A stretch of 64,000 nt of DNA from Parvularcula maris (GTDB lineage: Bacteria; Pseudomonadota; Alphaproteobacteria; Caulobacterales; Parvularculaceae): contig NZ_JANIBC010000002.1 of NCBI RefSeq assembly GCF_024505085.1, positions 363,016 through 427,015 of the forward strand, read 5' to 3'. Position 1 is the stretch's first letter; each line of letters opens with the position of its first letter. Under the pieces are notes generated by a model. It had not been told where the DNA came from. It saw only the letters and a program-made list of their open reading frames with translations, and ran no database searches. Below are positions 1 through 64,000 of this stretch, one piece after another. The translations under genes were made by a program, and so were the position numbers.

Positions 1-2
1 AG

Positions 3-1265
3 TCCGAGAAGACGCCATGGTATGACGGCTCGGCACTTCTTCCCTATCTCGAAACGGTCAAGACCGAGCGCAAGGACGGCCAGCCCTTCCGCATGCCTGT
101 TCAGTGGGTCAACCGCCCCAATCTCGACTTCCGCGGCTTTGCCGGCACGGTGGTCTCCGGTGAGGTGCGTCCCGGCGACGAGGTGGTGATCCTGCCCTCC
201 GGCAAGCGCACCAAGGTCGCGCGCATCGTCACCCGTGAGGGGGACCTCGCCTTCGCCGACAAGAACCGCGCGGTCACCCTGACCTTGGAGGACGAGGTCG
301 ACGCCAGCCGCGGCGACGTGATCGCCGCTGCGGGCAGCCCCGCCGAGCAGGCGGGCCAGCTGCAGGCCAAGATTATCTGGATGGACGAGGAGGAGATGCT
401 GCCAGGGCGGCAGTACATCCTCAAGTCCAACAACCGGATGATCCCGGCGCAGATCACCGACCTCAAGCACCGCATCGACGTCAACACGCTGGAGCACCTC
501 TCGGGCAAGACGCTGAAGCTCAACGAGATCGGCGAGTGCAACCTCTCGCTCACCCAGCGCCTGGTCTTCGATCCCTACCAGGACAACAAGGCGATGGGCA
601 GCTTCATCCTGATCGACCGGCTGACCAACACGACGGTCGGTGTGGGGATGATCGACTACGCGCTTCGCCGTTCGAAGAACGTGCACTGGCAGGCGCTCGA
701 GGTCGACAAGGAGGCGCGCCGCAAGCTGACCGGCCAGAAGAGCGCCATGCTCTGGTTCACCGGCCTTTCGGGCTCGGGCAAATCGACGGTCGCGAACCTG
801 GTCGAGAAGCGCCTGCACGACCTCGGCAAGCTGACCTATGTCATGGACGGCGACAATATCCGCCACGGCCTCAACCGGGACCTGGGCTTCACCGATGCCG
901 ACCGCGTGGAGAACGTCCGCCGCGTGGGCGAAGCGGCCAAGCTGATGGTCGACGCGGGCGTCATCACCCTCGTCTCCTTCATCTCTCCGTTTGCCAACGA
1001 ACGCCGTGCCGTCCGTGAGCGGATGGAGGACGGCGAGTTCATCGAGGTCTATGTCTCGACCCCGTTGGAGGTCGCCGAGCAGCGCGATGTGAAGGGTCTC
1101 TACAAGAAAGCCCGCAAGGGTGAGATCAAGAACTTCACCGGCATCGACAGCCCCTACGAGCCGCCGGTGAGCCCGGAGATCGACATCGACACCTCAGAGG
1201 TTGCCGCCGAAAAGGCCGCCGAGATGATCGTCGAGTATCTCGACAGGAACGGCTATCTGGGTTGA
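3..1265 (+). CDS. cysNC: Bifunctional sulfate adenylyltransferase subunit 1 / APS kinase (CysNC), 5' truncated
   Basis: The frame is open from base 3, so the gene begins before the window. The visible part covers domains 2 and 3 of the CysN GTPase (beginning PWYDGSALLPYLE) followed by a full APS kinase (CysC) domain. The kinase P-loop GLSGSGKST is encoded near 759-788, followed by DGDNIRHGLNRDLGF and FISPFANER, both characteristic of adenylylsulfate kinase. Family knowledge: CysN with CysD makes APS from ATP and sulfate, and CysC phosphorylates APS to PAPS for assimilatory sulfate reduction in the cytoplasm. The fused form is common in alphaproteobacteria. cysD would be expected just upstream, outside the window. 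The stop is TGA at 1263-1265, followed by a palindromic repeat. Confidence 0.95.
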   Translation, partial: SEKTPWYDGSALLPYLETVKTERKDGQPFRMPVQWVNRPNLDFRGFAGTVVSGEVRPGDEVVILPSGKRTKVARIVTREGDLAFADKNRAVTLTLEDEVDASRGDVIAAAGSPAEQAGQLQAKIIWMDEEEMLPGRQYILKSNNRMIPAQITDLKHRIDVNTLEHLSGKTLKLNEIGECNLSLTQRLVFDPYQDNKAMGSFILIDRLTNTTVGVGMIDYALRRSKNVHWQALEVDKEARRKLTGQKSAMLWFTGLSGSGKSTVANLVEKRLHDLGKLTYVMDGDNIRHGLNRDLGFTDADRVENVRRVGEAAKLMVDAGVITLVSFISPFANERRAVRERMEDGEFIEVYVSTPLEVAEQRDVKGLYKKARKGEIKNFTGIDSPYEPPVSPEIDIDTSEVAAEKAAEMIVEYLDRNGYLG

Positions 1266-1284
1266 TCGGGAGAGGGCTCCTAAG

Positions 1285-1402
1285 CCCCTCCCCCTCAGCC
1301 TACCGGCAGCTCCCCCTCGGGGAGGGGGAGCGAAGTAGAGAAGGGCGTATGGACTGCTTCCCTCCCCTACTCGTGGGGGAGGTGCCCGAAGGGGGGAGGG
1401 GG
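1285..1402. repeat. Dispersed palindromic repeat, family B, copy 1
   Basis: A GC-rich block with imperfect inverted segments: a run of CCCCCTC followed by CAGC..CCGGCAGCTCCCCC, GGGGGAGCGAAGTAGA, and then GGGGGAGGTGCCCGAAGGG. The same modules recur in the same order at 10029-10143, and half of the element recurs at 44294-44350. It lies between convergent genes. There is no ORF or transposase. Confidence 0.75.
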
Positions 1403-1409
1403 CCGGCCC

Positions 1410-1799
1410 TTACCCCATAGGGCGCTCCGTATTCTGCGCAGCAGCAATCAGCCAACGCTCATTCTGCTTCTCCAGCAGAAACGACAGACGCCCTCGGCTA
1501 CTCTGCTTCTCTCCGTCTTCACGCAGCACCGCCCCATCGATCCGGTAGGCGCACTCGACGTAGGCGAGTTCTGTAGTCTGCCTATGAGTCCGAAGCTCCG
1601 TGATGGTCAGCTCAGCCTCCTTTAAACCTTTTTGAAAAGCACCGGCATGGGCCCTCTCGATCTCAGCAGGGCTGTTCATCAGCTTGCCGTAGATATTGGT
1701 GAAGTGGGCGTCCGTTGCCATCAGTCTTCGGATCTCTTCCGCCTGCTTGCTGTTCCAGGCCTTCACAAATCCTCGGACAACGTCCTGCGGGTCACTCAC
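1410..1799 (-). CDS. SnoaL/DUF4440-like small protein (SgcJ/EcaC type)
   Basis: A 129-residue protein with the layout of the NTF2-like superfamily: an N-terminal helix with VVRGFVKAWNSKQAEEIRRL and DAHFTNIYG, and a C-terminal beta strand ending ERWLIAAAQNTE. This pattern is typical of the SgcJ/EcaC or DUF4440 family, whose members have varied and mostly unknown substrates. The start is GTG at 1797-1799, overlapping the TGA stop of the upstream DNA ligase by four bases (GTGA), so the two are probably translationally coupled. The overlap suggests co-expression with the ligase, but a repair role is not shown by the sequence. Function unknown. Confidence 0.7.
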   Translation of the reverse strand: MSDPQDVVRGFVKAWNSKQAEEIRRLMATDAHFTNIYGKLMNSPAEIERAHAGAFQKGLKEAELTITELRTHRQTTELAYVECAYRIDGAVLREDGEKQSSRGRLSFLLEKQNERWLIAAAQNTERPMG

Positions 1800-3403
1800 G
1801 GCGCGGCTCCTTGTGCGTCGAGCATGTTCTCCAGCACCTGAAGCTGGTCCGCCTCGGCGGGGGGCTTGTCCCAGCGCAGACGGTTGATGCGAGGAAAGCG
1901 CATGGCCACCCCCGATTTGTGGCGCGGCGAGCGCTGCAGGCCCTCGAACGCCACCTCCAGCACCAACCCCTTCTCCTTGTTCGCTGTCACCGAGCGCACG
2001 GGGCCGAAGCGGTCTATCGTGTTGTCACGGACGAACTTGTCGATCTTCTTCAGCTCCTGATCCGTGTACCCGTGATAGGCTTTGCCGACGGGAATGAGCT
2101 CCCCCTCCCGCCAGCAGCCGAAGGTGTAGTCGGAGTAGAAGCTCGAGCGCTTGCCCGAACCGCGCTGAGCATACATCAGCACGGCATCGACGAGGTAGGG
2201 CTCCTTCTTCCACTTCCACCAGTACCCCTTGGGACGACCCGGAAGGTAGGGTGCGTCATTCAACTTGAGCATGACGCCTTCGATGGCAGCGATCGGCGGA
2301 TCCGAACGCATGCGCTCCAGCTCCTCCCAGCCCGACGCCTCGATCCGTTCGGAGACATCCACTCGCCCCCTTCCCTCGCTGAGCAGCTCCTCAAGACGCA
2401 CCCGTCGCTCATCCAGCGTCCGCTCGCGCAGATCCTCCCCCTCCGCCCAAAGAAGGTCGTAGGCACGGACAAAGGCCGGATGGGTCTTCAGCATCTTGGC
2501 ACTGACGGTCTTGCGGTTGAGGCGCTGCTGCAGATCGTTGAATGGGCGCACCTTGAACCGGTCCGTGGTGAGAGGATCATAGATCAGCAGCTCTCCGTCG
2601 ATGGCGGCATCCACGGGAAAGCCCTCGATCACGTCCGGGAAAGCGCCGGAGATGTCGTCTCCCGTGCGCGAGTAGAGTCGCGCCTCGTCGCCGTCGCGCA
2701 CGAGCTGCACGCGGATGCCGTCCCATTTCCACTCCTTCCGCATACGGGAGAGGTCGATCTTCGGCTTGTCCAGCTCCTCCACCGGATGGCTCAGCATGAC
2801 CGGGCGGAAGGGCGCGCGCATGGCGTTGACCGGTTTCTCCGCGCGGCCTTCGAGCCAGGCGAAAAGCTCCTCATAGGGAGTGGTGAGACCGTGCCAGAGC
2901 TCTTCGATCTCTTGCGGCTCCACCCCGCCATACTCAGCCAGCGCCACCTTCACGAGGCGCGAGGCGACGCCGATCCGAAGCCCGCCGGAGATCAGCTTGA
3001 TCAGTGCCCAGCGTCCGGAGGGGTCGAGCGCGTCGAGCCAGCGCTCCAGAAGCTGCGGCGCCTCGGCCTTGGTGGTCTCGTTCAGCTCCTCGATCACCTC
3101 GGACAAGGAGGGCACGTAGTTCGCCCCCCGCTTCTGCGGCCAGATCAGCGCCGCCGTCTCGGCGCTGTCGCCTGTGTAGTCGCGGGAGAGGTCGTAGAGC
3201 ACGGGGTCGACCCGGCTCGTGACCAGCGCCTTGATGGCCGCGGGCTTGAGGGTCTTCACCTCCAGGTCGCGGGTGATCGCCGCCACCGCCCAGCCCCGCT
3301 CGGGATCGGGCACGTCGGCGAAGTAGTCCTTGAGGAGCTGCACCTTGGCGTTGCGGGAAGGGGTGAAGATCAGCCGGTCGAGCAGCTCGGCGAAACGGTT
3401 CAT
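1796..3403 (-). CDS. ATP-dependent DNA ligase (cisplatin-damage-response type)
   Basis: A 535-residue ATP-dependent ligase. An alpha-helical N-terminal DNA-binding domain (about 1-200) precedes the nucleotidyltransferase core. Motif I is EWKWDGIRVQ, with the AMP-accepting lysine at about K226. Motif III contains AAIDGELL, motif IV GVMLK and motif V WWKWKK. A C-terminal OB fold follows. The family seals nicks through a ligase-AMP intermediate. Length and sequence resemble the bacterial group named for cisplatin-damage response. In many proteobacteria that gene sits beside an MBL-fold exonuclease, a DEXH helicase and the phosphoesterase PdeM; none of these is present here. It would supplement the essential NAD-dependent LigA, which is not in this window. 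Confidence 0.9.
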   Translation of the reverse strand: MNRFAELLDRLIFTPSRNAKVQLLKDYFADVPDPERGWAVAAITRDLEVKTLKPAAIKALVTSRVDPVLYDLSRDYTGDSAETAALIWPQKRGANYVPSLSEVIEELNETTKAEAPQLLERWLDALDPSGRWALIKLISGGLRIGVASRLVKVALAEYGGVEPQEIEELWHGLTTPYEELFAWLEGRAEKPVNAMRAPFRPVMLSHPVEELDKPKIDLSRMRKEWKWDGIRVQLVRDGDEARLYSRTGDDISGAFPDVIEGFPVDAAIDGELLIYDPLTTDRFKVRPFNDLQQRLNRKTVSAKMLKTHPAFVRAYDLLWAEGEDLRERTLDERRVRLEELLSEGRGRVDVSERIEASGWEELERMRSDPPIAAIEGVMLKLNDAPYLPGRPKGYWWKWKKEPYLVDAVLMYAQRGSGKRSSFYSDYTFGCWREGELIPVGKAYHGYTDQELKKIDKFVRDNTIDRFGPVRSVTANKEKGLVLEVAFEGLQRSPRHKSGVAMRFPRINRLRWDKPPAEADQLQVLENMLDAQGAAP

Positions 3404-3429
3404 GAGGGGGATGTAGGGTTCAAGAGAGA

Positions 3430-3563
3430 GCCGTCATCCCGGAAGCCGAAGGCTATCCGGGACCCATGGACCATAGACGATGCAAGGCGTTCAACCGCCG
3501 GGGTTTGCCTCAAAAGGCAGGCCATAGGTCCCGGATAACGCTGCGCGTTTCCGGGATGACGGC
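3430..3563. repeat. Dispersed palindromic repeat, family A, copy 1
   Basis: Outer arms GCCGTCATCCCGGAA and TTCCGGGATGACGGC are perfect reverse complements. Inner arms ATCCGGGACC and GGTCCCGGAT also pair. The intervening bases differ from the other copies at 13468-13585, 44453-44581 and 55343-55469. It lies between the ligase and the HtrA gene. This is a REP/BIME-like structure with no coding capacity. Confidence 0.85.
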
Positions 3564-3574
3564 AAGCGGGAACC

Positions 3575-4897
3575 CTACGGAAGCAGCGTCTCGTAGAAGA
3601 GCCGGTCCCCCCGGCGCACTAGAATCTTCACCGGACCCGAGCGGGCGTCGCGCAACTTCTCCAGCCGCTCGCTCACAGTCTCGACGGTCTCCGCCTGCTC
3701 CCAGCCGATCTCCAGGATCACGTCGCCCGGCTGCAGCGAGGAGTGGCCGGTCAGGTGGTTGGCGACGCCGGTCACCATTACGCCCTTAATGTTCTCGGGT
3801 AGGTCGTAGCGGCTGGCGATGTCGGCGGAGACGGTCTGCAGCTTGAGGCCCGCCATCTCCACATTGCCGCTGTCTTCGGAAAGGCTCGCCATGCGCGCCT
3901 CGCGCGTGACCAGGGTGACCCGGAGGGACACCCGCTTGCCGCCCCGGTTGACCACCAGGGGGATCGCCTCGCCGATCGGCGCGTCGGCGATCCGGCGGGT
4001 GAGATCCCGGCGACCGCTGATGGCGTTGTCGTCGAAGCGCAGGATCACGTCTCCAGTCTGCAGGCCCGCCAGCGCCGCCGGGCCGTCGGAGACCGCGATG
4101 CCCGTGACCAGCGCGCCCGCGCCCCGCTTTAGGCCCAGCCGCTCTCGGGTCGGCCCGTCCACGTCATCCAGAAACGCACCGAGATAGCCGCGCGTCGTCC
4201 GCCCTGTCTTGATGAGCTGGCCCACCACCGGCGCCGCCAGCTCCGAAGGCACGGCGAAGCCCACCCCGACGCTGCCGCCGGACTGGCTGAAGATCACGGT
4301 GTTGATGCCGATCACCCGTCCGCGGCGGTCGAACAGCGGCCCGCCCGAATTGCCGCGATTGATGGCGGCATCGGTCTGGATGAACTTGTCATAGAGCCCC
4401 GCGCCGATGTCCCGGCTCTGCCCCGAGACGATGCCTGCGGAAACCGAGGAGCCGAGCCCGAAGGGGTTGCCGATGGCCAGCACCCAGTCGCCGACCCGCA
4501 TCCCCTCGCTGTCGCCGAAGGTCAGCGCGTTGAAGCGGCGGTCGGGGTCGACAATCTCCAGCACGGCCAGGTCCGTCTCGGCATCCGTGCCGCGCACCTT
4601 CACCCGGTAGGGCCGGTCGTCGCCGAAGATCACCACGAGGTTGCTGCCTGCGTTCTCGATGACGTGGTTGTTGGTCACGATCATGCCGCGGCTATCCACC
4701 ACGAAGCCCGAGCCCAGCGCCCTCGGCTCGGCATTGAGGCTGGCGCCCGGCGGCAGGGAGGAGACGTTGACCACCGAAGGAAGGACGTCCTCGACCAGGT
4801 CCGCGAAGCTGTCGGGCGCGGCGGCTGCCTCGATCGGCAGCGCGATCACGAGAGCGGCGGCGAACAGCCGGACGGCGGTCGCGAGGTCCTTGAACAT
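3575..4897 (-). CDS. Deg/HtrA-type periplasmic serine protease with PDZ domains
   Basis: A 440-residue protein with an N-terminal signal peptide (hydrophobic stretch about 10-26, cleavage near AAAA). The trypsin-like domain has the catalytic triad H78 (TNNHVIEN), D109 (ETDLAVLE) and S184 (RGNSGGPLF). Two PDZ domains follow, at about 240-325 and 345-435. The family degrades or refolds damaged envelope proteins in the periplasm. It is transcribed alone on the minus strand with family A repeat 1 just downstream. The start is ATG at 4895-4897. The match to Do/DegQ-type proteases is clear; which paralogue it is cannot be told, so no symbol is given. Confidence 0.93.
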   Translation of the reverse strand: MFKDLATAVRLFAAALVIALPIEAAAAPDSFADLVEDVLPSVVNVSSLPPGASLNAEPRALGSGFVVDSRGMIVTNNHVIENAGSNLVVIFGDDRPYRVKVRGTDAETDLAVLEIVDPDRRFNALTFGDSEGMRVGDWVLAIGNPFGLGSSVSAGIVSGQSRDIGAGLYDKFIQTDAAINRGNSGGPLFDRRGRVIGINTVIFSQSGGSVGVGFAVPSELAAPVVGQLIKTGRTTRGYLGAFLDDVDGPTRERLGLKRGAGALVTGIAVSDGPAALAGLQTGDVILRFDDNAISGRRDLTRRIADAPIGEAIPLVVNRGGKRVSLRVTLVTREARMASLSEDSGNVEMAGLKLQTVSADIASRYDLPENIKGVMVTGVANHLTGHSSLQPGDVILEIGWEQAETVETVSERLEKLRDARSGPVKILVRRGDRLFYETLLP

Positions 4898-5006
4898 GGT
4901 CAGCCCTTCCCTTGCTGCCCCTTGGTTACCGCAGATTAGGGTTCAGCGGAAGGGTCGAGATAGCTTGCCAATTGACAGTCAACCTGCCGAGTTTCACCCT
5001 CCTCCC

Positions 5007-5237
5007 ATGAACGAGCATGTGCAAACGAGCGAGATACTCGAGGAGATACTCCGCGAGGCCAAGGCGGAGACGACGGCTGACGGCAAACCTATAAGCAAGG
5101 AGCTGAAGCAGCTGATCGAACGAAGCCTTCAACAACCTGATTGGGAAGCCATCAAGAAGCGGATGAAGGGTGTTCCCAAAATCACGCTGAACCCCACTGC
5201 CACAGAGATCATTCGAGAGGAACGCGACAGCAGATGA
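5007..5237 (+). CDS. Putative VapB-like antitoxin
   Basis: A 76-residue, charged, mostly helical protein starting at ATG 5007 (MNEHVQTSEILEE). The frame extends upstream into the antisense of htrA, so the start is set by the sequence before the toxin. Its TGA overlaps the ATG of the PIN-domain gene (ATGA), the standard layout of a type II antitoxin upstream of its toxin. The protein has no obvious ribbon-helix-helix or AbrB signature, so assignment rests on size, charge and position. In such pairs the antitoxin binds and inhibits the toxin and represses their shared promoter. The region is less GC-rich than its neighbours. Confidence 0.65.
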   Translation: MNEHVQTSEILEEILREAKAETTADGKPISKELKQLIERSLQQPDWEAIKKRMKGVPKITLNPTATEIIREERDSR

Positions 5238-5626
5238 TCGTTATCGATGCGTCGCTGACCATCGATCTCTGTCTAAGCGTCGAGGGTGATGAAGCGGTCT
5301 TAGCGGAAGTCCGCAATGAAGGCGTCAGTCTCGTTGCGCCGGAAATTCTGGATCTTGAACTTGTTCATACGCTGCGCCGACTGGTTCGAAGAAGGGTTCT
5401 AGAAACACCGCGAGCAAGTAGGGCGCTCCAACTCTTCGCGGATCTTCAGATCAAACGGTTTCCTCACGCAGCACTTTTGCCGCGAATTTGGGACCTGCGA
5501 GACAATCTCGGTGCCTATGACGCTGCCTATTTCGCCCTGGCTGAGTGGCTCGATGCGCCCCTGTGGACCAGAGACAAGAAGTTCGCCTCTGTCCCGACCC
5601 ATGGCGCCGCCATCCGCGTCCTCTAG
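5234..5626 (+). CDS. PIN-domain toxin, VapC family
   Basis: A 130-residue PIN-domain protein with the expected acidic residues: D5 (MIVIDAS), an E in EILDLELVH (E37 or E42), D96 (LGAYDAAYFALAE) and D114 (TRDKKF). These residues coordinate Mg2+ in VapC ribonucleases, which cut tRNA or rRNA. The start ATG 5234 overlaps the antitoxin stop, indicating translational coupling. Family recognition is good. The RNA target cannot be inferred. The gene ends shortly before the FMN riboswitch of the riboflavin operon and is probably a separate transcription unit. Confidence 0.85.
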   Translation: MIVIDASLTIDLCLSVEGDEAVLAEVRNEGVSLVAPEILDLELVHTLRRLVRRRVLETPRASRALQLFADLQIKRFPHAALLPRIWDLRDNLGAYDAAYFALAEWLDAPLWTRDKKFASVPTHGAAIRVL

Positions 5627-5680
5627 CCGCGCTCCTTGCGCCCCTCCCCTCCTTACCCTAATTGGGTTCCACGAAACCGA

Positions 5681-5832
5681 GCTTTCGGGGCGGGGTGAAA
5701 GTCCCCACCGGCGGTGATCGGGGAGCCTCCCCGTCAGCCCGCGAGCCGACGCCGATAGGCGCAAGTCCTTGAGGCGGAAGCAGGAACCGGTGCGATTCCG
5801 GTGCCGACGGTCATAGTCCGGATGGTAGAAAG
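5681..5832 (+). promoter_or_regulatory. FMN riboswitch (RFN element)
   Basis: The sequence contains the conserved RFN blocks in order: GGGCGGGGTGAAAGTCCCCA, CCGGCGGTGAT, AGCCCGCGAGC, AGGAACCGGTGCGATTCCGG and TGCCGACGGTCATAGTCCGG, with paired arms closing the multihelix junction. It binds flavin mononucleotide and represses downstream riboflavin genes. The nearest downstream gene is ribD, about 200 bases away. The stretch 5833-6029 between aptamer and ribD is very GC-rich and could hold the expression platform, but no single terminator with a U run stands out. Confidence 0.95.
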
Positions 5833-6029
5833 CTTGGCCTGCCCGCCGCTTCGGCGCGCCTGTCGGGGCGCTTCGAGCGGCGTGCGCTTTTGCGCCCCTG
5901 GGTGCGCCTGACGCTGTGCTTGCGCGGCGCTATCGGGCGCATTCCGGTCGCGGAAGCCGGTCGGCTGTGCGCCCCTCCCAAGAAAGCTCACCACCGGGCC
6001 GCCGCGCCCAAAAGTTGAGGAGCGCCGCG

Positions 6030-7133
6030 CTGACCAGCGACGCCGGACATATCTTACGCGCCGTGGAGCTGGCGCGCCGGGCCGAGGGCTTCACCCATCC
6101 CAACCCCATGGTGGGCTGCGTCCTGGTGCGCGATGGCGGAGTCGTCTCCGAGGGCTGGCACAAGGGGCCGGGGCAGGATCACGCCGAGGCCATGGCGCTG
6201 CGCCTCGCAGCCGAGAAGGCCCGCGGCACCACCGCCTATGTCACGCTGGAGCCCTGCAACCATTACGGCCGCACGCCCCCCTGCTCGAAGGCGCTGATCG
6301 AGGCGGGCGTGGCCGAGGTCGTCTATGGCCTGCGCGACGTGAACCCCGAGGCTGAAGGAGGAGCCGCCGCCTTGCGTGCTGCCGGGATCGAAGCGCGCCT
6401 CACCGAGAGCCGCGAAGCCCGCTCCGCCTGCGCCGAGCTGGTGCGCCCCTGGGTACACAGCCTTCGCTGCCACCGCCCCTGGGTCACCGCCAAGGTCGCC
6501 ATGTCCCTCGACGGTTTCACAGCCACCGAGGCTGGCGAGTCGAAATGGATCACCGGCAAGGAAGCGCGCGCCAGAGGGCACGACCTCCGCCAGCGCACCG
6601 GCGCGATCATGGTCGGCAGCGGCACGATGCTGGCCGACGACCCCAGCCTCGATGCGAGGCCGGAAGGCCGCAAGGCAGCGCCGAGCCTGAAGGTTGTCCT
6701 GGACAGCCAGCTCCGCACCCCCACGGATGCCAAGCTGCTGAAGAGCTTCGGCCCAGCCCTCATCATCGGCCATGAGGGCGCTGATCCGGCCAGAGCCGAC
6801 GTACTCCGCGAAGCAGGAGCGGAAGTCGAGCTGCTGCCCGGCGAAAACAACTGCCCCGATCTCCTCGCGGCTCTCCGCCTCCTGAAGAAGCGCGACATCA
6901 CCGACCTGATGATCGAGGGCGGCGGCACCCTCCTCGGCGCAGCCTTCACAGCAGGCATCGTGGATGAGGTCTGGGCCTTCATCGCTCCCGTCATCCTGGG
7001 CGGCGGCAGAAACGCCGCCTCCGGCGCACCGTTTCAGCGCCTCCGAGACGCCTACCGCCTCCAATGCCTCACCGCCGAACCCGTGGGCCAGGACATCCTC
7101 CTGCGCGGCCTGCGCCAGAGAAAGGTACCGTAG
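6030..7133 (+). CDS. ribD: Bifunctional diaminohydroxyphosphoribosylaminopyrimidine deaminase / 5-amino-6-(5-phosphoribosylamino)uracil reductase
   Basis: The N-terminal cytidine-deaminase fold carries the zinc ligands HAE (DHAEAMAL) and PCNHYGRTPPC. The C-terminal RibD_C reductase domain begins near KVAMSLDGF and ends VILGGGRNA. It performs the second and third steps of the pyrimidine branch of riboflavin synthesis. No ATG fits the conserved N-terminus (RAVELARRAEGFTHPNPMVGC). The best start is CTG at 6030, seven bases after GAGGAG. TTG at 6015 and GTG at 5916 are in frame, but the latter would translate leader sequence. With the CTG start the protein is 367 residues, normal for RibD. The stop abuts the ATG of ribE. 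Confidence 0.92.
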   Translation: MTSDAGHILRAVELARRAEGFTHPNPMVGCVLVRDGGVVSEGWHKGPGQDHAEAMALRLAAEKARGTTAYVTLEPCNHYGRTPPCSKALIEAGVAEVVYGLRDVNPEAEGGAAALRAAGIEARLTESREARSACAELVRPWVHSLRCHRPWVTAKVAMSLDGFTATEAGESKWITGKEARARGHDLRQRTGAIMVGSGTMLADDPSLDARPEGRKAAPSLKVVLDSQLRTPTDAKLLKSFGPALIIGHEGADPARADVLREAGAEVELLPGENNCPDLLAALRLLKKRDITDLMIEGGGTLLGAAFTAGIVDEVWAFIAPVILGGGRNAASGAPFQRLRDAYRLQCLTAEPVGQDILLRGLRQRKVP

Positions 7134-7730
7134 ATGTTCACCGGACTGATCGAAGAGATAGGCGAGGTGGTCTCGCTAGACACCCGTGACGAAGGCACCG
7201 ACCTCACCGTGCGCGGCCCCCTGGTCGTCTCCGACGCGAAGCTGGGCGACAGCATCGCCGTCGAGGGCGTCTGCCTCACCGTCACGGACTTCACAGAGGA
7301 CACCGCCACCTTCGGCCTTGCGCCGGAGACCCTGCGCCGGACGGGGCTTGGCAGTCTGAAGGAAGGCGACCCCGTCAACCTCGAACGCGCGCTCCTCCCC
7401 ACCACGCGCCTGGGCGGGCACTATGTCCAAGGCCACGTGGACGGAACGGGCCGCCTGCGAAGCATTGAAGAGGACGGCGACGCCCTCTGGGTCACCATCG
7501 AGGCGCAGCGCGAGCTGCTGCGCTACATCGTCGAAAAAGCCTACATCACCGTGGACGGAGCGAGCCTGACCGTCACGGCGGTCGACGAGGAAACTTTCTC
7601 CGTCATGCTCGTCCGCCACACCCAGGCGCTCATCACCCTGCCAACCAAGAAGCCGGGTGCCGCCATCAACCTAGAAGCCGACATCATGGCGAAGTTCGCC
7701 GAGAAAATCCTGAAGGAGCAAAGCCGATGA
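7134..7730 (+). CDS. ribE: Riboflavin synthase, alpha subunit
   Basis: A 198-residue protein with two tandem lumazine-binding repeats. It begins MFTGLIEEIGEV, the family hallmark, and contains GVCLTVTDF in repeat 1 and VDGASLTVTAVDEE in repeat 2. It dismutates two 6,7-dimethyl-8-ribityllumazine molecules to riboflavin plus a pyrimidine that is recycled. The start immediately follows the ribD stop. The stop TGA overlaps the next ATG (ATGA). It is called ribC in some species. Confidence 0.95.
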   Translation: MFTGLIEEIGEVVSLDTRDEGTDLTVRGPLVVSDAKLGDSIAVEGVCLTVTDFTEDTATFGLAPETLRRTGLGSLKEGDPVNLERALLPTTRLGGHYVQGHVDGTGRLRSIEEDGDALWVTIEAQRELLRYIVEKAYITVDGASLTVTAVDEETFSVMLVRHTQALITLPTKKPGAAINLEADIMAKFAEKILKEQSR

Positions 7731-8011
7731 GCCGTCCAAAAGGTGGGCCGTTCGGCCAACTCAGAGACTACGAGAACGACCAGTTCTCGGCGGTTTGCAT
7801 ACCGGAGATGGTTCTTTGGTTGCAGAAACTCGAAGCAGATCTCGGACGAAAACTAACGGAGGCCGAGTTTGAACCTGCCAAGGCGAAGTGTCCTGCCATC
7901 CTTATGGAAACAGATGACGCCGATCAGATGCGCAAGGGAAGGCACGCGGTCGACGATTTAAATTGGAACGAATGGAAAGCGGTAGGCAGCCGCTTAGGAG
8001 AAACCGAATGA
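7727..8011 (+). CDS. Uncharacterised 94-residue protein inside the riboflavin operon
   Basis: A small soluble protein (starting MSRPKGGPFGQLRDYENDQF) with no recognised domain, signal peptide or membrane segment. Its ATG overlaps the ribE stop and its TGA overlaps the ribB start, both as ATGA, so it is almost certainly translated as part of the operon. Base composition is less GC-biased than ribE and ribB, with A/T third positions more frequent. That may mean later acquisition, but the seamless overlaps argue for long residence. A Shine-Dalgarno (TAGGAG) for ribB lies inside its last codons. Function unknown. Confidence 0.75.
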   Translation: MSRPKGGPFGQLRDYENDQFSAVCIPEMVLWLQKLEADLGRKLTEAEFEPAKAKCPAILMETDDADQMRKGRHAVDDLNWNEWKAVGSRLGETE

Positions 8012-8643
8012 CTGGATTTGTAAGTGTCGAGGCCGCCGCCGAAGAGCTGCGCCAGGGCCGTTTCGTCATCATCGCCGACGACGAGGGCCGCGAGAACGAG
8101 GGCGACCTCGTCATCGCCGCCGAGTTCGCCGATGCCGCCGCCGTCAATTTCTGCGCCGTGCATGGAAGGGGCCTCATCTGCTGTGCCCTCGACCCCGCGA
8201 TCATCGAGCACCTGAAGCTCAAACCCATGGTCCCGCAGGAGGACAACCAGTCCGGCTTCGGTACCGCCTTCACCGTGTCGGTCGAGGCGCGGGAGGGGGT
8301 CACCACCGGCATCTCCGCAGGCGACCGTGCCCGGACCATCGAGGTGCTGATCGATCCTGAAGCGAGGCCCTCGGACCTTGTCTCCCCCGGCCACATGTTC
8401 CCCCTTCGCGCCCATCCAGGTGGCGTCCGCGCCCGCGGCGGCCAGACCGAAGCCTCCGTCGAGCTCTCCAAGATCGCAGGTCTTCGCCCCGGCGCGGTCA
8501 TCTGTGAGGTGATGAACGAGGACGGCACCATGGCGAGGCGCGACGACCTTCTCGCCTTCTCCGAGAAGCACAACATCCCCATCACCACCACCGAGGCGAT
8601 CAAGGAGTATCTGATCGGCCTCTCCAGCATGGCGGCGGAGTAG
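8008..8643 (+). CDS. ribB: 3,4-dihydroxy-2-butanone 4-phosphate synthase
   Basis: A 211-residue monofunctional RibB. The signature DDEGRENEGDL provides metal and substrate-binding acidic residues, and HPGGVRARGGQTEASVEL and EVMNEDGTMAR are typical. It makes the four-carbon unit of lumazine from ribulose 5-phosphate. ATG 8008 has TAGGAG seven bases upstream, and its first bases overlap the preceding stop. Many alphaproteobacteria have a RibBA fusion in this operon. Here no RibA (GTP cyclohydrolase II) domain follows, so that step must be encoded elsewhere. Confidence 0.95.
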   Translation: MTGFVSVEAAAEELRQGRFVIIADDEGRENEGDLVIAAEFADAAAVNFCAVHGRGLICCALDPAIIEHLKLKPMVPQEDNQSGFGTAFTVSVEAREGVTTGISAGDRARTIEVLIDPEARPSDLVSPGHMFPLRAHPGGVRARGGQTEASVELSKIAGLRPGAVICEVMNEDGTMARRDDLLAFSEKHNIPITTTEAIKEYLIGLSSMAAE

Positions 8644-8645
8644 CC

Positions 8646-8978
8646 ATGGCCTCGCGCCAGGAAACCGTCGACTATATCGTCGAACAAACGTCGGATGCAG
8701 GGGACGTCCGTGCCAGGAGGATGTTCGGCGAGTACGGCATGCACTGCGACGGCAAGTTCGTGGCGCTGATCTGCGACGACCGGTTCTTCGTCAAGGCGAC
8801 GAAGCCCGGCCTGGCCCTCCTCGGCGAGCACGAGACCGCCGCGCCCTATGACGGCGCGAAACCCTACCCCATCGTCTCCGAAGAGCGTTGGGACGACCGC
8901 GCCTTCATGAGCGAGTTGATCCGGGTCACGGCAAGTGCCCTGCCCGCCCCCAAACCAAAGAAGAAAGCCAAGACATGA
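8646..8978 (+). CDS. TfoX/Sxy N-terminal-domain protein
   Basis: A 110-residue protein matching the TfoX N-terminal domain: VRARRMFGEYGMHCDGKF and ALICDDRFFVKATK, ending in a lysine-rich tail (KPKKKAKT). The full-length family member in gammaproteobacteria promotes competence gene expression. Stand-alone N-terminal domains are widespread and mostly uncharacterised. It starts two bases after the ribB stop, and its TGA overlaps the ribH ATG, so it belongs to the riboflavin operon. Why such a protein is placed here is unknown, and no regulatory role is claimed. Confidence 0.85.
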   Translation: MASRQETVDYIVEQTSDAGDVRARRMFGEYGMHCDGKFVALICDDRFFVKATKPGLALLGEHETAAPYDGAKPYPIVSEERWDDRAFMSELIRVTASALPAPKPKKKAKT

Positions 8979-9448
8979 AACGCATCGAAGGAAGCGGCTC
9001 CGGCGCCAGCCTGCGCATCTGCGTCATCGACACCCAATGGAACGACTTCATCGTCGGCAGGCTGACGGAGGGCGCACTCGCCACCCTGCACCGTAGCGGA
9101 GTCGACGACGGCAACATCGCCCACGTCACCGTACCCGGCGCGTTCGAGCTGCCGCTCGCCTGCAAGACCGCCGCTGAAACCGGCCGCTACGACGCCATCG
9201 TCGCGCTCGGCTGCGTCATCAGAGGCGCCACCACCCACTACGATTTCGTCGCGGGCGAGGCAGCGAAGGGCATCGCCAAGGTGGGTCTTGACACCGGCGT
9301 CCCGGTCGTCTTCGGCGTGCTGACCACCGAGACCATCGAGCAGGCCATCGAGCGCGCCGGCACCAAGCTCGGCAATAAGGGCGCCGAAGCCGCCGCCTGC
9401 GCCGTCGAGACCGCCAACACCCTCAAAGCGATCAAGGAGGCCGAGTGA
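8975..9448 (+). CDS. ribH: 6,7-dimethyl-8-ribityllumazine synthase
   Basis: A 157-residue lumazine synthase with the family motifs FNDF-like (WNDFIVGRL), [27 protein letters not shown] and [10 protein letters not shown]. It condenses the pyrimidine from the RibD branch with the RibB product; the proteins form pentamers or icosahedra. ATG 8975 overlaps the previous stop. Its own TGA shares a base with the folE ATG. In Caulobacter-like operons ribH is usually followed by nusB; here it is followed by folE. Confidence 0.95.
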
Positions 9449-10020
9449 TGGCCGAGCGCCCCACCCGCGAAGACGCCCAAGCCGCCGTCCGTACCTTGCT
9501 CGCCTATATCGGCGACGACCCCGACCGCGAGGGCCTGATCGACACGCCCAAGCGCTTCGTCAAGGCCTATGACGACTGGTTCAAGGGGTACAAGGAGGAC
9601 CCCGAAGAGGTTCTCTCGCGCACCTTCGAGGAGGTGGAGGGCTATGACGACCTCGTGCTCCTCAAGGACATCAAGCTCGAGAGCCACTGCGAGCACCACG
9701 TGGCTCCCATCCTCGGCAAGGCGCACGTCGCCTACCTGCCCGAGGGCCGGGTTGTCGGCCTCTCCAAGCTCGCCCGCCTGGTCGACATCTACGCCAAGCG
9801 CCTGCAGAGCCAAGAAATCCTCAACGAGCAGATCGCCCGCACCATCGAGAAGGTGCTCAAGCCTCGCGGCGTGGCGGTGGTCATCGACGCCACCCACCAG
9901 TGCATCTCGACCAGAGGAACGCATAAGGACGAAGTGTCCTGCGTGACCCGGACGTTCCTTGGCGAGTTTAAGACCGATCCGAGGCTCGAGGACCGGTTCT
10001 TCCGGCTGATTGGGTCGTAG
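9448..10020 (+). CDS. folE: GTP cyclohydrolase I
   Basis: A 190-residue FolE. The conserved core includes [20 protein letters not shown], whose Cys and His residues bind catalytic zinc, then [17 protein letters not shown] and [12 protein letters not shown] with the second zinc cysteine. It converts GTP to dihydroneopterin triphosphate for folate synthesis. ATG 9448 is preceded by AAGGAGG at optimal spacing. An in-frame GTG at 9445 is possible but worse placed. It is the last gene of the FMN-riboswitch operon. GTP is also the riboflavin precursor, but FolE does not supply the riboflavin pathway, so its presence under FMN control is unusual. Confidence 0.95.
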
Positions 10021-10028
10021 CGCCTCGG

Positions 10029-10143
10029 CCCCCTCAGCCTGCCGGCAGCTCCCCCACCAGTGGGGGAGCGAAGTAGATAGCCAACGCCGGTCACAGCCTC
10101 CCTCCCCCATCCCATGGGGGAGGTGCCCGAAGGGCGGAGGGGG
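10029..10143. repeat. Dispersed palindromic repeat, family B, copy 2
   Basis: It shares the ordered modules CCCTCAGCCTGCCGGCAGCTC, GGGGGAGCGAAGTAGA and GGGGGAGGTGCCCGAAGGG with 1285-1402. It fills the gap between the convergent folE and ybgC genes and could act as a bidirectional terminator. Confidence 0.75.
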
Positions 10144-10146
10144 CAG

Positions 10147-10563
10147 CTACCCCGTCAGCTCGTCCATTCGCTGATTCATCGCCTCCGGCATCCGCCGGGG
10201 GCGGCCTTCGAGCGTGATGACCGCCACCGTCACCACAGCCTCAGCGAGCAGCGTCTCTCCGCGCCATATCTTCTGATCAAAGATCATCTTGGCACCCTTC
10301 GCACTTTGAAGAATCGTCTCCACAGTGATAATGTCGTCCAGCTTCGCGGGCACCTTGTAGCGGATGTCGAGCCCCGCCACGGCGAAGGTGCAGGGATCGT
10401 CCGTCTCCATCAGCGCGCCCAGGTCCGAGAAGCTGGCCCGCAGCGCCTCCGTCCGCCCTCGCTCGAAATACTTCACGTAGTTCGCGTGGTAGACGATGCC
10501 GGTGACATCGGTGTCTTCGAAATAGATGCGGTAGTCGGAGCGGTTGGTTCGCAAGGGGTGCAT
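10147..10563 (-). CDS. ybgC: Tol-Pal-associated acyl-CoA thioesterase (YbgC, hotdog fold)
   Basis: A 138-residue hotdog-fold thioesterase. The start is set at ATG 10561-10563 ([19 protein letters not shown]); a longer in-frame reading would overlap ruvB. The motif YFEDTDVTGIVYHANYVKY holds the catalytic Asp. Family members hydrolyse short acyl-CoAs or act in phospholipid metabolism near the Tol-Pal system. ruvC-ruvA-ruvB-ybgC followed by tolQRAB-pal is a common order. Here the run stops after ybgC and meets the convergent riboflavin operon, so tol-pal is elsewhere. Its ATG shares one base with the ruvB stop. Confidence 0.92.
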   Translation of the reverse strand: MHPLRTNRSDYRIYFEDTDVTGIVYHANYVKYFERGRTEALRASFSDLGALMETDDPCTFAVAGLDIRYKVPAKLDDIITVETILQSAKGAKMIFDQKIWRGETLLAEAVVTVAVITLEGRPRRMPEAMNQRMDELTG

Positions 10564-11576
10564 CAGAAAAGCTCCGGGTCTCGGGTGGGGGCGGCAAGGC
10601 CTAAATGCTTCCAAGCGCGGTCGCTGATGACGCGGCCCCTGGGGGTTCGCTGGATGAAGCCCTGTTGCAGAAGGTAGGGCTCGATCACGTCCTCGATGGC
10701 GTCGCGCCCCTCGGAAAGGCTGGCTGCAATCGTCTCCACACCGACGGGCCCGCCGCCGAAATGCTCGGCGATAGTACGCAGGTAGCGGCGGTCGAGACCG
10801 TCGAGGCCCCGCTCGTCCACGTCGAGCCTCGCCAGCGCCTTGGCCGCCACTTCGCGGTCGATCGTGCCGTCACCCTCCACGGCGGCCACGTCGCGGACCC
10901 GGCGAAGAAGACGCCCGGTGATCCTCGGTGTACCACGGCTTCGGCGGGCGATCTCCATTGCGCCGTCATCGGTAATGGACGTGCCGAGCTTCGTCGCCGC
11001 GCGCCGCACGATCCGCGAGAGGTCCTCCGGCTCGTAGAAGTCGAGCCTGAGCGGAATGCCGAAGCGGTCCAGAAGCGGCTTGGTCAGTAGTCCCGAGCGA
11101 GTCGTGGCGCCCACCAAGGTAAAGCGCGGCAGGTCGATCTTGACCGAGCGCGCGGACGGCCCTTCGCCGATGATGAGGTCGAGGTGGAAATCCTCCATGG
11201 CCGGGTAGAGGATCTCCTCGACGGCCGGTGTCAGCCGGTGGATCTCGTCGATGAAGAGCACGTCCCTCGCCTCAAGCCCCGTGAGGAGCGCCGCCAGGTC
11301 CCCCGCCTTGGAGATGACCGGGCCGGAGGTGGCGCGGAAACCGACACCGAGCTCGTTAGCCACGATCTGCGCCAGGGTCGTTTTGCCGAGGCCGGGCGGG
11401 CCGAAGAAGAGGGCGTGGTCCATCGCCTCGTCCCGGCCCTTGGCCGCCTCGACGAAGACGGAGAGGTTGTCCGTGACGCTCCGCTGGCCGACAAAATCCT
11501 TGAGGTATTTCGGGCGCAGCGCCGCGTCGTCGTCCGTAGGCTGACGCTCAGGCTCGGTGATCCGCTCGTCGGTCAT
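10563..11576 (-). CDS. ruvB: Holliday junction branch migration helicase RuvB
   Basis: A 337-residue AAA+ ATPase. Walker A is [13 protein letters not shown], Walker [10 protein letters not shown], sensor 1 GATTRSG, and there is a C-terminal winged helix ([21 protein letters not shown]). The hexamer drives branch migration of Holliday junctions together with RuvA. The start overlaps the ruvA stop (11573-11576), giving a compact ruvCAB-ybgC operon on the minus strand. Confidence 0.97.
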
Positions 11577-12190
11577 CTCGGCGCCAGCAGTTTGAGGGCG
11601 GCGGGGATGAGGGCCTCGACCGGCATGTCTTCATCGCTGCCCTTGGCATCGGCCACGGCAGCACGCGCGGACGCCTCATCATAGCCGAGATTGACGAGCG
11701 CCGATACCGCCTCGTAGCCCGCACCCGTCACCTGGCTCGCCGCAGGATGGCTCGCTTCCGGCACGGCCAGGGGTGCGCGGCCCGCGAAGACACCCGCGGT
11801 CTTGTCCTTCAACTCGGTGACGATCCGTGTAGCAAGCTTCGGCCCCACGCCCTGTGCCCGCGCCACGGCCGTCTTGTCGCCGAGGGTGATCGCGTCGAGC
11901 AGGGCGCCGGGCTTGAGCACCTGCAAGATCGCCAGCGCCGCCTTGCTACCCACCCCTTGCACGCTCTGCAGCATACGGAAGCAGCGGCGCTCGTCCTCGG
12001 TCTCGAAAGCGACGAGGCGGATGAAGGTTTCAGCCACCAGGGTCTCGACGGCCACGGCGACATCCTCCCCCACCACCATCTTGGCGAGGGTCCGCGGCGC
12101 GCAGCCAACCTCGTAGCCGACGCCGTTCACGTCGATGATCGCCGTATCCGCGCTGACGCTCAGCACAGAGCCTTTCAGGTGACCGATCAT
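11573..12190 (-). CDS. ruvA: Holliday junction branch migration protein RuvA
   Basis: A 205-residue protein beginning [12 protein letters not shown]. The N-terminal OB fold is followed by helix-hairpin-helix motifs ([17 protein letters not shown] and [18 protein letters not shown]) that contact the junction, and a C-terminal domain III ([16 protein letters not shown]) that binds RuvB. ATG 12190 overlaps the ruvC TGA by four bases. The longer upstream reading of the frame runs antisense-like through ruvC and is not coding. Confidence 0.97.
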
Positions 12191-12684
12191 GACGCCGTCA
12201 GCATCCGCGCCTTGCGGTGGAAGGAGTGGCACAGGGCGATGGCCAGCGCGTCGGCGGCATCGGCGCTCTCGGCGCGGCTGCCTGGCAGCAGCCTCGATAC
12301 CATGTCGGAAACTTGGGTCTTGTCCGCATGGCCGGTGCCGACCACGGACTTCTTGATCAGGTTGGCCGCGTACTCTGCCACCTCGATCCCGTACCGCGCG
12401 GGGGCGAGAAGGCACACACCCCTTGCCTGGCCGAGCTTCAGCGCGGAGCGAGGGTCGCGGTTGACGAAGGTCTCTTCGACGGCGGCCTCCTGGGGTTTCT
12501 GATCGTTCAGCACACGTTCCAGACCGTCCAGCAGAGCACACAGCCTTGTCGCCAGCTCGTCCTTCGGCGAGGGGCTGATCCGGCCCGATGCGATATAGCG
12601 CAAACGGCTGCCCTCCGCCTCGATGACCCCCCAGCCGCAATGGCGAAGGCCAGGGTCGATGCCGATGATGCGCACGCTGCTCAT
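12187..12684 (-). CDS. ruvC: Holliday junction resolvase RuvC
   Basis: A 165-residue RNase H-fold endonuclease. Catalytic acidic residues appear in IIGIDPGLRHCGWG (first Asp), AAVEETFVNRDP (Glu) and ADAADALAIALCH (C-terminal Asp pair). It makes symmetric nicks to resolve Holliday junctions. It is first in the ruvC-ruvA-ruvB-ybgC operon. The upstream 116 bases contain half of a family C repeat. Confidence 0.96.
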   Translation of the reverse strand: MSSVRIIGIDPGLRHCGWGVIEAEGSRLRYIASGRISPSPKDELATRLCALLDGLERVLNDQKPQEAAVEETFVNRDPRSALKLGQARGVCLLAPARYGIEVAEYAANLIKKSVVGTGHADKTQVSDMVSRLLPGSRAESADAADALAIALCHSFHRKARMLTAS

Positions 12685-12745
12685 GGGAGGACACGCTTTG
12701 TTCTCATGGTGTTTGTCATGCCCCGCGCTGCTCGATGTCGCAAGG

Positions 12746-12792
12746 CCCCTCTCCCCACATCGAAGATGTAGACCTCTCCCTAGGGAGAGGTG
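12746..12792. repeat. Dispersed repeat, family C, half copy 1
   Basis: CCCCTCTCCC..CATCGAAGATGTAGACCTCTCCCTAGGGAGAGGT contains two small hairpins. The same half-element is seen at 25313-25442, 29473-29587 and 47826-47938, where it is paired. Confidence 0.65.
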
Positions 12793-12800
12793 GTAGCGTC

Positions 12801-13439
12801 CTACGAAAGCGCCTCGACAAAGGCGCGCATCCCCGCGGCAGGGCCGCCTTCGGCGTTCCAGATCGCGCTAGAGATAGCCACGAAATCCGCTCCCGCCTCC
12901 ACCAGTCCCCTCGCGGTAGCCGGGGTGATCCCGCCAATCGCCACCTGGGGGACGGTCGCCATGGCCTGCCACCTTGTCAGCACGTCCGGCTCGGCGTGGT
13001 GAAGGGATTCCTTCGTGCTCGTCGGGAAGAAGGCGCCGAAGGCGACATAGTCCGCCCCCGCCTCGCCCGCTTCCATGGCAAGGTGGATCGAGCCGTGACA
13101 GGTGACGCCGATATCCTTGCCCTCTCCCAGAAGCTTGCGCGCCTCGGCGACGGTGCCGTCGGACTGGCCGAGATGCACGCCGTCCGCCCCTGCCAGCTTG
13201 GCAAGATCAGCCCGGTCGTTGACGAGGAAGCCTGTCCCCATCCGCTCGCAGACCGGCATGAGCGCTTCGGCAGCGCGCAGCACCTCATCGTCGGAAGCGC
13301 CCTTCAGGCGGAGCTGCAGGCATGCCGCCTCGGCGTTCGTGCCCGCGCCCTCGCCGAGGACGGCGGCGAGCTGCTCAGTGAAGGCGTCGAGGTCGTGAAC
13401 GGCTGGCGGCGTGATAAGGTAGAGGAGGCCTTGGGACAT
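12801..13439 (-). CDS. thiE: Thiamine phosphate synthase
   Basis: A 212-residue TIM-barrel enzyme. Markers include LQLRLKG near the N-terminus, FLVNDRADLAKLAGADGVHLGQ (core of the pyrophosphate and pyrimidine site), GADYVAFGAFFPTSTK, and the phosphate-binding VAIGGITPATARGLVEAGADF. It couples HMP pyrophosphate and thiazole phosphate to give thiamine monophosphate. It is a stand-alone gene. The upstream gap holds family A repeat 2. Confidence 0.93.
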   Translation of the reverse strand: MSQGLLYLITPPAVHDLDAFTEQLAAVLGEGAGTNAEAACLQLRLKGASDDEVLRAAEALMPVCERMGTGFLVNDRADLAKLAGADGVHLGQSDGTVAEARKLLGEGKDIGVTCHGSIHLAMEAGEAGADYVAFGAFFPTSTKESLHHAEPDVLTRWQAMATVPQVAIGGITPATARGLVEAGADFVAISSAIWNAEGGPAAGMRAFVEALS

Positions 13440-13467
13440 GGGCCGGCTTTAGGCGAGCCTCCGCGCG

Positions 13468-13585
13468 CCGTCATCCCGGAAAGCCGAAGGCTTATCCGGG
13501 ACCCATAGCCTGACGAATGCTGAAGAGAAGAAGACGGAAACAGTCCTTGGATCCCGGATAGCGCTGCGCGCTTCCGGGATGACGG
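13468..13585. repeat. Dispersed palindromic repeat, family A, copy 2
   Basis: CCGTCATCCCGGAA at the left pairs with TTCCGGGATGACGG at the right. Inner TTATCCGGGACC faces GGATCCCGGATA. It lies between thiE and coq4. Compare 3430-3563. Confidence 0.85.
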
Positions 13586-13589
13586 GGTG

Positions 13590-14354
13590 CTACGCCGCCT
13601 GCGGCTGCACCAGGGACAGAAGGCGCTCCTGGGACAGACCCGCATAGACAGGGTCCGGCACGATGTTCAGCTCCTCGCGCACCTCGCGCAAAGGCCTGTC
13701 GAGGAGCGCCGGGAAGTCGGTGACGATGAGGTCCGCCGAGCGCTCGCCCATCAGCCTTGCATTGGTCATGATCTTGAAGACCGGAATCTCCGGCGCCTCG
13801 GACTTGATACGGAAGCTCGCCAGTGCCGCGAGGTACCGGATGCCCCGCGCCCCGCTGATCCTGGTGGTGTAGTTGAGAAGCGCCGCCTCGCCCAAGCTGT
13901 CCCGGTTGTAGCCCGTCAGCACGTGGTACATGTCGTGGGTCAGGTTCTGGAACCAGATGAAGGCCGCGTATTCGGGATAGGCGGCCTTGAACTCTTCGGT
14001 GATGAGCCCGTCCGCGTGGTAGGCCTCGGACACGCCGTCGGTGCGCAGGTTCTCGCGGTCCATGAACTCGGCATAGGTCCGCCCCACCGTGCCCACGGGC
14101 AGCTCCCGCAACCGCGCCCGGTCGTCAAGCGCCCGCAAAATATAGGTCGGGTCTTCCCCCGTCAGGATCTCCCCGTTACGGCTCGCCATCCACCGCTTGA
14201 AGGCGGGAAGCATGCTGAGGCCGGCGATATTGGCGCTGAACTTGAAGACCTGGGAGGTGTCCTCCTTGTCCCGCATCAGCCCGAAAAAGGCAGCCAGCGA
14301 TTTGTCCGGCCTGATCGGCGGCGGGGGCGGGAACATACCGTCACGATAGGCCAT
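13590..14354 (-). CDS. Ubiquinone biosynthesis protein Coq4 family
   Basis: A 254-residue protein of the Coq4 family. The zinc-binding signature HDxxH-(x11)-E is present as H140, D141, H144 and E156 (NLTHDMYHVLTGYNRD, then E). In eukaryotes COQ4 organises the CoQ complex and takes part in C1 oxidative decarboxylation. Many alphaproteobacteria have homologues. ATG 14354 (MAYRDGMF) has GGAGG seven bases upstream; an ATG five codons further upstream is in frame but contains the ribosome binding site. It stands alone between two repeats and a membrane protein gene. Confidence 0.88.
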   Translation of the reverse strand: MAYRDGMFPPPPPIRPDKSLAAFFGLMRDKEDTSQVFKFSANIAGLSMLPAFKRWMASRNGEILTGEDPTYILRALDDRARLRELPVGTVGRTYAEFMDRENLRTDGVSEAYHADGLITEEFKAAYPEYAAFIWFQNLTHDMYHVLTGYNRDSLGEAALLNYTTRISGARGIRYLAALASFRIKSEAPEIPVFKIMTNARLMGERSADLIVTDFPALLDRPLREVREELNIVPDPVYAGLSQERLLSLVQPQAA

Positions 14355-14448
14355 CGCTAAATCCTCCATCGCTCGTTGTCGTTCAGTGCATGACGGACGC
14401 AAAACCTGTACCGGCTTTCGCTGCCATGCACTCCTAGGGAGCAATGCT

Positions 14449-14964
14449 CTAAACTGTGGGCCGGTTCGGCTTCGGTCTAGAGGATGATCGCCTATCATTG
14501 TTATGCGCTTGGTCGATATGGCGAGGCCTCGCCATGAACCGGGGGGCCGCCTCCGTGGCGATCCGCGCCTCCGAGATGACGGCCCGCAAGGACACGGGGT
14601 CCTGCACCGGCGGCGTCCACACCCCCGAGCCGCCCGAGCCGTTGATCTCGAGTTTGCCGTAGCCAAAGATGCGCGAGAAGATGCTCTGGTGCAGGTTCAC
14701 GTTCTCGAGCGAGGAGAGCGGGATCTCGTTGGTGTAGCGGCTGATCACCCCGGACTTGAAGATGATCCTCTGGGTCGTCACCCCGAACTCGGTGGTCTGC
14801 ATGTAGATCTGGCTGACCAGGAACAAGAGCCCGCCGAACGTGCCGATCATCATCGACCCCACGGCGATCACCGCGTTCGCCTCCCCCTGCAGCGCCCGCC
14901 ACAGGAACCACGCCACCGGCCAGATCCCCACGGCGAAGAGGATGCTCCAGGACAAAAGCCGCAT
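14449..14964 (-). CDS. PH-domain (bPH2-type) membrane protein, start uncertain
   Basis: Two membrane segments (LLSWSILFAVGIWPVAWFLW and a GTFGGLLFLVSQIYM stretch) are followed by a bacterial pleckstrin-like domain: TEFGVTTQRIIFKSGVISR, IPLSSLENVNLHQS and FGYGKLEINGSGG. Function in the family is unknown. The first ATG (14962-14964) falls just before the first membrane segment and lacks a ribosome binding site. The reading frame stays open upstream to a stop at 15058-15060 and encodes YVSKSLPEHENLI, which resembles the usual N-terminus of this family. The real start is therefore probably a non-ATG codon such as CTG 15055-15057. Confidence 0.72.
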   Translation of the reverse strand: MRLLSWSILFAVGIWPVAWFLWRALQGEANAVIAVGSMMIGTFGGLLFLVSQIYMQTTEFGVTTQRIIFKSGVISRYTNEIPLSSLENVNLHQSIFSRIFGYGKLEINGSGGSGVWTPPVQDPVSLRAVISEARIATEAAPRFMARPRHIDQAHNNDRRSSSRPKPNRPTV

Positions 14965-15188
14965 CAGCCACGGAAACCGCGCGATGAGAATGAGGTTCTC
15001 GTGCTCGGGCAGGCTCTTGGAGACGTAAGGGGTGAACAGGGCGGGGCTCCGGTGCAGCTAGCAGTGAGGATGTAGCACGGGAAAGATAACGTTCGGCATA
15101 GGAAAGCCGTGAGGGCGGAGGCCGTAACGACTTGGCTCCCCGCAGAAATCCACGCAATCTAACAAACTCGGGCACATCATCGGCATGA

Positions 15189-16040
15189 ATGGGGAAGAGG
15201 CAGGTAGTGAGCGTACAAAGAGTACAAGGTTTCCTGAACGAGCTCAGCCGTCTTCGGCAGATGGCCGGGCACGTGAACGAGCAGACGATCCGCCCTGCCT
15301 TCCGAGACCTCCTCAGGGATTGGTGCCGAAGCGAGGAGCTGCACCTTCTAGAGGAGCACCCCCACACCACCGCCAAGAACAGGACCGTCTATCCCGACGG
15401 GACCATCGTCCACGATCTGCGCGTTCCCCACGGCTACTGGGAGGCGAAGGACACCAAGGACGATCTCGACGAAGAGATCGCGGACAAGCTCCGCAAGGGC
15501 TACCCAGACACCAACATCATCTACGAGAACGCAGCCGTCGCGGTCCTCCGCCAGAACGGGCGCTCGGTCATGCGCACGGACATGACCGAGCCGGAGGGCC
15601 TGTCCGAGCTTCTGACCCTGTTCTTCCGCTGGGAGCGGCCGGAGATCCGCGACTGGCGCTCCGCCGTGCGCCAGTTCCAAGCCGACCTCCCCGCCGTCGT
15701 CGAGCAGCTGCGTGAGCAGATCAGCGCTGCCTATGCCGCCAATGACGACTTCAGGGACAAGGCCGAAGACTTCCTCGACCACGCGCGCAGCACCATCAAT
15801 CCGATGATCGGCGAGGCCGACATCCGCGAGATGCTGATCCAGCACGTCCTGACCGAGGACATCTTCAACCACGTCTTCAACGACAGCGATTTCCACCGCG
15901 AGAACAACGTCGCCAAGACCCTCTACGATCTCGAGAAGCTGTTCTTCAGGGGCAAGGTCAAGCGCGGCACCCTCAAGGCGCTTGAGCCCTACTACGCCGC
16001 CATCCGCGCCGCCGCCGCCTCGATCACCTCCCACTGCTAG
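15189..16040 (+). pseudogene. N-terminal part of a fused nuclease/adenine DNA methylase, cut by an amber codon
   Basis: This 283-codon segment is in the same frame as the methylase half at 16116-18242. The two are separated only by TAG at 16038-16040 and 25 open codons. The segment holds a PD-(D/E)xK-like nuclease core: D76 in GTIVHDL and E85-x-K87 in YWEAKD. A helical linker follows. The residues directly after the stop (KQKFLKIIYEGFYQIYNPKA) continue the conserved linker into the methylase, so the ancestral protein was one chain of about 1017 residues, like single-chain type IIG/ISP-like restriction-modification enzymes. TAG for GAG (Glu) is a one-base change. It is either a true nonsense mutation, a suppressed stop or a sequencing error. 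Confidence 0.75.
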
Positions 16041-16115
16041 AAGCAGAAGTTCCTCAAGATCATCTATGAGGGCTTCTACCAGATCTACAACCCGAAGGCC
16101 GCCGACCGCCTGGGC

Positions 16116-18242
16116 GTGGTCTACACGCCGAACGAGATCGTCCGCTTCATGATCGACGGGGCGGACTGGCTCTGCCGCGAGCATTTCGGCCGCGGGCTGA
16201 TCGACGAGGACGTACACATCCTCGACCCCTGCACCGGCACGGGCACCTATGTCTGCGAGCTTTTGGAGAGCTTCCGCGGCTCCCCGGACAAGATGCGCCG
16301 CAAATACGAAAAAGAGATCCACGCCAACGAGGTGGCGATCCTCCCTTACTACGTCGCCAACCTCAACATCGAGGCGACCTATGCTGAGATCGCCGGTCAG
16401 TATAAGGAGTATGAGAACCTCTGCTTCGTCGATACCCTCGACAACGTCGCCGCCCTAGGGCTGAGGCGCGGTCACCAGCACGACATGTTCGCCGGCGTCT
16501 CGGACGAGAACATCAAGCGCGTGCGGGAGCAGAACAAGCGGACGATCAGTGTGGTGATCGGCAACCCGCCCTACAACGCCAACCAGCAGAACGAGAACGA
16601 GAACAACAAGAACCGCACCTATCCGCGCATCGACCAGTCCATCAAGGACACCTATGTCAAGCAGTCCACGGCCCAGAAGACCAAGGTCTACGACATGTAT
16701 GCCCGCTTCTTCCGCTGGGCCACGGACCGGCTGGGCGATGACGGTGTGATCGCGTTTGTGACGAACTCAAGCTTCGTGGACTCCAAAACCTTCGATGGGT
16801 TCCGCAAGGTGATGGGGGCAGTCTTCGATGAGATTTGGGTGGTCGATCTGAAGGGCAACGCACGTACGAGCGGGGAACGACGCCGTCAGGAAGCCGGAAA
16901 CATCTTTGATGATCAGATCAAGGTGGGCGTAGCCATCAGCTTCTTCGTCAAGAAGAAGAAGCGCGGAAAGAAGAAACCTGCCCTCATTCGCTACGATGCC
17001 GTTCCTGATTACTTTGGCGTTGATAATAAGCGCACTTGGCTGACATCTACACCGCTGTCGGAGCGCGTAATGACCACCGTTACCCCCTCCACGCGGGGCA
17101 ACTGGATCAACCAGGTCGAGAACGAGTGGGACGACCTGCTGCCCCTCGCGGACAAGAAGGTGAAGTCGGCGAGACCTGGAGCGCCGCAGAAGGCTGTGTT
17201 CAAATTATACGGGAACGGAATAAATACGGCACGTGATGAATGGGTTGTGAGAGATGACGCTACCGAACTCCTTACGGCAGCAAACGTAGCGTATCATCTG
17301 ATTGACTACGCCGACGCTGACGAACCGAACGTAGAAAATGGCATGAAGTGGTCGCGCAACTTGAAAAGGAAGAGAAAGCGCAACCTTGCTGAGAAACTGG
17401 ATAAGAAATTTGTAGAAACATATGAATACAGGCCTTTCCGAAAGAGGAACGTTTACTTATCGCCTCTCCTTATTGATGAACAAGGATATTGGAAGAAGCA
17501 AGGATGTATTAACAACAAACATGTTGCTTTCCCAGCTGCAGGAAGTTTTCGATGCCTAGCATCTGACCGCGCTATGGACTTTCACTTCATAGGCGACGCA
17601 CGTGTAGTTTCACGCTACCGCTACAACGACGAAGGCCAGCGGATCGACAACATCACCGACTGGGCGCTGCGCAAGTTCCAGGAGCGCTACGGCAAGGAGG
17701 TTACCAAGGACGCGATCTTCGCCTACTGCTACGCCGTGCTGCACGACCCGGTCTACCGCGAGACCTACGCCATCAACCTGAAGCGAGAGCTGCCGAGGAT
17801 CCCCTTCTACGAAGGCTTCGAGCGCTGGTGCGCCTGGGGGCAGACGCTTCTGGACCTCCATATCGGCTATGAGGAGGTGGCGCCTCACCCCCTCACCCGC
17901 ATCGACGAGCCGAACCCCCGCCGCGCCGAGGGCACCGCCCCCAAGGTCATCCTGCGCAGCGATCACGGGGCGGGTACTATAACGCTGGACGCGGACACCA
18001 AGCTCACCGGCGTGCCCGAAGAGGCCTGGGACTATGTCCTAGGCAACCGGACGGCCATCGACTGGGTGCTCGATCAGCACAAGGAAAAGAAGATCCGCGA
18101 CGAGACCGTCCGCCGCCTCTTCGACACCTACCGCTTCGCCGACCACAAGGAGCGGGTGATCGACCTTCTGGCGCGGGTCACTACCGTCAGTATTGAGACC
18201 GTCGCGATCACCAACGCCATGGCCGCCGCCAAGAGGGATTAG
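16116..18242 (+). CDS. Methylase and target-recognition part of the fused restriction-modification enzyme
   Basis: An N6-adenine methyltransferase with the SAM-binding motif LDPCTGTGTYVCELL (about 36-50) and the catalytic motif IV NPPY at N150 (VVIGNPPYNANQ), in a type I/ISP-like gamma-class order. The C-terminal third is a target-recognition region and helical tail. GTG 16116 is only the first possible restart; it lies inside the conserved RLGVVYTPNEIVRF block and has no Shine-Dalgarno, so efficient independent translation is doubtful. Bases about 17190-17620 are clearly more AT-rich than the flanks, as expected for an exchanged specificity domain. No separate methylase, specificity or helicase subunit lies nearby. 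Confidence 0.8.
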   Translation: MVYTPNEIVRFMIDGADWLCREHFGRGLIDEDVHILDPCTGTGTYVCELLESFRGSPDKMRRKYEKEIHANEVAILPYYVANLNIEATYAEIAGQYKEYENLCFVDTLDNVAALGLRRGHQHDMFAGVSDENIKRVREQNKRTISVVIGNPPYNANQQNENENNKNRTYPRIDQSIKDTYVKQSTAQKTKVYDMYARFFRWATDRLGDDGVIAFVTNSSFVDSKTFDGFRKVMGAVFDEIWVVDLKGNARTSGERRRQEAGNIFDDQIKVGVAISFFVKKKKRGKKKPALIRYDAVPDYFGVDNKRTWLTSTPLSERVMTTVTPSTRGNWINQVENEWDDLLPLADKKVKSARPGAPQKAVFKLYGNGINTARDEWVVRDDATELLTAANVAYHLIDYADADEPNVENGMKWSRNLKRKRKRNLAEKLDKKFVETYEYRPFRKRNVYLSPLLIDEQGYWKKQGCINNKHVAFPAAGSFRCLASDRAMDFHFIGDARVVSRYRYNDEGQRIDNITDWALRKFQERYGKEVTKDAIFAYCYAVLHDPVYRETYAINLKRELPRIPFYEGFERWCAWGQTLLDLHIGYEEVAPHPLTRIDEPNPRRAEGTAPKVILRSDHGAGTITLDADTKLTGVPEEAWDYVLGNRTAIDWVLDQHKEKKIRDETVRRLFDTYRFADHKERVIDLLARVTTVSIETVAITNAMAAAKRD

Positions 18243-18341
18243 CGTAGGACGGCTGCCCGCGCGTTGATCGTCTGGTGCGGCACCCTCTCCGGCAGCCGCG
18301 TTCGTGCGTTGCCGCCCGCGCCTCAAACTTCGTGCACACAC

Positions 18342-18380
18342 AAAAAGACCGCCGACCCTTCACGGGCACGGCGGTCTTTC
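18342..18380. terminator. Bidirectional intrinsic terminator
   Basis: AAAAAGACCGCCG and CGGCGGTCTTTCT form a strong stem with a short GC loop. A T run follows on the plus strand and, in complement, on the minus strand. It lies between the convergent methylase and fructose-bisphosphate aldolase genes and can serve both. Confidence 0.85.
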
Positions 18381-18414
18381 TACTTATTGAGTTGTAACCT
18401 CTACGGACCGGAAC

Positions 18415-19464
18415 TTACGCCTCGTCCTCCATCGCCTCGGTCCAGGCGCCCTTCTGGGCCAGGCCGTTCATCTTGGCCCGGTGTGCGAAGGCGCGCTGGG
18501 CGGCCTCTGCATTGCCCTTATCGCCCTTCCAGGTGTCGAGCGTCGAGGCCTGCAGCGCACGGCCGTAGGAGAAGCTCAGTGCCCAGGGCATCTGGTCGGC
18601 GAAGTCCCGGTTCATGGTGTTGAGGTTCTCGGTCGCCTCACGCTCGGACTGGCCGCCGGAAAGGAAGACGATCCCGGGCACCGCCGCCGGAACCGAATTG
18701 CGGAAGCAGCGCACGGTCTTCTCGGCGATCTCGTCCGTGGACGCCTGTTTATCGGACTTCTTGCCGGCGATGACCATATTGGGCTTGAGGATCGTGCCCT
18801 CGAGGGCGACGCGGGCTTCGAACAGGGCGGTGTAGAGGATCTTCAGCCCCTGCTCCGTCACCTCGTAGCAGCGGTCGATATCGTGGTCGCCATCCATCAG
18901 GACTTCAGGCTCGACGATCGGCACGATGCGTTGCTCCTGACAGAGAGCCGCGTAGCGCGCGAGCGCGTGCATATTGGCCGTGAGGCAGGAGTAGCTCGGC
19001 ATGGTGCGGTCGCCGCCGCGGCTGATGTCGATCACCGCGCGCCATTTGGCAAAGCGCGCGCCGAGCTGGTGGTACTCGGCCAGGCGCTCGCGCAGGCCGG
19101 TCAGGCCCTCGGTCACCTTCTCGCCGGGGTGGAAGGCGAGGTCTTTGGCGCCCATATCCACCTTGATGCCTGGGACGGAGCCAGCCTGTTCGATGAGCTT
19201 CACCAGCGGCGTACCATCGGCAGCCTTCTGACGAATGGTCTCGTCATAGAGGATGACGCCGGAGATGTTCTCGCTCATCGCGTCTTCGGTACGGAAGAGT
19301 AGCTCGCGGTAGTCGCGGCGGTTATCCTCGGTGCTCTCCAGACCGATCGAATCGAAGCGCTTCTTAATCGTGCCGGTCGACTCGTCCGCCGCCAGAATAC
19401 CCTTGCCCGGATGCACCATGGTGCGGGCGATGCCGTTGAGTTCGTCCAGAAGTTCGTTGTTCAT
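18415..19464 (-). CDS. Class I fructose-bisphosphate aldolase
   Basis: A 349-residue class I aldolase. It starts at ATG 19464 (MNNELLDELNGIART) after a GGGGA ribosome binding site; a longer reading to 19506 is not supported. GKGILAADESTGTI, WRAVIDISRG and the Schiff-base lysine K227 in EGTILKPNM are diagnostic, followed by GIVFLSGGQSE. It cleaves fructose 1,6-bisphosphate to DHAP and glyceraldehyde 3-phosphate. It is the last gene of tkt-gap-pgk-fba on the minus strand and is followed by a strong terminator. The animal-type class I enzyme takes the place of the class II enzyme found in this position in many bacteria. Confidence 0.95.
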   Translation of the reverse strand: MNNELLDELNGIARTMVHPGKGILAADESTGTIKKRFDSIGLESTEDNRRDYRELLFRTEDAMSENISGVILYDETIRQKAADGTPLVKLIEQAGSVPGIKVDMGAKDLAFHPGEKVTEGLTGLRERLAEYHQLGARFAKWRAVIDISRGGDRTMPSYSCLTANMHALARYAALCQEQRIVPIVEPEVLMDGDHDIDRCYEVTEQGLKILYTALFEARVALEGTILKPNMVIAGKKSDKQASTDEIAEKTVRCFRNSVPAAVPGIVFLSGGQSEREATENLNTMNRDFADQMPWALSFSYGRALQASTLDTWKGDKGNAEAAQRAFAHRAKMNGLAQKGAWTEAMEDEA

Positions 19465-19543
19465 CTTATCCCCGTTGGGTTCGGGCGGTGCTAGGGTTCC
19501 CCTCACCGCTTCTTCTCCGTTGGGCAGTCGCCTGCCCCGATCA

Positions 19544-20737
19544 CTACTTCTCCAGCGCCTTCACGCCGGGCAGCTCCTTGCCTTCCATCCATTCAAGGAA
19601 CGCGCCGCCGGCGGCTGAGACATAGGTAAAGTCGTCCGTCACATCGGCCATGGCGAGGGCCGCCACCGTGTCCCCGCCGCCCGCGACGGAGGTCAGCTTG
19701 CCCTGTTTGGATAGCTTGGCCGCGTACTGAGCGAGCTCCACCGTGCCGGTGTGGAAGGGCTCGGTCTCGAAGGCGCCGAGGGGGCCGTTCCAGATGAGGG
19801 TCTTGCAGCCCTCCAGCGCCTCGGCATAGCTGTTCACGCTGTCCGGGCCGAGGTCGAGGATCATCTCGTTCGGCTCCACCGCATCCGCGGCGCGCACCTT
19901 GGTGGGCACACCGGCCATGAACTCCTCGGCGACGACCACATCCTTGGGCAGAAGGATGTCGCAGCCCGCTTCAGTGGCCTTGGCCATGATCTCCTGGGCG
20001 GTGGGCACGAGGTCGGGTTCAGCCAGGGACTTGCCGATCTCGAAGCCCATGGCGAGGAGGAACGTGTTCGCCATGCCGCCGCCGACGACCAGCTTGTCCG
20101 CCTTGGTGACGAGGTTCTGTAGGACGTCGATCTTGGAGCTGACCTTCGCCCCGCCGACCACGGCCATCATGGGCCGCTCAGGCTGGCCGAGGGCCGCCTG
20201 TAGATAGTCGAGCTCCCGCGCCATGGCGAGACCTGCCGCAGACGGAAGATGCCGCGCCACCCCTTCAGTCGAGGCATGCGCTCGGTGCGCGGCGGAGAAG
20301 GCGTCGTTGATGTAGACGTCGCCCAGCGTCGCGATCTCGGCGGCGAAGCCAGGCTCGTTGGCCTCCTCGCCGCTGTGAAAGCGGGTGTTCTCAAGGATCA
20401 GAATGTCGCCGTCCGCCATCTGGTCCACGGCCTTCCTCGCCCGCTCGCCGGTCGTGGCATCGATGAAGGAAACCCGGCGCTGAAGCGCATTGGCAGCCGC
20501 CTGGGCCACATGCTCCATGGACATCTCAGGCCGGACCTCGCCCTTGGGACGCCCGAAATGGGAGAGAAGGATCACCTTCGCCCCTGCATCGGCGAGGCGC
20601 TCGATGGTGGGCTTCGCCGCCAGCAGCCGGGTCTCGTCGGTGACGCGGCCGTCCTGCATCGGCACGTTGAAATCGACCCGGACCAGGGCGCGTTTGCCGG
20701 AGATATCCCCGAGGTCGTCGATGGTTCTAAAAGCCAT
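19544..20737 (-). CDS. pgk: Phosphoglycerate kinase
   Basis: A 397-residue enzyme of normal length. The N-terminal domain has RALVRVDFNVPMQDG and LLSHFGRPKGE; the C-terminal domain has GGAKVSSKIDVL and the nucleotide-binding SVAGGGDTVAAL. It transfers phosphate between 1,3-bisphosphoglycerate and ADP. It lies 57 bases downstream of gap and 79 bases upstream of the aldolase start. Confidence 0.97.
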   Translation of the reverse strand: MAFRTIDDLGDISGKRALVRVDFNVPMQDGRVTDETRLLAAKPTIERLADAGAKVILLSHFGRPKGEVRPEMSMEHVAQAAANALQRRVSFIDATTGERARKAVDQMADGDILILENTRFHSGEEANEPGFAAEIATLGDVYINDAFSAAHRAHASTEGVARHLPSAAGLAMARELDYLQAALGQPERPMMAVVGGAKVSSKIDVLQNLVTKADKLVVGGGMANTFLLAMGFEIGKSLAEPDLVPTAQEIMAKATEAGCDILLPKDVVVAEEFMAGVPTKVRAADAVEPNEMILDLGPDSVNSYAEALEGCKTLIWNGPLGAFETEPFHTGTVELAQYAAKLSKQGKLTSVAGGGDTVAALAMADVTDDFTYVSAAGGAFLEWMEGKELPGVKALEK

Positions 20738-20794
20738 GCTCGTTCTTTCGCATGGCGGGGCGGCAGAGCGCCGCTCCGCCGCCTGATGTTTAGT

Positions 20795-21802
20795 TTAGAG
20801 GTACTTGCCCATAGCCAGCGCCGTGTCGGCCATGCGGGTGGAGAAGCCCCACTCATTGTCGTACCAGCTCAGCACGCGGACGAGGCCGCCATCGACGATC
20901 TGGGTCTGAAGGCTGGCGAAGGTCGAGCTGTGCGGGTCGTGCATGAAGTCGCCGGAGACGAGCTTCTCGTCCGTGTAGCCCAGAACACCCTTGAGGGCGC
21001 CTTCGGAGGCTTCCTTCATGGCGCCGTTGATCTCCTCGACGGAGGTCTCGCGGCTCGGCACGAAGTTGAGGTCCACCACCGAGACGTTCGGGGTCGGCAC
21101 GCGCACGGAGGAGCCGTCGAGCTTGCCCTTCAGCTCGGGGATGACGAGGCCAAGCGCCTTCGCCGCACCGGTCGAGGTGGGGATCATGTTCTGCGCCGCC
21201 GCCCTCGCCCGGTAGAGGTCCTTGTGCATCGTGTCCAAGGTCGGCTGGTCGCCGGTATAGGAGTGGATCGTGGTCATGTAGCCGCGCTCGATACCGCAGG
21301 TCTCCATCAGGACCTTGGCGACCGGAGCGAGGCAGTTGGTCGTGCACGAACCGTTGGAGACGATCTTGTCGTCAGCCGAGAGGGTGTCGTGGTTCACCCC
21401 GTAGACGATGGTCTTCACATCCGCCGTGGACGGAGCAGAGACAAGCACCCGCTTGGCGCCTGCATCGAGGTGAGCCGAGGCCTTGTCGGGCGCGGTGAAG
21501 ATGCCGGTGCATTCGAAGACGATGTCCACGCCCTTGTCGCCCCAGGCGAGGTCCGCGGGGTTGCGCTCGGCAGAGACATTGATCGTCTTGCCGTCGATGG
21601 TCATCGAGCCGTCGCCCGCCTCGACGCGGCCAGGGAAGCGGCCGTGCAGGGTGTCGTAGGCGAGAAGATGGGCGTTGGTTTCGACCGGGCCGAGATCGTT
21701 GATGGCCACGACCTCGATGTCACCGCGATTGTGCTCCAGGATCGAGCGCAGGGTCAGGCGTCCGATGCGGCCGAAGCCGTTGATGCCAACTTTCAGGGTC
21801 AT
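20795..21802 (-). CDS. gap: Glyceraldehyde-3-phosphate dehydrogenase, type I
   Basis: A 335-residue GAPDH. The Rossmann motif INGFGRIGRL is at the N-terminus and the catalytic cysteine is C153 in NGSCTTNCLAP. STGAAKALGLV and WYDNEWGFS mark the phosphate and C-terminal regions. It oxidises glyceraldehyde 3-phosphate with NAD or NADP; specificity is not predicted. The ATG lies one base after the tkt stop, so the two are probably co-translated. Confidence 0.97.
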   Translation of the reverse strand: MTLKVGINGFGRIGRLTLRSILEHNRGDIEVVAINDLGPVETNAHLLAYDTLHGRFPGRVEAGDGSMTIDGKTINVSAERNPADLAWGDKGVDIVFECTGIFTAPDKASAHLDAGAKRVLVSAPSTADVKTIVYGVNHDTLSADDKIVSNGSCTTNCLAPVAKVLMETCGIERGYMTTIHSYTGDQPTLDTMHKDLYRARAAAQNMIPTSTGAAKALGLVIPELKGKLDGSSVRVPTPNVSVVDLNFVPSRETSVEEINGAMKEASEGALKGVLGYTDEKLVSGDFMHDPHSSTFASLQTQIVDGGLVRVLSWYDNEWGFSTRMADTALAMGKYL

Positions 21803-21803
21803 G

Positions 21804-23783
21804 TCAGTTTCCTTCGATCAGTGCGCGGACCTTGGCCGCCGCGTTCTTGGCCGTGATGCCGAAATGCTCGTAGAGTTCTTGGTAGGGGCCGGAGGCGCCG
21901 AAGCTCTCCATGCCGAGGAAGTCCCATTTTATGCCGCCGAGGCTGAGAAGCTCGCCCCAGCCCATCTGGATGCCCGCCTCGATCCCGAGGCGCGGTTTCG
22001 TGCCGAGCGTGTCTGCAATATGCGTGCCGTCCGCGCTGAGGAAATCCTCCGCACAGTTCATCGAGACGACCCGTACCGGCGTGCCCTCGGATGCGAGCTG
22101 GTCGGCGGCGGCAAGGGCGATCTCGACCTCGGAGCCCGTGGCGATGATGGTGGCCTGGTAGTCCTCCGCATCACGCAGGACATAGGCGCCGGTGTTGGCG
22201 AACGCGGCTTCCGCGCTCTTGGTCACCATCGGCAGTCCCTGGCGGGTGAGGGCGAGGACCGAGGGGCCCTGATAGGAGAGCGCCGCGCCCCAGGCCGCCG
22301 CCGTCTCCGCCTCGTCGGCGGGACGGTAGACTTTGAGGCCCGGAATGGCGCGCAGGGAGGCGAGATGCTCCACCGGTTGGTGGGTCGGACCGTCCTCGCC
22401 CAGCCCGATCGAGTCGTGGGTCAAAACATAGATCACCCTCGTTCCCATAAGCGCAGCGAGGCGCATGGAGGGGCGCATATAGTCCGCGAACACCAGGAAG
22501 GTGCCGCCGTAGGGGATCACCCCTCCGTGCAGGGACATGCCGTTCATCATCGCGGCCATGCCGTGCTCGCGAATGCCGTAGTGGACATAGCGCCCGGCCG
22601 GGTTCTCCGCATCGAGAATACCGAGTTCCGCCGTCTTGGTGTTATTCGATCCGGTCAGGTCCGCAGAGCCGCCGACGGTCAGCGTGGTCGCCTCGTTGAC
22701 CACATCGAGGCAGTTCTGGGACGCCTTGCGGGTGGCGACCTTCGCGTCTTCGGCCACGACCTTGTCCGCAAGCTGTTTCAACGCGGCGAGGGCATCCGCC
22801 GGGTCGCCCTTCATCGCGGCATCGAAGCCAGCCTTGTTCGAGGAGGCCGAGAGCCGGTCCTCCCACTCTCCGCGAGCCTTCGCACCACGGCTGCCCGCCT
22901 CGCGCCACGCCTCCATGACGTCCGAAGGCACCTCGAAGGGTTCGTGCTGCCAACCGAGGGCCTGACGAGCCGCGGCGATGCCTTCCTGGCCGAGGGGAGA
23001 TCCGTGCACGCCGGAGGTTCCGGCCTTCGGACCCGCGCCCTTGCCGATGGTGGTCCGGCAGGCGATCAGCACCGGGCGGTCCGAGCCCTTGGCTTCCGTC
23101 AAAGCGCGGTCCACCGCCTCCATGTCGTGGCCGTCGCAGCGCATGGTGCGCCAGCCGCAGGCCTCGAAGCGGGCGATCTGGTCGGTCTTGTCCGAGAGGC
23201 TGATCTTGCCGTCGATGGAGATGTCGTTGTCGTCCCACAGCACGACGAGCTTGCCGAGCTTCTGGTGCCCGGCAAAGGAGATCACCTCCTGGCTGATCCC
23301 CTCCATCAGGCAGCCGTCACCGGCGATGGTGTAGGTCATGTGATCGACTACGTCCGAGCCGTAGCGCGCCGCAAGGTGCTTCTCGGCGAGCGCCATGCCG
23401 ACCGCGTTGCCGAGGCCCTGGCCCAAAGGCCCGGTGGTGGTCTCGATGCCCACCGCGTGGCCGTATTCGGGATGGCCCGCGGTCTTCGCGCCGAGCTGGC
23501 GGAAGCGCTTGAGCTCCTCGATGGTCATGCCCTCAAAGCCGAGGAGGTGCAGCAGGCTGTACTGCAGCATCGAGCCGTGGCCCGCCGAGAGCACGAAGCG
23601 GTCGCGGTCCGGCCAGTTCGGCTCGGCTGCGTCGAACTTCATGTGCTTGGTGAACAGCACCGTCGCCACGTCTGCCATGCCGAGGGGCATGCCGGGATGG
23701 CCGGAGTTCGCCTTCTCCACCGCATCCATGGAAAGCGCGGCAATGGCCGCCGCCATGCGCTGCTCGATCGACGTGTCGGCCAT
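21804..23783 (-). CDS. tkt: Transketolase
   Basis: A 659-residue thiamine-diphosphate enzyme. NSGHPGMPLGMAD at the N-terminus, the ThDP/Mg motif GDGCLMEGISQE, GSADLTGSNNT in the PYR domain, and DSIGLGEDGPTHQPVEH are all characteristic. It moves two-carbon units between pentose, triose and hexose phosphates. It is the first gene of tkt-gap-pgk-fba. The 181-base gap to the divergent nuoF must contain promoters for both directions. Confidence 0.97.
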   Translation of the reverse strand: MADTSIEQRMAAAIAALSMDAVEKANSGHPGMPLGMADVATVLFTKHMKFDAAEPNWPDRDRFVLSAGHGSMLQYSLLHLLGFEGMTIEELKRFRQLGAKTAGHPEYGHAVGIETTTGPLGQGLGNAVGMALAEKHLAARYGSDVVDHMTYTIAGDGCLMEGISQEVISFAGHQKLGKLVVLWDDNDISIDGKISLSDKTDQIARFEACGWRTMRCDGHDMEAVDRALTEAKGSDRPVLIACRTTIGKGAGPKAGTSGVHGSPLGQEGIAAARQALGWQHEPFEVPSDVMEAWREAGSRGAKARGEWEDRLSASSNKAGFDAAMKGDPADALAALKQLADKVVAEDAKVATRKASQNCLDVVNEATTLTVGGSADLTGSNNTKTAELGILDAENPAGRYVHYGIREHGMAAMMNGMSLHGGVIPYGGTFLVFADYMRPSMRLAALMGTRVIYVLTHDSIGLGEDGPTHQPVEHLASLRAIPGLKVYRPADEAETAAAWGAALSYQGPSVLALTRQGLPMVTKSAEAAFANTGAYVLRDAEDYQATIIATGSEVEIALAAADQLASEGTPVRVVSMNCAEDFLSADGTHIADTLGTKPRLGIEAGIQMGWGELLSLGGIKWDFLGMESFGASGPYQELYEHFGITAKNAAAKVRALIEGN

Positions 23784-23964
23784 AAGGGGGCTCTCCTTGA
23801 TGAGGGCGAGTGTTCAGCTTTCGCGGAACCGGATGCTCCCGACTCGCTTCGGGGTCAAGCCGCGGGAGGTGGACAATCCTGCGATCAAGCGCCGTCTTGC
23901 GCCCTTCGCGCTGAGGCCGTAGCTGCCATCCGAAACCACGAATTCTACAGCCACCGGGCGACCC

Positions 23965-25269
23965 ATGCTTCAAGACAAAGACCGCATCTTCCAGAACCTC
24001 TACGGCCTGCGCGACCCCTTCCTAGAGGGCGCGAAGCAGCGCGGCGCGTGGAACGCGACCAAGGAGATGCTGGATCAGGGGCCTGAGTGGATTATAAACC
24101 AGACGAAGGAGTCGGGGCTACGCGGACGCGGCGGCGCCGGGTTCTCCACCGGTCTCAAATGGTCCTTCATGCCCAAGGAGGTGAAGGACCGTCCGCACTA
24201 CCTCGTGGTCAATGCCGACGAAAGCGAGCCCGGCACCTGCAAGGACCGGGAGATCATGCGCCACGACCCGCACCTCCTGATCGAGGGGTGCCTGGTGGCG
24301 AGCTACGCCATGAAGGCCCATGCCTGCTACATCTACATTCGCGGCGAGTACATCTTCGAGCGCGAGCAGCTCCAGAAGGCCATCGACGAGGCCTATGAGG
24401 CCAAGCTGATCGGCCGTGACAACATCCACGGCTGGGACTTCGACCTCTATCTCGCCCACGGCGCAGGCGCCTATATCTGCGGCGAGGAGACGGCGCTTCT
24501 CGAGAGCCTCGAGGGCAAGAAAGGCCAGCCGCGCCTCAAACCCCCCTTCCCCGCAGGGGCGGGCCTCTATGGCTGCCCGACCACGGTGAACAACGTCGAG
24601 TCGATCGCGGTGGTGCCGACGATCCTCCGCCGGGGCGCTGGCTGGTTCAAGAGCTTCGGCCGCCCGAACAACCACGGCACCAAGGTCTTCTGTATCTCAG
24701 GCCACGTGAACAAGCCGTGCAACGTCGAAGAAGAGATGTCGATCCCGCTCAAGACCCTGATCGATCGCCATTGCGGCGGGGTCAGGGGCGGCTGGGACAA
24801 CCTCAAGGCGGTGATCCCCGGCGGATCCTCGGTGCGCTGCCTGCCCAAGGACATCTGCGACGACGTGCTGATGGATTTCGATGCCCTGCGCGAGCACCAG
24901 TCTGGCCTCGGCACTGCGGCGGTCATCGTCATGGACAAGTCCACGGACATGGTCAAAGCCATCGCCCGCATCGCCTATTTCTACAAGCATGAGAGCTGCG
25001 GCCAGTGCACGCCTTGCCGCGAGGGCACGGGCTGGATGTGGCGGGTCCTCACCCGCATGGCCGAAGGCGATGCCGAGATGGGCGAGATCGACAAGCTGCT
25101 CGACGTGGCCGGTCAGATCGAGGGACACACCATCTGCGCCCTAGGCGACGCCGCCGCCTGGCCGGTGCAGGGTCTCATCCAGCACTTCCGCCACGAGATC
25201 GAAGAGAAGATCACGAACTACCGTAGAGCCCCGGCAGCGGTACAGGTGCCTTATATGGCCGCCGAGTAG
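23965..25269 (+). CDS. nuoF: NADH-quinone oxidoreductase subunit F
   Basis: A 434-residue NuoF. It contains the NADH/FMN-binding glycine motif [50 protein letters not shown], and the 4Fe-4S (N3) ligands in [14 protein letters not shown] with a later Cys in [10 protein letters not shown]. It receives electrons from NADH at the tip of complex I. It is usually between nuoE and nuoG. Here the divergent tkt precedes it, and the convergent exosortase and a repeat follow, so it stands as a single-gene unit. Confidence 0.96.
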
Positions 25270-25312
25270 AAGGTCGGCTCGAACATCTTCGTAGGGAACT
25301 GACACTCTTCCC

Positions 25313-25442
25313 ACCTCTCCCTCCGGGAGAGGTTGAAGCCTGCTATGCAGGCTTCGGGTGAGGGCGCTGGTGGGGCTACCTCAGTGTGCCGCTCGCCCTC
25401 ACTCGACATCGAAGATGTCGATCTCTCCCGGAGGGAGAGATG
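25313..25442. repeat. Dispersed palindromic repeat, family C, copy 2
   Basis: ACCTCTCCCTCCGGGAGAGGT at the left faces TCTCTCCCGGAGGGAGAGAT at the right, with an inner hairpin GAAGCCTGC..GCAGGCTTC and GACATCGAAGATGTC. It separates the convergent nuoF and exosortase genes. Confidence 0.75.
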
Positions 25443-25526
25443 ACCAAGCGACCATCGTGAGCGCCGAGTGCGAGCACCGTCGTCGTCGAGACTGACTCGC
25501 CTACCCGGCGCTGACCGCCCAGCCTA

Positions 25527-27104
25527 TTACTCAGGGATATAGGCCGGCAGCTTCGGCTGCAGCTCTTCCTTGTAGATCTCGGCTAGCCTTGCATCGGCGT
25601 CGGCCACCGTCTCGTCCGGGTGGATCGGCGTCATCATCCTGATCATAGCGCCGTCCGAACGCTGGGTCGTGGCCACATCGTACATGAGGACGACCTTCAT
25701 CCAGATCTCGTCGGCGATATTCCGGCCACGCTGGTTGTACCAGTAGTAGACGAGGTAGCGCACCTGGTCCTTCTTCATGACGATGCGGTTGAAGGCGTGG
25801 CCCATGGCGTTGCCTTCGCCGGGGGAGACGATCTCCTGCACCTCGAACTGCCAGCCGCCGCCGGGCAGGCACTGACGCGGTGAGTGCCAGGACTGGCCGT
25901 TGCGCTGCGCCATGAGATAGGCGGTGTAGAGGTTGATCTGCTCGCCTTCGGGGCTCTGCAGGTCGAGCACGATGTAGTCGTCGGCGCCCAGAACGCCCTC
26001 GGTACGAACGTCGAGGGGTTTCTCCTGAACGTCCCAGCCTTCGGATCGCAGCTCCAGCGCGAGCCCGTCGAAGCTCTCGCGGTCGGGGGCGTAGTTGGGC
26101 TGCTCGGTGGTGTGGATCAGGACGGCGACCGCCGCGACGAGTGCGGCCGCGCCGCCCGCCATCATCATGAACAGGTTGCGGTTCCAAGGCTGCCTGGGCG
26201 CGATCGGCGAGCACTCGGGCGGGCCGAGGGTGGCGAGGACGTTCTTCTGGCCAGAGAAGCGGGCGAGAAGCACGATCAGACCCAGCAGGATCGCGATGCA
26301 CATGATGAAGACCACATAGCCTTCGAAGAAGTGCAGCAGCCCTTCGGTGTGGGAGGTGTCGCCGCCGGAGGTCAGAACGCCGGTCAGGGCGATCCTGAAG
26401 CTGTTCATGAAGATGGTGATCGGGATGGTACTGAGCAGCACCAGAGCGCGCTGCCAGAGCGGGCCTTTATAGAAGTAGGCCGCCAGCGCCCCGAGGCTCA
26501 GGAAGGGGAAGAGGTAGCGAAGACCGGAGCACGCCTCGACCACCTGCAGCTTGGTCACGCCGAGGTCGATGACGTTGCCGGTCAGGAGCACCGGAATGCC
26601 GAACATGCGGATCATCGCCACGCCGAGCTCGGAGGACCAGAGCTGGAACGTCCAGGAGGTGACCGTGATGATCCAGAAGGGCGGCGGGATCATGAAGAGG
26701 AGGAAGGCGAGCGGGAAGAAGGCCGCCCTGGTGAACGACACGCCGCCGAACAGAAGCGCCGCCCCGAAGATGCTGACGATCAAGCCGACCTGCTCGATCA
26801 GGAAGATCTGCGTGGTCTGGTAGCCCACCACCAGAAGCGCCGAGAGGCCGATCATCACGAGACCGGCCCAGTGCGGCTTGCCCAGGCTCTCGCGCAGGGC
26901 CTCGCGGCGGTCCCAGAGCAGATAGGCCGTGATCAGCGGGATGAAGTAGGAGTGGCTGAGCTCCTGCTGCATGCCCCACCGCTCGAACAGGTTCATGATC
27001 CCCATATGGAACAGGAAGACCAGGGCCAGGAGCAGCGCCCCGCCTACGGCATAGGGCTGCCAGTCGAAATCGGAACGGCTCGGCGTTTGGACGGTGGTGC
27101 TCAA
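25527..27104 (-). CDS. Exosortase with fused C-terminal EpsI domain (XrtD-like)
   Basis: The first about 310 residues are a multi-spanning exosortase with the catalytic triad C192 (VVEACSGLRYLFPF), R237 (MNSFRIALTG) and H258 (EGLLHFFEGYVVF). After another membrane segment there is a periplasmic EpsI domain (about 345-525). Exosortases cut PEP-CTERM-type C-terminal signals on secreted proteins, usually together with exopolysaccharide export. The fused layout resembles XrtD, the VPLPA-CTERM type known in alphaproteobacteria. TTG 27104 is chosen because the protein then begins MSTTVQTPSRSDFDW and is 525 residues long; longer readings are less plausible. No substrate or polysaccharide gene is seen nearby. 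Confidence 0.88.
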   Translation of the reverse strand: MSTTVQTPSRSDFDWQPYAVGGALLLALVFLFHMGIMNLFERWGMQQELSHSYFIPLITAYLLWDRREALRESLGKPHWAGLVMIGLSALLVVGYQTTQIFLIEQVGLIVSIFGAALLFGGVSFTRAAFFPLAFLLFMIPPPFWIITVTSWTFQLWSSELGVAMIRMFGIPVLLTGNVIDLGVTKLQVVEACSGLRYLFPFLSLGALAAYFYKGPLWQRALVLLSTIPITIFMNSFRIALTGVLTSGGDTSHTEGLLHFFEGYVVFIMCIAILLGLIVLLARFSGQKNVLATLGPPECSPIAPRQPWNRNLFMMMAGGAAALVAAVAVLIHTTEQPNYAPDRESFDGLALELRSEGWDVQEKPLDVRTEGVLGADDYIVLDLQSPEGEQINLYTAYLMAQRNGQSWHSPRQCLPGGGWQFEVQEIVSPGEGNAMGHAFNRIVMKKDQVRYLVYYWYNQRGRNIADEIWMKVVLMYDVATTQRSDGAMIRMMTPIHPDETVADADARLAEIYKEELQPKLPAYIPE

Positions 27105-27335
27105 AGCGGATCTCTCAGTTCGGAACAACGTTCCCGCGCCCGTGCAGGAAACGTGCAGGCCCAGCTCTAGGGCAATGACGCGCCGGTAGCAACGCACGCC
27201 TGCCTCTACCACCAGTCAGTTAAGGGTCTTCCCCCGGAAAACCACCTCGAAGATGCGTCCCCGTTGGCACTGGTGCTTTGCGCCCCGATCCTCTAACCGC
27301 CCCAGAACTTCTTTCGCGCCCACGACCGAGTGACC

Positions 27336-29456
27336 ATGACCGAGCTTCGAACCATCAAAGTCAACGGCCGCGAGATCGACGTCGATCCGCGCCTCACCCT
27401 GCTGCAGGCCTGCGAGGAAGCGGGCGAGGAGATCCCCCGCTTCTGCTACCATGAGCGCCTGTCGGTGGCGGGCAACTGCCGCATGTGCCTGATCGAGGTG
27501 AAGGGCGGCCCGCCCAAGCCCGTCGCCTCCTGCGCTCAGAACGTGCGCGATCTGCGCCCCGGCCCCGACGGCCAGCCGCCTGAGCTCTTCACCAACACGC
27601 CCATGGTCAAGAAGGCGCGCGAGGGGGTGATGGAGTTCCTGCTGATCAACCACCCGCTCGACTGCCCCATCTGCGACCAGGGCGGCGAGTGCGACCTGCA
27701 GGACCAGGCCATGGCCTATGGCCGGGGCGGCTCGCGCTTCGAGGAGAACAAGCGCGCCGTCGAAGAGAAGTATATGGGGCCTCTGATTAAGACGATCATG
27801 ACCCGCTGCATCCAGTGCACACGCTGCGTGCGCTTCGCGACGGAGGTCGCAGGCGTCGACGATCTAGGCCTCGTCAACCGCGGCGAGAACGCGGAGATCA
27901 CCACCTATCTTGAGAAATCCGTCGGCTCGGAGCTGACCGGCAACCTCATCGACATCTGCCCCGTGGGCGCCCTCACCTCCAAACCCTACGCCTATACGGC
28001 CCGGCCCTGGGAGCTGAAGAAGGTCGAGACCATCGACGTCATGGACGCCATGGGCTCGAACATCCGGGTCGATGTGCGCGGGCGCCAGGTCATGCGCATC
28101 CTCCCCCGCGTCCATGACGGCATCAACGAGGAGTGGCTGGCCGACAAGTCGCGCTTCATCTGGGACGGCCTCGCCAAGCGCCGCCTCGACAAGCCCTATA
28201 TCCGCGAGGCGGGCAAGCTTCGCCCGGCGAGCTGGGACGAGGCGTTCGGCGTGATCGCCGCGCGGCTTGAGACCACCGCGCCGGAGAAGGTCGCGGCGAT
28301 TGCGGGAGACCTCGTCTCCGCCGAACCGGTCAAAGCCCTCAAGGACCTGATGGGCAAGATCGGCACGCCGCATCTGGACTGCCGCCAGGACGGCGGCTCC
28401 TACGGTGTGCTGCCGAACGGTGAGCGGGCGCCGCGTTCCTCCTACACCTTCGCGCCGGGTATCGGGGCCATCGACGAGGCGGACATGGTGCTGCTGATCG
28501 GCACCAACCCGCGTATCGAAGCACCGCTTCTCAACGCGCGCATCCGCAAGAACTGGCTCGCTAAGATGGACCTCGATGTCGGGGTCGTCGGTGAGCACCA
28601 CGACCTCTCCTATGAGAGCGTTCATCTGGGCAGTAATGCCGGAACCCTCTCCACGCTGATGGATGAGAAAGGCGGCTTCGCGGAGAAGCTGCGCAATGCC
28701 GAGCGTCCGCTGATCATCCTCGGCGCAGGCGCCCTCACCCGCGGCGACGGCCACGCGGTCATGGAGGCGGCGCTCAAGCTCGCGAAGAGCGTCGGCGCGA
28801 GCGGCGGCGAGTGGAACGGCTTTGGCGTGCTGCACAGTGCGGCGGGCCGCGTGGGCGCGCTCGACCTCGGCTTCCTGCCGGGTGAAAGCGGCCGCGACTT
28901 CGCCGGTATCCTCGAAGGTGCGGCCTCCGGTGATATCGAGGTCGTCTACAATCTCGGCTGCGACGAGGCGGATCTTTCGGCCCTCGAAAAGGCCTTCGTC
29001 ATCTACCAGGGCCACCACGGCGATGCGGGCGCGAAGACCGCCGATGTCATCCTTCCGGGTGCCGCCTATGTCGAGCAGCCTGGCCTCTACGCCAACCTCG
29101 AGGGCCGGGTGCAGATGGCCAACCGGGTCTACTTCCCCTTCGGCGAGGCCAAGGACGACTGGGCGATCCTCCGTGCCCTGTCCGAACGGGTGGGCCATAC
29201 CCTGCCCTATGACGACCTCTTCGCCCTCCGCCAGGCGATGATCGAGGATGCCCCCTCCTTCGGCTCGCTCGATACGCTGGAGAAGGTAGAAGCGCCGTCT
29301 GCGGACCTCTTCGGCGGCGCTACGCTCTCGAACGAGCCCTTCGGCGTGGTCTTTGGCAGCTACTACAAGACCAACCCCATCGCCCGCGCCTCGGACATCA
29401 TGGATGAGTGCGAGAAAGCCGGTGTGCCGCAGCCTACGCAGATCGCTGCGGAGTAG
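27336..29456 (+). CDS. nuoG: NADH-quinone oxidoreductase subunit G
   Basis: A 706-residue NuoG. The N-terminal 2Fe-2S ferredoxin domain (RFCYHERLSVAGNCRMCL), the His-Cys 4Fe-4S cluster (LINHPLDCPICDQGGECDLQ), a second 4Fe-4S set (TRCIQCTRCVRFATEVAG) and a molybdopterin-oxidoreductase-like C-terminal region are all present. It carries electrons from NuoF through the peripheral arm of complex I. ATG 27336 is preferred over GTG 27330. It is separated from nuoF by the exosortase on the opposite strand and is not followed by nuoH; a family C repeat and a convergent lipoprotein gene come next. Confidence 0.96.
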   Translation: MTELRTIKVNGREIDVDPRLTLLQACEEAGEEIPRFCYHERLSVAGNCRMCLIEVKGGPPKPVASCAQNVRDLRPGPDGQPPELFTNTPMVKKAREGVMEFLLINHPLDCPICDQGGECDLQDQAMAYGRGGSRFEENKRAVEEKYMGPLIKTIMTRCIQCTRCVRFATEVAGVDDLGLVNRGENAEITTYLEKSVGSELTGNLIDICPVGALTSKPYAYTARPWELKKVETIDVMDAMGSNIRVDVRGRQVMRILPRVHDGINEEWLADKSRFIWDGLAKRRLDKPYIREAGKLRPASWDEAFGVIAARLETTAPEKVAAIAGDLVSAEPVKALKDLMGKIGTPHLDCRQDGGSYGVLPNGERAPRSSYTFAPGIGAIDEADMVLLIGTNPRIEAPLLNARIRKNWLAKMDLDVGVVGEHHDLSYESVHLGSNAGTLSTLMDEKGGFAEKLRNAERPLIILGAGALTRGDGHAVMEAALKLAKSVGASGGEWNGFGVLHSAAGRVGALDLGFLPGESGRDFAGILEGAASGDIEVVYNLGCDEADLSALEKAFVIYQGHHGDAGAKTADVILPGAAYVEQPGLYANLEGRVQMANRVYFPFGEAKDDWAILRALSERVGHTLPYDDLFALRQAMIEDAPSFGSLDTLEKVEAPSADLFGGATLSNEPFGVVFGSYYKTNPIARASDIMDECEKAGVPQPTQIAAE

Positions 29457-29472
29457 AGGCTGCGCCTGAGGT

Positions 29473-29587
29473 CATCTCTCCCTCGGGAGAGATCGACATC
29501 TATGATGTCGAGAGAGGGGTTAAAGCCACTAGAGCAGTATCCCCTCTCCCCAAATCAGCAGATTTGGACCTCTCCCAAGGGAGAGGT
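29473..29587. repeat. Dispersed palindromic repeat, family C, copy 3
   Basis: Left half ATCTCTCCCTCGGGAGAGAT with GACATCTATGATGTC; right half CCCCTCTCCC with CAGCAGATTTGGACCTCTCC and GGGAGAGGT. Almost the same layout as 47826-47938. It lies between convergent genes. Confidence 0.75.
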
Positions 29588-29611
29588 TTAACCGGTAGCT
29601 ACTGCGGCTTC

Positions 29612-30580
29612 TTACTCGAAGCCGGGGCCTTCCACCGTGTAGCCGCGCGCGGCGAGCATCTCCGGCACGCCGTCCTCGCCGATCAGGTGGCCTGCGCCCA
29701 CGGCGACGAAGTCCGTGCCCGAACCTTCGAGCTCGGTGACTAGGGCATCGACCCAGCGCTGGTTCCGCTGCACCAGGAGCACTTGGTAGAGCTCTTCGGA
29801 GACATCGCGCATCCCGTCGATGATGAAGTCCTCGAGCCCCGAGACGTCACCGGCGGCCCAGTCCTGGGCGAAGGCCTGGAGCTCGGCCTGGCCGTTGTCG
29901 ATCTGCTCGATCGTGCTCTTCAAGAACGCGACCTCCGTGTCTTCGTCGAGGTTGGCGAAGAAGCTGAACTGCTCTTCAGGCGTCTCGAAGGCCTTCTCCT
30001 TGCTGTCGTCCACATCGGCGGCGAGCACCATCTCCGCACCGCTGCCCGGCTGGAAGCCGTCCTGCATCAGGTCGAGGGCGCCGATGGTGACCGCGGCGAG
30101 CCAGGGGCGCATCTGCTCCATCTGGGCGACGGGGAAGCCGATCTGCTCGGCCACCCGCTCGAGCTCGGCATAGGTCTCCTCGTCCAGACGCTCGGAAAGC
30201 GGCTGATCCTGGGACATGCCGTACTCCATGATGACAGGCTGTATGGCGGCCTGGTCCTGAAGCTGGGAGGGCAGGATCTCGAACCAGACCTCCTCGGCCT
30301 CAGCCAGCGCCTGTTCCATCTCGGCGCTGCGCCATTCGAGGTCTTCGGGCAGGAAGTGGATGGTGGGGAAGAGCGTGACCGTGCTGTCCTCGTCGGTCAC
30401 GGTCCAGAAGGGCGCGCCCCCCGTACCGGCGCCGGTGGTCTCGGTCATGCCGGTGTCAGGGGCGGTTTCTTCGGCTTCGACGCGCTCGATTTCGGCCGCG
30501 TCGTCGGCGGGTTCGCCGCCGCAGGCCGCCAAGGCAAAAGCCAGGGCGCCGAGCCCCGCCGTCATGTTCAGATGTTTCAT
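29612..30580 (-). CDS. TraB/GumN-family lipoprotein
   Basis: A 322-residue protein with a lipoprotein signal ending in the lipobox LAAC (residues ALAACGG), then an acidic linker (about 25-55) and a TraB/GumN domain. Markers are the N-terminal TLFPTIHFLPEDLEWRS, EVWFEILPSQ, and the C-terminal FVAVGAGHLIGEDGVPEML. Related proteins are proposed metalloproteases or haem-like binders; bacterial members are poorly characterised. It is probably anchored in the outer or inner membrane facing the periplasm. Stand-alone gene. Confidence 0.88.
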   Translation of the reverse strand: MKHLNMTAGLGALAFALAACGGEPADDAAEIERVEAEETAPDTGMTETTGAGTGGAPFWTVTDEDSTVTLFPTIHFLPEDLEWRSAEMEQALAEAEEVWFEILPSQLQDQAAIQPVIMEYGMSQDQPLSERLDEETYAELERVAEQIGFPVAQMEQMRPWLAAVTIGALDLMQDGFQPGSGAEMVLAADVDDSKEKAFETPEEQFSFFANLDEDTEVAFLKSTIEQIDNGQAELQAFAQDWAAGDVSGLEDFIIDGMRDVSEELYQVLLVQRNQRWVDALVTELEGSGTDFVAVGAGHLIGEDGVPEMLAARGYTVEGPGFE

Positions 30581-30607
30581 GGTCGTTCCTTCGGGTCAGA
30601 CTTCGTC

Positions 30608-30868
30608 CTAGGAACGCCTCCATAGGGTCAGTCGGTTCGCCGTGCGAGCCAGACTTGCACGCTTTCTTTTGATCGCGCTGAAGCCCAAAAGCCCCCCGCC
30701 GACCCAGAAACTGATCTCTGCCACCCCGGCGAGCGCCGCGGTCGAGGCAATGACCTGCGCCTTGTCCCACTCGCCCTCAGCCGCCGCAACGCCTAGAAGA
30801 ACCGCCAGAAGAATGCAGGAGAAGCTGACCGCCAACATACCGTAGGCCAGTGTTTTGGTCTGGATCAT
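30608..30868 (-). CDS. Small two-helix membrane protein
   Basis: An 86-residue protein starting at ATG 30868 (MIQTKTLAYGMLAVS). It has two membrane segments at about 8-29 and 40-63 with the motif VAEISFWVGGGLLGFSAIKRKR, then a basic tail. The pattern resembles small proteins labelled transporter suffix domain, in which an AEI-FW-GG-L motif precedes a basic end. No activity is known. It lies between the TraB lipoprotein and the divergent crotonase, with about 130 bases of shared upstream region. Confidence 0.65.
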   Translation of the reverse strand: MIQTKTLAYGMLAVSFSCILLAVLLGVAAAEGEWDKAQVIASTAALAGVAEISFWVGGGLLGFSAIKRKRASLARTANRLTLWRRS

Positions 30869-30998
30869 GGTCTCGTCCCTGCTTCTGCCTACGCGTGAAT
30901 CATCGCCGATCACGTTTCCGCTAGTCAAGTTACGGAAAACTATCGGCCGTGCTGGTTGACGGTGGCGCCGGGAGGTTTCGTTCGTGTTAGAGGGCGCC

Positions 30999-31829
30999 AT
31001 GACCGATGCCCTGCGCCTGACTAGAAACGGCCCCGTCGCCACCCTGACCCTCTCCAACCCGCAAAAGCGCAACGCCATGGGGGCTGCGTTCTGGGAGGAC
31101 TTGCCGGACACGGTGGAGGAGCTGTCGGGCAGCGGCGAGTGCCGGGCGCTGGTGATCGACGCCGAAGGCCCGGTGTTCAGCTCGGGCATCGACCTCGGCA
31201 TGTTTCAGAACGTGAGAAAAGACGGGCTGGGCGCCGCCGCGGGTCTCGACGCCTACGCGCTCATCCTGCGCATGCAGCGGGCCTTCACCGCCATTGAGAA
31301 GGCGCGCATGCCGGTGATCGCCGCCATCCAGGGCGGCTGCATCGGCGGCGGGGTCGACCTCGCCACCGCCTGCTGCATCAGGCTCGCGAGCGAGGACGCC
31401 TACTTCTCCGTCTACGAGATCAATATCGGCATGACCGCCGATGTCGGCACCTTTCCGCGGCTTCTGAACCACCTACCTGAAGGTGTGGTCCGTGAGCTGA
31501 GCTATACGGGGAGGAAGATGGGGGCGGTCGAGGCCCAGCAGCGGGGGCTCGTCAACCGCATCTACCTCGATGCCGAAGCCGTCCGCGCCGCCGCTCAGGA
31601 GATGGCGGAAGAGATCGCCTCCAAGGCACCCATGGCTGTCTACGGAACGAAAGACATCATCACCTATGCCCGCGACCACGCAACGGACGAGGCCTTGGAC
31701 CGCATCGCGCTATGGAACGCTTCGAACCTTCAGCCTTCGGAGCTGATGGCGGCCATGGCAGCGAAGCAGACCGGCGAGCCAGGGCAGTTTGCGAGCCTAC
31801 CGCCGAAGCGGCGGGTGGATGGGAAGTAG
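30999..31829 (+). CDS. Enoyl-CoA hydratase/isomerase family protein, dienoyl-CoA isomerase-like
   Basis: A 276-residue crotonase. The oxyanion-hole regions are FSSGIDLGMF and IAAIQGGCIGGGVDLATACC. The catalytic region YEINIGMTADVGTFPRL carries both Glu and Asp at the spacing seen in delta-3,5-delta-2,4-dienoyl-CoA isomerase (ECH1), rather than the Glu pair of an ordinary hydratase. It probably acts in degradation of unsaturated fatty acids. ATG 30999 has AGAGGG upstream. GTG 30984 is in frame with its own GGAGG, so the start is ambiguous by five codons. Confidence 0.88.
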   Translation: MTDALRLTRNGPVATLTLSNPQKRNAMGAAFWEDLPDTVEELSGSGECRALVIDAEGPVFSSGIDLGMFQNVRKDGLGAAAGLDAYALILRMQRAFTAIEKARMPVIAAIQGGCIGGGVDLATACCIRLASEDAYFSVYEINIGMTADVGTFPRLLNHLPEGVVRELSYTGRKMGAVEAQQRGLVNRIYLDAEAVRAAAQEMAEEIASKAPMAVYGTKDIITYARDHATDEALDRIALWNASNLQPSELMAAMAAKQTGEPGQFASLPPKRRVDGK

Positions 31830-31867
31830 GCCGAGACATCTAACTGTCGCGTAAGCATTCATTACAA

Positions 31868-31975
31868 GACGCTTTCCCACGGCTTGTCCGTGGGACCCAA
31901 CTCCAGGCGTTTCACCTGGCACACTCGTTGGGAGATGGGTCCCATGGATCGCTACACGACCATGGGAAAGCGTCT
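31868..31975. repeat. Branched palindromic element (outer arms plus inner hairpins)
   Basis: The outer arms AGACGCTTTCCCA and TGGGAAAGCGTCT are perfect reverse complements. Inside lie smaller hairpins: CCACGG/CCGTGG, CCAGG/CCTGG and CCCATGG/CCATGGG. It sits between the convergent crotonase and CitE-like genes. No tRNA consensus bases (such as GGTTCRANTCC) are present. Confidence 0.75.
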
Positions 31976-31999
31976 GAAGCAAGGGGCTGGGTTCGGAGA

Positions 32000-32830
32000 C
32001 TAAACCCGCTCCGCCGCCGCGATCTTGCGCCGTGCCGCCTTGATCACCGGGATCTCGATCATCTTGCCGTCGAGGAGCGCCACGCCGCCGCCTGCTGCGT
32101 CGAAGGCCTCGACCACTCTCCTCGCCTGCGCCAGCTCATCCTCCGTAGGCGCCAGGGCCTCATGGATAGGCTGAAGCTGCGCTGGGTGGATCGCCGCGCG
32201 GGCGTGGATGCCGAGGCCCTTTGCCCGACGGGTCTCGCGCTGGAGGCCGTCTGGGTCCTTCACATCGAGATAGGGCACATCGAACAGCACCTTACCCGCT
32301 GCCCCGAAGGCCGCCGCGCATCTTGATCGTCCGTAGAGGTGGCTTTCCCATGACAGGTCGCAGCCGATCTCTCCGGCAAGGTCGATGGCGCCGTAGATCG
32401 CACCCACCACCGCCGGGTGATCCGCGATGGCCTCGGCCATTCCCAGCGAGCGGGCCGTCTCCATCACCACGATGATGTTGTCCGTCCCTGACGCTTCGCG
32501 CAGACGGTCGATGTCCCCGAGGGCCATGGGTTTGGGCAGCATGACGAAGTCTACACCGCCCGCGCCTTTCAGGGCCGCCAGATCGTCGGCGAAATAGTCC
32601 GTATCGGCACCGTTGACGCGCAAGCCGATGGCTCGGCCGTCATCGCCGCGCCCCGCAAGATAGAACAGCACCGCCCCCCTCGCCTCTTCCTTTCCCTCGG
32701 GCGCCACCGCGTCCTCGAGGTCGATGCAGACGAGGTCCGCCCCTGCCGAGGCCGCCTTGTCGAAGCGGTCGGGCCGGGAGCCGGGGACGAAGAGGAGGCT
32801 GCGCCAGAGGCTTCGGTCGGGAAGGCTCAC
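32000..32830 (-). CDS. CitE-like CoA ester lyase (HpcH/HpaI aldolase family)
   Basis: A 276-residue TIM-barrel protein. SLLFVPGSRPDRFDKA, the metal-binding DLVCIDLEDAVAP, ALRVNGADTD-like IGLRVNGADTDYF, and VGAIYGAIDLAGEIG are typical of the CitE/malyl-CoA lyase family. Substrates include malyl-CoA, citramalyl-CoA and beta-methylmalyl-CoA; the sequence alone does not choose. Its ATG overlaps the stop of the upstream glutathione-transferase-like gene (32827-32830), so they form a two-gene operon. Confidence 0.88.
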   Translation of the reverse strand: MSLPDRSLWRSLLFVPGSRPDRFDKAASAGADLVCIDLEDAVAPEGKEEARGAVLFYLAGRGDDGRAIGLRVNGADTDYFADDLAALKGAGGVDFVMLPKPMALGDIDRLREASGTDNIIVVMETARSLGMAEAIADHPAVVGAIYGAIDLAGEIGCDLSWESHLYGRSRCAAAFGAAGKVLFDVPYLDVKDPDGLQRETRRAKGLGIHARAAIHPAQLQPIHEALAPTEDELAQARRVVEAFDAAGGGVALLDGKMIEIPVIKAARRKIAAAERV

Positions 32831-33690
32831 TCGACCCCCGCCGACAGCGCATCGTCAATGTCCTTGGCGCTGTGGCGCTCTTTGAGCTGCTTGTCCTCAT
32901 TGCCCCAGACCTTGGACACGATCATGCCGCGGCGGACCCCTTCGCGCCCCTTGAGCTGCTTGGACCAGCGCTGCACGTTCTCGTATTCGTGTACGGAGAG
33001 AAAGGTGTCGGCATCGCCGTAGAGCTTGCCGAGGGCGAGCGCTCCGTACCAGGGCCAGATGGCCATGTCGGCGATGGAGTAGTCGTCTCCGGCGATGAAC
33101 TCATGGCGGCCAAGCTGCTTGTCGAGCACATCCATCTGCCGCTTCACCTCCATGGCGTAGCGATCGATCGGGTACTGATACTTCTCAGGCGCGTAGTTGT
33201 AGAAGTGCCCGAAGCCGCCCCCCAGGAACGGCGCCGAGCCCATCTGCCAGAAAAGCCAGTTCATGACGCTCGTGCGCTCAGGCCCTGTCGTCGGCAGGAA
33301 GGCGCCGAACTTCTCGGCCAGATAGACCATGATCGAGCCGCTCTCGAAGACGTTCACTTGGGGCGTAACGCTGCGGTCGACCATGGCGGGGATTTTGGAG
33401 TTGGGGTTCACCTCGACGAAGCCGGAGCCGAACTGGTCGCCCTCGCCGATATGGATCAGCCAGGCATCGTACTCGGCGTCGCTCATGCCCTTTTGCAAGA
33501 GCTCTTCGAAGAGCAGCGTCACCTTGATGCCGTTGGGCGTGCCGATGGAGTAGAGCTGGTGCGGGTGCTCGCCGACGGGCAGCTCCTTGTCGTGGGTCGC
33601 GCCGGAGACAGGGCGGTTGATCGAGGCGAACTTGCCGCCGCTCTCCTTGTCCCAGGTCCAGACTTTCGGCGGGGTGTAGACGTCGCTCAT
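32827..33690 (-). CDS. yghU: Glutathione-dependent disulfide-bond oxidoreductase (YghU-like)
   Basis: A 287-residue member of the Nu-class glutathione transferase family. It opens with YTPPKVWTWDKESGGKFASINRPVSGATH, here cited by its ends (residues 5-33), then has a thioredoxin-like domain with HQLYSIGTPNGIKVTLLFEEL and NPNSKIPAMVDR, and a helical C-terminal domain. E. coli YghU binds two glutathiones and reduces disulfides. It is first in a two-gene unit with the CitE-like gene, whose ATG overlaps its stop. The link between the two activities is unknown. Confidence 0.92.
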   Translation of the reverse strand: MSDVYTPPKVWTWDKESGGKFASINRPVSGATHDKELPVGEHPHQLYSIGTPNGIKVTLLFEELLQKGMSDAEYDAWLIHIGEGDQFGSGFVEVNPNSKIPAMVDRSVTPQVNVFESGSIMVYLAEKFGAFLPTTGPERTSVMNWLFWQMGSAPFLGGGFGHFYNYAPEKYQYPIDRYAMEVKRQMDVLDKQLGRHEFIAGDDYSIADMAIWPWYGALALGKLYGDADTFLSVHEYENVQRWSKQLKGREGVRRGMIVSKVWGNEDKQLKERHSAKDIDDALSAGVE

Positions 33691-33780
33691 GGCTTTGCTC
33701 CGGCAGATGCTTGCCTGCCGGACTTAAGGGGCCGGGGCGCCGGTGTCAGGTGCGCAAGGCAGTGTTGCGCCAAGAGCGTC

Positions 33781-33808
33781 GTAGGGCGGTTTGCGAAGCC
33801 AACCGCCT
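33781..33808. repeat. Dispersed short palindrome, family D, copy 1
   Basis: GTAGGGCGGTTTGCGAAGCC followed by AACCGCC. It is a partial copy of the arm GTAGGGCGGTTCGCGAAGCG that is complete at 44354-44434. It lies just downstream of gyrB. Confidence 0.55.
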
Positions 33809-33838
33809 GGCTCGTGGCAGAAAGCGTCGCGTTCCGCT

Positions 33839-36286
<2,448 letters not shown>

Positions 36287-36353
36287 TCACGTATGAATAT
36301 AGGCTTTCGAACCGCCGAACCCAAGCGTTTTCGCGGTGTTCGGTCGGGTTGCG

Positions 36354-37469
36354 CTAGGCCAGCGAGCCTATCTGCCCGGCGCCGGGGCGGAGGTGGTCCA
36401 TATCCGGCAGGAAGGGTGCGAAAGCCGCCTCGTCCGTCCCGGTGAGAAAGGCCTGAAGGCCAAGCTTCTCAAGGGTTTGCGCCAGTGCCTCGCGGCGGGT
36501 TTCGTCCAGATGGGCTGCGATCTCGTCAAGCAGCAGCACGAGCGCCGAGCCCCCCTGTCCCTTCGCCGCCGCAGCCCTCGCCAGGATGAGCCCGATCAGG
36601 AGCGCTTTTTGCTCGCCCGTGGAGCAAAGCTTGGCCGGCATGGCCTTGCCGAGATGGGTGACGACGAGGTCCGAGCGGTGCGGGCCGACCAGGGTTCGCT
36701 TGGCGTCACGGTCGATGCGGCGGTTGCCCTGAAGGCGTGCTCTGAAGGCCTCCATCGCCGCCTCCGGGCCTTTCTCCCCGAGCATTAGGTCCACATCCCC
36801 TTCGATGAAGACCGAGGCCTGGGGGAAAGCCTCCTGACGCAGGGCTTCATAGCCTCGAGCTAGGCTCTCCGCCGTCTCACGCCTAGTGCCAGCGATCTTC
36901 ACCCCCGAGGCGGCCATTTCGCTTTCGAGGGCTGAAAGGACCTGCGGCGGCGCGCCCTGCTCTAGCGCCGCCATGCGCTGGCGCATCGCTTTCTCGTAGC
37001 GGGCCGTATCCTCCGCATGGGCGGATGAGCCTGCGGCAGCGATGCGGTCGAGGAAGCGGCGGCGGTCGCCGGGCGCATCCATGAAGAGCCGGTCCATCGC
37101 CGGGGTAAGCCATAGGAAGCGGAGGAGGTCCGTCAGCGTGCCCGCTTTGCGCACGGGCTCACCGTCGATGCGGATCTCGCGCTTGTCGAAGCGGGGCGGC
37201 GGGATGGTCACCACCAAGCGCCGCTCATCCTCCCCGTCATCGCAGAGGGTGATACCAGCACCGGCGCCTTCCTCCGCCCCCTGACGGACCACTTCGGGAA
37301 GGCGAGAGCGGCGCAGGGTCCGGCCCGGCCCGAAGAGGGTCAGCGCCTCGAGGAGGTTCGTCTTGCCCGCACCGTTCGGCCCCGTGATGACCACGGAGCG
37401 CCCCGACAGATCGGCCTGAAAGCTTTCATAGGAGCGGATGTTGCGCAGAGTGAGCGCGGTGATGCGCAC
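36354..37469 (-). CDS. recF: DNA replication/repair protein RecF
   Basis: A 371-residue SMC-like ATPase. Walker A is ITGPNGAGKTNLLEAL, the signature region is STGEQKALLIGLILARA, and Walker B is LVLLLDEIAAHLDE. It loads RecA at gaps together with RecO and RecR. It starts 16 bases downstream of dnaN, so the two are probably co-transcribed. Length is normal. Confidence 0.96.
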   Translation of the reverse strand: MRITALTLRNIRSYESFQADLSGRSVVITGPNGAGKTNLLEALTLFGPGRTLRRSRLPEVVRQGAEEGAGAGITLCDDGEDERRLVVTIPPPRFDKREIRIDGEPVRKAGTLTDLLRFLWLTPAMDRLFMDAPGDRRRFLDRIAAAGSSAHAEDTARYEKAMRQRMAALEQGAPPQVLSALESEMAASGVKIAGTRRETAESLARGYEALRQEAFPQASVFIEGDVDLMLGEKGPEAAMEAFRARLQGNRRIDRDAKRTLVGPHRSDLVVTHLGKAMPAKLCSTGEQKALLIGLILARAAAAKGQGGSALVLLLDEIAAHLDETRREALAQTLEKLGLQAFLTGTDEAAFAPFLPDMDHLRPGAGQIGSLA

Positions 37470-37485
37470 CCTGACCGCCTCCCGG

Positions 37486-38601
37486 TCAGACCCGCAGCGG
37501 CATCAGCACGTAGAGCGCGCTCTCATCTTCATCGTCGCGGATCACCGTGGGCGAGGCGGTGTCGGCGAAGGCGAAGGTCACCGTCTCGCCGTCGATTTGC
37601 GAGGTGATGTCGAGGAGATACTTGGCGTTGAAGCCGATCTCGATGGCGTCGCTCTGATAGTCCACGGCCAGCTCCTCGGTCGCGGTGCCGGTCTCGGGGC
37701 TGTTGACGTCGAGGGTCAGCTTATCCGCATCGAGAGCAAGCTTGACCGAGCGAGTCTTGTCCGCGGACACGGTCGAGACCCGGTCCACAGCCTTCGCGAA
37801 ATCCGAAGGTGCAACACGCATCATCTTGTCGTTCCCCTGCGGAATGACCCGCGCGTAGTCAGGGAAGGTGCCGTCGATCAGCTTGGTGGTGAAGGCGATG
37901 TCCTCGAAGGTGAAGCGCACCCGGCCTGGCGCCACCAGCATCTCCACCGTCGAGCCCGCATCGTCGAGAAGCCTGCGAAGCTCGATCACCGCCTTGCGCG
38001 GCACGATGATGCCCTGAAGGCCCTCCGCCCCCTGAGGAAGCTTGCTGTCGAGCCGCGCCAAGCGGTGCCCATCGGTGGCCACGGCGCGAAGGGACGCATG
38101 CCCCCCATCCTCGAACGCATGCATGTAGATGCCGTTGAGGTAGTAGCGCGTCTCCTCCTGGCTCATGGCGAAGCGGGCCTTGTCGATGAGACGCGCCAGC
38201 TCGTCCGTCTCCACATGGAAACGCTGGCCGTCCTCGGCCTGGGGCAGCGAGGGAAAGTCGTCCTCGGGCAAAACAGCCAGGGAGAAGTCCGATGTCCCAG
38301 CGGAGAGCCGCAGGCGGCCTGCGCCGGTCTTCTCCAGCGCGACTTGCGTTCCGTCAGGCAGCTTCTTGACGATGTCGAACAGCGTGCCCGCCGCCGTCGT
38401 GGCGCTGCCAGGGGCGTCGGTGTCGGCGGGCACCTTCTCCACGATCTCGATGTCGAGGTCGGTGGCGGTCAGCGACAGGGTCCCGCCGTCAGCCTTGAGC
38501 AGCACGTTGGAGAGGATGGGGATGGTGTTGCGCCGCTCCACGACGGATTGGACGTGGGAGAGGGCTTTGAGAAGCGTTCCGCGCTCGATGGTGACTTTCA
38601 C
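37486..38601 (-). CDS. dnaN: DNA polymerase III sliding clamp, beta subunit
   Basis: A 371-residue clamp of three repeated domains. It starts MKVTIERGTLLKALSHVQSV and contains RRNTIPILSNVLL, then SQEETRYYLNGIYMH and ATDGHRLAR in the second domain, and ends with YVLMPLRV, the usual MPMRL-like terminus. It forms the ring that holds polymerase on DNA. It is separated from dnaA by 181 bases that include a perfect inverted repeat, a possible partial terminator. Confidence 0.97.
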   Translation of the reverse strand: MKVTIERGTLLKALSHVQSVVERRNTIPILSNVLLKADGGTLSLTATDLDIEIVEKVPADTDAPGSATTAAGTLFDIVKKLPDGTQVALEKTGAGRLRLSAGTSDFSLAVLPEDDFPSLPQAEDGQRFHVETDELARLIDKARFAMSQEETRYYLNGIYMHAFEDGGHASLRAVATDGHRLARLDSKLPQGAEGLQGIIVPRKAVIELRRLLDDAGSTVEMLVAPGRVRFTFEDIAFTTKLIDGTFPDYARVIPQGNDKMMRVAPSDFAKAVDRVSTVSADKTRSVKLALDADKLTLDVNSPETGTATEELAVDYQSDAIEIGFNAKYLLDITSQIDGETVTFAFADTASPTVIRDDEDESALYVLMPLRV

Positions 38602-38734
38602 GGGGTACTGGCTCCTGGCTTGGCCGGTGATGCGGCCTGTCGAATCGCTACCGCCCTTGGGCGGGGCGTGGACAAGAGCATATCGCGCGAAACAAGGCTA
38701 GGGCCGGGTTTGGCGTGGTGCAGTGGGGACAAAC

Positions 38735-38767
38735 TGTAGGGCGGCTCGCGCAGCGTGCCGCCCTACA
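38735..38767. terminator. Perfect hairpin between dnaA and dnaN (repeat family D)
   Basis: TGTAGGGCGGC and GCCGCCCTACA form an 11-bp perfect stem around TCGCGCAGCGT. The arm is the family D repeat arm. It lies directly after the dnaA stop in the direction of transcription, so it may attenuate read-through, but no U run follows, so intrinsic termination is unproven. Confidence 0.45.
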
Positions 38768-38782
38768 ATCCTGTTGCTCCAA

Positions 38783-40228
38783 TCAGTCCCGGCCGAACTC
38801 GTCGAAGATCTCGGAGATGCGGGTGCCGAAGGTGGCATCGCTGCCCGCGAGAATCTCGGCGGTGCGGATCGAGTGCATCACCGTGGTGTGGTCGCGGCCG
38901 ATCATCGAGCCGATGGCGGTGAGCGGCGTGTCGGTCAGTTTGCGGACGGCGAAGCAGAAGGCGTGCCGTGCCCGGACGATCGGCTGCTTACGCGAGCGGC
39001 CCATCAGCTCGTCCTTGGCGAGATCGAAGGTCTTGACGGTGAAGTCGAGGATCGCCTCGGGGGTGGCCTGGGGCTTGCGCTTGCTGAGGTGGTCGGAAAG
39101 CAGGGTACGGACGCTCTCATCGTCGAGCTCCCCGCCGAAATCGGCACGGGCTTCGGCGGCGACCTGGACCAAGCTCAGCGCGCCTTCGAGCTCACGGACG
39201 GAATCCTCGCAGCGGCGGGCGATAAAGTCGAGATGACGGGTGGGCACCGCCGTGCCGGTGCTGTCGGCGGCCTCTTCGGCGAACTGCTTGGCGATCTTGG
39301 TACGGAGGGCGAGGTCCGGCTTGCCCATGGCGACGCAGAGGCCGCCGGCCAGGCGGCTGGCAAGGCGGGGCGAAACCCCCGTCTCCGCCATCTTGGAGGG
39401 CGGCAGGGCACCGGCGACCATGACCTGCTTGCCCGCGCTCTTCAGCCGGTCGATGAGGCAGTCGAGCTCCTCCATCGTCCGCTTACGGCCTCTCAGAAGG
39501 TGGATGTCATCCACCAATAGCATGTCCGTGTTCTGAAGGAAGCTGCGCAGCTCCTTGTAGCTCTTCGAGATGAAGGCCTCGCACATATCCGCCATCAGGG
39601 CGTCATAGGTGAGGTAGAGCACGTTGTCGTTCGGGCGCTGGCGCAGCCATTCCTGGCCCACCGCGTTGAGAAGATGGGTCTTGCCGCGCCCCGCGGCGCC
39701 GTGGATCGTCGTCACGGACGGACTCTGCGCCTCCAGCACCTTCATGGCGGCGCGGTAGGCGAGGCTGTTGGTCTCGTTGGTGCGGAAACGGTCAAGGGTC
39801 ATGCCCTGGGCGAAGGTCGCCGCGCCCTCGGCATCGAAGCTGGGTCGCTGGGCCTTGGCGGGCTTCGCCCCGCGGGGCTGGTCCGCGCGCCTGGTGCTGA
39901 CGGGCATCCGGCGGGCCGCAGGCTTGGGCGCCGAGGCGTCCGCCGCGCTCGCCGACGCATGGTTCATACCGAGCTCGGGCGCACCCTTTATGTCGAGGTT
40001 CTTGACCGGGCTGATGCTGTCGGACCACATCTGGCGCATACGGACGAGGTAGCGCTGGGAGATCAGGCTGGCGGAGAAGCGTGTCGGCGCACAGAGCGTG
40101 ACCTGCTCGTCGCTCGACTCGACCAGGCTCAGGCGGTCGAAATAGCTGTCATAGATGGCAGGGCCGAACTGCTCTTTAAGCTGCGTTTTGAACTGCGAAA
40201 ACTGCTGCGTGGTCTGAGCGTTTTGCAT
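38783..40228 (-). CDS. dnaA: Chromosomal replication initiator protein DnaA
   Basis: A 481-residue DnaA. Domain I covers about 1-90 and domain II is a basic, alanine-rich linker. The AAA+ domain has Walker A GAAGRGKTHLLNAVG and Walker B MLLVDDIHLL. Domain IV ends with the DNA-binding signature MIGRDHTTVMHSIRTA. It opens oriC to start replication. ATG 40228 has GGATAGG at suitable spacing; an in-frame TTG at 40243 would add five residues. The upstream 513 bases are AT-richer than the surroundings and separate it from rpsT. Confidence 0.97.
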   Translation of the reverse strand: MQNAQTTQQFSQFKTQLKEQFGPAIYDSYFDRLSLVESSDEQVTLCAPTRFSASLISQRYLVRMRQMWSDSISPVKNLDIKGAPELGMNHASASAADASAPKPAARRMPVSTRRADQPRGAKPAKAQRPSFDAEGAATFAQGMTLDRFRTNETNSLAYRAAMKVLEAQSPSVTTIHGAAGRGKTHLLNAVGQEWLRQRPNDNVLYLTYDALMADMCEAFISKSYKELRSFLQNTDMLLVDDIHLLRGRKRTMEELDCLIDRLKSAGKQVMVAGALPPSKMAETGVSPRLASRLAGGLCVAMGKPDLALRTKIAKQFAEEAADSTGTAVPTRHLDFIARRCEDSVRELEGALSLVQVAAEARADFGGELDDESVRTLLSDHLSKRKPQATPEAILDFTVKTFDLAKDELMGRSRKQPIVRARHAFCFAVRKLTDTPLTAIGSMIGRDHTTVMHSIRTAEILAGSDATFGTRISEIFDEFGRD

Positions 40229-40741
40229 GTCGAACCTATCCAATAGGGAATCGTTCGGCCCGAAGAGGCGAGCCGTGGAGGATTATCGTTTCAAGAGACA
40301 GCCGACGCCCGCCGACTGGGTTACCATATCGGCTGCGGGAGCCGAGAGTCTAGCGAAAACGACCCGAGGCCGAACCTTTCGCAGTCACAATAACGTACGC
40401 AGAACAATCAGTAAAAAGCTGGTTAAGAACGCAACAATTTTGGCGCTTCTGCGTCATTTTTTTCTCCCTAGATATGGCACCTGCCCGTGCCCGCCTACGA
40501 GGATCAAACTGCCCTGATAGACGAAAGATGACAAGCCGGTGACGCACCAGGAGATGGATTCGTTAATGGGGCCGGCAAGGGGGAAAACCGCTCAGAATCA
40601 GGAAGATTCAGCATGGCCGTTTCAGACTCACAGAAGAGAATCTTTTTCCACAGATCAGAGCAGTTATCCCGCGCAACAAAAAAGGCCGCCCACGGAGTGT
40701 AGGCAGCCTTCAAAAGGTTTGTTCCGCTAGCGGAAGGAAGC
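40229..40741. other. dnaA-rpsT intergenic region, AT-rich, with possible DnaA-box-like site
   Basis: No gene is supported in these 513 bases. 40400-40475 is AT-rich (several A and T runs). TTTTCCACA at 40645-40653 differs from the DnaA box TTATCCACA at one base, and TTATCCCGC follows at 40665. One weak box is not enough to call an origin. In alphaproteobacteria oriC is often near hemE rather than dnaA, so this is more likely the dnaA promoter region. The rpsT terminator lies at its right end. Confidence 0.5.
40676..40710 (-). terminator. Intrinsic terminator of rpsT
   Basis: On the minus strand AAGGCTGCC and GGCGGCCTT form a stem (with one G-T pair) followed by TTTTTTG. It begins about 30 bases after the rpsT stop. 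Confidence 0.85.
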
Positions 40742-41008
40742 TTACGCGCTCAGAGCAGCGACCCGCTTGCTCAGCCGGGAGACCTTCCTCGACGCGGTGT
40801 TCTTGTGCATCACGCCCTTAGAAACGGCGCGCATGATTTCCGACTCGGCCGTGCGCAGGGCTTCCTGGGCAGCGCCGCGGTCACCGGTGGCGACGGCTTC
40901 TTCGAACTTGCGGATATAGGTACGCACACGAGAGCGGCGCGACTTGTTCACAGCCGTGCGCCGCTCGATCTTGCGGACCATTTTCTGTGCCGACGTGGTG
41001 TTGGCCAT
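40742..41008 (-). CDS. rpsT: 30S ribosomal protein S20
   Basis: An 88-residue basic protein starting [17 protein letters not shown] with [18 protein letters not shown] and [20 protein letters not shown], the S20 signature. It binds 16S rRNA early in 30S assembly. The position between mutM and dnaA is conserved in many alphaproteobacteria. It is followed by its own terminator, so dnaA is probably transcribed from a separate promoter. Confidence 0.97.
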
Positions 41009-41098
41009 GGGCGGGTGAGATCCTTCTCGACGAAAAACGAGCGCGCGGCATACAAACCCGCCCCGCCCCCGTCAACGTGGAACTTGCGCTTTTTTCGG

Positions 41099-41962
41099 TT
41101 AGCGCTGGCAGGCGCTGCAGTAGAAGGTGGAGCGGCCGCCCTGCACCAGCCGTTTGACCGTCGCCCCGCAGCGACGGCACGCCTCGCCCTCCCGGTCATA
41201 GACATCGAAGCGCTGCTGGAAGCTGCCCTCCCCCCCATCGGCATGGGCGTAGTCGCGCAAGGTGGAGCCCCCCGCCTCGATGGCCTCGTCGAGCACGTCG
41301 TGGATGGCAGCTGTCAGCGCCGCCGCCCTCCCCTCGCCCACCGTGCCCGCCTGACGTTTGGGGCTGAGTTTCGCCCGGTAGAGCGCCTCGCAGACATAGA
41401 TATTGCCGAGCCCCGCCACGACCCGCTGGTCAAGAAGCGCCGCTTTGAGGGGCGTCTTCTTGCCCGTGAGGCGCCTTCGAAGCTCGGGCGCGGTAAGGTC
41501 CGTGCGCAGCGGCTCCGGTCCCAGATGACCGAGCCTCGGTGACCGGGAGACGTCCCCACTCGGCAGCAGCTCGATGAAGCCGAAGCGCCTCGGATCGGCA
41601 TAGGTCAGGCGGAACGCCTCTCCTTCCTTGCTCCTCAGTCCGACTTCGAGGTGCTCGTGTCCCTTAGGCGGGTCGGGGGCGTAGAAGGCGCCGGGCCGAA
41701 CCTCCGCCGCGCCGGAAAGGGTGAAGCGACCCGTCATGCCGAGATGGGCCAGAAGGGTCTCGCCGGTGCTGAGCGGCATAAGCAGGTACTTGGCGCGCCG
41801 GTCGACGGACAAGATCTCCGCCCCGACAAGGCGCTCGGCCATCCTGTCGGGGAAGGGAAAGCGCAGATCGGGACGCCGCTGATCGACATGGGTGACGACC
41901 GCGCCGGTAAGTCGAGGCGCAAGGCCCCGCCTGACGGTCTCGACTTCGGGGAGCTCAGGCAT
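41099..41962 (-). CDS. mutM: Formamidopyrimidine-DNA glycosylase
   Basis: A 287-residue Fpg/MutM. It starts at ATG 41962 so that the mature N-terminus is PELPEVETVRRGL, with catalytic Pro and Glu; a nine-codon longer reading is rejected for that reason. LDRRAKYLL-type RRAKYLLMPL, the H2TH motif GLGNIYVCEALYRA, and the C-terminal zinc finger CRRCGATVKR with FYCSACQR are complete. It removes 8-oxoguanine and formamidopyrimidines. It lies directly upstream of rpsT on the same strand. Confidence 0.97.
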   Translation of the reverse strand: MPELPEVETVRRGLAPRLTGAVVTHVDQRRPDLRFPFPDRMAERLVGAEILSVDRRAKYLLMPLSTGETLLAHLGMTGRFTLSGAAEVRPGAFYAPDPPKGHEHLEVGLRSKEGEAFRLTYADPRRFGFIELLPSGDVSRSPRLGHLGPEPLRTDLTAPELRRRLTGKKTPLKAALLDQRVVAGLGNIYVCEALYRAKLSPKRQAGTVGEGRAAALTAAIHDVLDEAIEAGGSTLRDYAHADGGEGSFQQRFDVYDREGEACRRCGATVKRLVQGGRSTFYCSACQR

Positions 41963-42005
41963 GGCCCCGCCTAGAGCGCAGCGCCACAAAAGGGAATCCG
42001 GTTTC

Positions 42006-42359
42006 CTACCGGGGGAGAGCGCCCATCATGGCGTTCTTCTCGACGGCGTCGAGAAGGTCGAGGGACCGGATGAAGGCCTCCGCCTCCTTGCGGCTCGCCC
42101 CCTCGTCGCGGGAGAGCGGCATGGTGTGGGCACGGCCACGCTCGCGGACCTCGTCGAGCTCGGACTGCACCGCACCGGCGGCGATCCCGCGCAGGATCTC
42201 GGCACCGCGATCGGTGACTTCGAGGGCGGCGATCGGACCGCCGCGCTTCTCGAAGGTGATGATCGCCCGGCCGGGAAGGCGCGCGCTGGTGATATTGAAC
42301 GCTTCTTCCGATTCAGCTTCCGGACGCTCTTTCTGGCGCCCTAAAAGTCCCATCAACAT
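42006..42359 (-). CDS. Uncharacterised 117-residue protein upstream of mutM
   Basis: A soluble charged protein starting at ATG 42359 (MLMGLLGRQKERPEAESEE) with GAGGGG six bases upstream. The sequence RAIITFEKRGGPIAALEVTDRGAEIL suggests a small alpha/beta fold, and the C-terminal half is helical. I recognise no family. It lies 43 bases upstream of mutM on the same strand and may be in its transcription unit. Codon use matches the neighbours. No signal peptide or membrane segment. Confidence 0.7.
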   Translation of the reverse strand: MLMGLLGRQKERPEAESEEAFNITSARLPGRAIITFEKRGGPIAALEVTDRGAEILRGIAAGAVQSELDEVRERGRAHTMPLSRDEGASRKEAEAFIRSLDLLDAVEKNAMMGALPR

Positions 42360-42492
42360 GTCCAACCCCTCGCTCGAAAGCTAACGGTCGCAAGACCGAT
42401 GCCAGAAGGCTACAATGGAAAAAGCAATGTTGGGAAGAGCAAACAACGCTCTTTTCACACATATGTGCGGGAACTTTTGGAACATTCGTGCA

Positions 42493-43809
42493 TCAGAAAG
42501 CACTTTCGCGCGCGTTGTGTTCTACCGTTACGGTTTTAGCGAGTTTGTTACTCTGGTTGCAGTCCTCAGGCCGCCTCACGTCACGGTTGGCTTCGGCCAC
42601 CTTCTTCAGAACCGCCTCCGGGCGGCGGTGGGAGAGCGGTCCCGTTTTGAACCCGGCCAGGGTCAAAAGCATCTGCCGCCGCAGGAACGGGAGACGGTAG
42701 AGCCGGGCGAAGGCTGCGTCCCTGAGAGGCGGCAGCAGCGAGCTGTCCGACTGGAAGAACGGCGTCAGGGCGCGGCTCATCTGCTGGTAGAAGCCCCAGC
42801 ACCCGGCCCGCTGCCGAACGAAGGCGCGCAGGGCAGCATCCACATGCTCTGAAGCCGCTATGGCCTCCGCGAGGGCGACCCCGTCCTGGATGGCGAGGTT
42901 CGCTCCCTGGCCGAGCTGCGGGCTCATACCGTGGGCGGCGTCGCCGAGAAAGACGATGCCCTCGCCGGCGGGGGCGGAGAGAACCACGTCGTTATAGGTG
43001 GCGGGGACGAGGTCGCCCGGCTTCTCGAAGACACCGATCTCCTCCTCGATCTCCGGCCAGATGGAGGAGACTTCACGGCGCCACGCGGCCATGTCGGTTT
43101 CCGGCCATTCCTGGAGCTGCGCGATGGGCAGGCTCCAGAAGAAGGCGGCCAGCGGCCCCTCCCCTTTCGGGCCTCGGCCGATGGGCAGGCGGCCGATCAT
43201 CTTGGCCGCGCCGCGGTAGCGCTGCTGCAGCACGGTCTCATGCCCCCGCCTCATCGGCATGATCCCCCAGACCGCCCCGAAGGGGTAGGGCTTGGCCCGC
43301 TCCGTCCGCCCCGGCTCGCGCAGCACCGAGCGGGCGCCGGAGGCATCCACCACGAGATCGAAGGGGCCGAGCTCGCCTTCTTCCGCGGCTAACACGCGCT
43401 TGCCGTCCTGCAAGCGGTGCCCGGTCACCATCCTGCCGGTGACGAGCGCCGCCCCTTCGAGAAGGGCCGCCTCGAGCAGCCTATCGAAGAGAACGCCGCG
43501 GTGAATGCCGAAGCCGAAGGCGCCGGGATGAAGGTCGGGATAGGCGACATCGAACACCGCGCGGCCTTTCTCCGTGCGGCCGTCAAGGCGTAGGATAGGC
43601 TGACCGGCGCCCAGGACCTCGTCCAGAAGACCGAGCTCGCCTAGGGCCGCAAGACCAGGGGGCTGAAGGAGCAGGCCCGCGCCCAGCGGCTTCGGATCGC
43701 CAAAGCGCTCGATCAGGGTCACCTCGTGCCCCTGCCGCCTCAAAGCGATGGCCGCCGCCATGCCCCCAAGGCCGCAGCCGACGATCGCGATGCGCAACAT
43801 TCCTAACAT
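42493..43809 (-). CDS. FAD-dependent monooxygenase (salicylate-hydroxylase-like group)
   Basis: A 438-residue flavoprotein. The N-terminal Rossmann motif IAIVGCGLGGMAAAIALRRQG binds FAD ADP (cited from residue 7), a middle DG-like segment is LVVDASGARSVLREPG, and the GD motif is VFLGDAAHGMSPQLGQGAN. These are the three fingerprints of class A flavin monooxygenases such as salicylate or zeaxanthin-type enzymes. The substrate is unknown. ATG 43809 or 43800 could be the start; neither has a clear ribosome binding site. The last about 25 residues, encoded in lower-GC DNA, are unlike the conserved core. Confidence 0.88.
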   Translation of the reverse strand: MLGMLRIAIVGCGLGGMAAAIALRRQGHEVTLIERFGDPKPLGAGLLLQPPGLAALGELGLLDEVLGAGQPILRLDGRTEKGRAVFDVAYPDLHPGAFGFGIHRGVLFDRLLEAALLEGAALVTGRMVTGHRLQDGKRVLAAEEGELGPFDLVVDASGARSVLREPGRTERAKPYPFGAVWGIMPMRRGHETVLQQRYRGAAKMIGRLPIGRGPKGEGPLAAFFWSLPIAQLQEWPETDMAAWRREVSSIWPEIEEEIGVFEKPGDLVPATYNDVVLSAPAGEGIVFLGDAAHGMSPQLGQGANLAIQDGVALAEAIAASEHVDAALRAFVRQRAGCWGFYQQMSRALTPFFQSDSSLLPPLRDAAFARLYRLPFLRRQMLLTLAGFKTGPLSHRRPEAVLKKVAEANRDVRRPEDCNQSNKLAKTVTVEHNARESAF

Positions 43810-44290
43810 GCTGTCATGTGTGGTGATGCGGAAGGGTCGTTCCAAGGGGCGGGGTGACGCAGCGGCGCGTTCGAGCGGCGTATCGGTGGTTTGGTCCGGG
43901 AGGAGGTCAGGCAGCACTGAAACCCGCCCGCCAGGGCTTGGCGGCGGCTGCGTGGTGGTGGAGGCTGGAGCGGATGGGTCATCGTCGCTTCAGTCTGGTT
44001 GTGTAGGCTGCAACGCTGCACCATCCGCTCCCGGTGCGCTGACGAGAGGCCGGCTGCGGAAGGGGGCTCTGGGTCCCTTACAGGGCAGTCAGCGCTTCAA
44101 GCTCTCGCTGCCCATCTCTGTCAGAAGGGTCCCACCTTACCGGGATGAACCTCCCTCCCCGGAAGCGATCCGAGGGAGATGCGCAGAGCACCGCCTCCCC
44201 GCCTGAACAAGCTACCGGTCAGCTCCACCATGCGGGAAGAAGCAGGGAGACTATACGGGAATACGAAGGGGCGGGGATAAGTGGGTGTGC
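43810..44290. other. Noncoding stretch, first part of the repeat-rich gap
   Basis: About 480 bases with no ORF that resembles a protein on either strand. Short purine- and pyrimidine-rich words related to families B and D occur, but no clean palindrome. It may be decayed repeats or a promoter region for the monooxygenase. Confidence 0.45.
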
Positions 44291-44293
44291 GGC

Positions 44294-44350
44294 GGCCCCC
44301 TCCGCCCCTTACGGGGCACCTCCCCCACGGGGTGGGGGAGGGAAGCAGCG
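44294..44350. repeat. Family B repeat, half copy 3
   Basis: GCCCCCTCCGCCCCTTACGG followed by GCACCTCCCCCACGG and GGTGGGGGAGG. It matches the right half of 1285-1402 and 10029-10143 in reverse orientation. Confidence 0.65.
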
Positions 44351-44353
44351 CTT

Positions 44354-44434
44354 CGTAGGGCGGTTCGCGAAGCGTGCCGCCGTTCACGAGGCCCCAACCG
44401 TTGCAAGGCGGCACGCTTCGCGAGCCGCCCTACG
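44354..44434. repeat. Family D palindrome, complete copy
   Basis: The left arm 44354-44381 (starting CGTAGGGCGGTTCGCGAAGC) and the right arm 44407-44434 (ending CGAGCCGCCCTACG) are 28-base reverse complements with one mismatch. Shorter relatives occur at 33781, 38735, 46978 and 50644. Confidence 0.85.
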
Positions 44435-44452
44435 GGCCGTGCCTTGCTCCCT

Positions 44453-44581
44453 CCGTCATCCCGGACAGCAAAGCTGATCCGGGACCCATGGACTGGGGCG
44501 GGCAAACCGCGCTCCCGCTGTTCCGGTGACTACCCATAGGCCATGGGTCCCGGATAGCGCTGCGCTCTTCCGGGATGACGG
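44453..44581. repeat. Dispersed palindromic repeat, family A, copy 3
   Basis: CCGTCATCCCGGA pairs with TCCGGGATGACGG; inner GATCCGGGACCCATGG pairs with CCATGGGTCCCGGAT-like sequence. It is adjacent to the family D and B copies, forming a compound array. Confidence 0.88.
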
Positions 44582-44590
44582 GGGAAGAAA

Positions 44591-44624
44591 GAGAAGGGCG
44601 GCCCCTGGCGGGACCGCCCTTCTC
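44591..44624 (-). terminator. Intrinsic terminator of the groESL operon
   Basis: GAGAAGGGCGG and CCGCCCTTCTC form a perfect long stem. On the minus strand it is followed by TTTCTTCCCCC. It is 152 bases from the groEL stop, farther than usual because of the duplicated segment at 44649-44774. Confidence 0.88.
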
Positions 44625-44648
44625 CAATTTTGCCAGTGAGCGAGACTT

Positions 44649-46425
<1,777 letters not shown>

Positions 46426-46564
46426 TCAATTCCTTGGTGTTCAGGTTGATGCTTGCGACTCTAGGCCCCGGACGCGCGTCCGGTTCAGGCTGCACACCGG
46501 CTGTGTCCGGGAGCTCCTTCTGCATAGGAGCCAACGCCGAACCGGCCGGGACCGCCCCTCGGCG

Positions 46565-46852
46565 TCAGCCGAGGATACCGAGGATGTCGCTTTCCTTCAT
46601 GATGAGCAGGTCTTCGCCGTTCAGCTTGACCTCGGTGCCGGACCATTTGCCGAACAGGATCTTGTCGCCGGCCTGGACGTCGAGGGGCGTGATGTCGCCG
46701 TTCTCGGAGCGGGTGCCGGAGCCGACGGAGACGACTTCGCCCTGCTGCGGCTTTTCCTTGGCGGTGTCGGGGATGATGATCCCGCCAGCGGTCTTCTCGT
46801 CCTCTTCGGTGCGGCGCACGAGAACCCGGTCGTGGAGCGGTCTGAAAGCCAT
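46565..46852 (-). CDS. groES: Co-chaperonin GroES
   Basis: A 95-residue GroES. It starts at ATG 46852 ([14 protein letters not shown]), contains the mobile loop [17 protein letters not shown], and has [12 protein letters not shown] and [16 protein letters not shown]. It caps GroEL. It is the first gene of the groESL operon and has a CIRCE-like operator upstream. Confidence 0.97.
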
Positions 46853-46895
46853 GAATGCTCTCCCGTTTGATGTGGTCTGATCGAGATGCAGCCGG

Positions 46896-46922
46896 TTAGC
46901 ACTCACGCGGCCCGGCTGCTAA
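46896..46922 (-). promoter_or_regulatory. Degenerate CIRCE element (HrcA operator) upstream of groES
   Basis: TTAGCACTC, nine bases, then GGCTGCTAA. The CIRCE consensus is TTAGCACTC-N9-GAGTGCTAA. The left half is perfect and the right half differs at two positions. Position (44 bases before the groES ATG) and spacing fit the family. HrcA binding is inferred. Confidence 0.72.
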
Positions 46923-47158
46923 CGAGCTACTTAAGGGCTGCCGGGCGAGCGTCAATAAGTTTGATGCGGAGATTTTCGTAGGGTGGTTCGCGCCACAAAA
47001 GACTGCTTAGGCGTGAAGTTGGGCCTCTGTGTCGAACGCCGCATCCGGCTTGCGCTTGCCCCTTCCGGGATGAGGTCCACGCAAGAAAGGCTACAGAGTT
47101 TCCTAACGCCTCGTTCATCAACCTTGCGATTCCGTGATCGTAGGATAGTATCACGAGC
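46923..47158. other. Gap between groES and the M23 lipoprotein
   Basis: No gene is seen. A partial family D arm (CGTAGGGTGGTTCGCGCC) is at 46978-46995. The rest is presumed to be the two divergent promoters. Confidence 0.45.
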
Positions 47159-47818
47159 ATGACCCGCGCCTTTCTCGTGACCGCCCTAGGAGCCGCCGCC
47201 CTCGCACTTTCCGCCTGCGAGACCACCCCTTCGGCCGGTTCAGCTGGATCGCAAGGCGACCTTCCGGCGCCACTCGGTGCGGCGCCAGGCTTTGCCCCCG
47301 AAGCCAGCCTCCAGCTCTGCCCGCGCATGACGGTGAGCAACGCCCCCGCCGCCGATGCGGAAGGTAGCGTCAGAGGCTACCACCCCTTCGCCGATATTGG
47401 CGGGGTGGCGGTGCTCGTGAACCCGGCACCGAAGGCCTGCCTCAGCTCCGCCTTCGGGCAGCGCAGCGGCAGGCTGCACAAGGGTCTCGACTACCAAAGC
47501 GATCCGGCAGGTCCGGTCCTGGCCGCCCAGGCGGGGACGGTGGTCGAGTCCGGCTACCGCGACGATTACGGCCAGTATGTCCTGATCGACCACGGAAGCG
47601 GGGTCTTCACCCGCTACGCCCACCTCGCCACCCTGACCGGCGCCGCCCGAGAAGGAAGAGTGGTCCAGCTCGGCGTCATGGGCAACACGGCGAGCTACCG
47701 CATCCCGGTGCACCTGCATTTCGAGGTACTGACCGGCGACTACGCCACGGCGAAGAAGAGCTTCGGCCTCAAGCCGGTCGACCCGCTGAAAAGCGTGAAG
47801 GCCCGTGCCGCGAGCTGA
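47159..47818 (+). CDS. M23-family peptidase-like lipoprotein
   Basis: A 219-residue protein with a signal peptide and lipobox LSAC (residues 17-20). The LytM/M23 domain has HKGLDY (His and Asp zinc ligands) and VHLHFEV (HxH), with GQYVLIDHGSGVFTRYAHL between. All four metal positions look intact, so it may cut peptidoglycan crossbridges or peptides. It is likely anchored on the periplasmic side of a membrane. It is preceded by the divergent groES and followed by family C repeat 4. Confidence 0.9.
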   Translation: MTRAFLVTALGAAALALSACETTPSAGSAGSQGDLPAPLGAAPGFAPEASLQLCPRMTVSNAPAADAEGSVRGYHPFADIGGVAVLVNPAPKACLSSAFGQRSGRLHKGLDYQSDPAGPVLAAQAGTVVESGYRDDYGQYVLIDHGSGVFTRYAHLATLTGAAREGRVVQLGVMGNTASYRIPVHLHFEVLTGDYATAKKSFGLKPVDPLKSVKARAAS

Positions 47819-47825
47819 GCTTGGT

Positions 47826-47938
47826 TCTCTCTCCCGCGGGAGAGATCGACATTCATAGTGTCGAGAAAGGGGAAGCAGCCTGGCTTTCCTCCCCTCTCGC
47901 CCAATCGGAAGATTTGGACCTCTCCCCAGGGAGAGGTA
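47826..47938. repeat. Dispersed palindromic repeat, family C, copy 4
   Basis: TCTCTCCCGCGGGAGAGATCG and GACATTCATAGTGTC at the left; CCCCTCTCGCCCAATCGGAAGATTTGGACCTC and CCCAGGGAGAGGT at the right (cited in pieces of the element). Layout as at 29473-29587. Confidence 0.75.
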
Positions 47939-47948
47939 GAGCCGCTTC

Positions 47949-48401
47949 ATGACCGATGAGGAAGCGATGGAGCGCGCGATGGAGCTGGCCAGGGCGGCGG
48001 CGGAGGCTGGCGAGGTGCCTGTGGGCGCCGTGCTGCTGAGTGCCGAGGGGCAGGTTCTGGCCGAAGCGCATAACGCGCCTATCACCCGCTGCGACCCCTC
48101 GGCCCACGCCGAGATGCTGGCGCTGCGCCAGGGGGCGGAGGCGCTCGGCAACTACCGCCTCACCGGCTGCACCTTGGTGGTGACCCTGGAGCCCTGCGCC
48201 ATGTGCGCGGGCGCCATCAGCCATGCACGCATCGGGCGGCTCGTCTACGGAGCCTCCGACCCCAAGGGCGGGGCGGTGGCGCACGGGCCGGAGCTGTTCG
48301 AGCAGCCGACCCTCCACCACCGGCCCGAGGTCTCAGGCGGTTTGCGGGCGGAGGAGGCTGGCGGTCTCCTCAAGGGTTTCTTCCGTCTGCGCCGCCGGTG
48401 A
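47949..48401 (+). CDS. tadA: tRNA-specific adenosine deaminase TadA
   Basis: A 150-residue deaminase with the zinc site HAE (SAHAEMLAL) and PCAMCAGAI. NAPITRCDPSAHAE and RIGRLVYGASDPKGGAV are typical of TadA. It deaminates adenosine to inosine at the wobble base of tRNA-Arg(ACG). ATG 47949. Its last 69 bases overlap the 3' end of the convergent membrane protein gene. Confidence 0.94.
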   Translation: MTDEEAMERAMELARAAAEAGEVPVGAVLLSAEGQVLAEAHNAPITRCDPSAHAEMLALRQGAEALGNYRLTGCTLVVTLEPCAMCAGAISHARIGRLVYGASDPKGGAVAHGPELFEQPTLHHRPEVSGGLRAEEAGGLLKGFFRLRRR

Positions 48402-49031
48402 GCGGGTCAGCTTGAAGGCTGCGCCCGCGCCGATCAGGGCTGCGATGGTGCCGGTGAGGCCGCCGGGGAAGGTCAGGGCGAGGCCCTGGGCCATGGCGAC
48501 GATGTTCACGCCGAGGGCCACGACACCGGCGAGGATGGAGACACCGCCCAGCACTTTCGATAGCCCGCTGCTCCGTTTCAGGAGCGCGTAGCCAAGACCG
48601 GCTGCGCCCGCGCCGAGAAGAGCCTTGCCGAGGAAGAAAAAGAAGAAGGACAGGTTCAGGACGCCGATGGTGAGGGCGAAGTTCGCCTCGCCCGCCGTGC
48701 CGAAATTGCGGAACAGGCCGATGCCAATGGCCGTCGAGACGAGACCGGCGATGCTGCCGAAGGCGACGGCGTTCCATGAGGCCCGCTCGGAACCAGCCTG
48801 CTGGGCGAGACCCAAAGCGGCGATGGCCCCGATGGCGAAGCCCACCGTTTCGGTCAGCCACACGGTGACGATCTCGCTCCAGCGGTTCGTCACATAGGCC
48901 TCGAAGCCCGCATAGCCCGGCTCGGACGGGCCGCCGAGGGTGCTCATATAGACGGCGGTGGTGGCGACGGGGATGAGAAGCCCGGCGGTCGCGGCGATGC
49001 CGGCCCGGCTTCTCTCGGCACTGTTGTTCAT
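48333..49031 (-). CDS. Multi-spanning membrane protein of unknown function
   Basis: A 232-residue hydrophobic protein with about six membrane segments, including [35 protein letters not shown] and [15 protein letters not shown], and an acidic soluble tail ([15 protein letters not shown]). I recognise no family. The 3' end overlaps tadA on the other strand by 69 bases; the overlapping part encodes the hydrophilic tail, so truncating it would not affect the membrane core. The start MNNSAERS at 49031 is followed closely by the first segment. Confidence 0.75.
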
Positions 49032-49200
49032 GTCAGCTTCCTTTCCGGCCTGTCATGGGCCGATCTGCGTTGGGCCATCATTCGCTGGGGCGGGCCGATC
49101 GGTTACACGCGAAGAGCCGTCTGGCAGCGGAAGCTCTTTGACCCCCTCCCCCGCTGCGTGCGAAGACGGGCCGAACGAGGAAACATCCGAAGGAAGCGCC

Positions 49201-50472
49201 ATGCATTTCGAGCACTCCGACAAGACCAAGGATCTGATCCGCCGGGTCGAGGACTTCATGTCGGCCCATGTCTGGGACGGCTACGAGACCTATAAGAAGC
49301 AGCACGCCGAGCTGCGCGCGAAGGGCGACCCCTGGCAGATCCCCCCGGTGATCGAGGAGCTCAAGGACAAGGCGAAGGATGCAGGCCTCTGGAACATGTT
49401 CCTGCCCGACAAAGAGCTTGGCGCGGGGCTGACCAACCTCGAATACGCGCCGATCGCGGAAGTAACCGGCAAGTGCCACATCGCGCCGGAGGTCTTCAAC
49501 TGCGCCGCCCCCGATACGGGTAACATGGAGGTGCTCTACAAGTACGGCACCGACGCGCAGAAGGAGGAGTGGCTGATGCCGCTCCTCGACGGCAAGATCC
49601 GCTCGGCCTTCCTCATGACCGAGCCTGCGGTGGCCTCCTCGGACGCGACGAATATCGAGTGCCGCATCGAGCGCGACGGCGACGAGTATGTCATCAACGG
49701 GCGCAAATGGTGGAGCTCCGGCGCGGGCGATCCTCGGTGTGCCATCTATATCGTGATGGGTAAGACGGACCCCTCCGAGGCGACCTATAAGCAGCAGTCG
49801 ATGATCCTCGTGCCCGCGAACACGCCCGGTATCACGGTGGAGCGTCACCTGCCCGTCTTCGGCTATGACGATGCACCCCACGGCCATATGGAGGTCGTGC
49901 TCGACAATGTCCGCGTGCCTGCCTCAAACATGCTGCTCGGCGAGGGTCGCGGCTTCGAGATCGCCCAAGGGCGCCTAGGGCCGGGCCGCATCCACCACTG
50001 CATGAGGACGATCGGCGCGGCCGAGCGGGCGCTCGAAGCCATGGTCCGGCGCCTCGGCAGCCGCGAGGCGTTCGGCAAGCCGGTCATCAAGCACTCCATC
50101 TGGGAACAGAGGATCGGCGAGGCGCGCATCAATATCGAGATGACCCGTCTCCTCTGCCTCAAAGCCGCCTGGATGATGGACACGGCGGGCAACAAGGCCG
50201 CAAAGGGCGAGATCGCCATGATCAAGGTGGCAGCGCCGAACATGTGCCTCAAGATCATCGACGACGCGATCCAGGCCCATGGCGGCGCAGGCGTCTCGGA
50301 CGATTTCCACTTGGCCGAGATCTACGCGCATATGAGGACGCTGCGCCTCGCAGACGGGCCGGACGAGGTGCACAACAGGGCGATCTCACGGCTGGAGGCG
50401 GGACGCTACTTCAACCGCGACGGCTCTGAAGTGGTGCACGGAGCACAGGCCGGATACGGGCAGACATCTTAG
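49201..50472 (+). CDS. Acyl-CoA dehydrogenase
   Basis: A 423-residue FAD enzyme starting at ATG 49201 ([15 protein letters not shown]). It has [19 protein letters not shown] in the substrate loop, [34 protein letters not shown], and [24 protein letters not shown] in the C-terminal helical domain (cited in part). These sequences are typical of the ACAD11-like group that acts on long or branched chains; the substrate is not predicted. It is a single-gene unit followed by a hairpin terminator at 50544-50568. Confidence 0.92.
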
Positions 50473-50543
50473 TTGAGAGGCGCTACCGTCGGCCTGACCG
50501 GCCTCCTACTTGAGCGCTTCGTAGCCGGTCCACCTCAGGTGGA

Positions 50544-50568
50544 AGAAAAGGTCCGGGGGACCTTTTCT
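50544..50568. terminator. Perfect 11-bp hairpin after the acyl-CoA dehydrogenase
   Basis: AGAAAAGGTCC and GGACCTTTTCT with a GGG loop. The T run within the 3' arm gives a terminator-like shape in both directions. Confidence 0.55.
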
Positions 50569-50643
50569 AGGCGGAGAAGGCCACGGCAGTGGCGCTCGAC
50601 TTCGCTGCGCTCCGCTCGCGTTCTTCGGGGGCGAGGTGATACT

Positions 50644-50725
50644 CGTAGGGTGGACGCTGGCAGGCGGCCACCTCTTCAGGGGCAAAACGCCGCGCAAGGT
50701 GGCCGCTGCTCGCGTCCACCCTACG
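50644..50725. repeat. Family D palindrome, diverged complete copy
   Basis: CGTAGGGTGGACGCTGGCAG at the left and CTGCTCGCGTCCACCCTACG at the right are imperfect reverse complements, with inner GGCGGCCACC and GGTGGCCGC also pairing. It lies between convergent genes. Confidence 0.75.
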
Positions 50726-50744
50726 GGGAGAAGATAGTTTCAGC

Positions 50745-51314
50745 CTACGCCGCTTTCGTGGCGCGCCCTGCGTTCCAGGCGAAAGGCTGGAAGGCCTTGT
50801 CCACCGGCGTGTCGGCGATGTGGTTGACGTAGTTGGACAGCACCTTCTGGGACAGGCCGAGAATCACGTCGAGCACGGCGCGTTTGTCGAAGCCTGCGGC
50901 GTAGAAGGCCTCGAGGTCGTCCTTGGACACCTCGCCTTTCTCGCGCACCACGGACAGGGTGAACTGGCGCAGGGCCTCGAGGCGGCTGTCCGCCAGCGGA
51001 CGTTCCTCGCGCAGAGCATTGGTGACGTCGTCGGAGACGCCTTGGCTCTTCGCAATGGCTGTATGGGCCGGCACGCAGTAGTGGCAGTGGTTCTCGACAT
51101 TGATCGTCTGCCAGACCACCGTGCGCTCCTCATTGGTGAAGGAGGTCGCCTGGAAGAGCTCGTGCAGCTTCTGATAGGCCTCCAAGTGCTGCGGGCTCTC
51201 CGCCATCACGCCGTGGAGGTTGGGGATGGAGCCGAAGGCCTTTTGCGAGCCCTCGAGCAGCGGCTTGGAGCCTTCGGGGGCTGACTGGATATCGTGGATG
51301 GTGAAGTCGGACAT
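50745..51314 (-). CDS. Carboxymuconolactone decarboxylase / AhpD-like protein
   Basis: A 189-residue helical protein with the CxxC-x-x-H active-site motif HCHYCVPAHTAIAKS, as in AhpD-type peroxidase reductants. TNEERTVVWQTINVEN and AVLDVILGLSQKVLSNYVNH are typical of the family. It may be a thiol-based antioxidant or a decarboxylase relative; the partner is unknown. A single gene with ATG 51314. Confidence 0.88.
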   Translation of the reverse strand: MSDFTIHDIQSAPEGSKPLLEGSQKAFGSIPNLHGVMAESPQHLEAYQKLHELFQATSFTNEERTVVWQTINVENHCHYCVPAHTAIAKSQGVSDDVTNALREERPLADSRLEALRQFTLSVVREKGEVSKDDLEAFYAAGFDKRAVLDVILGLSQKVLSNYVNHIADTPVDKAFQPFAWNAGRATKAA

Positions 51315-51497
51315 GGTCGTTCTCCTGATGACGCTACGCTGACAAACGCGCAGCCCTGATGGGTGCTTTCGGCACCTGACAGGGGCATCTTCGCCAAGGA
51401 CACGGCGAGGTTTCTTCGGCCACGCAGGCGTGAGAATGGTGGCCCCGCCAAAGCGGGAGAACGAGGGGAAGCCTCGACGGGGCCGTAGAGGGAGAGG

Positions 51498-53108
51498 TTA
51501 GTCGCTCTCGCCTTCATCATCGTCGGTCTCGATCTCGACCGAGCCTTCTGCGCCGAGGACCATGGCGCCGCTGGTGCAGGCGGCTTCCGTCTTCGCCTTG
51601 GCCTTCACCTCATCGCCCTCGGCGAGCATGGCGTAGAACTCCGCGCTGCCGGTCTCGACATCCCCGATCTCGAAGCCGTCCGGCTCGGAGAGGCCTGTCG
51701 TCTCGACGGTTACGTCCAGAAGCTCGAAGCTGACGCCGCTATTGATGGCACCGACAGGAGCCTTCAGCGAGCAGCCCTCGCCGATGTCGCGGCGGCGGGA
51801 GACCTTGGTCCATACCACCTCGCCGTTCTCGTCCGTGTAGCCCATGGCCCGGACCTTATCCATGACCTGAAGGCGGGCGATGAAGTCGACGGGCTTGAGG
51901 CTGCGGCCTGCGCCCTGCTGGGCGAGCTTGTCCTGGACGCGACTGTCCTCGGTCGGGGTGACGACCACGCCGAGGCGCGTGGTGAAGCTGCCCGTGCCCG
52001 TGTCGATCGAGGCGATCTCGTCCACGATGGCGACGTTGTTCTCGACCTCCACCTCGAACTCGTCGAGCGTGAGAACGCCGCGGCCGTCGAAGGTGCCCTC
52101 GATTTCGATCCGCTGGCCGACAAAGGGGACGAGCGCGGAGGCGTCGTAGACTTCGAAGGTCTGTCCCGAAACGACGATCGCGTGGATGTCGAGCGTGCTG
52201 GTATCGACACGGTCCAGGATGCCTTCGATCTCGAAAGCCTCGCCGTCCTCACCGAAACCCTGTTCGGCGCCCAGCTCGATCTCGACGGCGATGTAGTTGT
52301 CGTTCTCGTCGATGTCGGCCTTCACCTCGACAAAGGTGCCGACAAGGTTCTGGCTGATGACGAGGTCGTCTTTCACCTCGGTGGCGGCGGTCACCTCGAA
52401 GCGGGCCTCGTTGATGACGATGGCCTCGCCGTTGCCGATGACCTCGTCGACGAAGCCCTTGACCTCGATCTCGTCGCCGTCCTCGTCCGGGTCGCCCGCT
52501 TCCTGGCGCTCGAGAAGATCGACGCGGCTGGCGATGAGGCCGTCGGCGGTCACCGTGCCCGAGACCTCGACGAAGACCGCGCCTCCATGGGCCGGGGAGA
52601 GATCGGTCAGGTCGAAGACATTGTCGCCGTTTCTGTCCGTGAAGTCCTCGGAGAGCACGGTCAGCTCATCGACCACCACGTTCTGGCCGACCACCTTGAA
52701 GCTGCCCAGAAGCGGATCGTCGGCATCGGCGTCGATCCGCACGACGGGGCCGCGAATGTCCTCGTCATACTCGACCTCGTCCGCCTCATAGGTGCCGTTG
52801 GCGAGACGCCTCGCCTCGATACGGACCCTGTGGCCGAGCTTGAGGAGGGACTGGCCGCCGCCCACGCCGTTCTGACCCTCGACCTGGACGATGGTGGAGT
52901 TCAGCACCTCGAATTTCTTGCCGCCCACATGGATGGAGCCGAAGCCGGTGATCGGCCCTTCCACCGTGACCTTCTGGGGAGCGTTGCCTCCGCTCTGCTG
53001 GTTCGGGGTGTCCCTGGTGGGATCGGCGGGGTCGTCGCTGGAGCCGCCGCCGCAGGCGGCAAGTGCGGCTGCAAGCGCGATCATCGATGCGCGAAGCGTA
53101 AGTTTCAT
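51498..53108 (-). CDS. DUF5666-repeat lipoprotein
   Basis: A 536-residue protein with a lipoprotein signal (LAAALAACGGG, lipobox LAAC) starting at ATG 53108. After a short polar linker come tandem beta-rich units, each with a pattern such as ITGFGSIHVGGKKFEVL, FVDEVIGNGEAIVINEARFEV or LVPFVGQRIEIEGTFDG, corresponding to DUF5666 domains. The protein is very acidic (C-terminus ETDDDEGESD). Function is unknown; it is probably surface or periplasm exposed. A longer reading from 53204 has no support. Confidence 0.85.
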   Translation of the reverse strand: MKLTLRASMIALAAALAACGGGSSDDPADPTRDTPNQQSGGNAPQKVTVEGPITGFGSIHVGGKKFEVLNSTIVQVEGQNGVGGGQSLLKLGHRVRIEARRLANGTYEADEVEYDEDIRGPVVRIDADADDPLLGSFKVVGQNVVVDELTVLSEDFTDRNGDNVFDLTDLSPAHGGAVFVEVSGTVTADGLIASRVDLLERQEAGDPDEDGDEIEVKGFVDEVIGNGEAIVINEARFEVTAATEVKDDLVISQNLVGTFVEVKADIDENDNYIAVEIELGAEQGFGEDGEAFEIEGILDRVDTSTLDIHAIVVSGQTFEVYDASALVPFVGQRIEIEGTFDGRGVLTLDEFEVEVENNVAIVDEIASIDTGTGSFTTRLGVVVTPTEDSRVQDKLAQQGAGRSLKPVDFIARLQVMDKVRAMGYTDENGEVVWTKVSRRRDIGEGCSLKAPVGAINSGVSFELLDVTVETTGLSEPDGFEIGDVETGSAEFYAMLAEGDEVKAKAKTEAACTSGAMVLGAEGSVEIETDDDEGESD

Positions 53109-53393
53109 GAATTCCTGCCCTTTTGTTCTTGCCCTGAAGCCGCCTATCCAAACGAACACGCAGCCGTGAGGCGAATGAGTTTTTGGCAAGCCGCCGGCAC
53201 CCACCGGTAGCTTGTGGCTTGGGGAGAAAATGAGCGGCGGTTCTCACCGGGCGGTTCGCAGACGCTGTCGGACTTGTTTCAAATGCCCGCCGACAGCCCT
53301 CCTATCGTCCTTTCCGAAAACGACGAGCTTTCACCTGCCCTCACCCTCACTCGGCTCTGGCCCTCCTAGGTCCAGGCGCCTTAGGTCGAACCC

Positions 53394-54500
53394 ATGAACG
53401 AGGTCCCGCCCATCATCCTTTGCAGCGCCGGCATCGTCGTCGGCGCGCTATCGCTACTGATCGCAGCGCTTTTGAGGGCGAAGGCGGGGCGGGCGGTGAC
53501 GTTTTGGGGCGTTCTCTTCTCGGCCTCGGTCATCGGGCTGTCTCTCGAGGACCTGCTGCCGCCGCCCTACGACCACGGCGCGGGGCTGGCGGCCACCTTG
53601 ATGGCGGGGAGCTTCTGGCCCTTTACGCTCTACCTCTTCGGCACGGACCGACGGAGGGAGGTCGTGCTCGGGCCGATGGCGGTGATCATGACCGTCTTTG
53701 TTGTTGGGCACCTCTTTCCCATCCACCGGGAGGCCATGCTGGTGCACCGCTTCGTCATGATCGCTATCGGCGCCATGGTGGTGGGACTGGTCTGGCGCAG
53801 CGAGGAGGACGACCTCGACCCGGTGCGGCGGCAGATCAGACGCCCGCTGATCGGGCTGATCGGCGTCTGGGTGGTCTTCGTGTCGTTCCTCGGCGCGCTG
53901 GCGAGTTTCGGGCTGCGGCCCGATGCCTTTCTCTTCGTGGACGAGATGGGCACGGCGGTGATCGCGCTCATCGGCACGATCCTGTTCACCGCGCCGCGGC
54001 CAGGTCTCTTCGCCGCGCCTAGAGCGGCGCCGCCGCAGCCGGAGCTGAAGCAGCACGCCGACACCCGCCTCCTCGAAGCCCTGCGCCGGGCCATGGAGGA
54101 GGACGAAGCCTGGCGCGAGGAGGGTCTGACCGTGGGCGCCCTGGCCGAGAAGCTCGGCACCCAGGAGCACCACCTCCGGCCCCTCATCAACCGCGAGCTC
54201 GGCTACCGGAACTTCGCCGCCTTCATCAACGAGCACCGACTGAGGGAGGCCAAGAGACGGCTGCGGGCGGAGGAGCACGCCTCGGACACGGTGGCGAGCA
54301 TCGCCTTTGCCTGCGGCTTCGCCTCCCTCGGCCCCTTCGGCCGGGCCTTCAAGGCGGCGGAGGGGGTGACGCCGTCGCAGTACCGCCGGGGGGCTGGCCG
54401 ATCCTCGAAAAAGCTCACCGATTTCGAAGAAGGGGGCGCTAGGTCCGGGATCGGCGAGACGGAGACCTCCCGCCCCGGCAGTCTGCAGGTCGATGCCTGA
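53394..54500 (+). CDS. Membrane-anchored AraC-family transcriptional regulator
   Basis: A 368-residue protein. The first about 205 residues form about seven membrane segments (for instance IILCSAGIVVGALSLLIAAL and VFVSFLGALASFGL). The C-terminal AraC domain (about 240-335) has two helix-turn-helix units: LTVGALAEKLGTQEHHLRPL and VASIAFACGFASLGPFGRAF, then EGVTPSQYRR. It probably senses a lipid or membrane state, as the next gene is a sterol-desaturase-like hydroxylase 17 bases downstream. The pair is likely an operon. Target genes are unknown. Confidence 0.9.
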   Translation: MNEVPPIILCSAGIVVGALSLLIAALLRAKAGRAVTFWGVLFSASVIGLSLEDLLPPPYDHGAGLAATLMAGSFWPFTLYLFGTDRRREVVLGPMAVIMTVFVVGHLFPIHREAMLVHRFVMIAIGAMVVGLVWRSEEDDLDPVRRQIRRPLIGLIGVWVVFVSFLGALASFGLRPDAFLFVDEMGTAVIALIGTILFTAPRPGLFAAPRAAPPQPELKQHADTRLLEALRRAMEEDEAWREEGLTVGALAEKLGTQEHHLRPLINRELGYRNFAAFINEHRLREAKRRLRAEEHASDTVASIAFACGFASLGPFGRAFKAAEGVTPSQYRRGAGRSSKKLTDFEEGGARSGIGETETSRPGSLQVDA

Positions 54501-54517
54501 CAACAAGGAGACGAGCC

Positions 54518-55327
54518 ATGGACATTCTGACCGAGTGGGCGATGCGCGTGCCCCACGGCATCGTCCGCGACCTGGAGCGCTACGCCATCGCAACGCTGAT
54601 CGTCTGGTTCGTGTTGTGGGTGGCGCTGCGCTCGGTGCTGCACTTCCGCAAGATCAGAGAGGACAGCCCGGCCCGCTCGCAGATGCTGATGGAGTTCCTG
54701 CACTCGCTTCGTTCCATCGCCATCTTCTCGGTGATGGGGTCCCTCATCTGGCTCGTCTACCGGCTGGACCTCGCCCCCTGGGAGGAGGTGAACGAGAGGC
54801 TCACCGGCCCTTACTGGTTCTGGGGGTCGATCGCGGCGATGATCGTGGCCCACGACGCCTACTACTACTGGACCCACCGCTGGATGCACCAGCCGAGGAA
54901 CTTCCGCCTCTGGCACCGGCGCCACCATCGTTCGAACAACCCCTCCCCCTTCACCGCCTACAGCTTCGACATCCGCGAGGCGGCGCTGATGGTGAGCTTC
55001 ATCCTGGGCTGGGAGCTGATCGTGCCGAACCCGCATGGCTCAACGGGGATGTACGTCATGATCCTCCTGTTCAAGAACACGCTCTTGCATTCGGGCTACG
55101 AGCTGATGCCGCGCTGGAGGGGGAAACCGCTCCTCGACTGGATGACGACGACCGTGCATCACGACCTCCACCACAAGCGGGCGGGCACGAATTTCGGGCT
55201 CTACTTCACCTGGTGGGACCGCTGGGGCGGCACCGAGGACCCCACCTACCACGCCGAGTTCGACCGGGTGACGAGCCAGTGGGGCAGAAAGAAGCTCCCC
55301 CTCGCCCCCGCCGCGCCGCTGGTCTGA
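54518..55327 (+). CDS. Sterol desaturase / fatty acid hydroxylase family protein
   Basis: A 269-residue membrane di-iron enzyme with the histidine boxes HDAYYYWTHRWMH, HRRHHRSNNPSPF and HHDLHHKRAGTNF, plus HSGYELMPRW. Four membrane segments carry the boxes on the cytoplasmic side. Family members hydroxylate or desaturate sterols, fatty acids or carotenoids; the substrate here is open. It starts 17 bases after the AraC regulator stop. Confidence 0.92.
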   Translation: MDILTEWAMRVPHGIVRDLERYAIATLIVWFVLWVALRSVLHFRKIREDSPARSQMLMEFLHSLRSIAIFSVMGSLIWLVYRLDLAPWEEVNERLTGPYWFWGSIAAMIVAHDAYYYWTHRWMHQPRNFRLWHRRHHRSNNPSPFTAYSFDIREAALMVSFILGWELIVPNPHGSTGMYVMILLFKNTLLHSGYELMPRWRGKPLLDWMTTTVHHDLHHKRAGTNFGLYFTWWDRWGGTEDPTYHAEFDRVTSQWGRKKLPLAPAAPLV

Positions 55328-55342
55328 AGCCCCTTCCCCTCC

Positions 55343-55469
55343 GCCGTCATCCCGGAAGGCGCACAGCGCCTATCCGGGACCCATGGAACGGGCCGAACAA
55401 GCTACGCTGCCGTTGTAGCTGCAGTCACCCATAGGCCATGGGTCCCGACTCTTCGGCCGGGATGACGGC
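55343..55469. repeat. Dispersed palindromic repeat, family A, copy 4
   Basis: GCCGTCATCCCGG faces CCGGGATGACGGC. Inner TATCCGGGACCCATGG faces CCATGGGTCCCGACT, slightly decayed. It lies between the hydroxylase and the Lrp-like gene, on the same strand as both. Confidence 0.88.
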
Positions 55470-55538
55470 GCATCCTCCTTGTGCAAACCCGCGCTACTCG
55501 TGAAGAGAGGGAGAAGGTCCGGCAACAAGGAGCCCGCC

Positions 55539-55802
55539 ATGCGCAAGGTCTATGTCCTCATCAAATGCGAGCTCGGCAGAGCCTATGAGGTGGCGGAGAA
55601 GCTGGGCTGGCTGGAGCGGGGGCCGGAGGTGGACTCGATCTCCGGCGAGCACGACCTCATCGCGAGGCTCTATCTCGAGCATGACGAGGATATCGGCCGG
55701 GTGATCGCCAACGAGATCCACGCGGTACCGGGCATCAAGGACACCCAGACCCTGATCTGCTTCAAGGCCTTCTCCAAGGACGAGGGTCCCAAGGCCGAGT
55801 GA
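55539..55802 (+). CDS. Stand-alone Lrp/AsnC ligand-binding (RAM) domain protein
   Basis: An 87-residue dimeric alpha/beta barrel domain starting at ATG 55539 (MRKVYVLIKCELGRAYEV) after AAGGAG. VDSISGEHDLIARLYLEHDEDIGR, here cited from residue 31, and IANEIHAVPGIKDTQTLICF are the RAM pattern. It lacks the DNA-binding helix-turn-helix of full Lrp proteins. Such proteins bind amino acids or other small molecules and may modulate a partner regulator; no partner is seen here. Confidence 0.88.
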   Translation: MRKVYVLIKCELGRAYEVAEKLGWLERGPEVDSISGEHDLIARLYLEHDEDIGRVIANEIHAVPGIKDTQTLICFKAFSKDEGPKAE

Positions 55803-55859
55803 ACCTCTGGCCCGGTCGTCTGTTCAGCTTTCAGCGGCCACACGAGGAGGAGCCTGACC

Positions 55860-56531
55860 ATGGCGCAGCAGCACGCAGCGAGGGCAGAGACCGGCGGTGA
55901 TATGGACGATGCCCTGCGCGAGCGCTTCGAATGGCTGCCCTACAGGCTCCTAGGCGGGGCGGCTCTTTTGGGCTGCGCTGCGGCCCTCATCGCCGACGTG
56001 GTGATGTGGTTTCTCGTGGAGGGCTACTCGCCGGCGGCGCAGACCATCAGCGAGCTTGGGGCGGGGCCTCACCAGGCCGTCCAGGACGGCGGGATCACGG
56101 CGTTCTCGATCGGCACGGCCCTCCTCGGGCTGGGGCTGACCCTGCGCGGGCGCGGCGGACGGACGGCCATGTCGGTCCGGGCGGCGGTGTTCCTCCTGGC
56201 CGTGGTGATCGCCGCCATCGCGCTCTATAACGAGTACGGCGACGGGGACACGGACGGGCTGGAGATCCACCGCTATCTTCTGGGGGCGCTCTACCTCCTC
56301 GTGCCCTTCATCCTTTTCTTCGGCCACCGCGCAGCCCCCATTAGGCATAAGAGCACCAAACAGGTCTGCCGCTACGCCGCCATCGGCTGGCTGGTGCTGG
56401 CGCCCCTCTTCTTCGTGGTCCCCGAGGGCTGGAACGGCGCCTATGAGCGGGCACTGGCTCTGGTGCTCGTGGGGGCGGTGGGCATCTCCGCCTGGCGCCT
56501 CTTCCGCAGCCCGGCGGAAGAGACCGACTAG
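55860..56531 (+). CDS. DUF998-family membrane protein
   Basis: A 223-residue protein with about six membrane segments. The family marker is the first-loop motif EGYSPAAQTISELGAG. LLGGAALLGCAAALIADVVM is the first segment and ALALVLVGAVGISAWRLF the last. Function unknown. It starts 57 bases after the Lrp-like gene and could be in the same unit. Confidence 0.82.
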   Translation: MAQQHAARAETGGDMDDALRERFEWLPYRLLGGAALLGCAAALIADVVMWFLVEGYSPAAQTISELGAGPHQAVQDGGITAFSIGTALLGLGLTLRGRGGRTAMSVRAAVFLLAVVIAAIALYNEYGDGDTDGLEIHRYLLGALYLLVPFILFFGHRAAPIRHKSTKQVCRYAAIGWLVLAPLFFVVPEGWNGAYERALALVLVGAVGISAWRLFRSPAEETD

Positions 56532-56786
56532 CCGCGAGGCTGTCCCCCGATTACGGGGCCGGGCAGAGCGGCTCTCTCGAAGCATCTCGAACGGTTCGCT
56601 TCATCAACAGGCAGGAATTGTTCTGCCCGTTTTACGGCCTAATTTGAGACAACAGCGCTACAGACCGCGCCATTACTGGTTTTCATCGGCCCCAACTTTT
56701 TTATAGTTAAGTCATATTAGCTATCTCTTTTAGTACGTTTTTATAAAAGTCCGACGCAGATTGCCCTCAGAACGAACGAGGGCGAT
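56532..56786 (+). promoter_or_regulatory. AT-rich leader upstream of the GD-PF subtilase
   Basis: The segment 56690-56755 is strikingly AT-rich for this genome, with TTTTTTATAGTTAAG, TCATATTAGC and TTTTTATAAAAG. It is a good candidate for the promoter of the subtilase-kinase operon. No precise -35/-10 pair or binding site can be named. Confidence 0.5.
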
Positions 56787-59753
56787 ATGGCCATGCTACG
56801 CAAGACACTGATGATGACCGCGGCGAGCACCGTGCTGACGACGGGGGTCTCGTCTGCTCAAACGAGCAGCGGTGAGGAAGCCGTAGCTTTCAAACCCATG
56901 TTCGGGGACATCGTGGCTTTCCAGGGCGATATCCTTCCCTTCACCCGCATGACCAACTCGCTGACGGGGGACATCACTCCTTTTGCTGGCGACTTGGTTC
57001 CCTTTGCTGGAGATCTGGTCCCCTTCACGGGCGATCTCATCCCCTTCGCCGGCGACTTCCAGCCCTTTCACGGCGACTTCACCCCGTTCTACGGCGACAT
57101 CAGCCCCTTCTGGGGGGACATCACCCCGTTCTGGGGCGACATCATGCCCTTCCGCGGCGACACTTCGCTGAGCGGCGACATCGTTCCCTTCTGGGGCGAC
57201 CTCATCCCCTTCGCCGACGGCGACGTGGTCGAGGGCGGCCTCGGCAACTACTGGGCCGAGATCGGCCCGATGTGGGGCGACATCTACGCTTTCTGGGGCG
57301 ACACCGCCGAGGCCTCCTCGCCCGACTGGGAGAACGTCCGCGACGAGTTTGCGGGCCTCGTCTCCTTTAGCGCCGAGCGCTGGGGCACCGCCGTCGCTCA
57401 AGAGACCGGCAAGGACTTCTACCAGGGCTTCGCCAACGAGCTTCTCAGCGCCTTCGGCCTGGACCTCGACGACCCCGCCTCCTTCGCAGAGATGGACGCC
57501 GCCAGCCGCTCGGCCTTCTTCATGGCCTGGTATGACGGCCTCATGGCCTTCAGCGGGATCGACCAGATCGACCACTGGATGCCGCAGATAGGTTGGAGCC
57601 CGCTTCTGACCCAGGAGCAGGGCGCCGGGCGCGACGCCCGCGTCGGTCTGATCGACGCCTCGATCAGCCTGCAGGAGGACACGTTCGAGTACCTCGTCCA
57701 TGCCGGCGGGTACGAGGTCGAGACTACCGGTCACGGCGCCGCCGTCGCCAGCCTGATCGCCGCCCGCCACGATGGTCAGGGCACGATGGGCATCGCGCCG
57801 AACGCCACCGTCTACGCCTACAACCCCTTCGATGCGACGGGTACGGCAGACACGCCGGACATCGCCGATGCTGTCAGCACGCTCGCCGGTATGGGTGTCA
57901 GCGTCATCAACATGTCGCTCGGCGTTCCGGGTGCCACCTTCCACCAGGATCTGGCGGACGTGATGACCGATCCGGGCCTTCGCGCCTTTGCCAATGACGT
58001 TCTGGTGGTCACCGCCGCCGGTAACGAAGGCGCCGTGCAGACCACGGATGTTGTCTGGGGCCAGGGCGGTCTTCTGACCAGCAACCTGATCCTCGTCGGC
58101 TCGGTAGATGTCACCGGCCAGATCTCCAGCTTCTCCAACCGTCCGGGCGAGGCCTGCTTCGTCTCCGCAAGCGGCAACTGCGCCGAGGGCGACCGCCTGA
58201 TGGACCGCTTCCTGGTCGCTCCCGGCGAACTTCTTCTGGTGGCGGACAATCAGGGCGGCACCATGCGGGCCAGCGGCACGTCGTTTGCCGCGCCGCTCGT
58301 CACCGGCGCCATCTCGCTTCTCCACGACCGCTGGCCCTGGCTGCAGCAGCACCCCGAGGAGACGGCGGAGATCATTTTCGCCACCGCCCAGGACCTCGGC
58401 GAAGAAGGCGTCGACGCGGTCTACGGCCACGGTCTTCTCGATGTGGAGGCGTCCCAGTCGCCCATCGACTTCGCCGACCTCACCGTCTACGCAGGCAACA
58501 GTAACATCGCCTACCGCACCAGCATGGGCCGTGTGAAGGATGCCGTCCTCGATCCGGGTACGCTCGATCTTCTCGACAACGGCGGCTACTACCTCATCGC
58601 CTTCGAGAATGTCGGCGATACGAGCCGGGACTTCCGCGTACCGCTGAGCCAGATGCTGCACGGGGTGAACACCTCCCTGTTCGGCCGTGTCGAGACCTTC
58701 CAGCGCCACGTCGCCCGCAGGCTGATGGACTGGGCGCACACGACGAGCGCTGCGGGCTTCGCGCCGCAGACCCTGGCTGCCACCCGCGAGTGGAGCCTCA
58801 GCTTCACCCCCACCGGCACGGGTCAGGGCGAAGGCTTCATCCGCTTCCATTCGGAAGAAGACGGCCTGACCATGGTCGGCGGCCTCGGCACCGGGCTTCA
58901 CAATCTCAGCCAGGTCGAGGGCTTCACCGCCCCCGACGCCTTCGATCCGCGCCGCGGCGGCGCCAACCCGATGCTGGGTCTTGCCGCAGGCGGCAGCTTC
59001 GCTGCCGTCGCCAAGGAGCTGACGGGCAGCCTCAGCCTGACGGTCGGCTACGCAGGCACGCCGTTGGAGCAGGTGCAGCAGGACCTCTTCACCGGCGCGC
59101 CGATGAACGGTGAGCGGACCTTCGCGGTACAGAACAACGTCGCGGCCCACACCGAGCTCTCCTACGCTCCCAGCGAGCGCATGACCCTCGGTTTCGGCGT
59201 CACCGCGCTCAACGAAGGCGACAGCGTCCTCGGTGCCCAGGGCGGCGGCGCGCTCGCCGTCGGCGAGAGCACGAGCAGCGTCGGTCTGACCCTTTCGGGG
59301 CGCCTTGGCCTGACCGAGCGTCTCGGCCTCTCCGCCACGGCCACCGGCATGCGCGCGCTGGCCACCGACACGAACCAGGCGGGTCTGGGCGTCGCAGGCG
59401 GCGGCATCCTCGCCAGCTCCTTCCGCGTCGAGGCCAACATGACCTCGCTCCTCAAGGAAGGCGACCGCGTCACCCTCGCGGCCATCCAGCCCCTCAATGT
59501 CGAGGCCGGTGCGCTGAGCTTCAACCAGGCCCAGGTCACCGACCGCGAGACCGGCGAGCTCGGCATGGCGTCGAACGAGTGGGGCCTGTCCGGCGGACCG
59601 CGCCACCTCGCCTTCGAGAGCGCCTACGCCGCCTCGTTCAGGGACGACCGGATGCAGCTCTCCGCCTTCACCCGCTACGACCTTAACGATGTGGACATGA
59701 CAGGCAGGCACAATGCTCTGTCAGTGGGTGCGCGCCTGGCGTTCACCTACTGA
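56787..59753 (+). CDS. Secreted subtilisin-like (S8) autotransporter-type protease with GD-x-x-PF heptad repeats
   Basis: A 988-residue protein. A signal peptide (about 1-24) is followed by about fourteen repeats of the form (x)GD(I/L/F)xPF with strict seven-residue spacing from about G61 to G124 and looser copies at 40-55, 130-145 and 164-172. A subtilase domain (about 280-565) has D290 (VGLIDASIS), H316 (TTGHGAAVAS), N413 (AAGNEGA) and S499 (ASGTSFAAPLV). The last about 300 residues are glycine-rich amphipathic beta strands ending VGARLAFTY, as in outer-membrane barrels. The repeat block is unusual; I know of no assigned function. The kinase gene follows after 30 bases, so the two likely form an operon. 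Confidence 0.85.
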   Translation: MAMLRKTLMMTAASTVLTTGVSSAQTSSGEEAVAFKPMFGDIVAFQGDILPFTRMTNSLTGDITPFAGDLVPFAGDLVPFTGDLIPFAGDFQPFHGDFTPFYGDISPFWGDITPFWGDIMPFRGDTSLSGDIVPFWGDLIPFADGDVVEGGLGNYWAEIGPMWGDIYAFWGDTAEASSPDWENVRDEFAGLVSFSAERWGTAVAQETGKDFYQGFANELLSAFGLDLDDPASFAEMDAASRSAFFMAWYDGLMAFSGIDQIDHWMPQIGWSPLLTQEQGAGRDARVGLIDASISLQEDTFEYLVHAGGYEVETTGHGAAVASLIAARHDGQGTMGIAPNATVYAYNPFDATGTADTPDIADAVSTLAGMGVSVINMSLGVPGATFHQDLADVMTDPGLRAFANDVLVVTAAGNEGAVQTTDVVWGQGGLLTSNLILVGSVDVTGQISSFSNRPGEACFVSASGNCAEGDRLMDRFLVAPGELLLVADNQGGTMRASGTSFAAPLVTGAISLLHDRWPWLQQHPEETAEIIFATAQDLGEEGVDAVYGHGLLDVEASQSPIDFADLTVYAGNSNIAYRTSMGRVKDAVLDPGTLDLLDNGGYYLIAFENVGDTSRDFRVPLSQMLHGVNTSLFGRVETFQRHVARRLMDWAHTTSAAGFAPQTLAATREWSLSFTPTGTGQGEGFIRFHSEEDGLTMVGGLGTGLHNLSQVEGFTAPDAFDPRRGGANPMLGLAAGGSFAAVAKELTGSLSLTVGYAGTPLEQVQQDLFTGAPMNGERTFAVQNNVAAHTELSYAPSERMTLGFGVTALNEGDSVLGAQGGGALAVGESTSSVGLTLSGRLGLTERLGLSATATGMRALATDTNQAGLGVAGGGILASSFRVEANMTSLLKEGDRVTLAAIQPLNVEAGALSFNQAQVTDRETGELGMASNEWGLSGGPRHLAFESAYAASFRDDRMQLSAFTRYDLNDVDMTGRHNALSVGARLAFTY

Positions 59754-59783
59754 GCCTTGGGGAAGGGGCTGAAGGGGAACGCA

Positions 59784-62700
59784 GTGCACAAGCCGCGGCT
59801 TTCATCGCGAAACGGGGGCAGGCCATGGCGGTCTGCCTTCGGCCTGATCGCCCTTGGCATCTGCGCCGCCATCCAGCAGCCCGCCTGGGGCGCTGGGGAC
59901 AGCGCTAAGCCCGAAGCGGTAGAGGCGGCTGAGCCCGAAAACCCGTCGAGCCTTACCGGCAGCGGCGATCAGGGCGGCGGCAGCGCGCCGGAGCCGCAGG
60001 ACTATAAGGGCTTCGTCGAGCGGGCCAAAAGCGCCATGATGACCGCGCCCGAGGAGGCCTTCCAGGCCGCGGAGAAGAGCTACGCCCTCGCCGCTGCCGG
60101 GGCATCCGACCAGACCGAAGCCATGGCGACCTCCCTCTGGCTCAAGGCCGAAGCGGGTCTTCGCACCGGAAGGGGGGACGAGGCCGCCGAGGCTGCGCGC
60201 CTTGGCCTATCGCTCATAGAGGACCGCCCGGACCTCGCCCTTCTTGCCGCCGACCTCACCCTCGCCAGGGGCCGGATCGCCGGGCAGGACGGCGATATCG
60301 AGCTCGCCGTGCGCAGCTACCACGAGGCGTACGATCTCTATGTGACGCTGGGGAATGCCAGGAAGGAGAGCCTCACCCTTCAGTCCCTCGGCTCCGTCCA
60401 CCGCGATGCGGAGAGCTACGAGAAGGCGCTGGACTTCTTCAACCGTGCCAAGATGGTCTATGACGGCGACGACATCGTCCGCCTCTCCATCACCAACAAT
60501 GTCGGCAACATCCTCCGCGATACGGGGAAGTATGACGAGGCCATGGAGCGCTTCGACGAGGCCGTCGAGATCGCGACGGAGATGGGAAGCGACGTCCTCG
60601 TGGCAAGGGTTCTGACCAATGTCGCGCAGCTCGAACTGGAGCGCGGACGGCTGGATGCCATGGAGGAGGTCATCGAGCGCGCCGGCGCCCTCCTGCAGAC
60701 CGAAGAAGGCGCGCGCTGGCTGCGCTTCGTTCACGGGGCGGAGGCCGAACTCGCCCTTGCCAAGGGCGATACGGTGAGGGCGCTCAGCGCTCTCAAGCTC
60801 GGCTTCGAAGGCATCGACCCGACCACGACCACTATGGCCTTCCGCGAGATGCACCAAACGGCGGCCAACGCCTACGACCGCGCGGGTCTCTACCGGCTGG
60901 CCTTCGTTCACCTGACCCAGTTCAAGCGCCTTTCCGACGAGGCCAAGTCCCTCTCCACTTCGGCCAACCTCGCCCTTCTGGGTGCGGAGTTCCAGTTTGC
61001 CGAGCAGAAGCTCAACATCACTCGCCTGGAGAACCAGTCCCGCGTGACCATGGCCGAGCTCGACGCGGCCGAGGCCAAGCAGCGCTCCTTGCGCGCGATC
61101 ATCGTCAGCGGCGGACTGGTCCTCATGGTGGCGGGCGCCATGGGCTTCCTGACCATCCGCAACCAAGAGAAGATCAAGCGCATCAACGGCGATCTGTCCG
61201 AGACCGTCTCGAAGCTGAGCGAGGAGATCGGCGCCCGCGAGCAGGTCGAGAAGGACCTGATCGTGGCGCGCGACAAGGCCGAGGACGCCGACCGGATGAA
61301 GTCGGTCTTCCTCGCTACGATGAGCCATGAGCTCAGAACACCGATGAACGGCATTCTGGGCTTCACCGAGGTCCTCCTGTCCGGCGATCTGACCGAGGAG
61401 CAGCGCGAGCAGATCGAGATCATCGACCAGTCCTCCGGCTCGCTCCTGACGCTGATCAACGACATCCTCGATATCAGCCAGCTCGAGGCGGGCAAGTTCA
61501 AGCTGCGCGAGATGGATTTTGACCTCCGGGTCACCGCCTTCAACGCCGTCAAGCTGCTGCGAGCCAGGGCGCTCGAGAAGCACCTCTCCCTCATCGTCGA
61601 TGTGGAGGAGGACGTGCCCGCCCAGGTGCATGGCGACGAGGACCGGCTGCGCCAGATCATCCTCAACCTCGTCGGCAACGCGGTGAAGTTCACCGAGCAG
61701 GGCTGCGTCGTCCTCAGGGTGATGCGCGGCGATGCGCCCGGCGAGATACGCTTCGAGGTCCATGACAGCGGCATCGGCATCCCCCAGGACAAGATCGCGA
61801 CCCTCTTCGACCGCTTCTCCCAGGTGGACGGCAGCCATACCCGCAAGCATGCGGGATCGGGCCTCGGCCTCGCCATCTCCAAGGAGCTCAGCCACGCCAT
61901 GGGCGGCACCATCGCCTGCAGCTCCGAGCCGGGCGTGGGCAGCGTCTTCTCCTTCACGGCCCGGCTCATCCCCGAGGGTGCAGCGGCGAGCGAGCCGATC
62001 AAGCAGCGCTATGCGGGCCGCCAGGTCGCGCTTCTCGATCCCCTTCCCCTGCGCCGCGAGGCGATCGCCCGCATCGCCGCACGCAGCGGCGCCGAAGTGC
62101 TCCGCCTGCCCAAGCCCGCCGAGGTGGCGGGGGCGGATCTGGTGCTCGTAGGAGGCGACGGGACGAGCTGCGCCGCCAAGGACGCGGCGGTGGTTCGCCA
62201 GTCGGGAGCGGAGCCTGCCAAGGTGCTCGGCTACGGCCTGCAGGACAAGGCCGCCTCGGGCTCGATCGGCTCTATCCTCGACCCCATCATCACCAATCCG
62301 AGCCTCGGCAAGGCCATGAACGCTGTCCTCCTGGGTGAAGGAGAGGAACACAAAGAGCGTAAGACGGTCTCGGCCATGCGCTCGGGCAGCGCCAAGGCGA
62401 TGACCGAGGACCTGACCGGGCGCAAGGTGCTGATCGTGGACGACGTGGCCGCGAACAGGAAGCTGGTGGAGTGCATCCTCAAGCAGTTCGGGGTGGCTTG
62501 CGTTCTGGTCGAGAACGGCCAGGAGGCTGTGGAGGCCGCGCAGCACGAGAGCTTCGGGATCATCCTCATGGACGTCTTCATGCCCGTCATGGGCGGGCTG
62601 GAGGCGGCCCGCACCATCAAGCGCGGCGGCGGGCTGAACGCCAGCACGCCCATCTTCGCCCTCACCGCCTCCCCCTCGGCGAGCGAGCGGCAGGAGGCTC

Positions 62701-62822
62701 TCGACGCAGGCATGAACGGCGTCCTCACCAAGCCCATCGACGTCGCCAAGCTGCGCAAGGTGGTGGTGGATACGCTGACCGGGCGGCTCGACCCCGGCGC
62801 CCATCTGGCGGAAGAGGCCTAG
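59784..62822 (+). CDS. TPR-containing hybrid sensor histidine kinase
   Basis: A 1012-residue protein starting at GTG 59784, which has AAGGGGA upstream and gives a proper signal peptide. TTG 59757 is in frame but would lengthen the N-terminus without a ribosome binding site. A periplasmic TPR region (about 50-400) with repeats such as LQSLGSVHRDAESYEKALDF precedes a membrane segment (about 438-458), a coiled coil, HisKA with phospho-acceptor H515 (MSHELRTPMNG), the ATPase boxes LRQIILNLVGNAVKF and GSGLGLAISKEL, a degenerate receiver (about 745-850) and a C-terminal receiver with D930 (ILMDVFMPVMGG). The stop is close to lysS. Output is unknown as no separate regulator is adjacent. Confidence 0.92.
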   Translation: MHKPRLSSRNGGRPWRSAFGLIALGICAAIQQPAWGAGDSAKPEAVEAAEPENPSSLTGSGDQGGGSAPEPQDYKGFVERAKSAMMTAPEEAFQAAEKSYALAAAGASDQTEAMATSLWLKAEAGLRTGRGDEAAEAARLGLSLIEDRPDLALLAADLTLARGRIAGQDGDIELAVRSYHEAYDLYVTLGNARKESLTLQSLGSVHRDAESYEKALDFFNRAKMVYDGDDIVRLSITNNVGNILRDTGKYDEAMERFDEAVEIATEMGSDVLVARVLTNVAQLELERGRLDAMEEVIERAGALLQTEEGARWLRFVHGAEAELALAKGDTVRALSALKLGFEGIDPTTTTMAFREMHQTAANAYDRAGLYRLAFVHLTQFKRLSDEAKSLSTSANLALLGAEFQFAEQKLNITRLENQSRVTMAELDAAEAKQRSLRAIIVSGGLVLMVAGAMGFLTIRNQEKIKRINGDLSETVSKLSEEIGAREQVEKDLIVARDKAEDADRMKSVFLATMSHELRTPMNGILGFTEVLLSGDLTEEQREQIEIIDQSSGSLLTLINDILDISQLEAGKFKLREMDFDLRVTAFNAVKLLRARALEKHLSLIVDVEEDVPAQVHGDEDRLRQIILNLVGNAVKFTEQGCVVLRVMRGDAPGEIRFEVHDSGIGIPQDKIATLFDRFSQVDGSHTRKHAGSGLGLAISKELSHAMGGTIACSSEPGVGSVFSFTARLIPEGAAASEPIKQRYAGRQVALLDPLPLRREAIARIAARSGAEVLRLPKPAEVAGADLVLVGGDGTSCAAKDAAVVRQSGAEPAKVLGYGLQDKAASGSIGSILDPIITNPSLGKAMNAVLLGEGEEHKERKTVSAMRSGSAKAMTEDLTGRKVLIVDDVAANRKLVECILKQFGVACVLVENGQEAVEAAQHESFGIILMDVFMPVMGGLEAARTIKRGGGLNASTPIFALTASPSASERQEALDAGMNGVLTKPIDVAKLRKVVVDTLTGRLDPGAHLAEEA

Positions 62823-62874
62823 GGGCCGGACCCCGGACTATCCCCGCCGTGCAAACCCGCTATATGCGCGGGTT

Positions 62875-64000
62875 ATGAGCAACCACATCCTTCCGCCCGA
62901 CATCCTGGAGAACGCGAAAGCCTGGCCTATCCAAGAGGCCAAGGCCCTGAAGAAGCGCCTGGACAAGACGGCCAAGAAGGACGGCCTCGTCACCTTCGAG
63001 ACCGGCTACGGCCCCTCCGGCCCGCCCCATATCGGCACCTTCGGCGAGGTGGCGCGGACCTCCTTCGTGCGCCATGCCTTCAGTGCGCTTTACCCGGATT
63101 ATGAGACGCGGATCCTCTCGGTCTCGGACGATATGGATGGTATGCGGAAGCTTCCTCCTGTTCCAGGTGCTGACGCGCTCGAGCCCTATCTGCAGCAGCC
63201 CCTTTCCCGCGTGCCCGATCCGGCAGGCGAGGCTGAGAGCTTTGCCGGGGCCAACAACGCAAAGTTGCAGGCCTTTCTCGACCGCTTCGGCTTCGATTAC
63301 GAGTTCATCTCAGCGAGCGATGCTTACAATTCAGGCCGCAAGGACGGCGCGCTGATCCGTATGCTGGAAGTCTATGACGAGGTCATGGACATCATCCTAC
63401 CGACCTTGGGTGAGGAGCGGCGGGCGACGTATTCTCCGATCCTGCCCATCAGTCCGGATAGCGGGCGGGTTCTTTACGTTCCGCTCCTCGAACGAGACGC
63501 GGCTTCGGGCACGATCGTCTATGAGGACGAGGACGGCACGCGCCGCGAGCAGAAGGTCACTAGAGGACAGGCGAAGCTTCAGTGGAAAGCCGACTGGGCC
63601 GGGCACTGGTATGCTTTCGATACGGATTATGAGATGTCCGGCGAGGACCTGACCGAGAGCGTGCGGCTGTCCCGCCGGATCATCCAAGCCATGGGTAAGG
63701 AGCCGCCCGTGGGCTTCAACTACCAGCTCTTCCTGGACGAAGAGGGCAAGAAGATCTCCAAGACCAAGGGCAACGGCCTGACGATCGAGGAGTGGCTACG
63801 CTATGCCTCGCCCGCGAGCCTGCAGCTCTTCAACTTCTCAGCGCCGAAGAAGGCCAAGAAGCTCTATTTCGACATCATCCCGAAGACGGCGGACGAGTAC
63901 TGGTCCCATGTGGAGAAGTTCGCGGACCAGGAAGATGCGAAGCGTGCGGACAACCCAGCCTTCTTCATCCACCAGGGCGATGTCCCTTCCGTCACCCCGC
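62875..64000 (+). CDS. lysS: Class I lysyl-tRNA synthetase, 3' truncated by the window
   Basis: The frame is open from ATG 62875 (MSNHILPPDILENAKAWP) to the end of the window, about 375 codons. The class I HIGH-like motif is PPHIGTFGEV and the KMSKS-like motif KKISKTKGNG, with DGMRKLPPVP and LIRMLEVYDEVMDIILP typical of archaeal and alphaproteobacterial LysRS1. It charges tRNA-Lys with a class I fold unrelated to the common class II enzyme. The remainder (alpha-helix cage) is beyond the window. Confidence 0.95.
   Translation, partial: MSNHILPPDILENAKAWPIQEAKALKKRLDKTAKKDGLVTFETGYGPSGPPHIGTFGEVARTSFVRHAFSALYPDYETRILSVSDDMDGMRKLPPVPGADALEPYLQQPLSRVPDPAGEAESFAGANNAKLQAFLDRFGFDYEFISASDAYNSGRKDGALIRMLEVYDEVMDIILPTLGEERRATYSPILPISPDSGRVLYVPLLERDAASGTIVYEDEDGTRREQKVTRGQAKLQWKADWAGHWYAFDTDYEMSGEDLTESVRLSRRIIQAMGKEPPVGFNYQLFLDEEGKKISKTKGNGLTIEEWLRYASPASLQLFNFSAPKKAKKLYFDIIPKTADEYWSHVEKFADQEDAKRADNPAFFIHQGDVPSVTP

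Follow-up and report, generated by a model that had tools for sequence, protein, structure and literature searches.

Organization of the locus

The window, a 64,000-nucleotide stretch of Parvularcula maris DNA, carries a gene for a protease with an N-terminal heptad array, followed on the same strand by a gene for a membrane-spanning TPR transducer (Table 1). The protease is an S8 subtilase by its Asp/His/Ser triad and its PF00082 profile, and all 16 of the family members aligned have Asp290, His316, Asn413 and Ser499. Nothing besides PF00082 was found in a Pfam scan of this protein (E ≤ 1), which left the heptad block uncovered, and the linker lacked a Pfam match in all 13 members scanned (E ≤ 0.1); the marker of the linker is the family signature that was used to search for relatives. 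Neither array nor linker has a name in Pfam, and NCBIfam gave only sub-cut-off S8 models, for the protease; no known function of the block was found, in agreement with the original prediction.

Table 1. Features of the subtilase and TPR transducer genes. Nucleotide positions are those of the window, aa positions those of the respective protein.
Feature	Position	Strand	Remarks
S8 subtilase gene with N-terminal heptad array	56787..59753	+	988 aa; ORF and translation
Signal peptide of S8 subtilase	~aa 1-25		called by eye
Heptad array	56904..57296	+	14 units of (x)GD-hydrophobic-x-P/A-F
Linker domain	57369..57617	+	marker ...DxxDHWMxxxxWxPxL; from family alignment
S8 catalytic domain	57654..58433	+	PF00082, E 1.1e-33
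C-terminal domain	58761..59750	+	last residue aromatic
TPR transducer gene	59757..62822	+	TPR, TM, HisKA, HATPase_c, receiver
N-terminal signal/anchor of TPR transducer			called by eye
TPR domain, proposed heptad receptor	60009..61076	+	aa 85-440
TPR Ser213	60393..60395	+	helix A position 9; covaries with unit position 3
TPR Ser244	60486..60488	+	helix A position 2; covaries with unit position 4
TPR Asn251	60507..60509	+	helix A position 9; covaries with unit position 3
TM segment of TPR transducer	aa 444-468		

The C-terminal domain ends in F or Y in 36 of the 40 relatives listed, the other four either running into a contig end (L088, L106) or stopping early (L107, L108). We suspect that it forms an autotransporter-like beta-barrel, through which the protein may be exported. 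The type Va autotransporter barrel PF03797 gave no match in the window protein (E ≤ 1) or in the C-terminal domains of 28 relatives (E ≤ 0.1), and comparison of the domain with the PDB gave no match. Sub-threshold Pfam matches in the 28 domains were to a TonB-type barrel (2/28), OMP_b-brl (2/28) and PagL (1/28), with a best E of 0.035.

A TPR gene lies downstream, on the same strand and within 1 kb, for 79 of 94 related S8 ORFs, and is absent from the examined stretch at five S8 loci. A search of 81 genomes that started from the receptor gave 21 strong matches, of which 20 adjoined an S8 gene of the family and one lay at a contig end. TPR models matched all 36 transducers, whose output domains were HisKA plus HATPase_c in 28 and EAL in eight. 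Because of the topology suggested by the TM segment, the TPR domain is probably on the periplasmic side. A defence system was considered and rejected, as PADLOC returned a generic subtilase model and weak IetS, TPR and PD-T4-6 matches, none of them convincing.

The heptad unit is conserved as a sequence

In the window protein, GDxxPF occurs exactly 12 times (residues 47, 61, 68, 75, 82, 89, 96, 103, 110, 117, 130 and 137), and two GDIxAF variants (GDIVAF at 40, GDIYAF at 164) bring the total to 14 units, in agreement with the approximately fourteen originally counted; in 5000 shuffles of residues 36-175, GDxxPF appeared at most twice (mean 0.03). Nine units (61-117) follow each other in steps of seven residues and 11 units share their register, so that the original prediction was right about the step, but its figure of ten units in register has to be raised. 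The 21-mers encoding the 12 exact units are all distinct, with pairwise differences of 0.30, 0.19 and 0.48 at codon positions 1, 2 and 3; third positions are therefore diverged, as had been noted, though G, D, P and F each keep one preferred codon in nine of the 12 units. The view that constraint acts on the protein sequence was borne out. AlphaFold runs with two-sequence alignments (the window protein and its relative L003) gave a mean pLDDT of 30.9 for nearly the full protein and 29.8 for the array, with values below 50 at every residue; because even the S8 domain failed, these runs carry no weight for or against any fold.

In relatives, the seven-residue unit is maintained with other letters (WGNLDTF, SLHIDPL, TGYIRAF and others), and arrays not cut by a contig end hold from approximately five (L104) to approximately 50 (L069) units. 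As the regular expressions used had partly fixed unit positions 2, 4, 6 and 7, unit composition was recounted with positions 2-3 and the spacing as sole anchors. The period of seven is retained in most relatives, as originally expected, but L133 has 2-residue gaps between units and thus a period of nine, L151, L155 and L103 have decayed units of seven residues between the units, and L069, L071 and L073 have spacers of 12-33 residues. With a step that varies among relatives and no fixed geometry, neither the stacked or beta-helical scaffold nor the polymerizing propeptide suggested earlier was upheld; to judge from the arrays compared, it is the unit as a sequence that is conserved, not its geometry. 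Several arrays encode the same protein units in scrambled DNA, for example L073 with 34 of 34 peptides identical and 31 different DNA copies. It is evolutionarily puzzling that such arrays occur while nearly every unit of related arrays has other letters.

Co-evolution of the unit with the TPR domain

Sites were picked on the first 49 loci, which also served for partial Mantel tests (48 with a C-terminal domain), whereas tree tests used 82 loci on the S8 tree, that is, the 94 S8 ORFs less 11 that lacked a TPR ORF of 550 aa or longer and less L070, whose longer piece has no array. With S8 distance controlled, unit distance correlated with the distance of TPR aa 195-250 (partial r 0.40, 0/400 permutations; 0.45 and 0.32 when groups were left out). 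Kinase aa 515-740 showed no correlation with unit distance beyond S8 distance in the same test, and the C-terminal domain a weak one in the smallest subset (0.185, 22/400). Across the 82 loci, the columns co-changing most with unit position 3 were TPR 213 and 251 (eight co-changes each versus 3.0 expected), and with unit position 4 TPR 244 (five of six changes versus 1.0 expected). These three residues occupy helix-A positions 9, 9 and 2, and positions 2 and 9 are assigned to the concave peptide-binding face of TPR domains in PMC1261162. TPR-face co-change was not significantly enriched for unit positions 1, 2, 5 and 6 (p 0.49, 0.12, 0.61 and 0.09).

A single-column z of 2.94, as obtained for position 3, can be reached by chance by the best of ~620 columns; the case for this position rests on the location of the top columns and on 33 later loci, of which 32 were scored. 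Here, Asp at unit position 3 was accompanied by Ser213 and Asn251 in 14 of 14 loci, whereas with other residues Ser213 was found in 6/18 (p 1e-4) and Asn251 in 5/18 (p 3e-5). Leu at unit position 4 occurs in none of the later loci, and support for the position-4 rule comes from the tree test. In six of the eight loci where unit position 5 is Arg, residue 251 is acidic. Exceptions to the code include L113, L104, L105, L069, L138, L146, L148 and L153. Taken as a whole, these sequence comparisons support well a co-evolution of unit and TPR domain of the kind expected for ligand-receptor coupling, an aspect that the original prediction had left out.

Joint replacement is also seen between close relatives. 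In sister genomes whose proteases are 98% identical, WGNLDSF has become WGNLDTF together with a replaced array and a replaced N-terminal TPR half. Between L099 and L109, the synonymous codon difference of the TPR gene is 0.52-0.63 in columns 50-245 and 0.07-0.23 elsewhere, and the third-position difference of the S8 gene is 0.435 in the array and 0.178 in the last 427 aligned codons. Among disjoint sister pairs, TPR identity was lower than kinase identity in the 19 whose units differ but not in the 15 whose units match (one-sided p=0.0013). Hypermutation of the array, prompted by a difference at 0.55 of third positions between the L099 and L100 arrays, was set aside because L100 and L109, which share the same unit, differ by 0.24 in the array, close to the 0.20 outside it; import of a diverged segment appears to fit the L099/L100 divergence better.

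These data bear on whether the array is a structural stalk, a solenoid or a pseudo-substrate propeptide, the TPR covariation being indirect. The array does occupy the usual place of a subtilase propeptide, and in many arrays the 7-residue spacing stays exact even where units have decayed, but period 9 and long spacers exist, the covariation is centred on TPR groove positions with little on the C-terminal domain, and the array is replaced together with the receptor half; we hold such a role to be very unlikely.

A proposed peptide signalling mechanism

We consider it probable, from the sequence patterns described, that the array is a multi-copy peptide ligand, probably self-released, which is read by the TPR transducer. 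After export of the array-bearing protein, the subtilase domain that it carries, or else a different protease, would cut behind the unit-final Phe or Leu and set free heptapeptides such as WGDITPF; the unit end, Ile/Leu-x-Pro/Ala/Ser/Thr-Phe, fits the P4, P2 and P1 preference of subtilisin. The adjoining membrane protein would hold the unit in its periplasm-facing TPR groove and relay the signal to its histidine kinase and receiver, whose place is taken by an EAL domain in other genomes, and every lineage would have its own unit ('pherotype') and a matched receptor, which may serve signalling between cells. Cuts behind the unit-final Phe would yield 14-mers in L151, L155 and L103 and 9-mers in L133, a point that counts against this scheme.

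Alternatively, the array may stay uncleaved and dock the secreted protease multivalently to the periplasmic TPR sensor, the kinase monitoring export or folding. The covariation data apply identically to this reading, an extended chain can sit in a TPR groove, and spacers of two, seven or 12-33 residues would be irrelevant to it; as it leaves unexplained both the match of the unit end to the subtilisin P4-P1 preference and the presence of up to ~50 letter-true copies of one unit, we regard it as rather unlikely. Hardly probable at all is a surface self-recognition in which arrays would bind those of adjacent cells, or a partner, and the contact would be signalled by the TPR kinase: units are indeed uniform within a genome and switched between genomes, like recognition alleles, but the TPR domain would be periplasmic by its topology.

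For the released-ligand reading in its widest form, a Gram-negative, probably alphaproteobacterial, pheromone system of many genera, with self-cleaving poly-heptapeptide precursors, membrane-bound TPR kinase or EAL readers and dozens of pherotypes in which the letters of ligand and receptor would be matched by sequence, we see the chances as evenly balanced. One review sets oligopeptide quorum sensing in Gram-positives against small-molecule signals in Gram-negatives (PMC5007282). If true, the proposal would add an undescribed peptide signalling system in these bacteria and a linear-peptide language in Gram-negatives. Two adjoining genes would encode its precursor, processing enzyme and receptor, and the signal would enter phosphorelays and EAL (c-di-GMP) outputs. 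As 82 loci pair a unit with a receptor by sequence, synthetic heptapeptides would allow a direct test of specificity.

Comparison with known systems

Among the papers listed in literature searches, none dealt with this array/TPR system. RRNPP receptors are intracellular proteins of Gram-positives that read peptides from small precursors. Their TPR domains bind short linear peptides in a concave groove, where a conserved Asn keeps the backbone of the peptide in place (PMC3601957), and heptapeptides are found among the ligands, as with PapR ADLPFEF (PMC5007282). Like members of this family (Rap-Phr, PlcR-PapR, NprR, PrgX), the transducers may read heptapeptides in a TPR groove, in keeping with the 36 of 36 TPR matches and, by sequence, the covariation of positions 2 and 9 of helix A. 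Unlike them, the TPR domain here is probably periplasmic and belongs to a membrane-bound histidine kinase or to an EAL protein (HisKA+HATPase_c or EAL outputs, TM 444-468 in the window protein), not to a cytoplasmic receptor with an HTH or response-regulator-binding N-domain, and the precursor that we propose joins a tandem array to a subtilase. The array-bearing S8 family also resembles the subtilase autotransporters SphB1 and Ssp, as far as these are described, in being a secreted S8 protease whose C-terminal domain is possibly a barrel, but it has the additional array and linker domain and no PF03797 match.

In agr and ComQXPA, the precursor and the sensor part of the receptor switch jointly between strains while the remainder is conserved. 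Here, too, precursor and receptor sensor region vary jointly on a conserved background, but the units are linear and repeated and the sensor is a TPR domain. An AgrB/ComQ-type cyclase or isoprenylase maturation enzyme was absent from the five window proteins scanned, neighbour genes at other loci having been compared with S8 and TPR queries only. Precursors of the yeast alpha-factor type hold many near-identical short signal copies in one secreted protein. The array is likewise a short unit repeated within one precursor, but it is without dibasic spacers and has the protease within the same polypeptide.

The seven-residue array of the window protease

The original prediction of a periodic GD-x-x-PF block was borne out by 12 exact GDxxPF and two GDIxAF units in the 988-aa ORF of the window protease, whereas GDxxPF never occurred more than twice per shuffle in 5000 shuffles of residues 36–175. 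Peptidase_S8 was the sole Pfam match of this protein. C-terminal of the array lies a conserved linker domain of ∼83 residues (motif DxxDHWM....W.P.L, alignment A1), which was without a Pfam match in 13/13 family members scanned. The last 330 residues finish on an aromatic residue, as outer-membrane barrels do, and no confirming profile match for a barrel was found in this segment.

Features of the protease–transducer locus in the window
Feature	Coordinates	Remarks
Repeat block	within ORF 56787-59753	Between apparent signal peptide and subtilase domain
Hybrid histidine kinase gene with TPR domain	59757-62822	Adjoins the protease gene; transmembrane segment at aa 444-468
ORF, presumably class I lysyl-tRNA synthetase (by eye)	62875-63999	Downstream of the sensor gene

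Among relatives, the unit keeps its length of seven while its letters change (WGNLDTF, WGNLDSF, WGSLDTF, WGDLESF, YGNLDAF, YGSLDPF, YGRINPF, WGDIQPF, WGEINPF, SLHIDPL, DLHIDPL, YRNIGAF, YGNVRSF, VGHIRTF, TGYIRAF, TGFIRAF, KGRIRIF and WGSIDPI, among others). Several genes are uniform: locus L100 has WGNLDSF in 27/27 matched units, encoded by 20 different DNA 21-mers, and with the unit itself as search pattern (decayed units such as ALHLDVL are also present) SLHIDPL was found in 34/34 matched units of L073 and DLHIDPL in 32/32 of L071, encoded by 31 and 23 different DNA 21-mers, respectively. Within other arrays, including that of the window, positions 1 and 5 are variable. WRDIEAF in L133 recurs mostly at a nine-residue period, the units of L151, L155 and L103 alternate with seven-residue spacers, and spacers of 12–33 residues occur in L069, L071 and L073; it is therefore the unit sequence, and not a strict geometry, that is conserved. 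The arrays of L099, L100 and L109 are protein-uniform with strongly diverged synonymous sites, yet their letters differ throughout between close relatives. L136 (genome G798) has two tandem array proteases, both with the unusual unit WGSIDPI, ahead of one TPR gene.

Distribution of the family and pairing with a TPR transducer

Profile searches with the linker domain, in genome samples that overlap, found the family in 41/299 genomes of the window's order, 12/62 of its own family, 27/137 and 13/105 of two other families of that order, 25/347 of a further family from the window's class and 4/385 of a class-wide sample, two of these four belonging to the window's order and including its own genome. 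As a named relative, L003, comes from an uncultured Erythrobacter, which is alphaproteobacterial, we would take the class in question to be the Alphaproteobacteria. Arrays are probably under-counted, since draft-genome contigs stop beside or within the array or TPR genes of L162 and L163. The array protease of L103 looks broken by frameshifts, with no TPR gene detected in that stretch, and that of L070 by a stop; two array subtilases of genome G615 (L107 and L108) end shortly past the catalytic domain and have no C-terminal domain.

The window's genome carries a second copy, L069 (contig C10, 3580–7635), which is paralogous to the window protease and likewise followed by a TPR transducer gene of its own. 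Its array of ∼46 units is built not of GDxxPF but of EMHLDPL, identical in 44/46 matched units, and some of its spacers are similar to those in L071 and L073, the units of which have other letters.

A relative of the TPR gene lay at most 1 kb downstream on the same strand for 79 of the 94 S8 ORFs that reach 600 aa, and four more stop at a contig edge. Among the other 11, the TPR gene is just upstream in L107, a second S8 gene intervenes for one gene of L136, the arrangement is other or overlapping in L143, L147, L148 and L156, and no TPR gene was found beside the S8 ORFs of L094, L108, L134, L139 and L144. The reverse search from the receptor side (81 genomes) gave 22 matches, 21 of them strong; 20 of these adjoin a family S8 gene and the remaining one is at a contig end. 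The much weaker match, in G029, had no family S8 neighbour within 11.5 kb.

All 36 transducers scanned contain TPRs, 28 with HisKA and HATPase_c (19 of the 36 with a receiver too) and eight with EAL. By a crude hydropathy rule, 55/82 family members have an N-terminal hydrophobic segment and a second one starting at 330–560. As this rule revealed only the second segment in the window TPR protein, the periplasmic placement of its TPR domain is one that we infer.

Joint replacement of the array and the N-terminal TPR half

The sister genomes carrying L099 and L109 encode S8 proteins with 98% identity (last 427 aligned codons), but have WGNLDTF and WGNLDSF, respectively, in every full unit. Across their 7.7 kb alignment the DNA difference is 0.01–0.14 per 150-base window outside two blocks, as opposed to 0.15–0.24 in the array and 0.28–0.39, then 0.15, in ∼600–750 bases of the TPR gene after the signal region. 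Synonymous codon difference is 0.52–0.63 at TPR columns 50–245 versus 0.07–0.23 in the rest of the gene, and the third-position values are 0.435 for the array versus 0.178 behind it; owing to these raised values, both blocks seem to have been brought in from a diverged source. Between L100 and L109, which share one unit, these two diverged blocks are absent. L100 alone has a third diverged block (0.36–0.41) in the final ∼400 bases of its TPR-kinase gene, apart from the array and TPR domain.

In a second case, L097 (WGEINPF) and L098 (WGDIQPF), identity is 84% for S8 and 80% for the kinase but only 35% for TPR aa 85–270. L155/L159 (S8 90, kinase 89, TPR 69%) and L113/L111 (80, 70 and 47%) lean likewise. 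Over 34 disjoint sister pairs, the median TPR-minus-kinase identity was +0.02 in the 15 with matching unit positions 2–7 and −0.07 in the 19 with differing ones (one-sided P = 0.0013).

Covariation between the unit and the TPR groove

Unit distance, controlled for S8 distance, correlated with TPR aa 195–250 (partial r 0.40, 0/500; 49 loci); aa 85–140 and 305–360 reached 3/500 and 4/500, aa 140–195 and 250–305 fell short of this, and nothing was seen across 360–740. With 48, 45 and 38 loci, aa 195–250 gave 0.40, 0.45 and 0.32 (each 0/400), the kinase (aa 515–740) −0.13 to −0.20, and the C-terminal domain −0.05, 0.03 and 0.19 (the last 22/400).

Residue counts, which are not independent, covered 82 loci (81 scored). 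At TPR 244, 10/11 loci with Leu at unit position 4 have Val/Phe, and 70/70 with Ile/Val at that unit position have Ser, Ala, Thr or Gly. Asp at position 3 goes with Ser213 in 43/44 and Asn251 in 44/44 loci, as against 9/37 and 18/37 for non-Asp. Residue 251 is acidic in 6/8 loci with Arg at position 5 versus 4/73 others. The exceptions, named here in part, include L113 (Asp3 with D213), L105 (Arg3 with S213), L104, L141, L152, L154 and L160 (Asn3 with S213), L138 (Thr3 with N251), L146 and L153 (Asn3 with D251), L148 (E251 without Arg5) and L069 (Leu4 with A244). Sites 213, 244 and 251 had been picked on 49 loci; among 33 added afterwards (32 scored), the Asp rule held in 14/14 at both sites, with Ser213 and Asn251 in 6/18 and 5/18 of the non-Asp loci (P = 1e-4 and 3e-5). 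None of these later loci has Leu at position 4, and the position-5 Arg rule was seen only in them.

When changes were counted on the S8 tree, the best columns for unit position 3 were TPR 213 and 251 (8 co-changes each versus 3.0 expected, z 2.94) and the best for position 4 was 244 (5/6 changes versus 1.0 expected, z 4.18), a z near 3 being unremarkable alone with ∼620 columns tested. For position 2, which changed only four times, z was 4.73 at residue 94 and 4.0 at residue 286. The telling point is the location of the best columns for positions 3 and 4, all of which fall on the TPR groove: residues 213, 251 and 244 are helix-A positions 9, 9 and 2. TPR positions 2, 5, 9, 12, 13, 33 and 34 are described as the concave, most variable face, and positions 2, 5, 6, 9, 12 and 13 of HOP as touching peptides (PMC1261162). 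With unit positions 3 and 4, co-change was more frequent at face positions than at the remaining TPR positions (P = 0.005 and 0.004), with no significant enrichment for unit positions 1, 2, 5 and 6. Asn248 (helix-A position 6) is conserved in 80/81 scored loci; TPR domains are reported to recognize the backbone through Asn as a conserved feature (PMC3601957).

A candidate ligand–receptor pair and its relation to known systems

The simplest reading is that of a ligand–receptor pair, in which the array would provide a short linear ligand in many copies, to be read by the TPR groove at unit positions 3 and 4 at least. Position 1 would suit a residue not read by the TPR domain, being variable within many arrays and free of coupling.

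A recount anchored only on Gly at position 2 and a polar residue at position 3, in runs of at least three at spacing 7, gave 1092 units in 79/94 proteins. Position 4 is I/L/V/F/M in 1047 of these units, position 6 is P/A/S/T in 1063, and position 7 is F/L/W/M/Y/I in 1023 (Phe in 979). By general P4–P1 preference, we take this ending to be that of a subtilisin-like substrate. AAPF and FAAF peptides are described as standard substrates of subtilisin, whose S4 pocket is able to favour a bulky residue (PMC3168465). Such an ending, in a protein carrying its own subtilase, suggests that the units are released as peptides; possibly, the ligand instead stays uncleaved and acts while bound in the chain.

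No published description of an array-protease/TPR-transducer system was found in the accessible part of the open-licence literature, and the five window proteins scanned include no maturation enzyme of agr type. The membrane kinase/EAL output and the presumed periplasmic TPR domain set the system apart from the RNPP family. We put the system forward as a hypothesis built on sequence evidence. In its working, the array/TPR pair would be like RNPP and agr-type systems, and RNPP TPR receptors bind peptides of seven residues, the size of the unit here.
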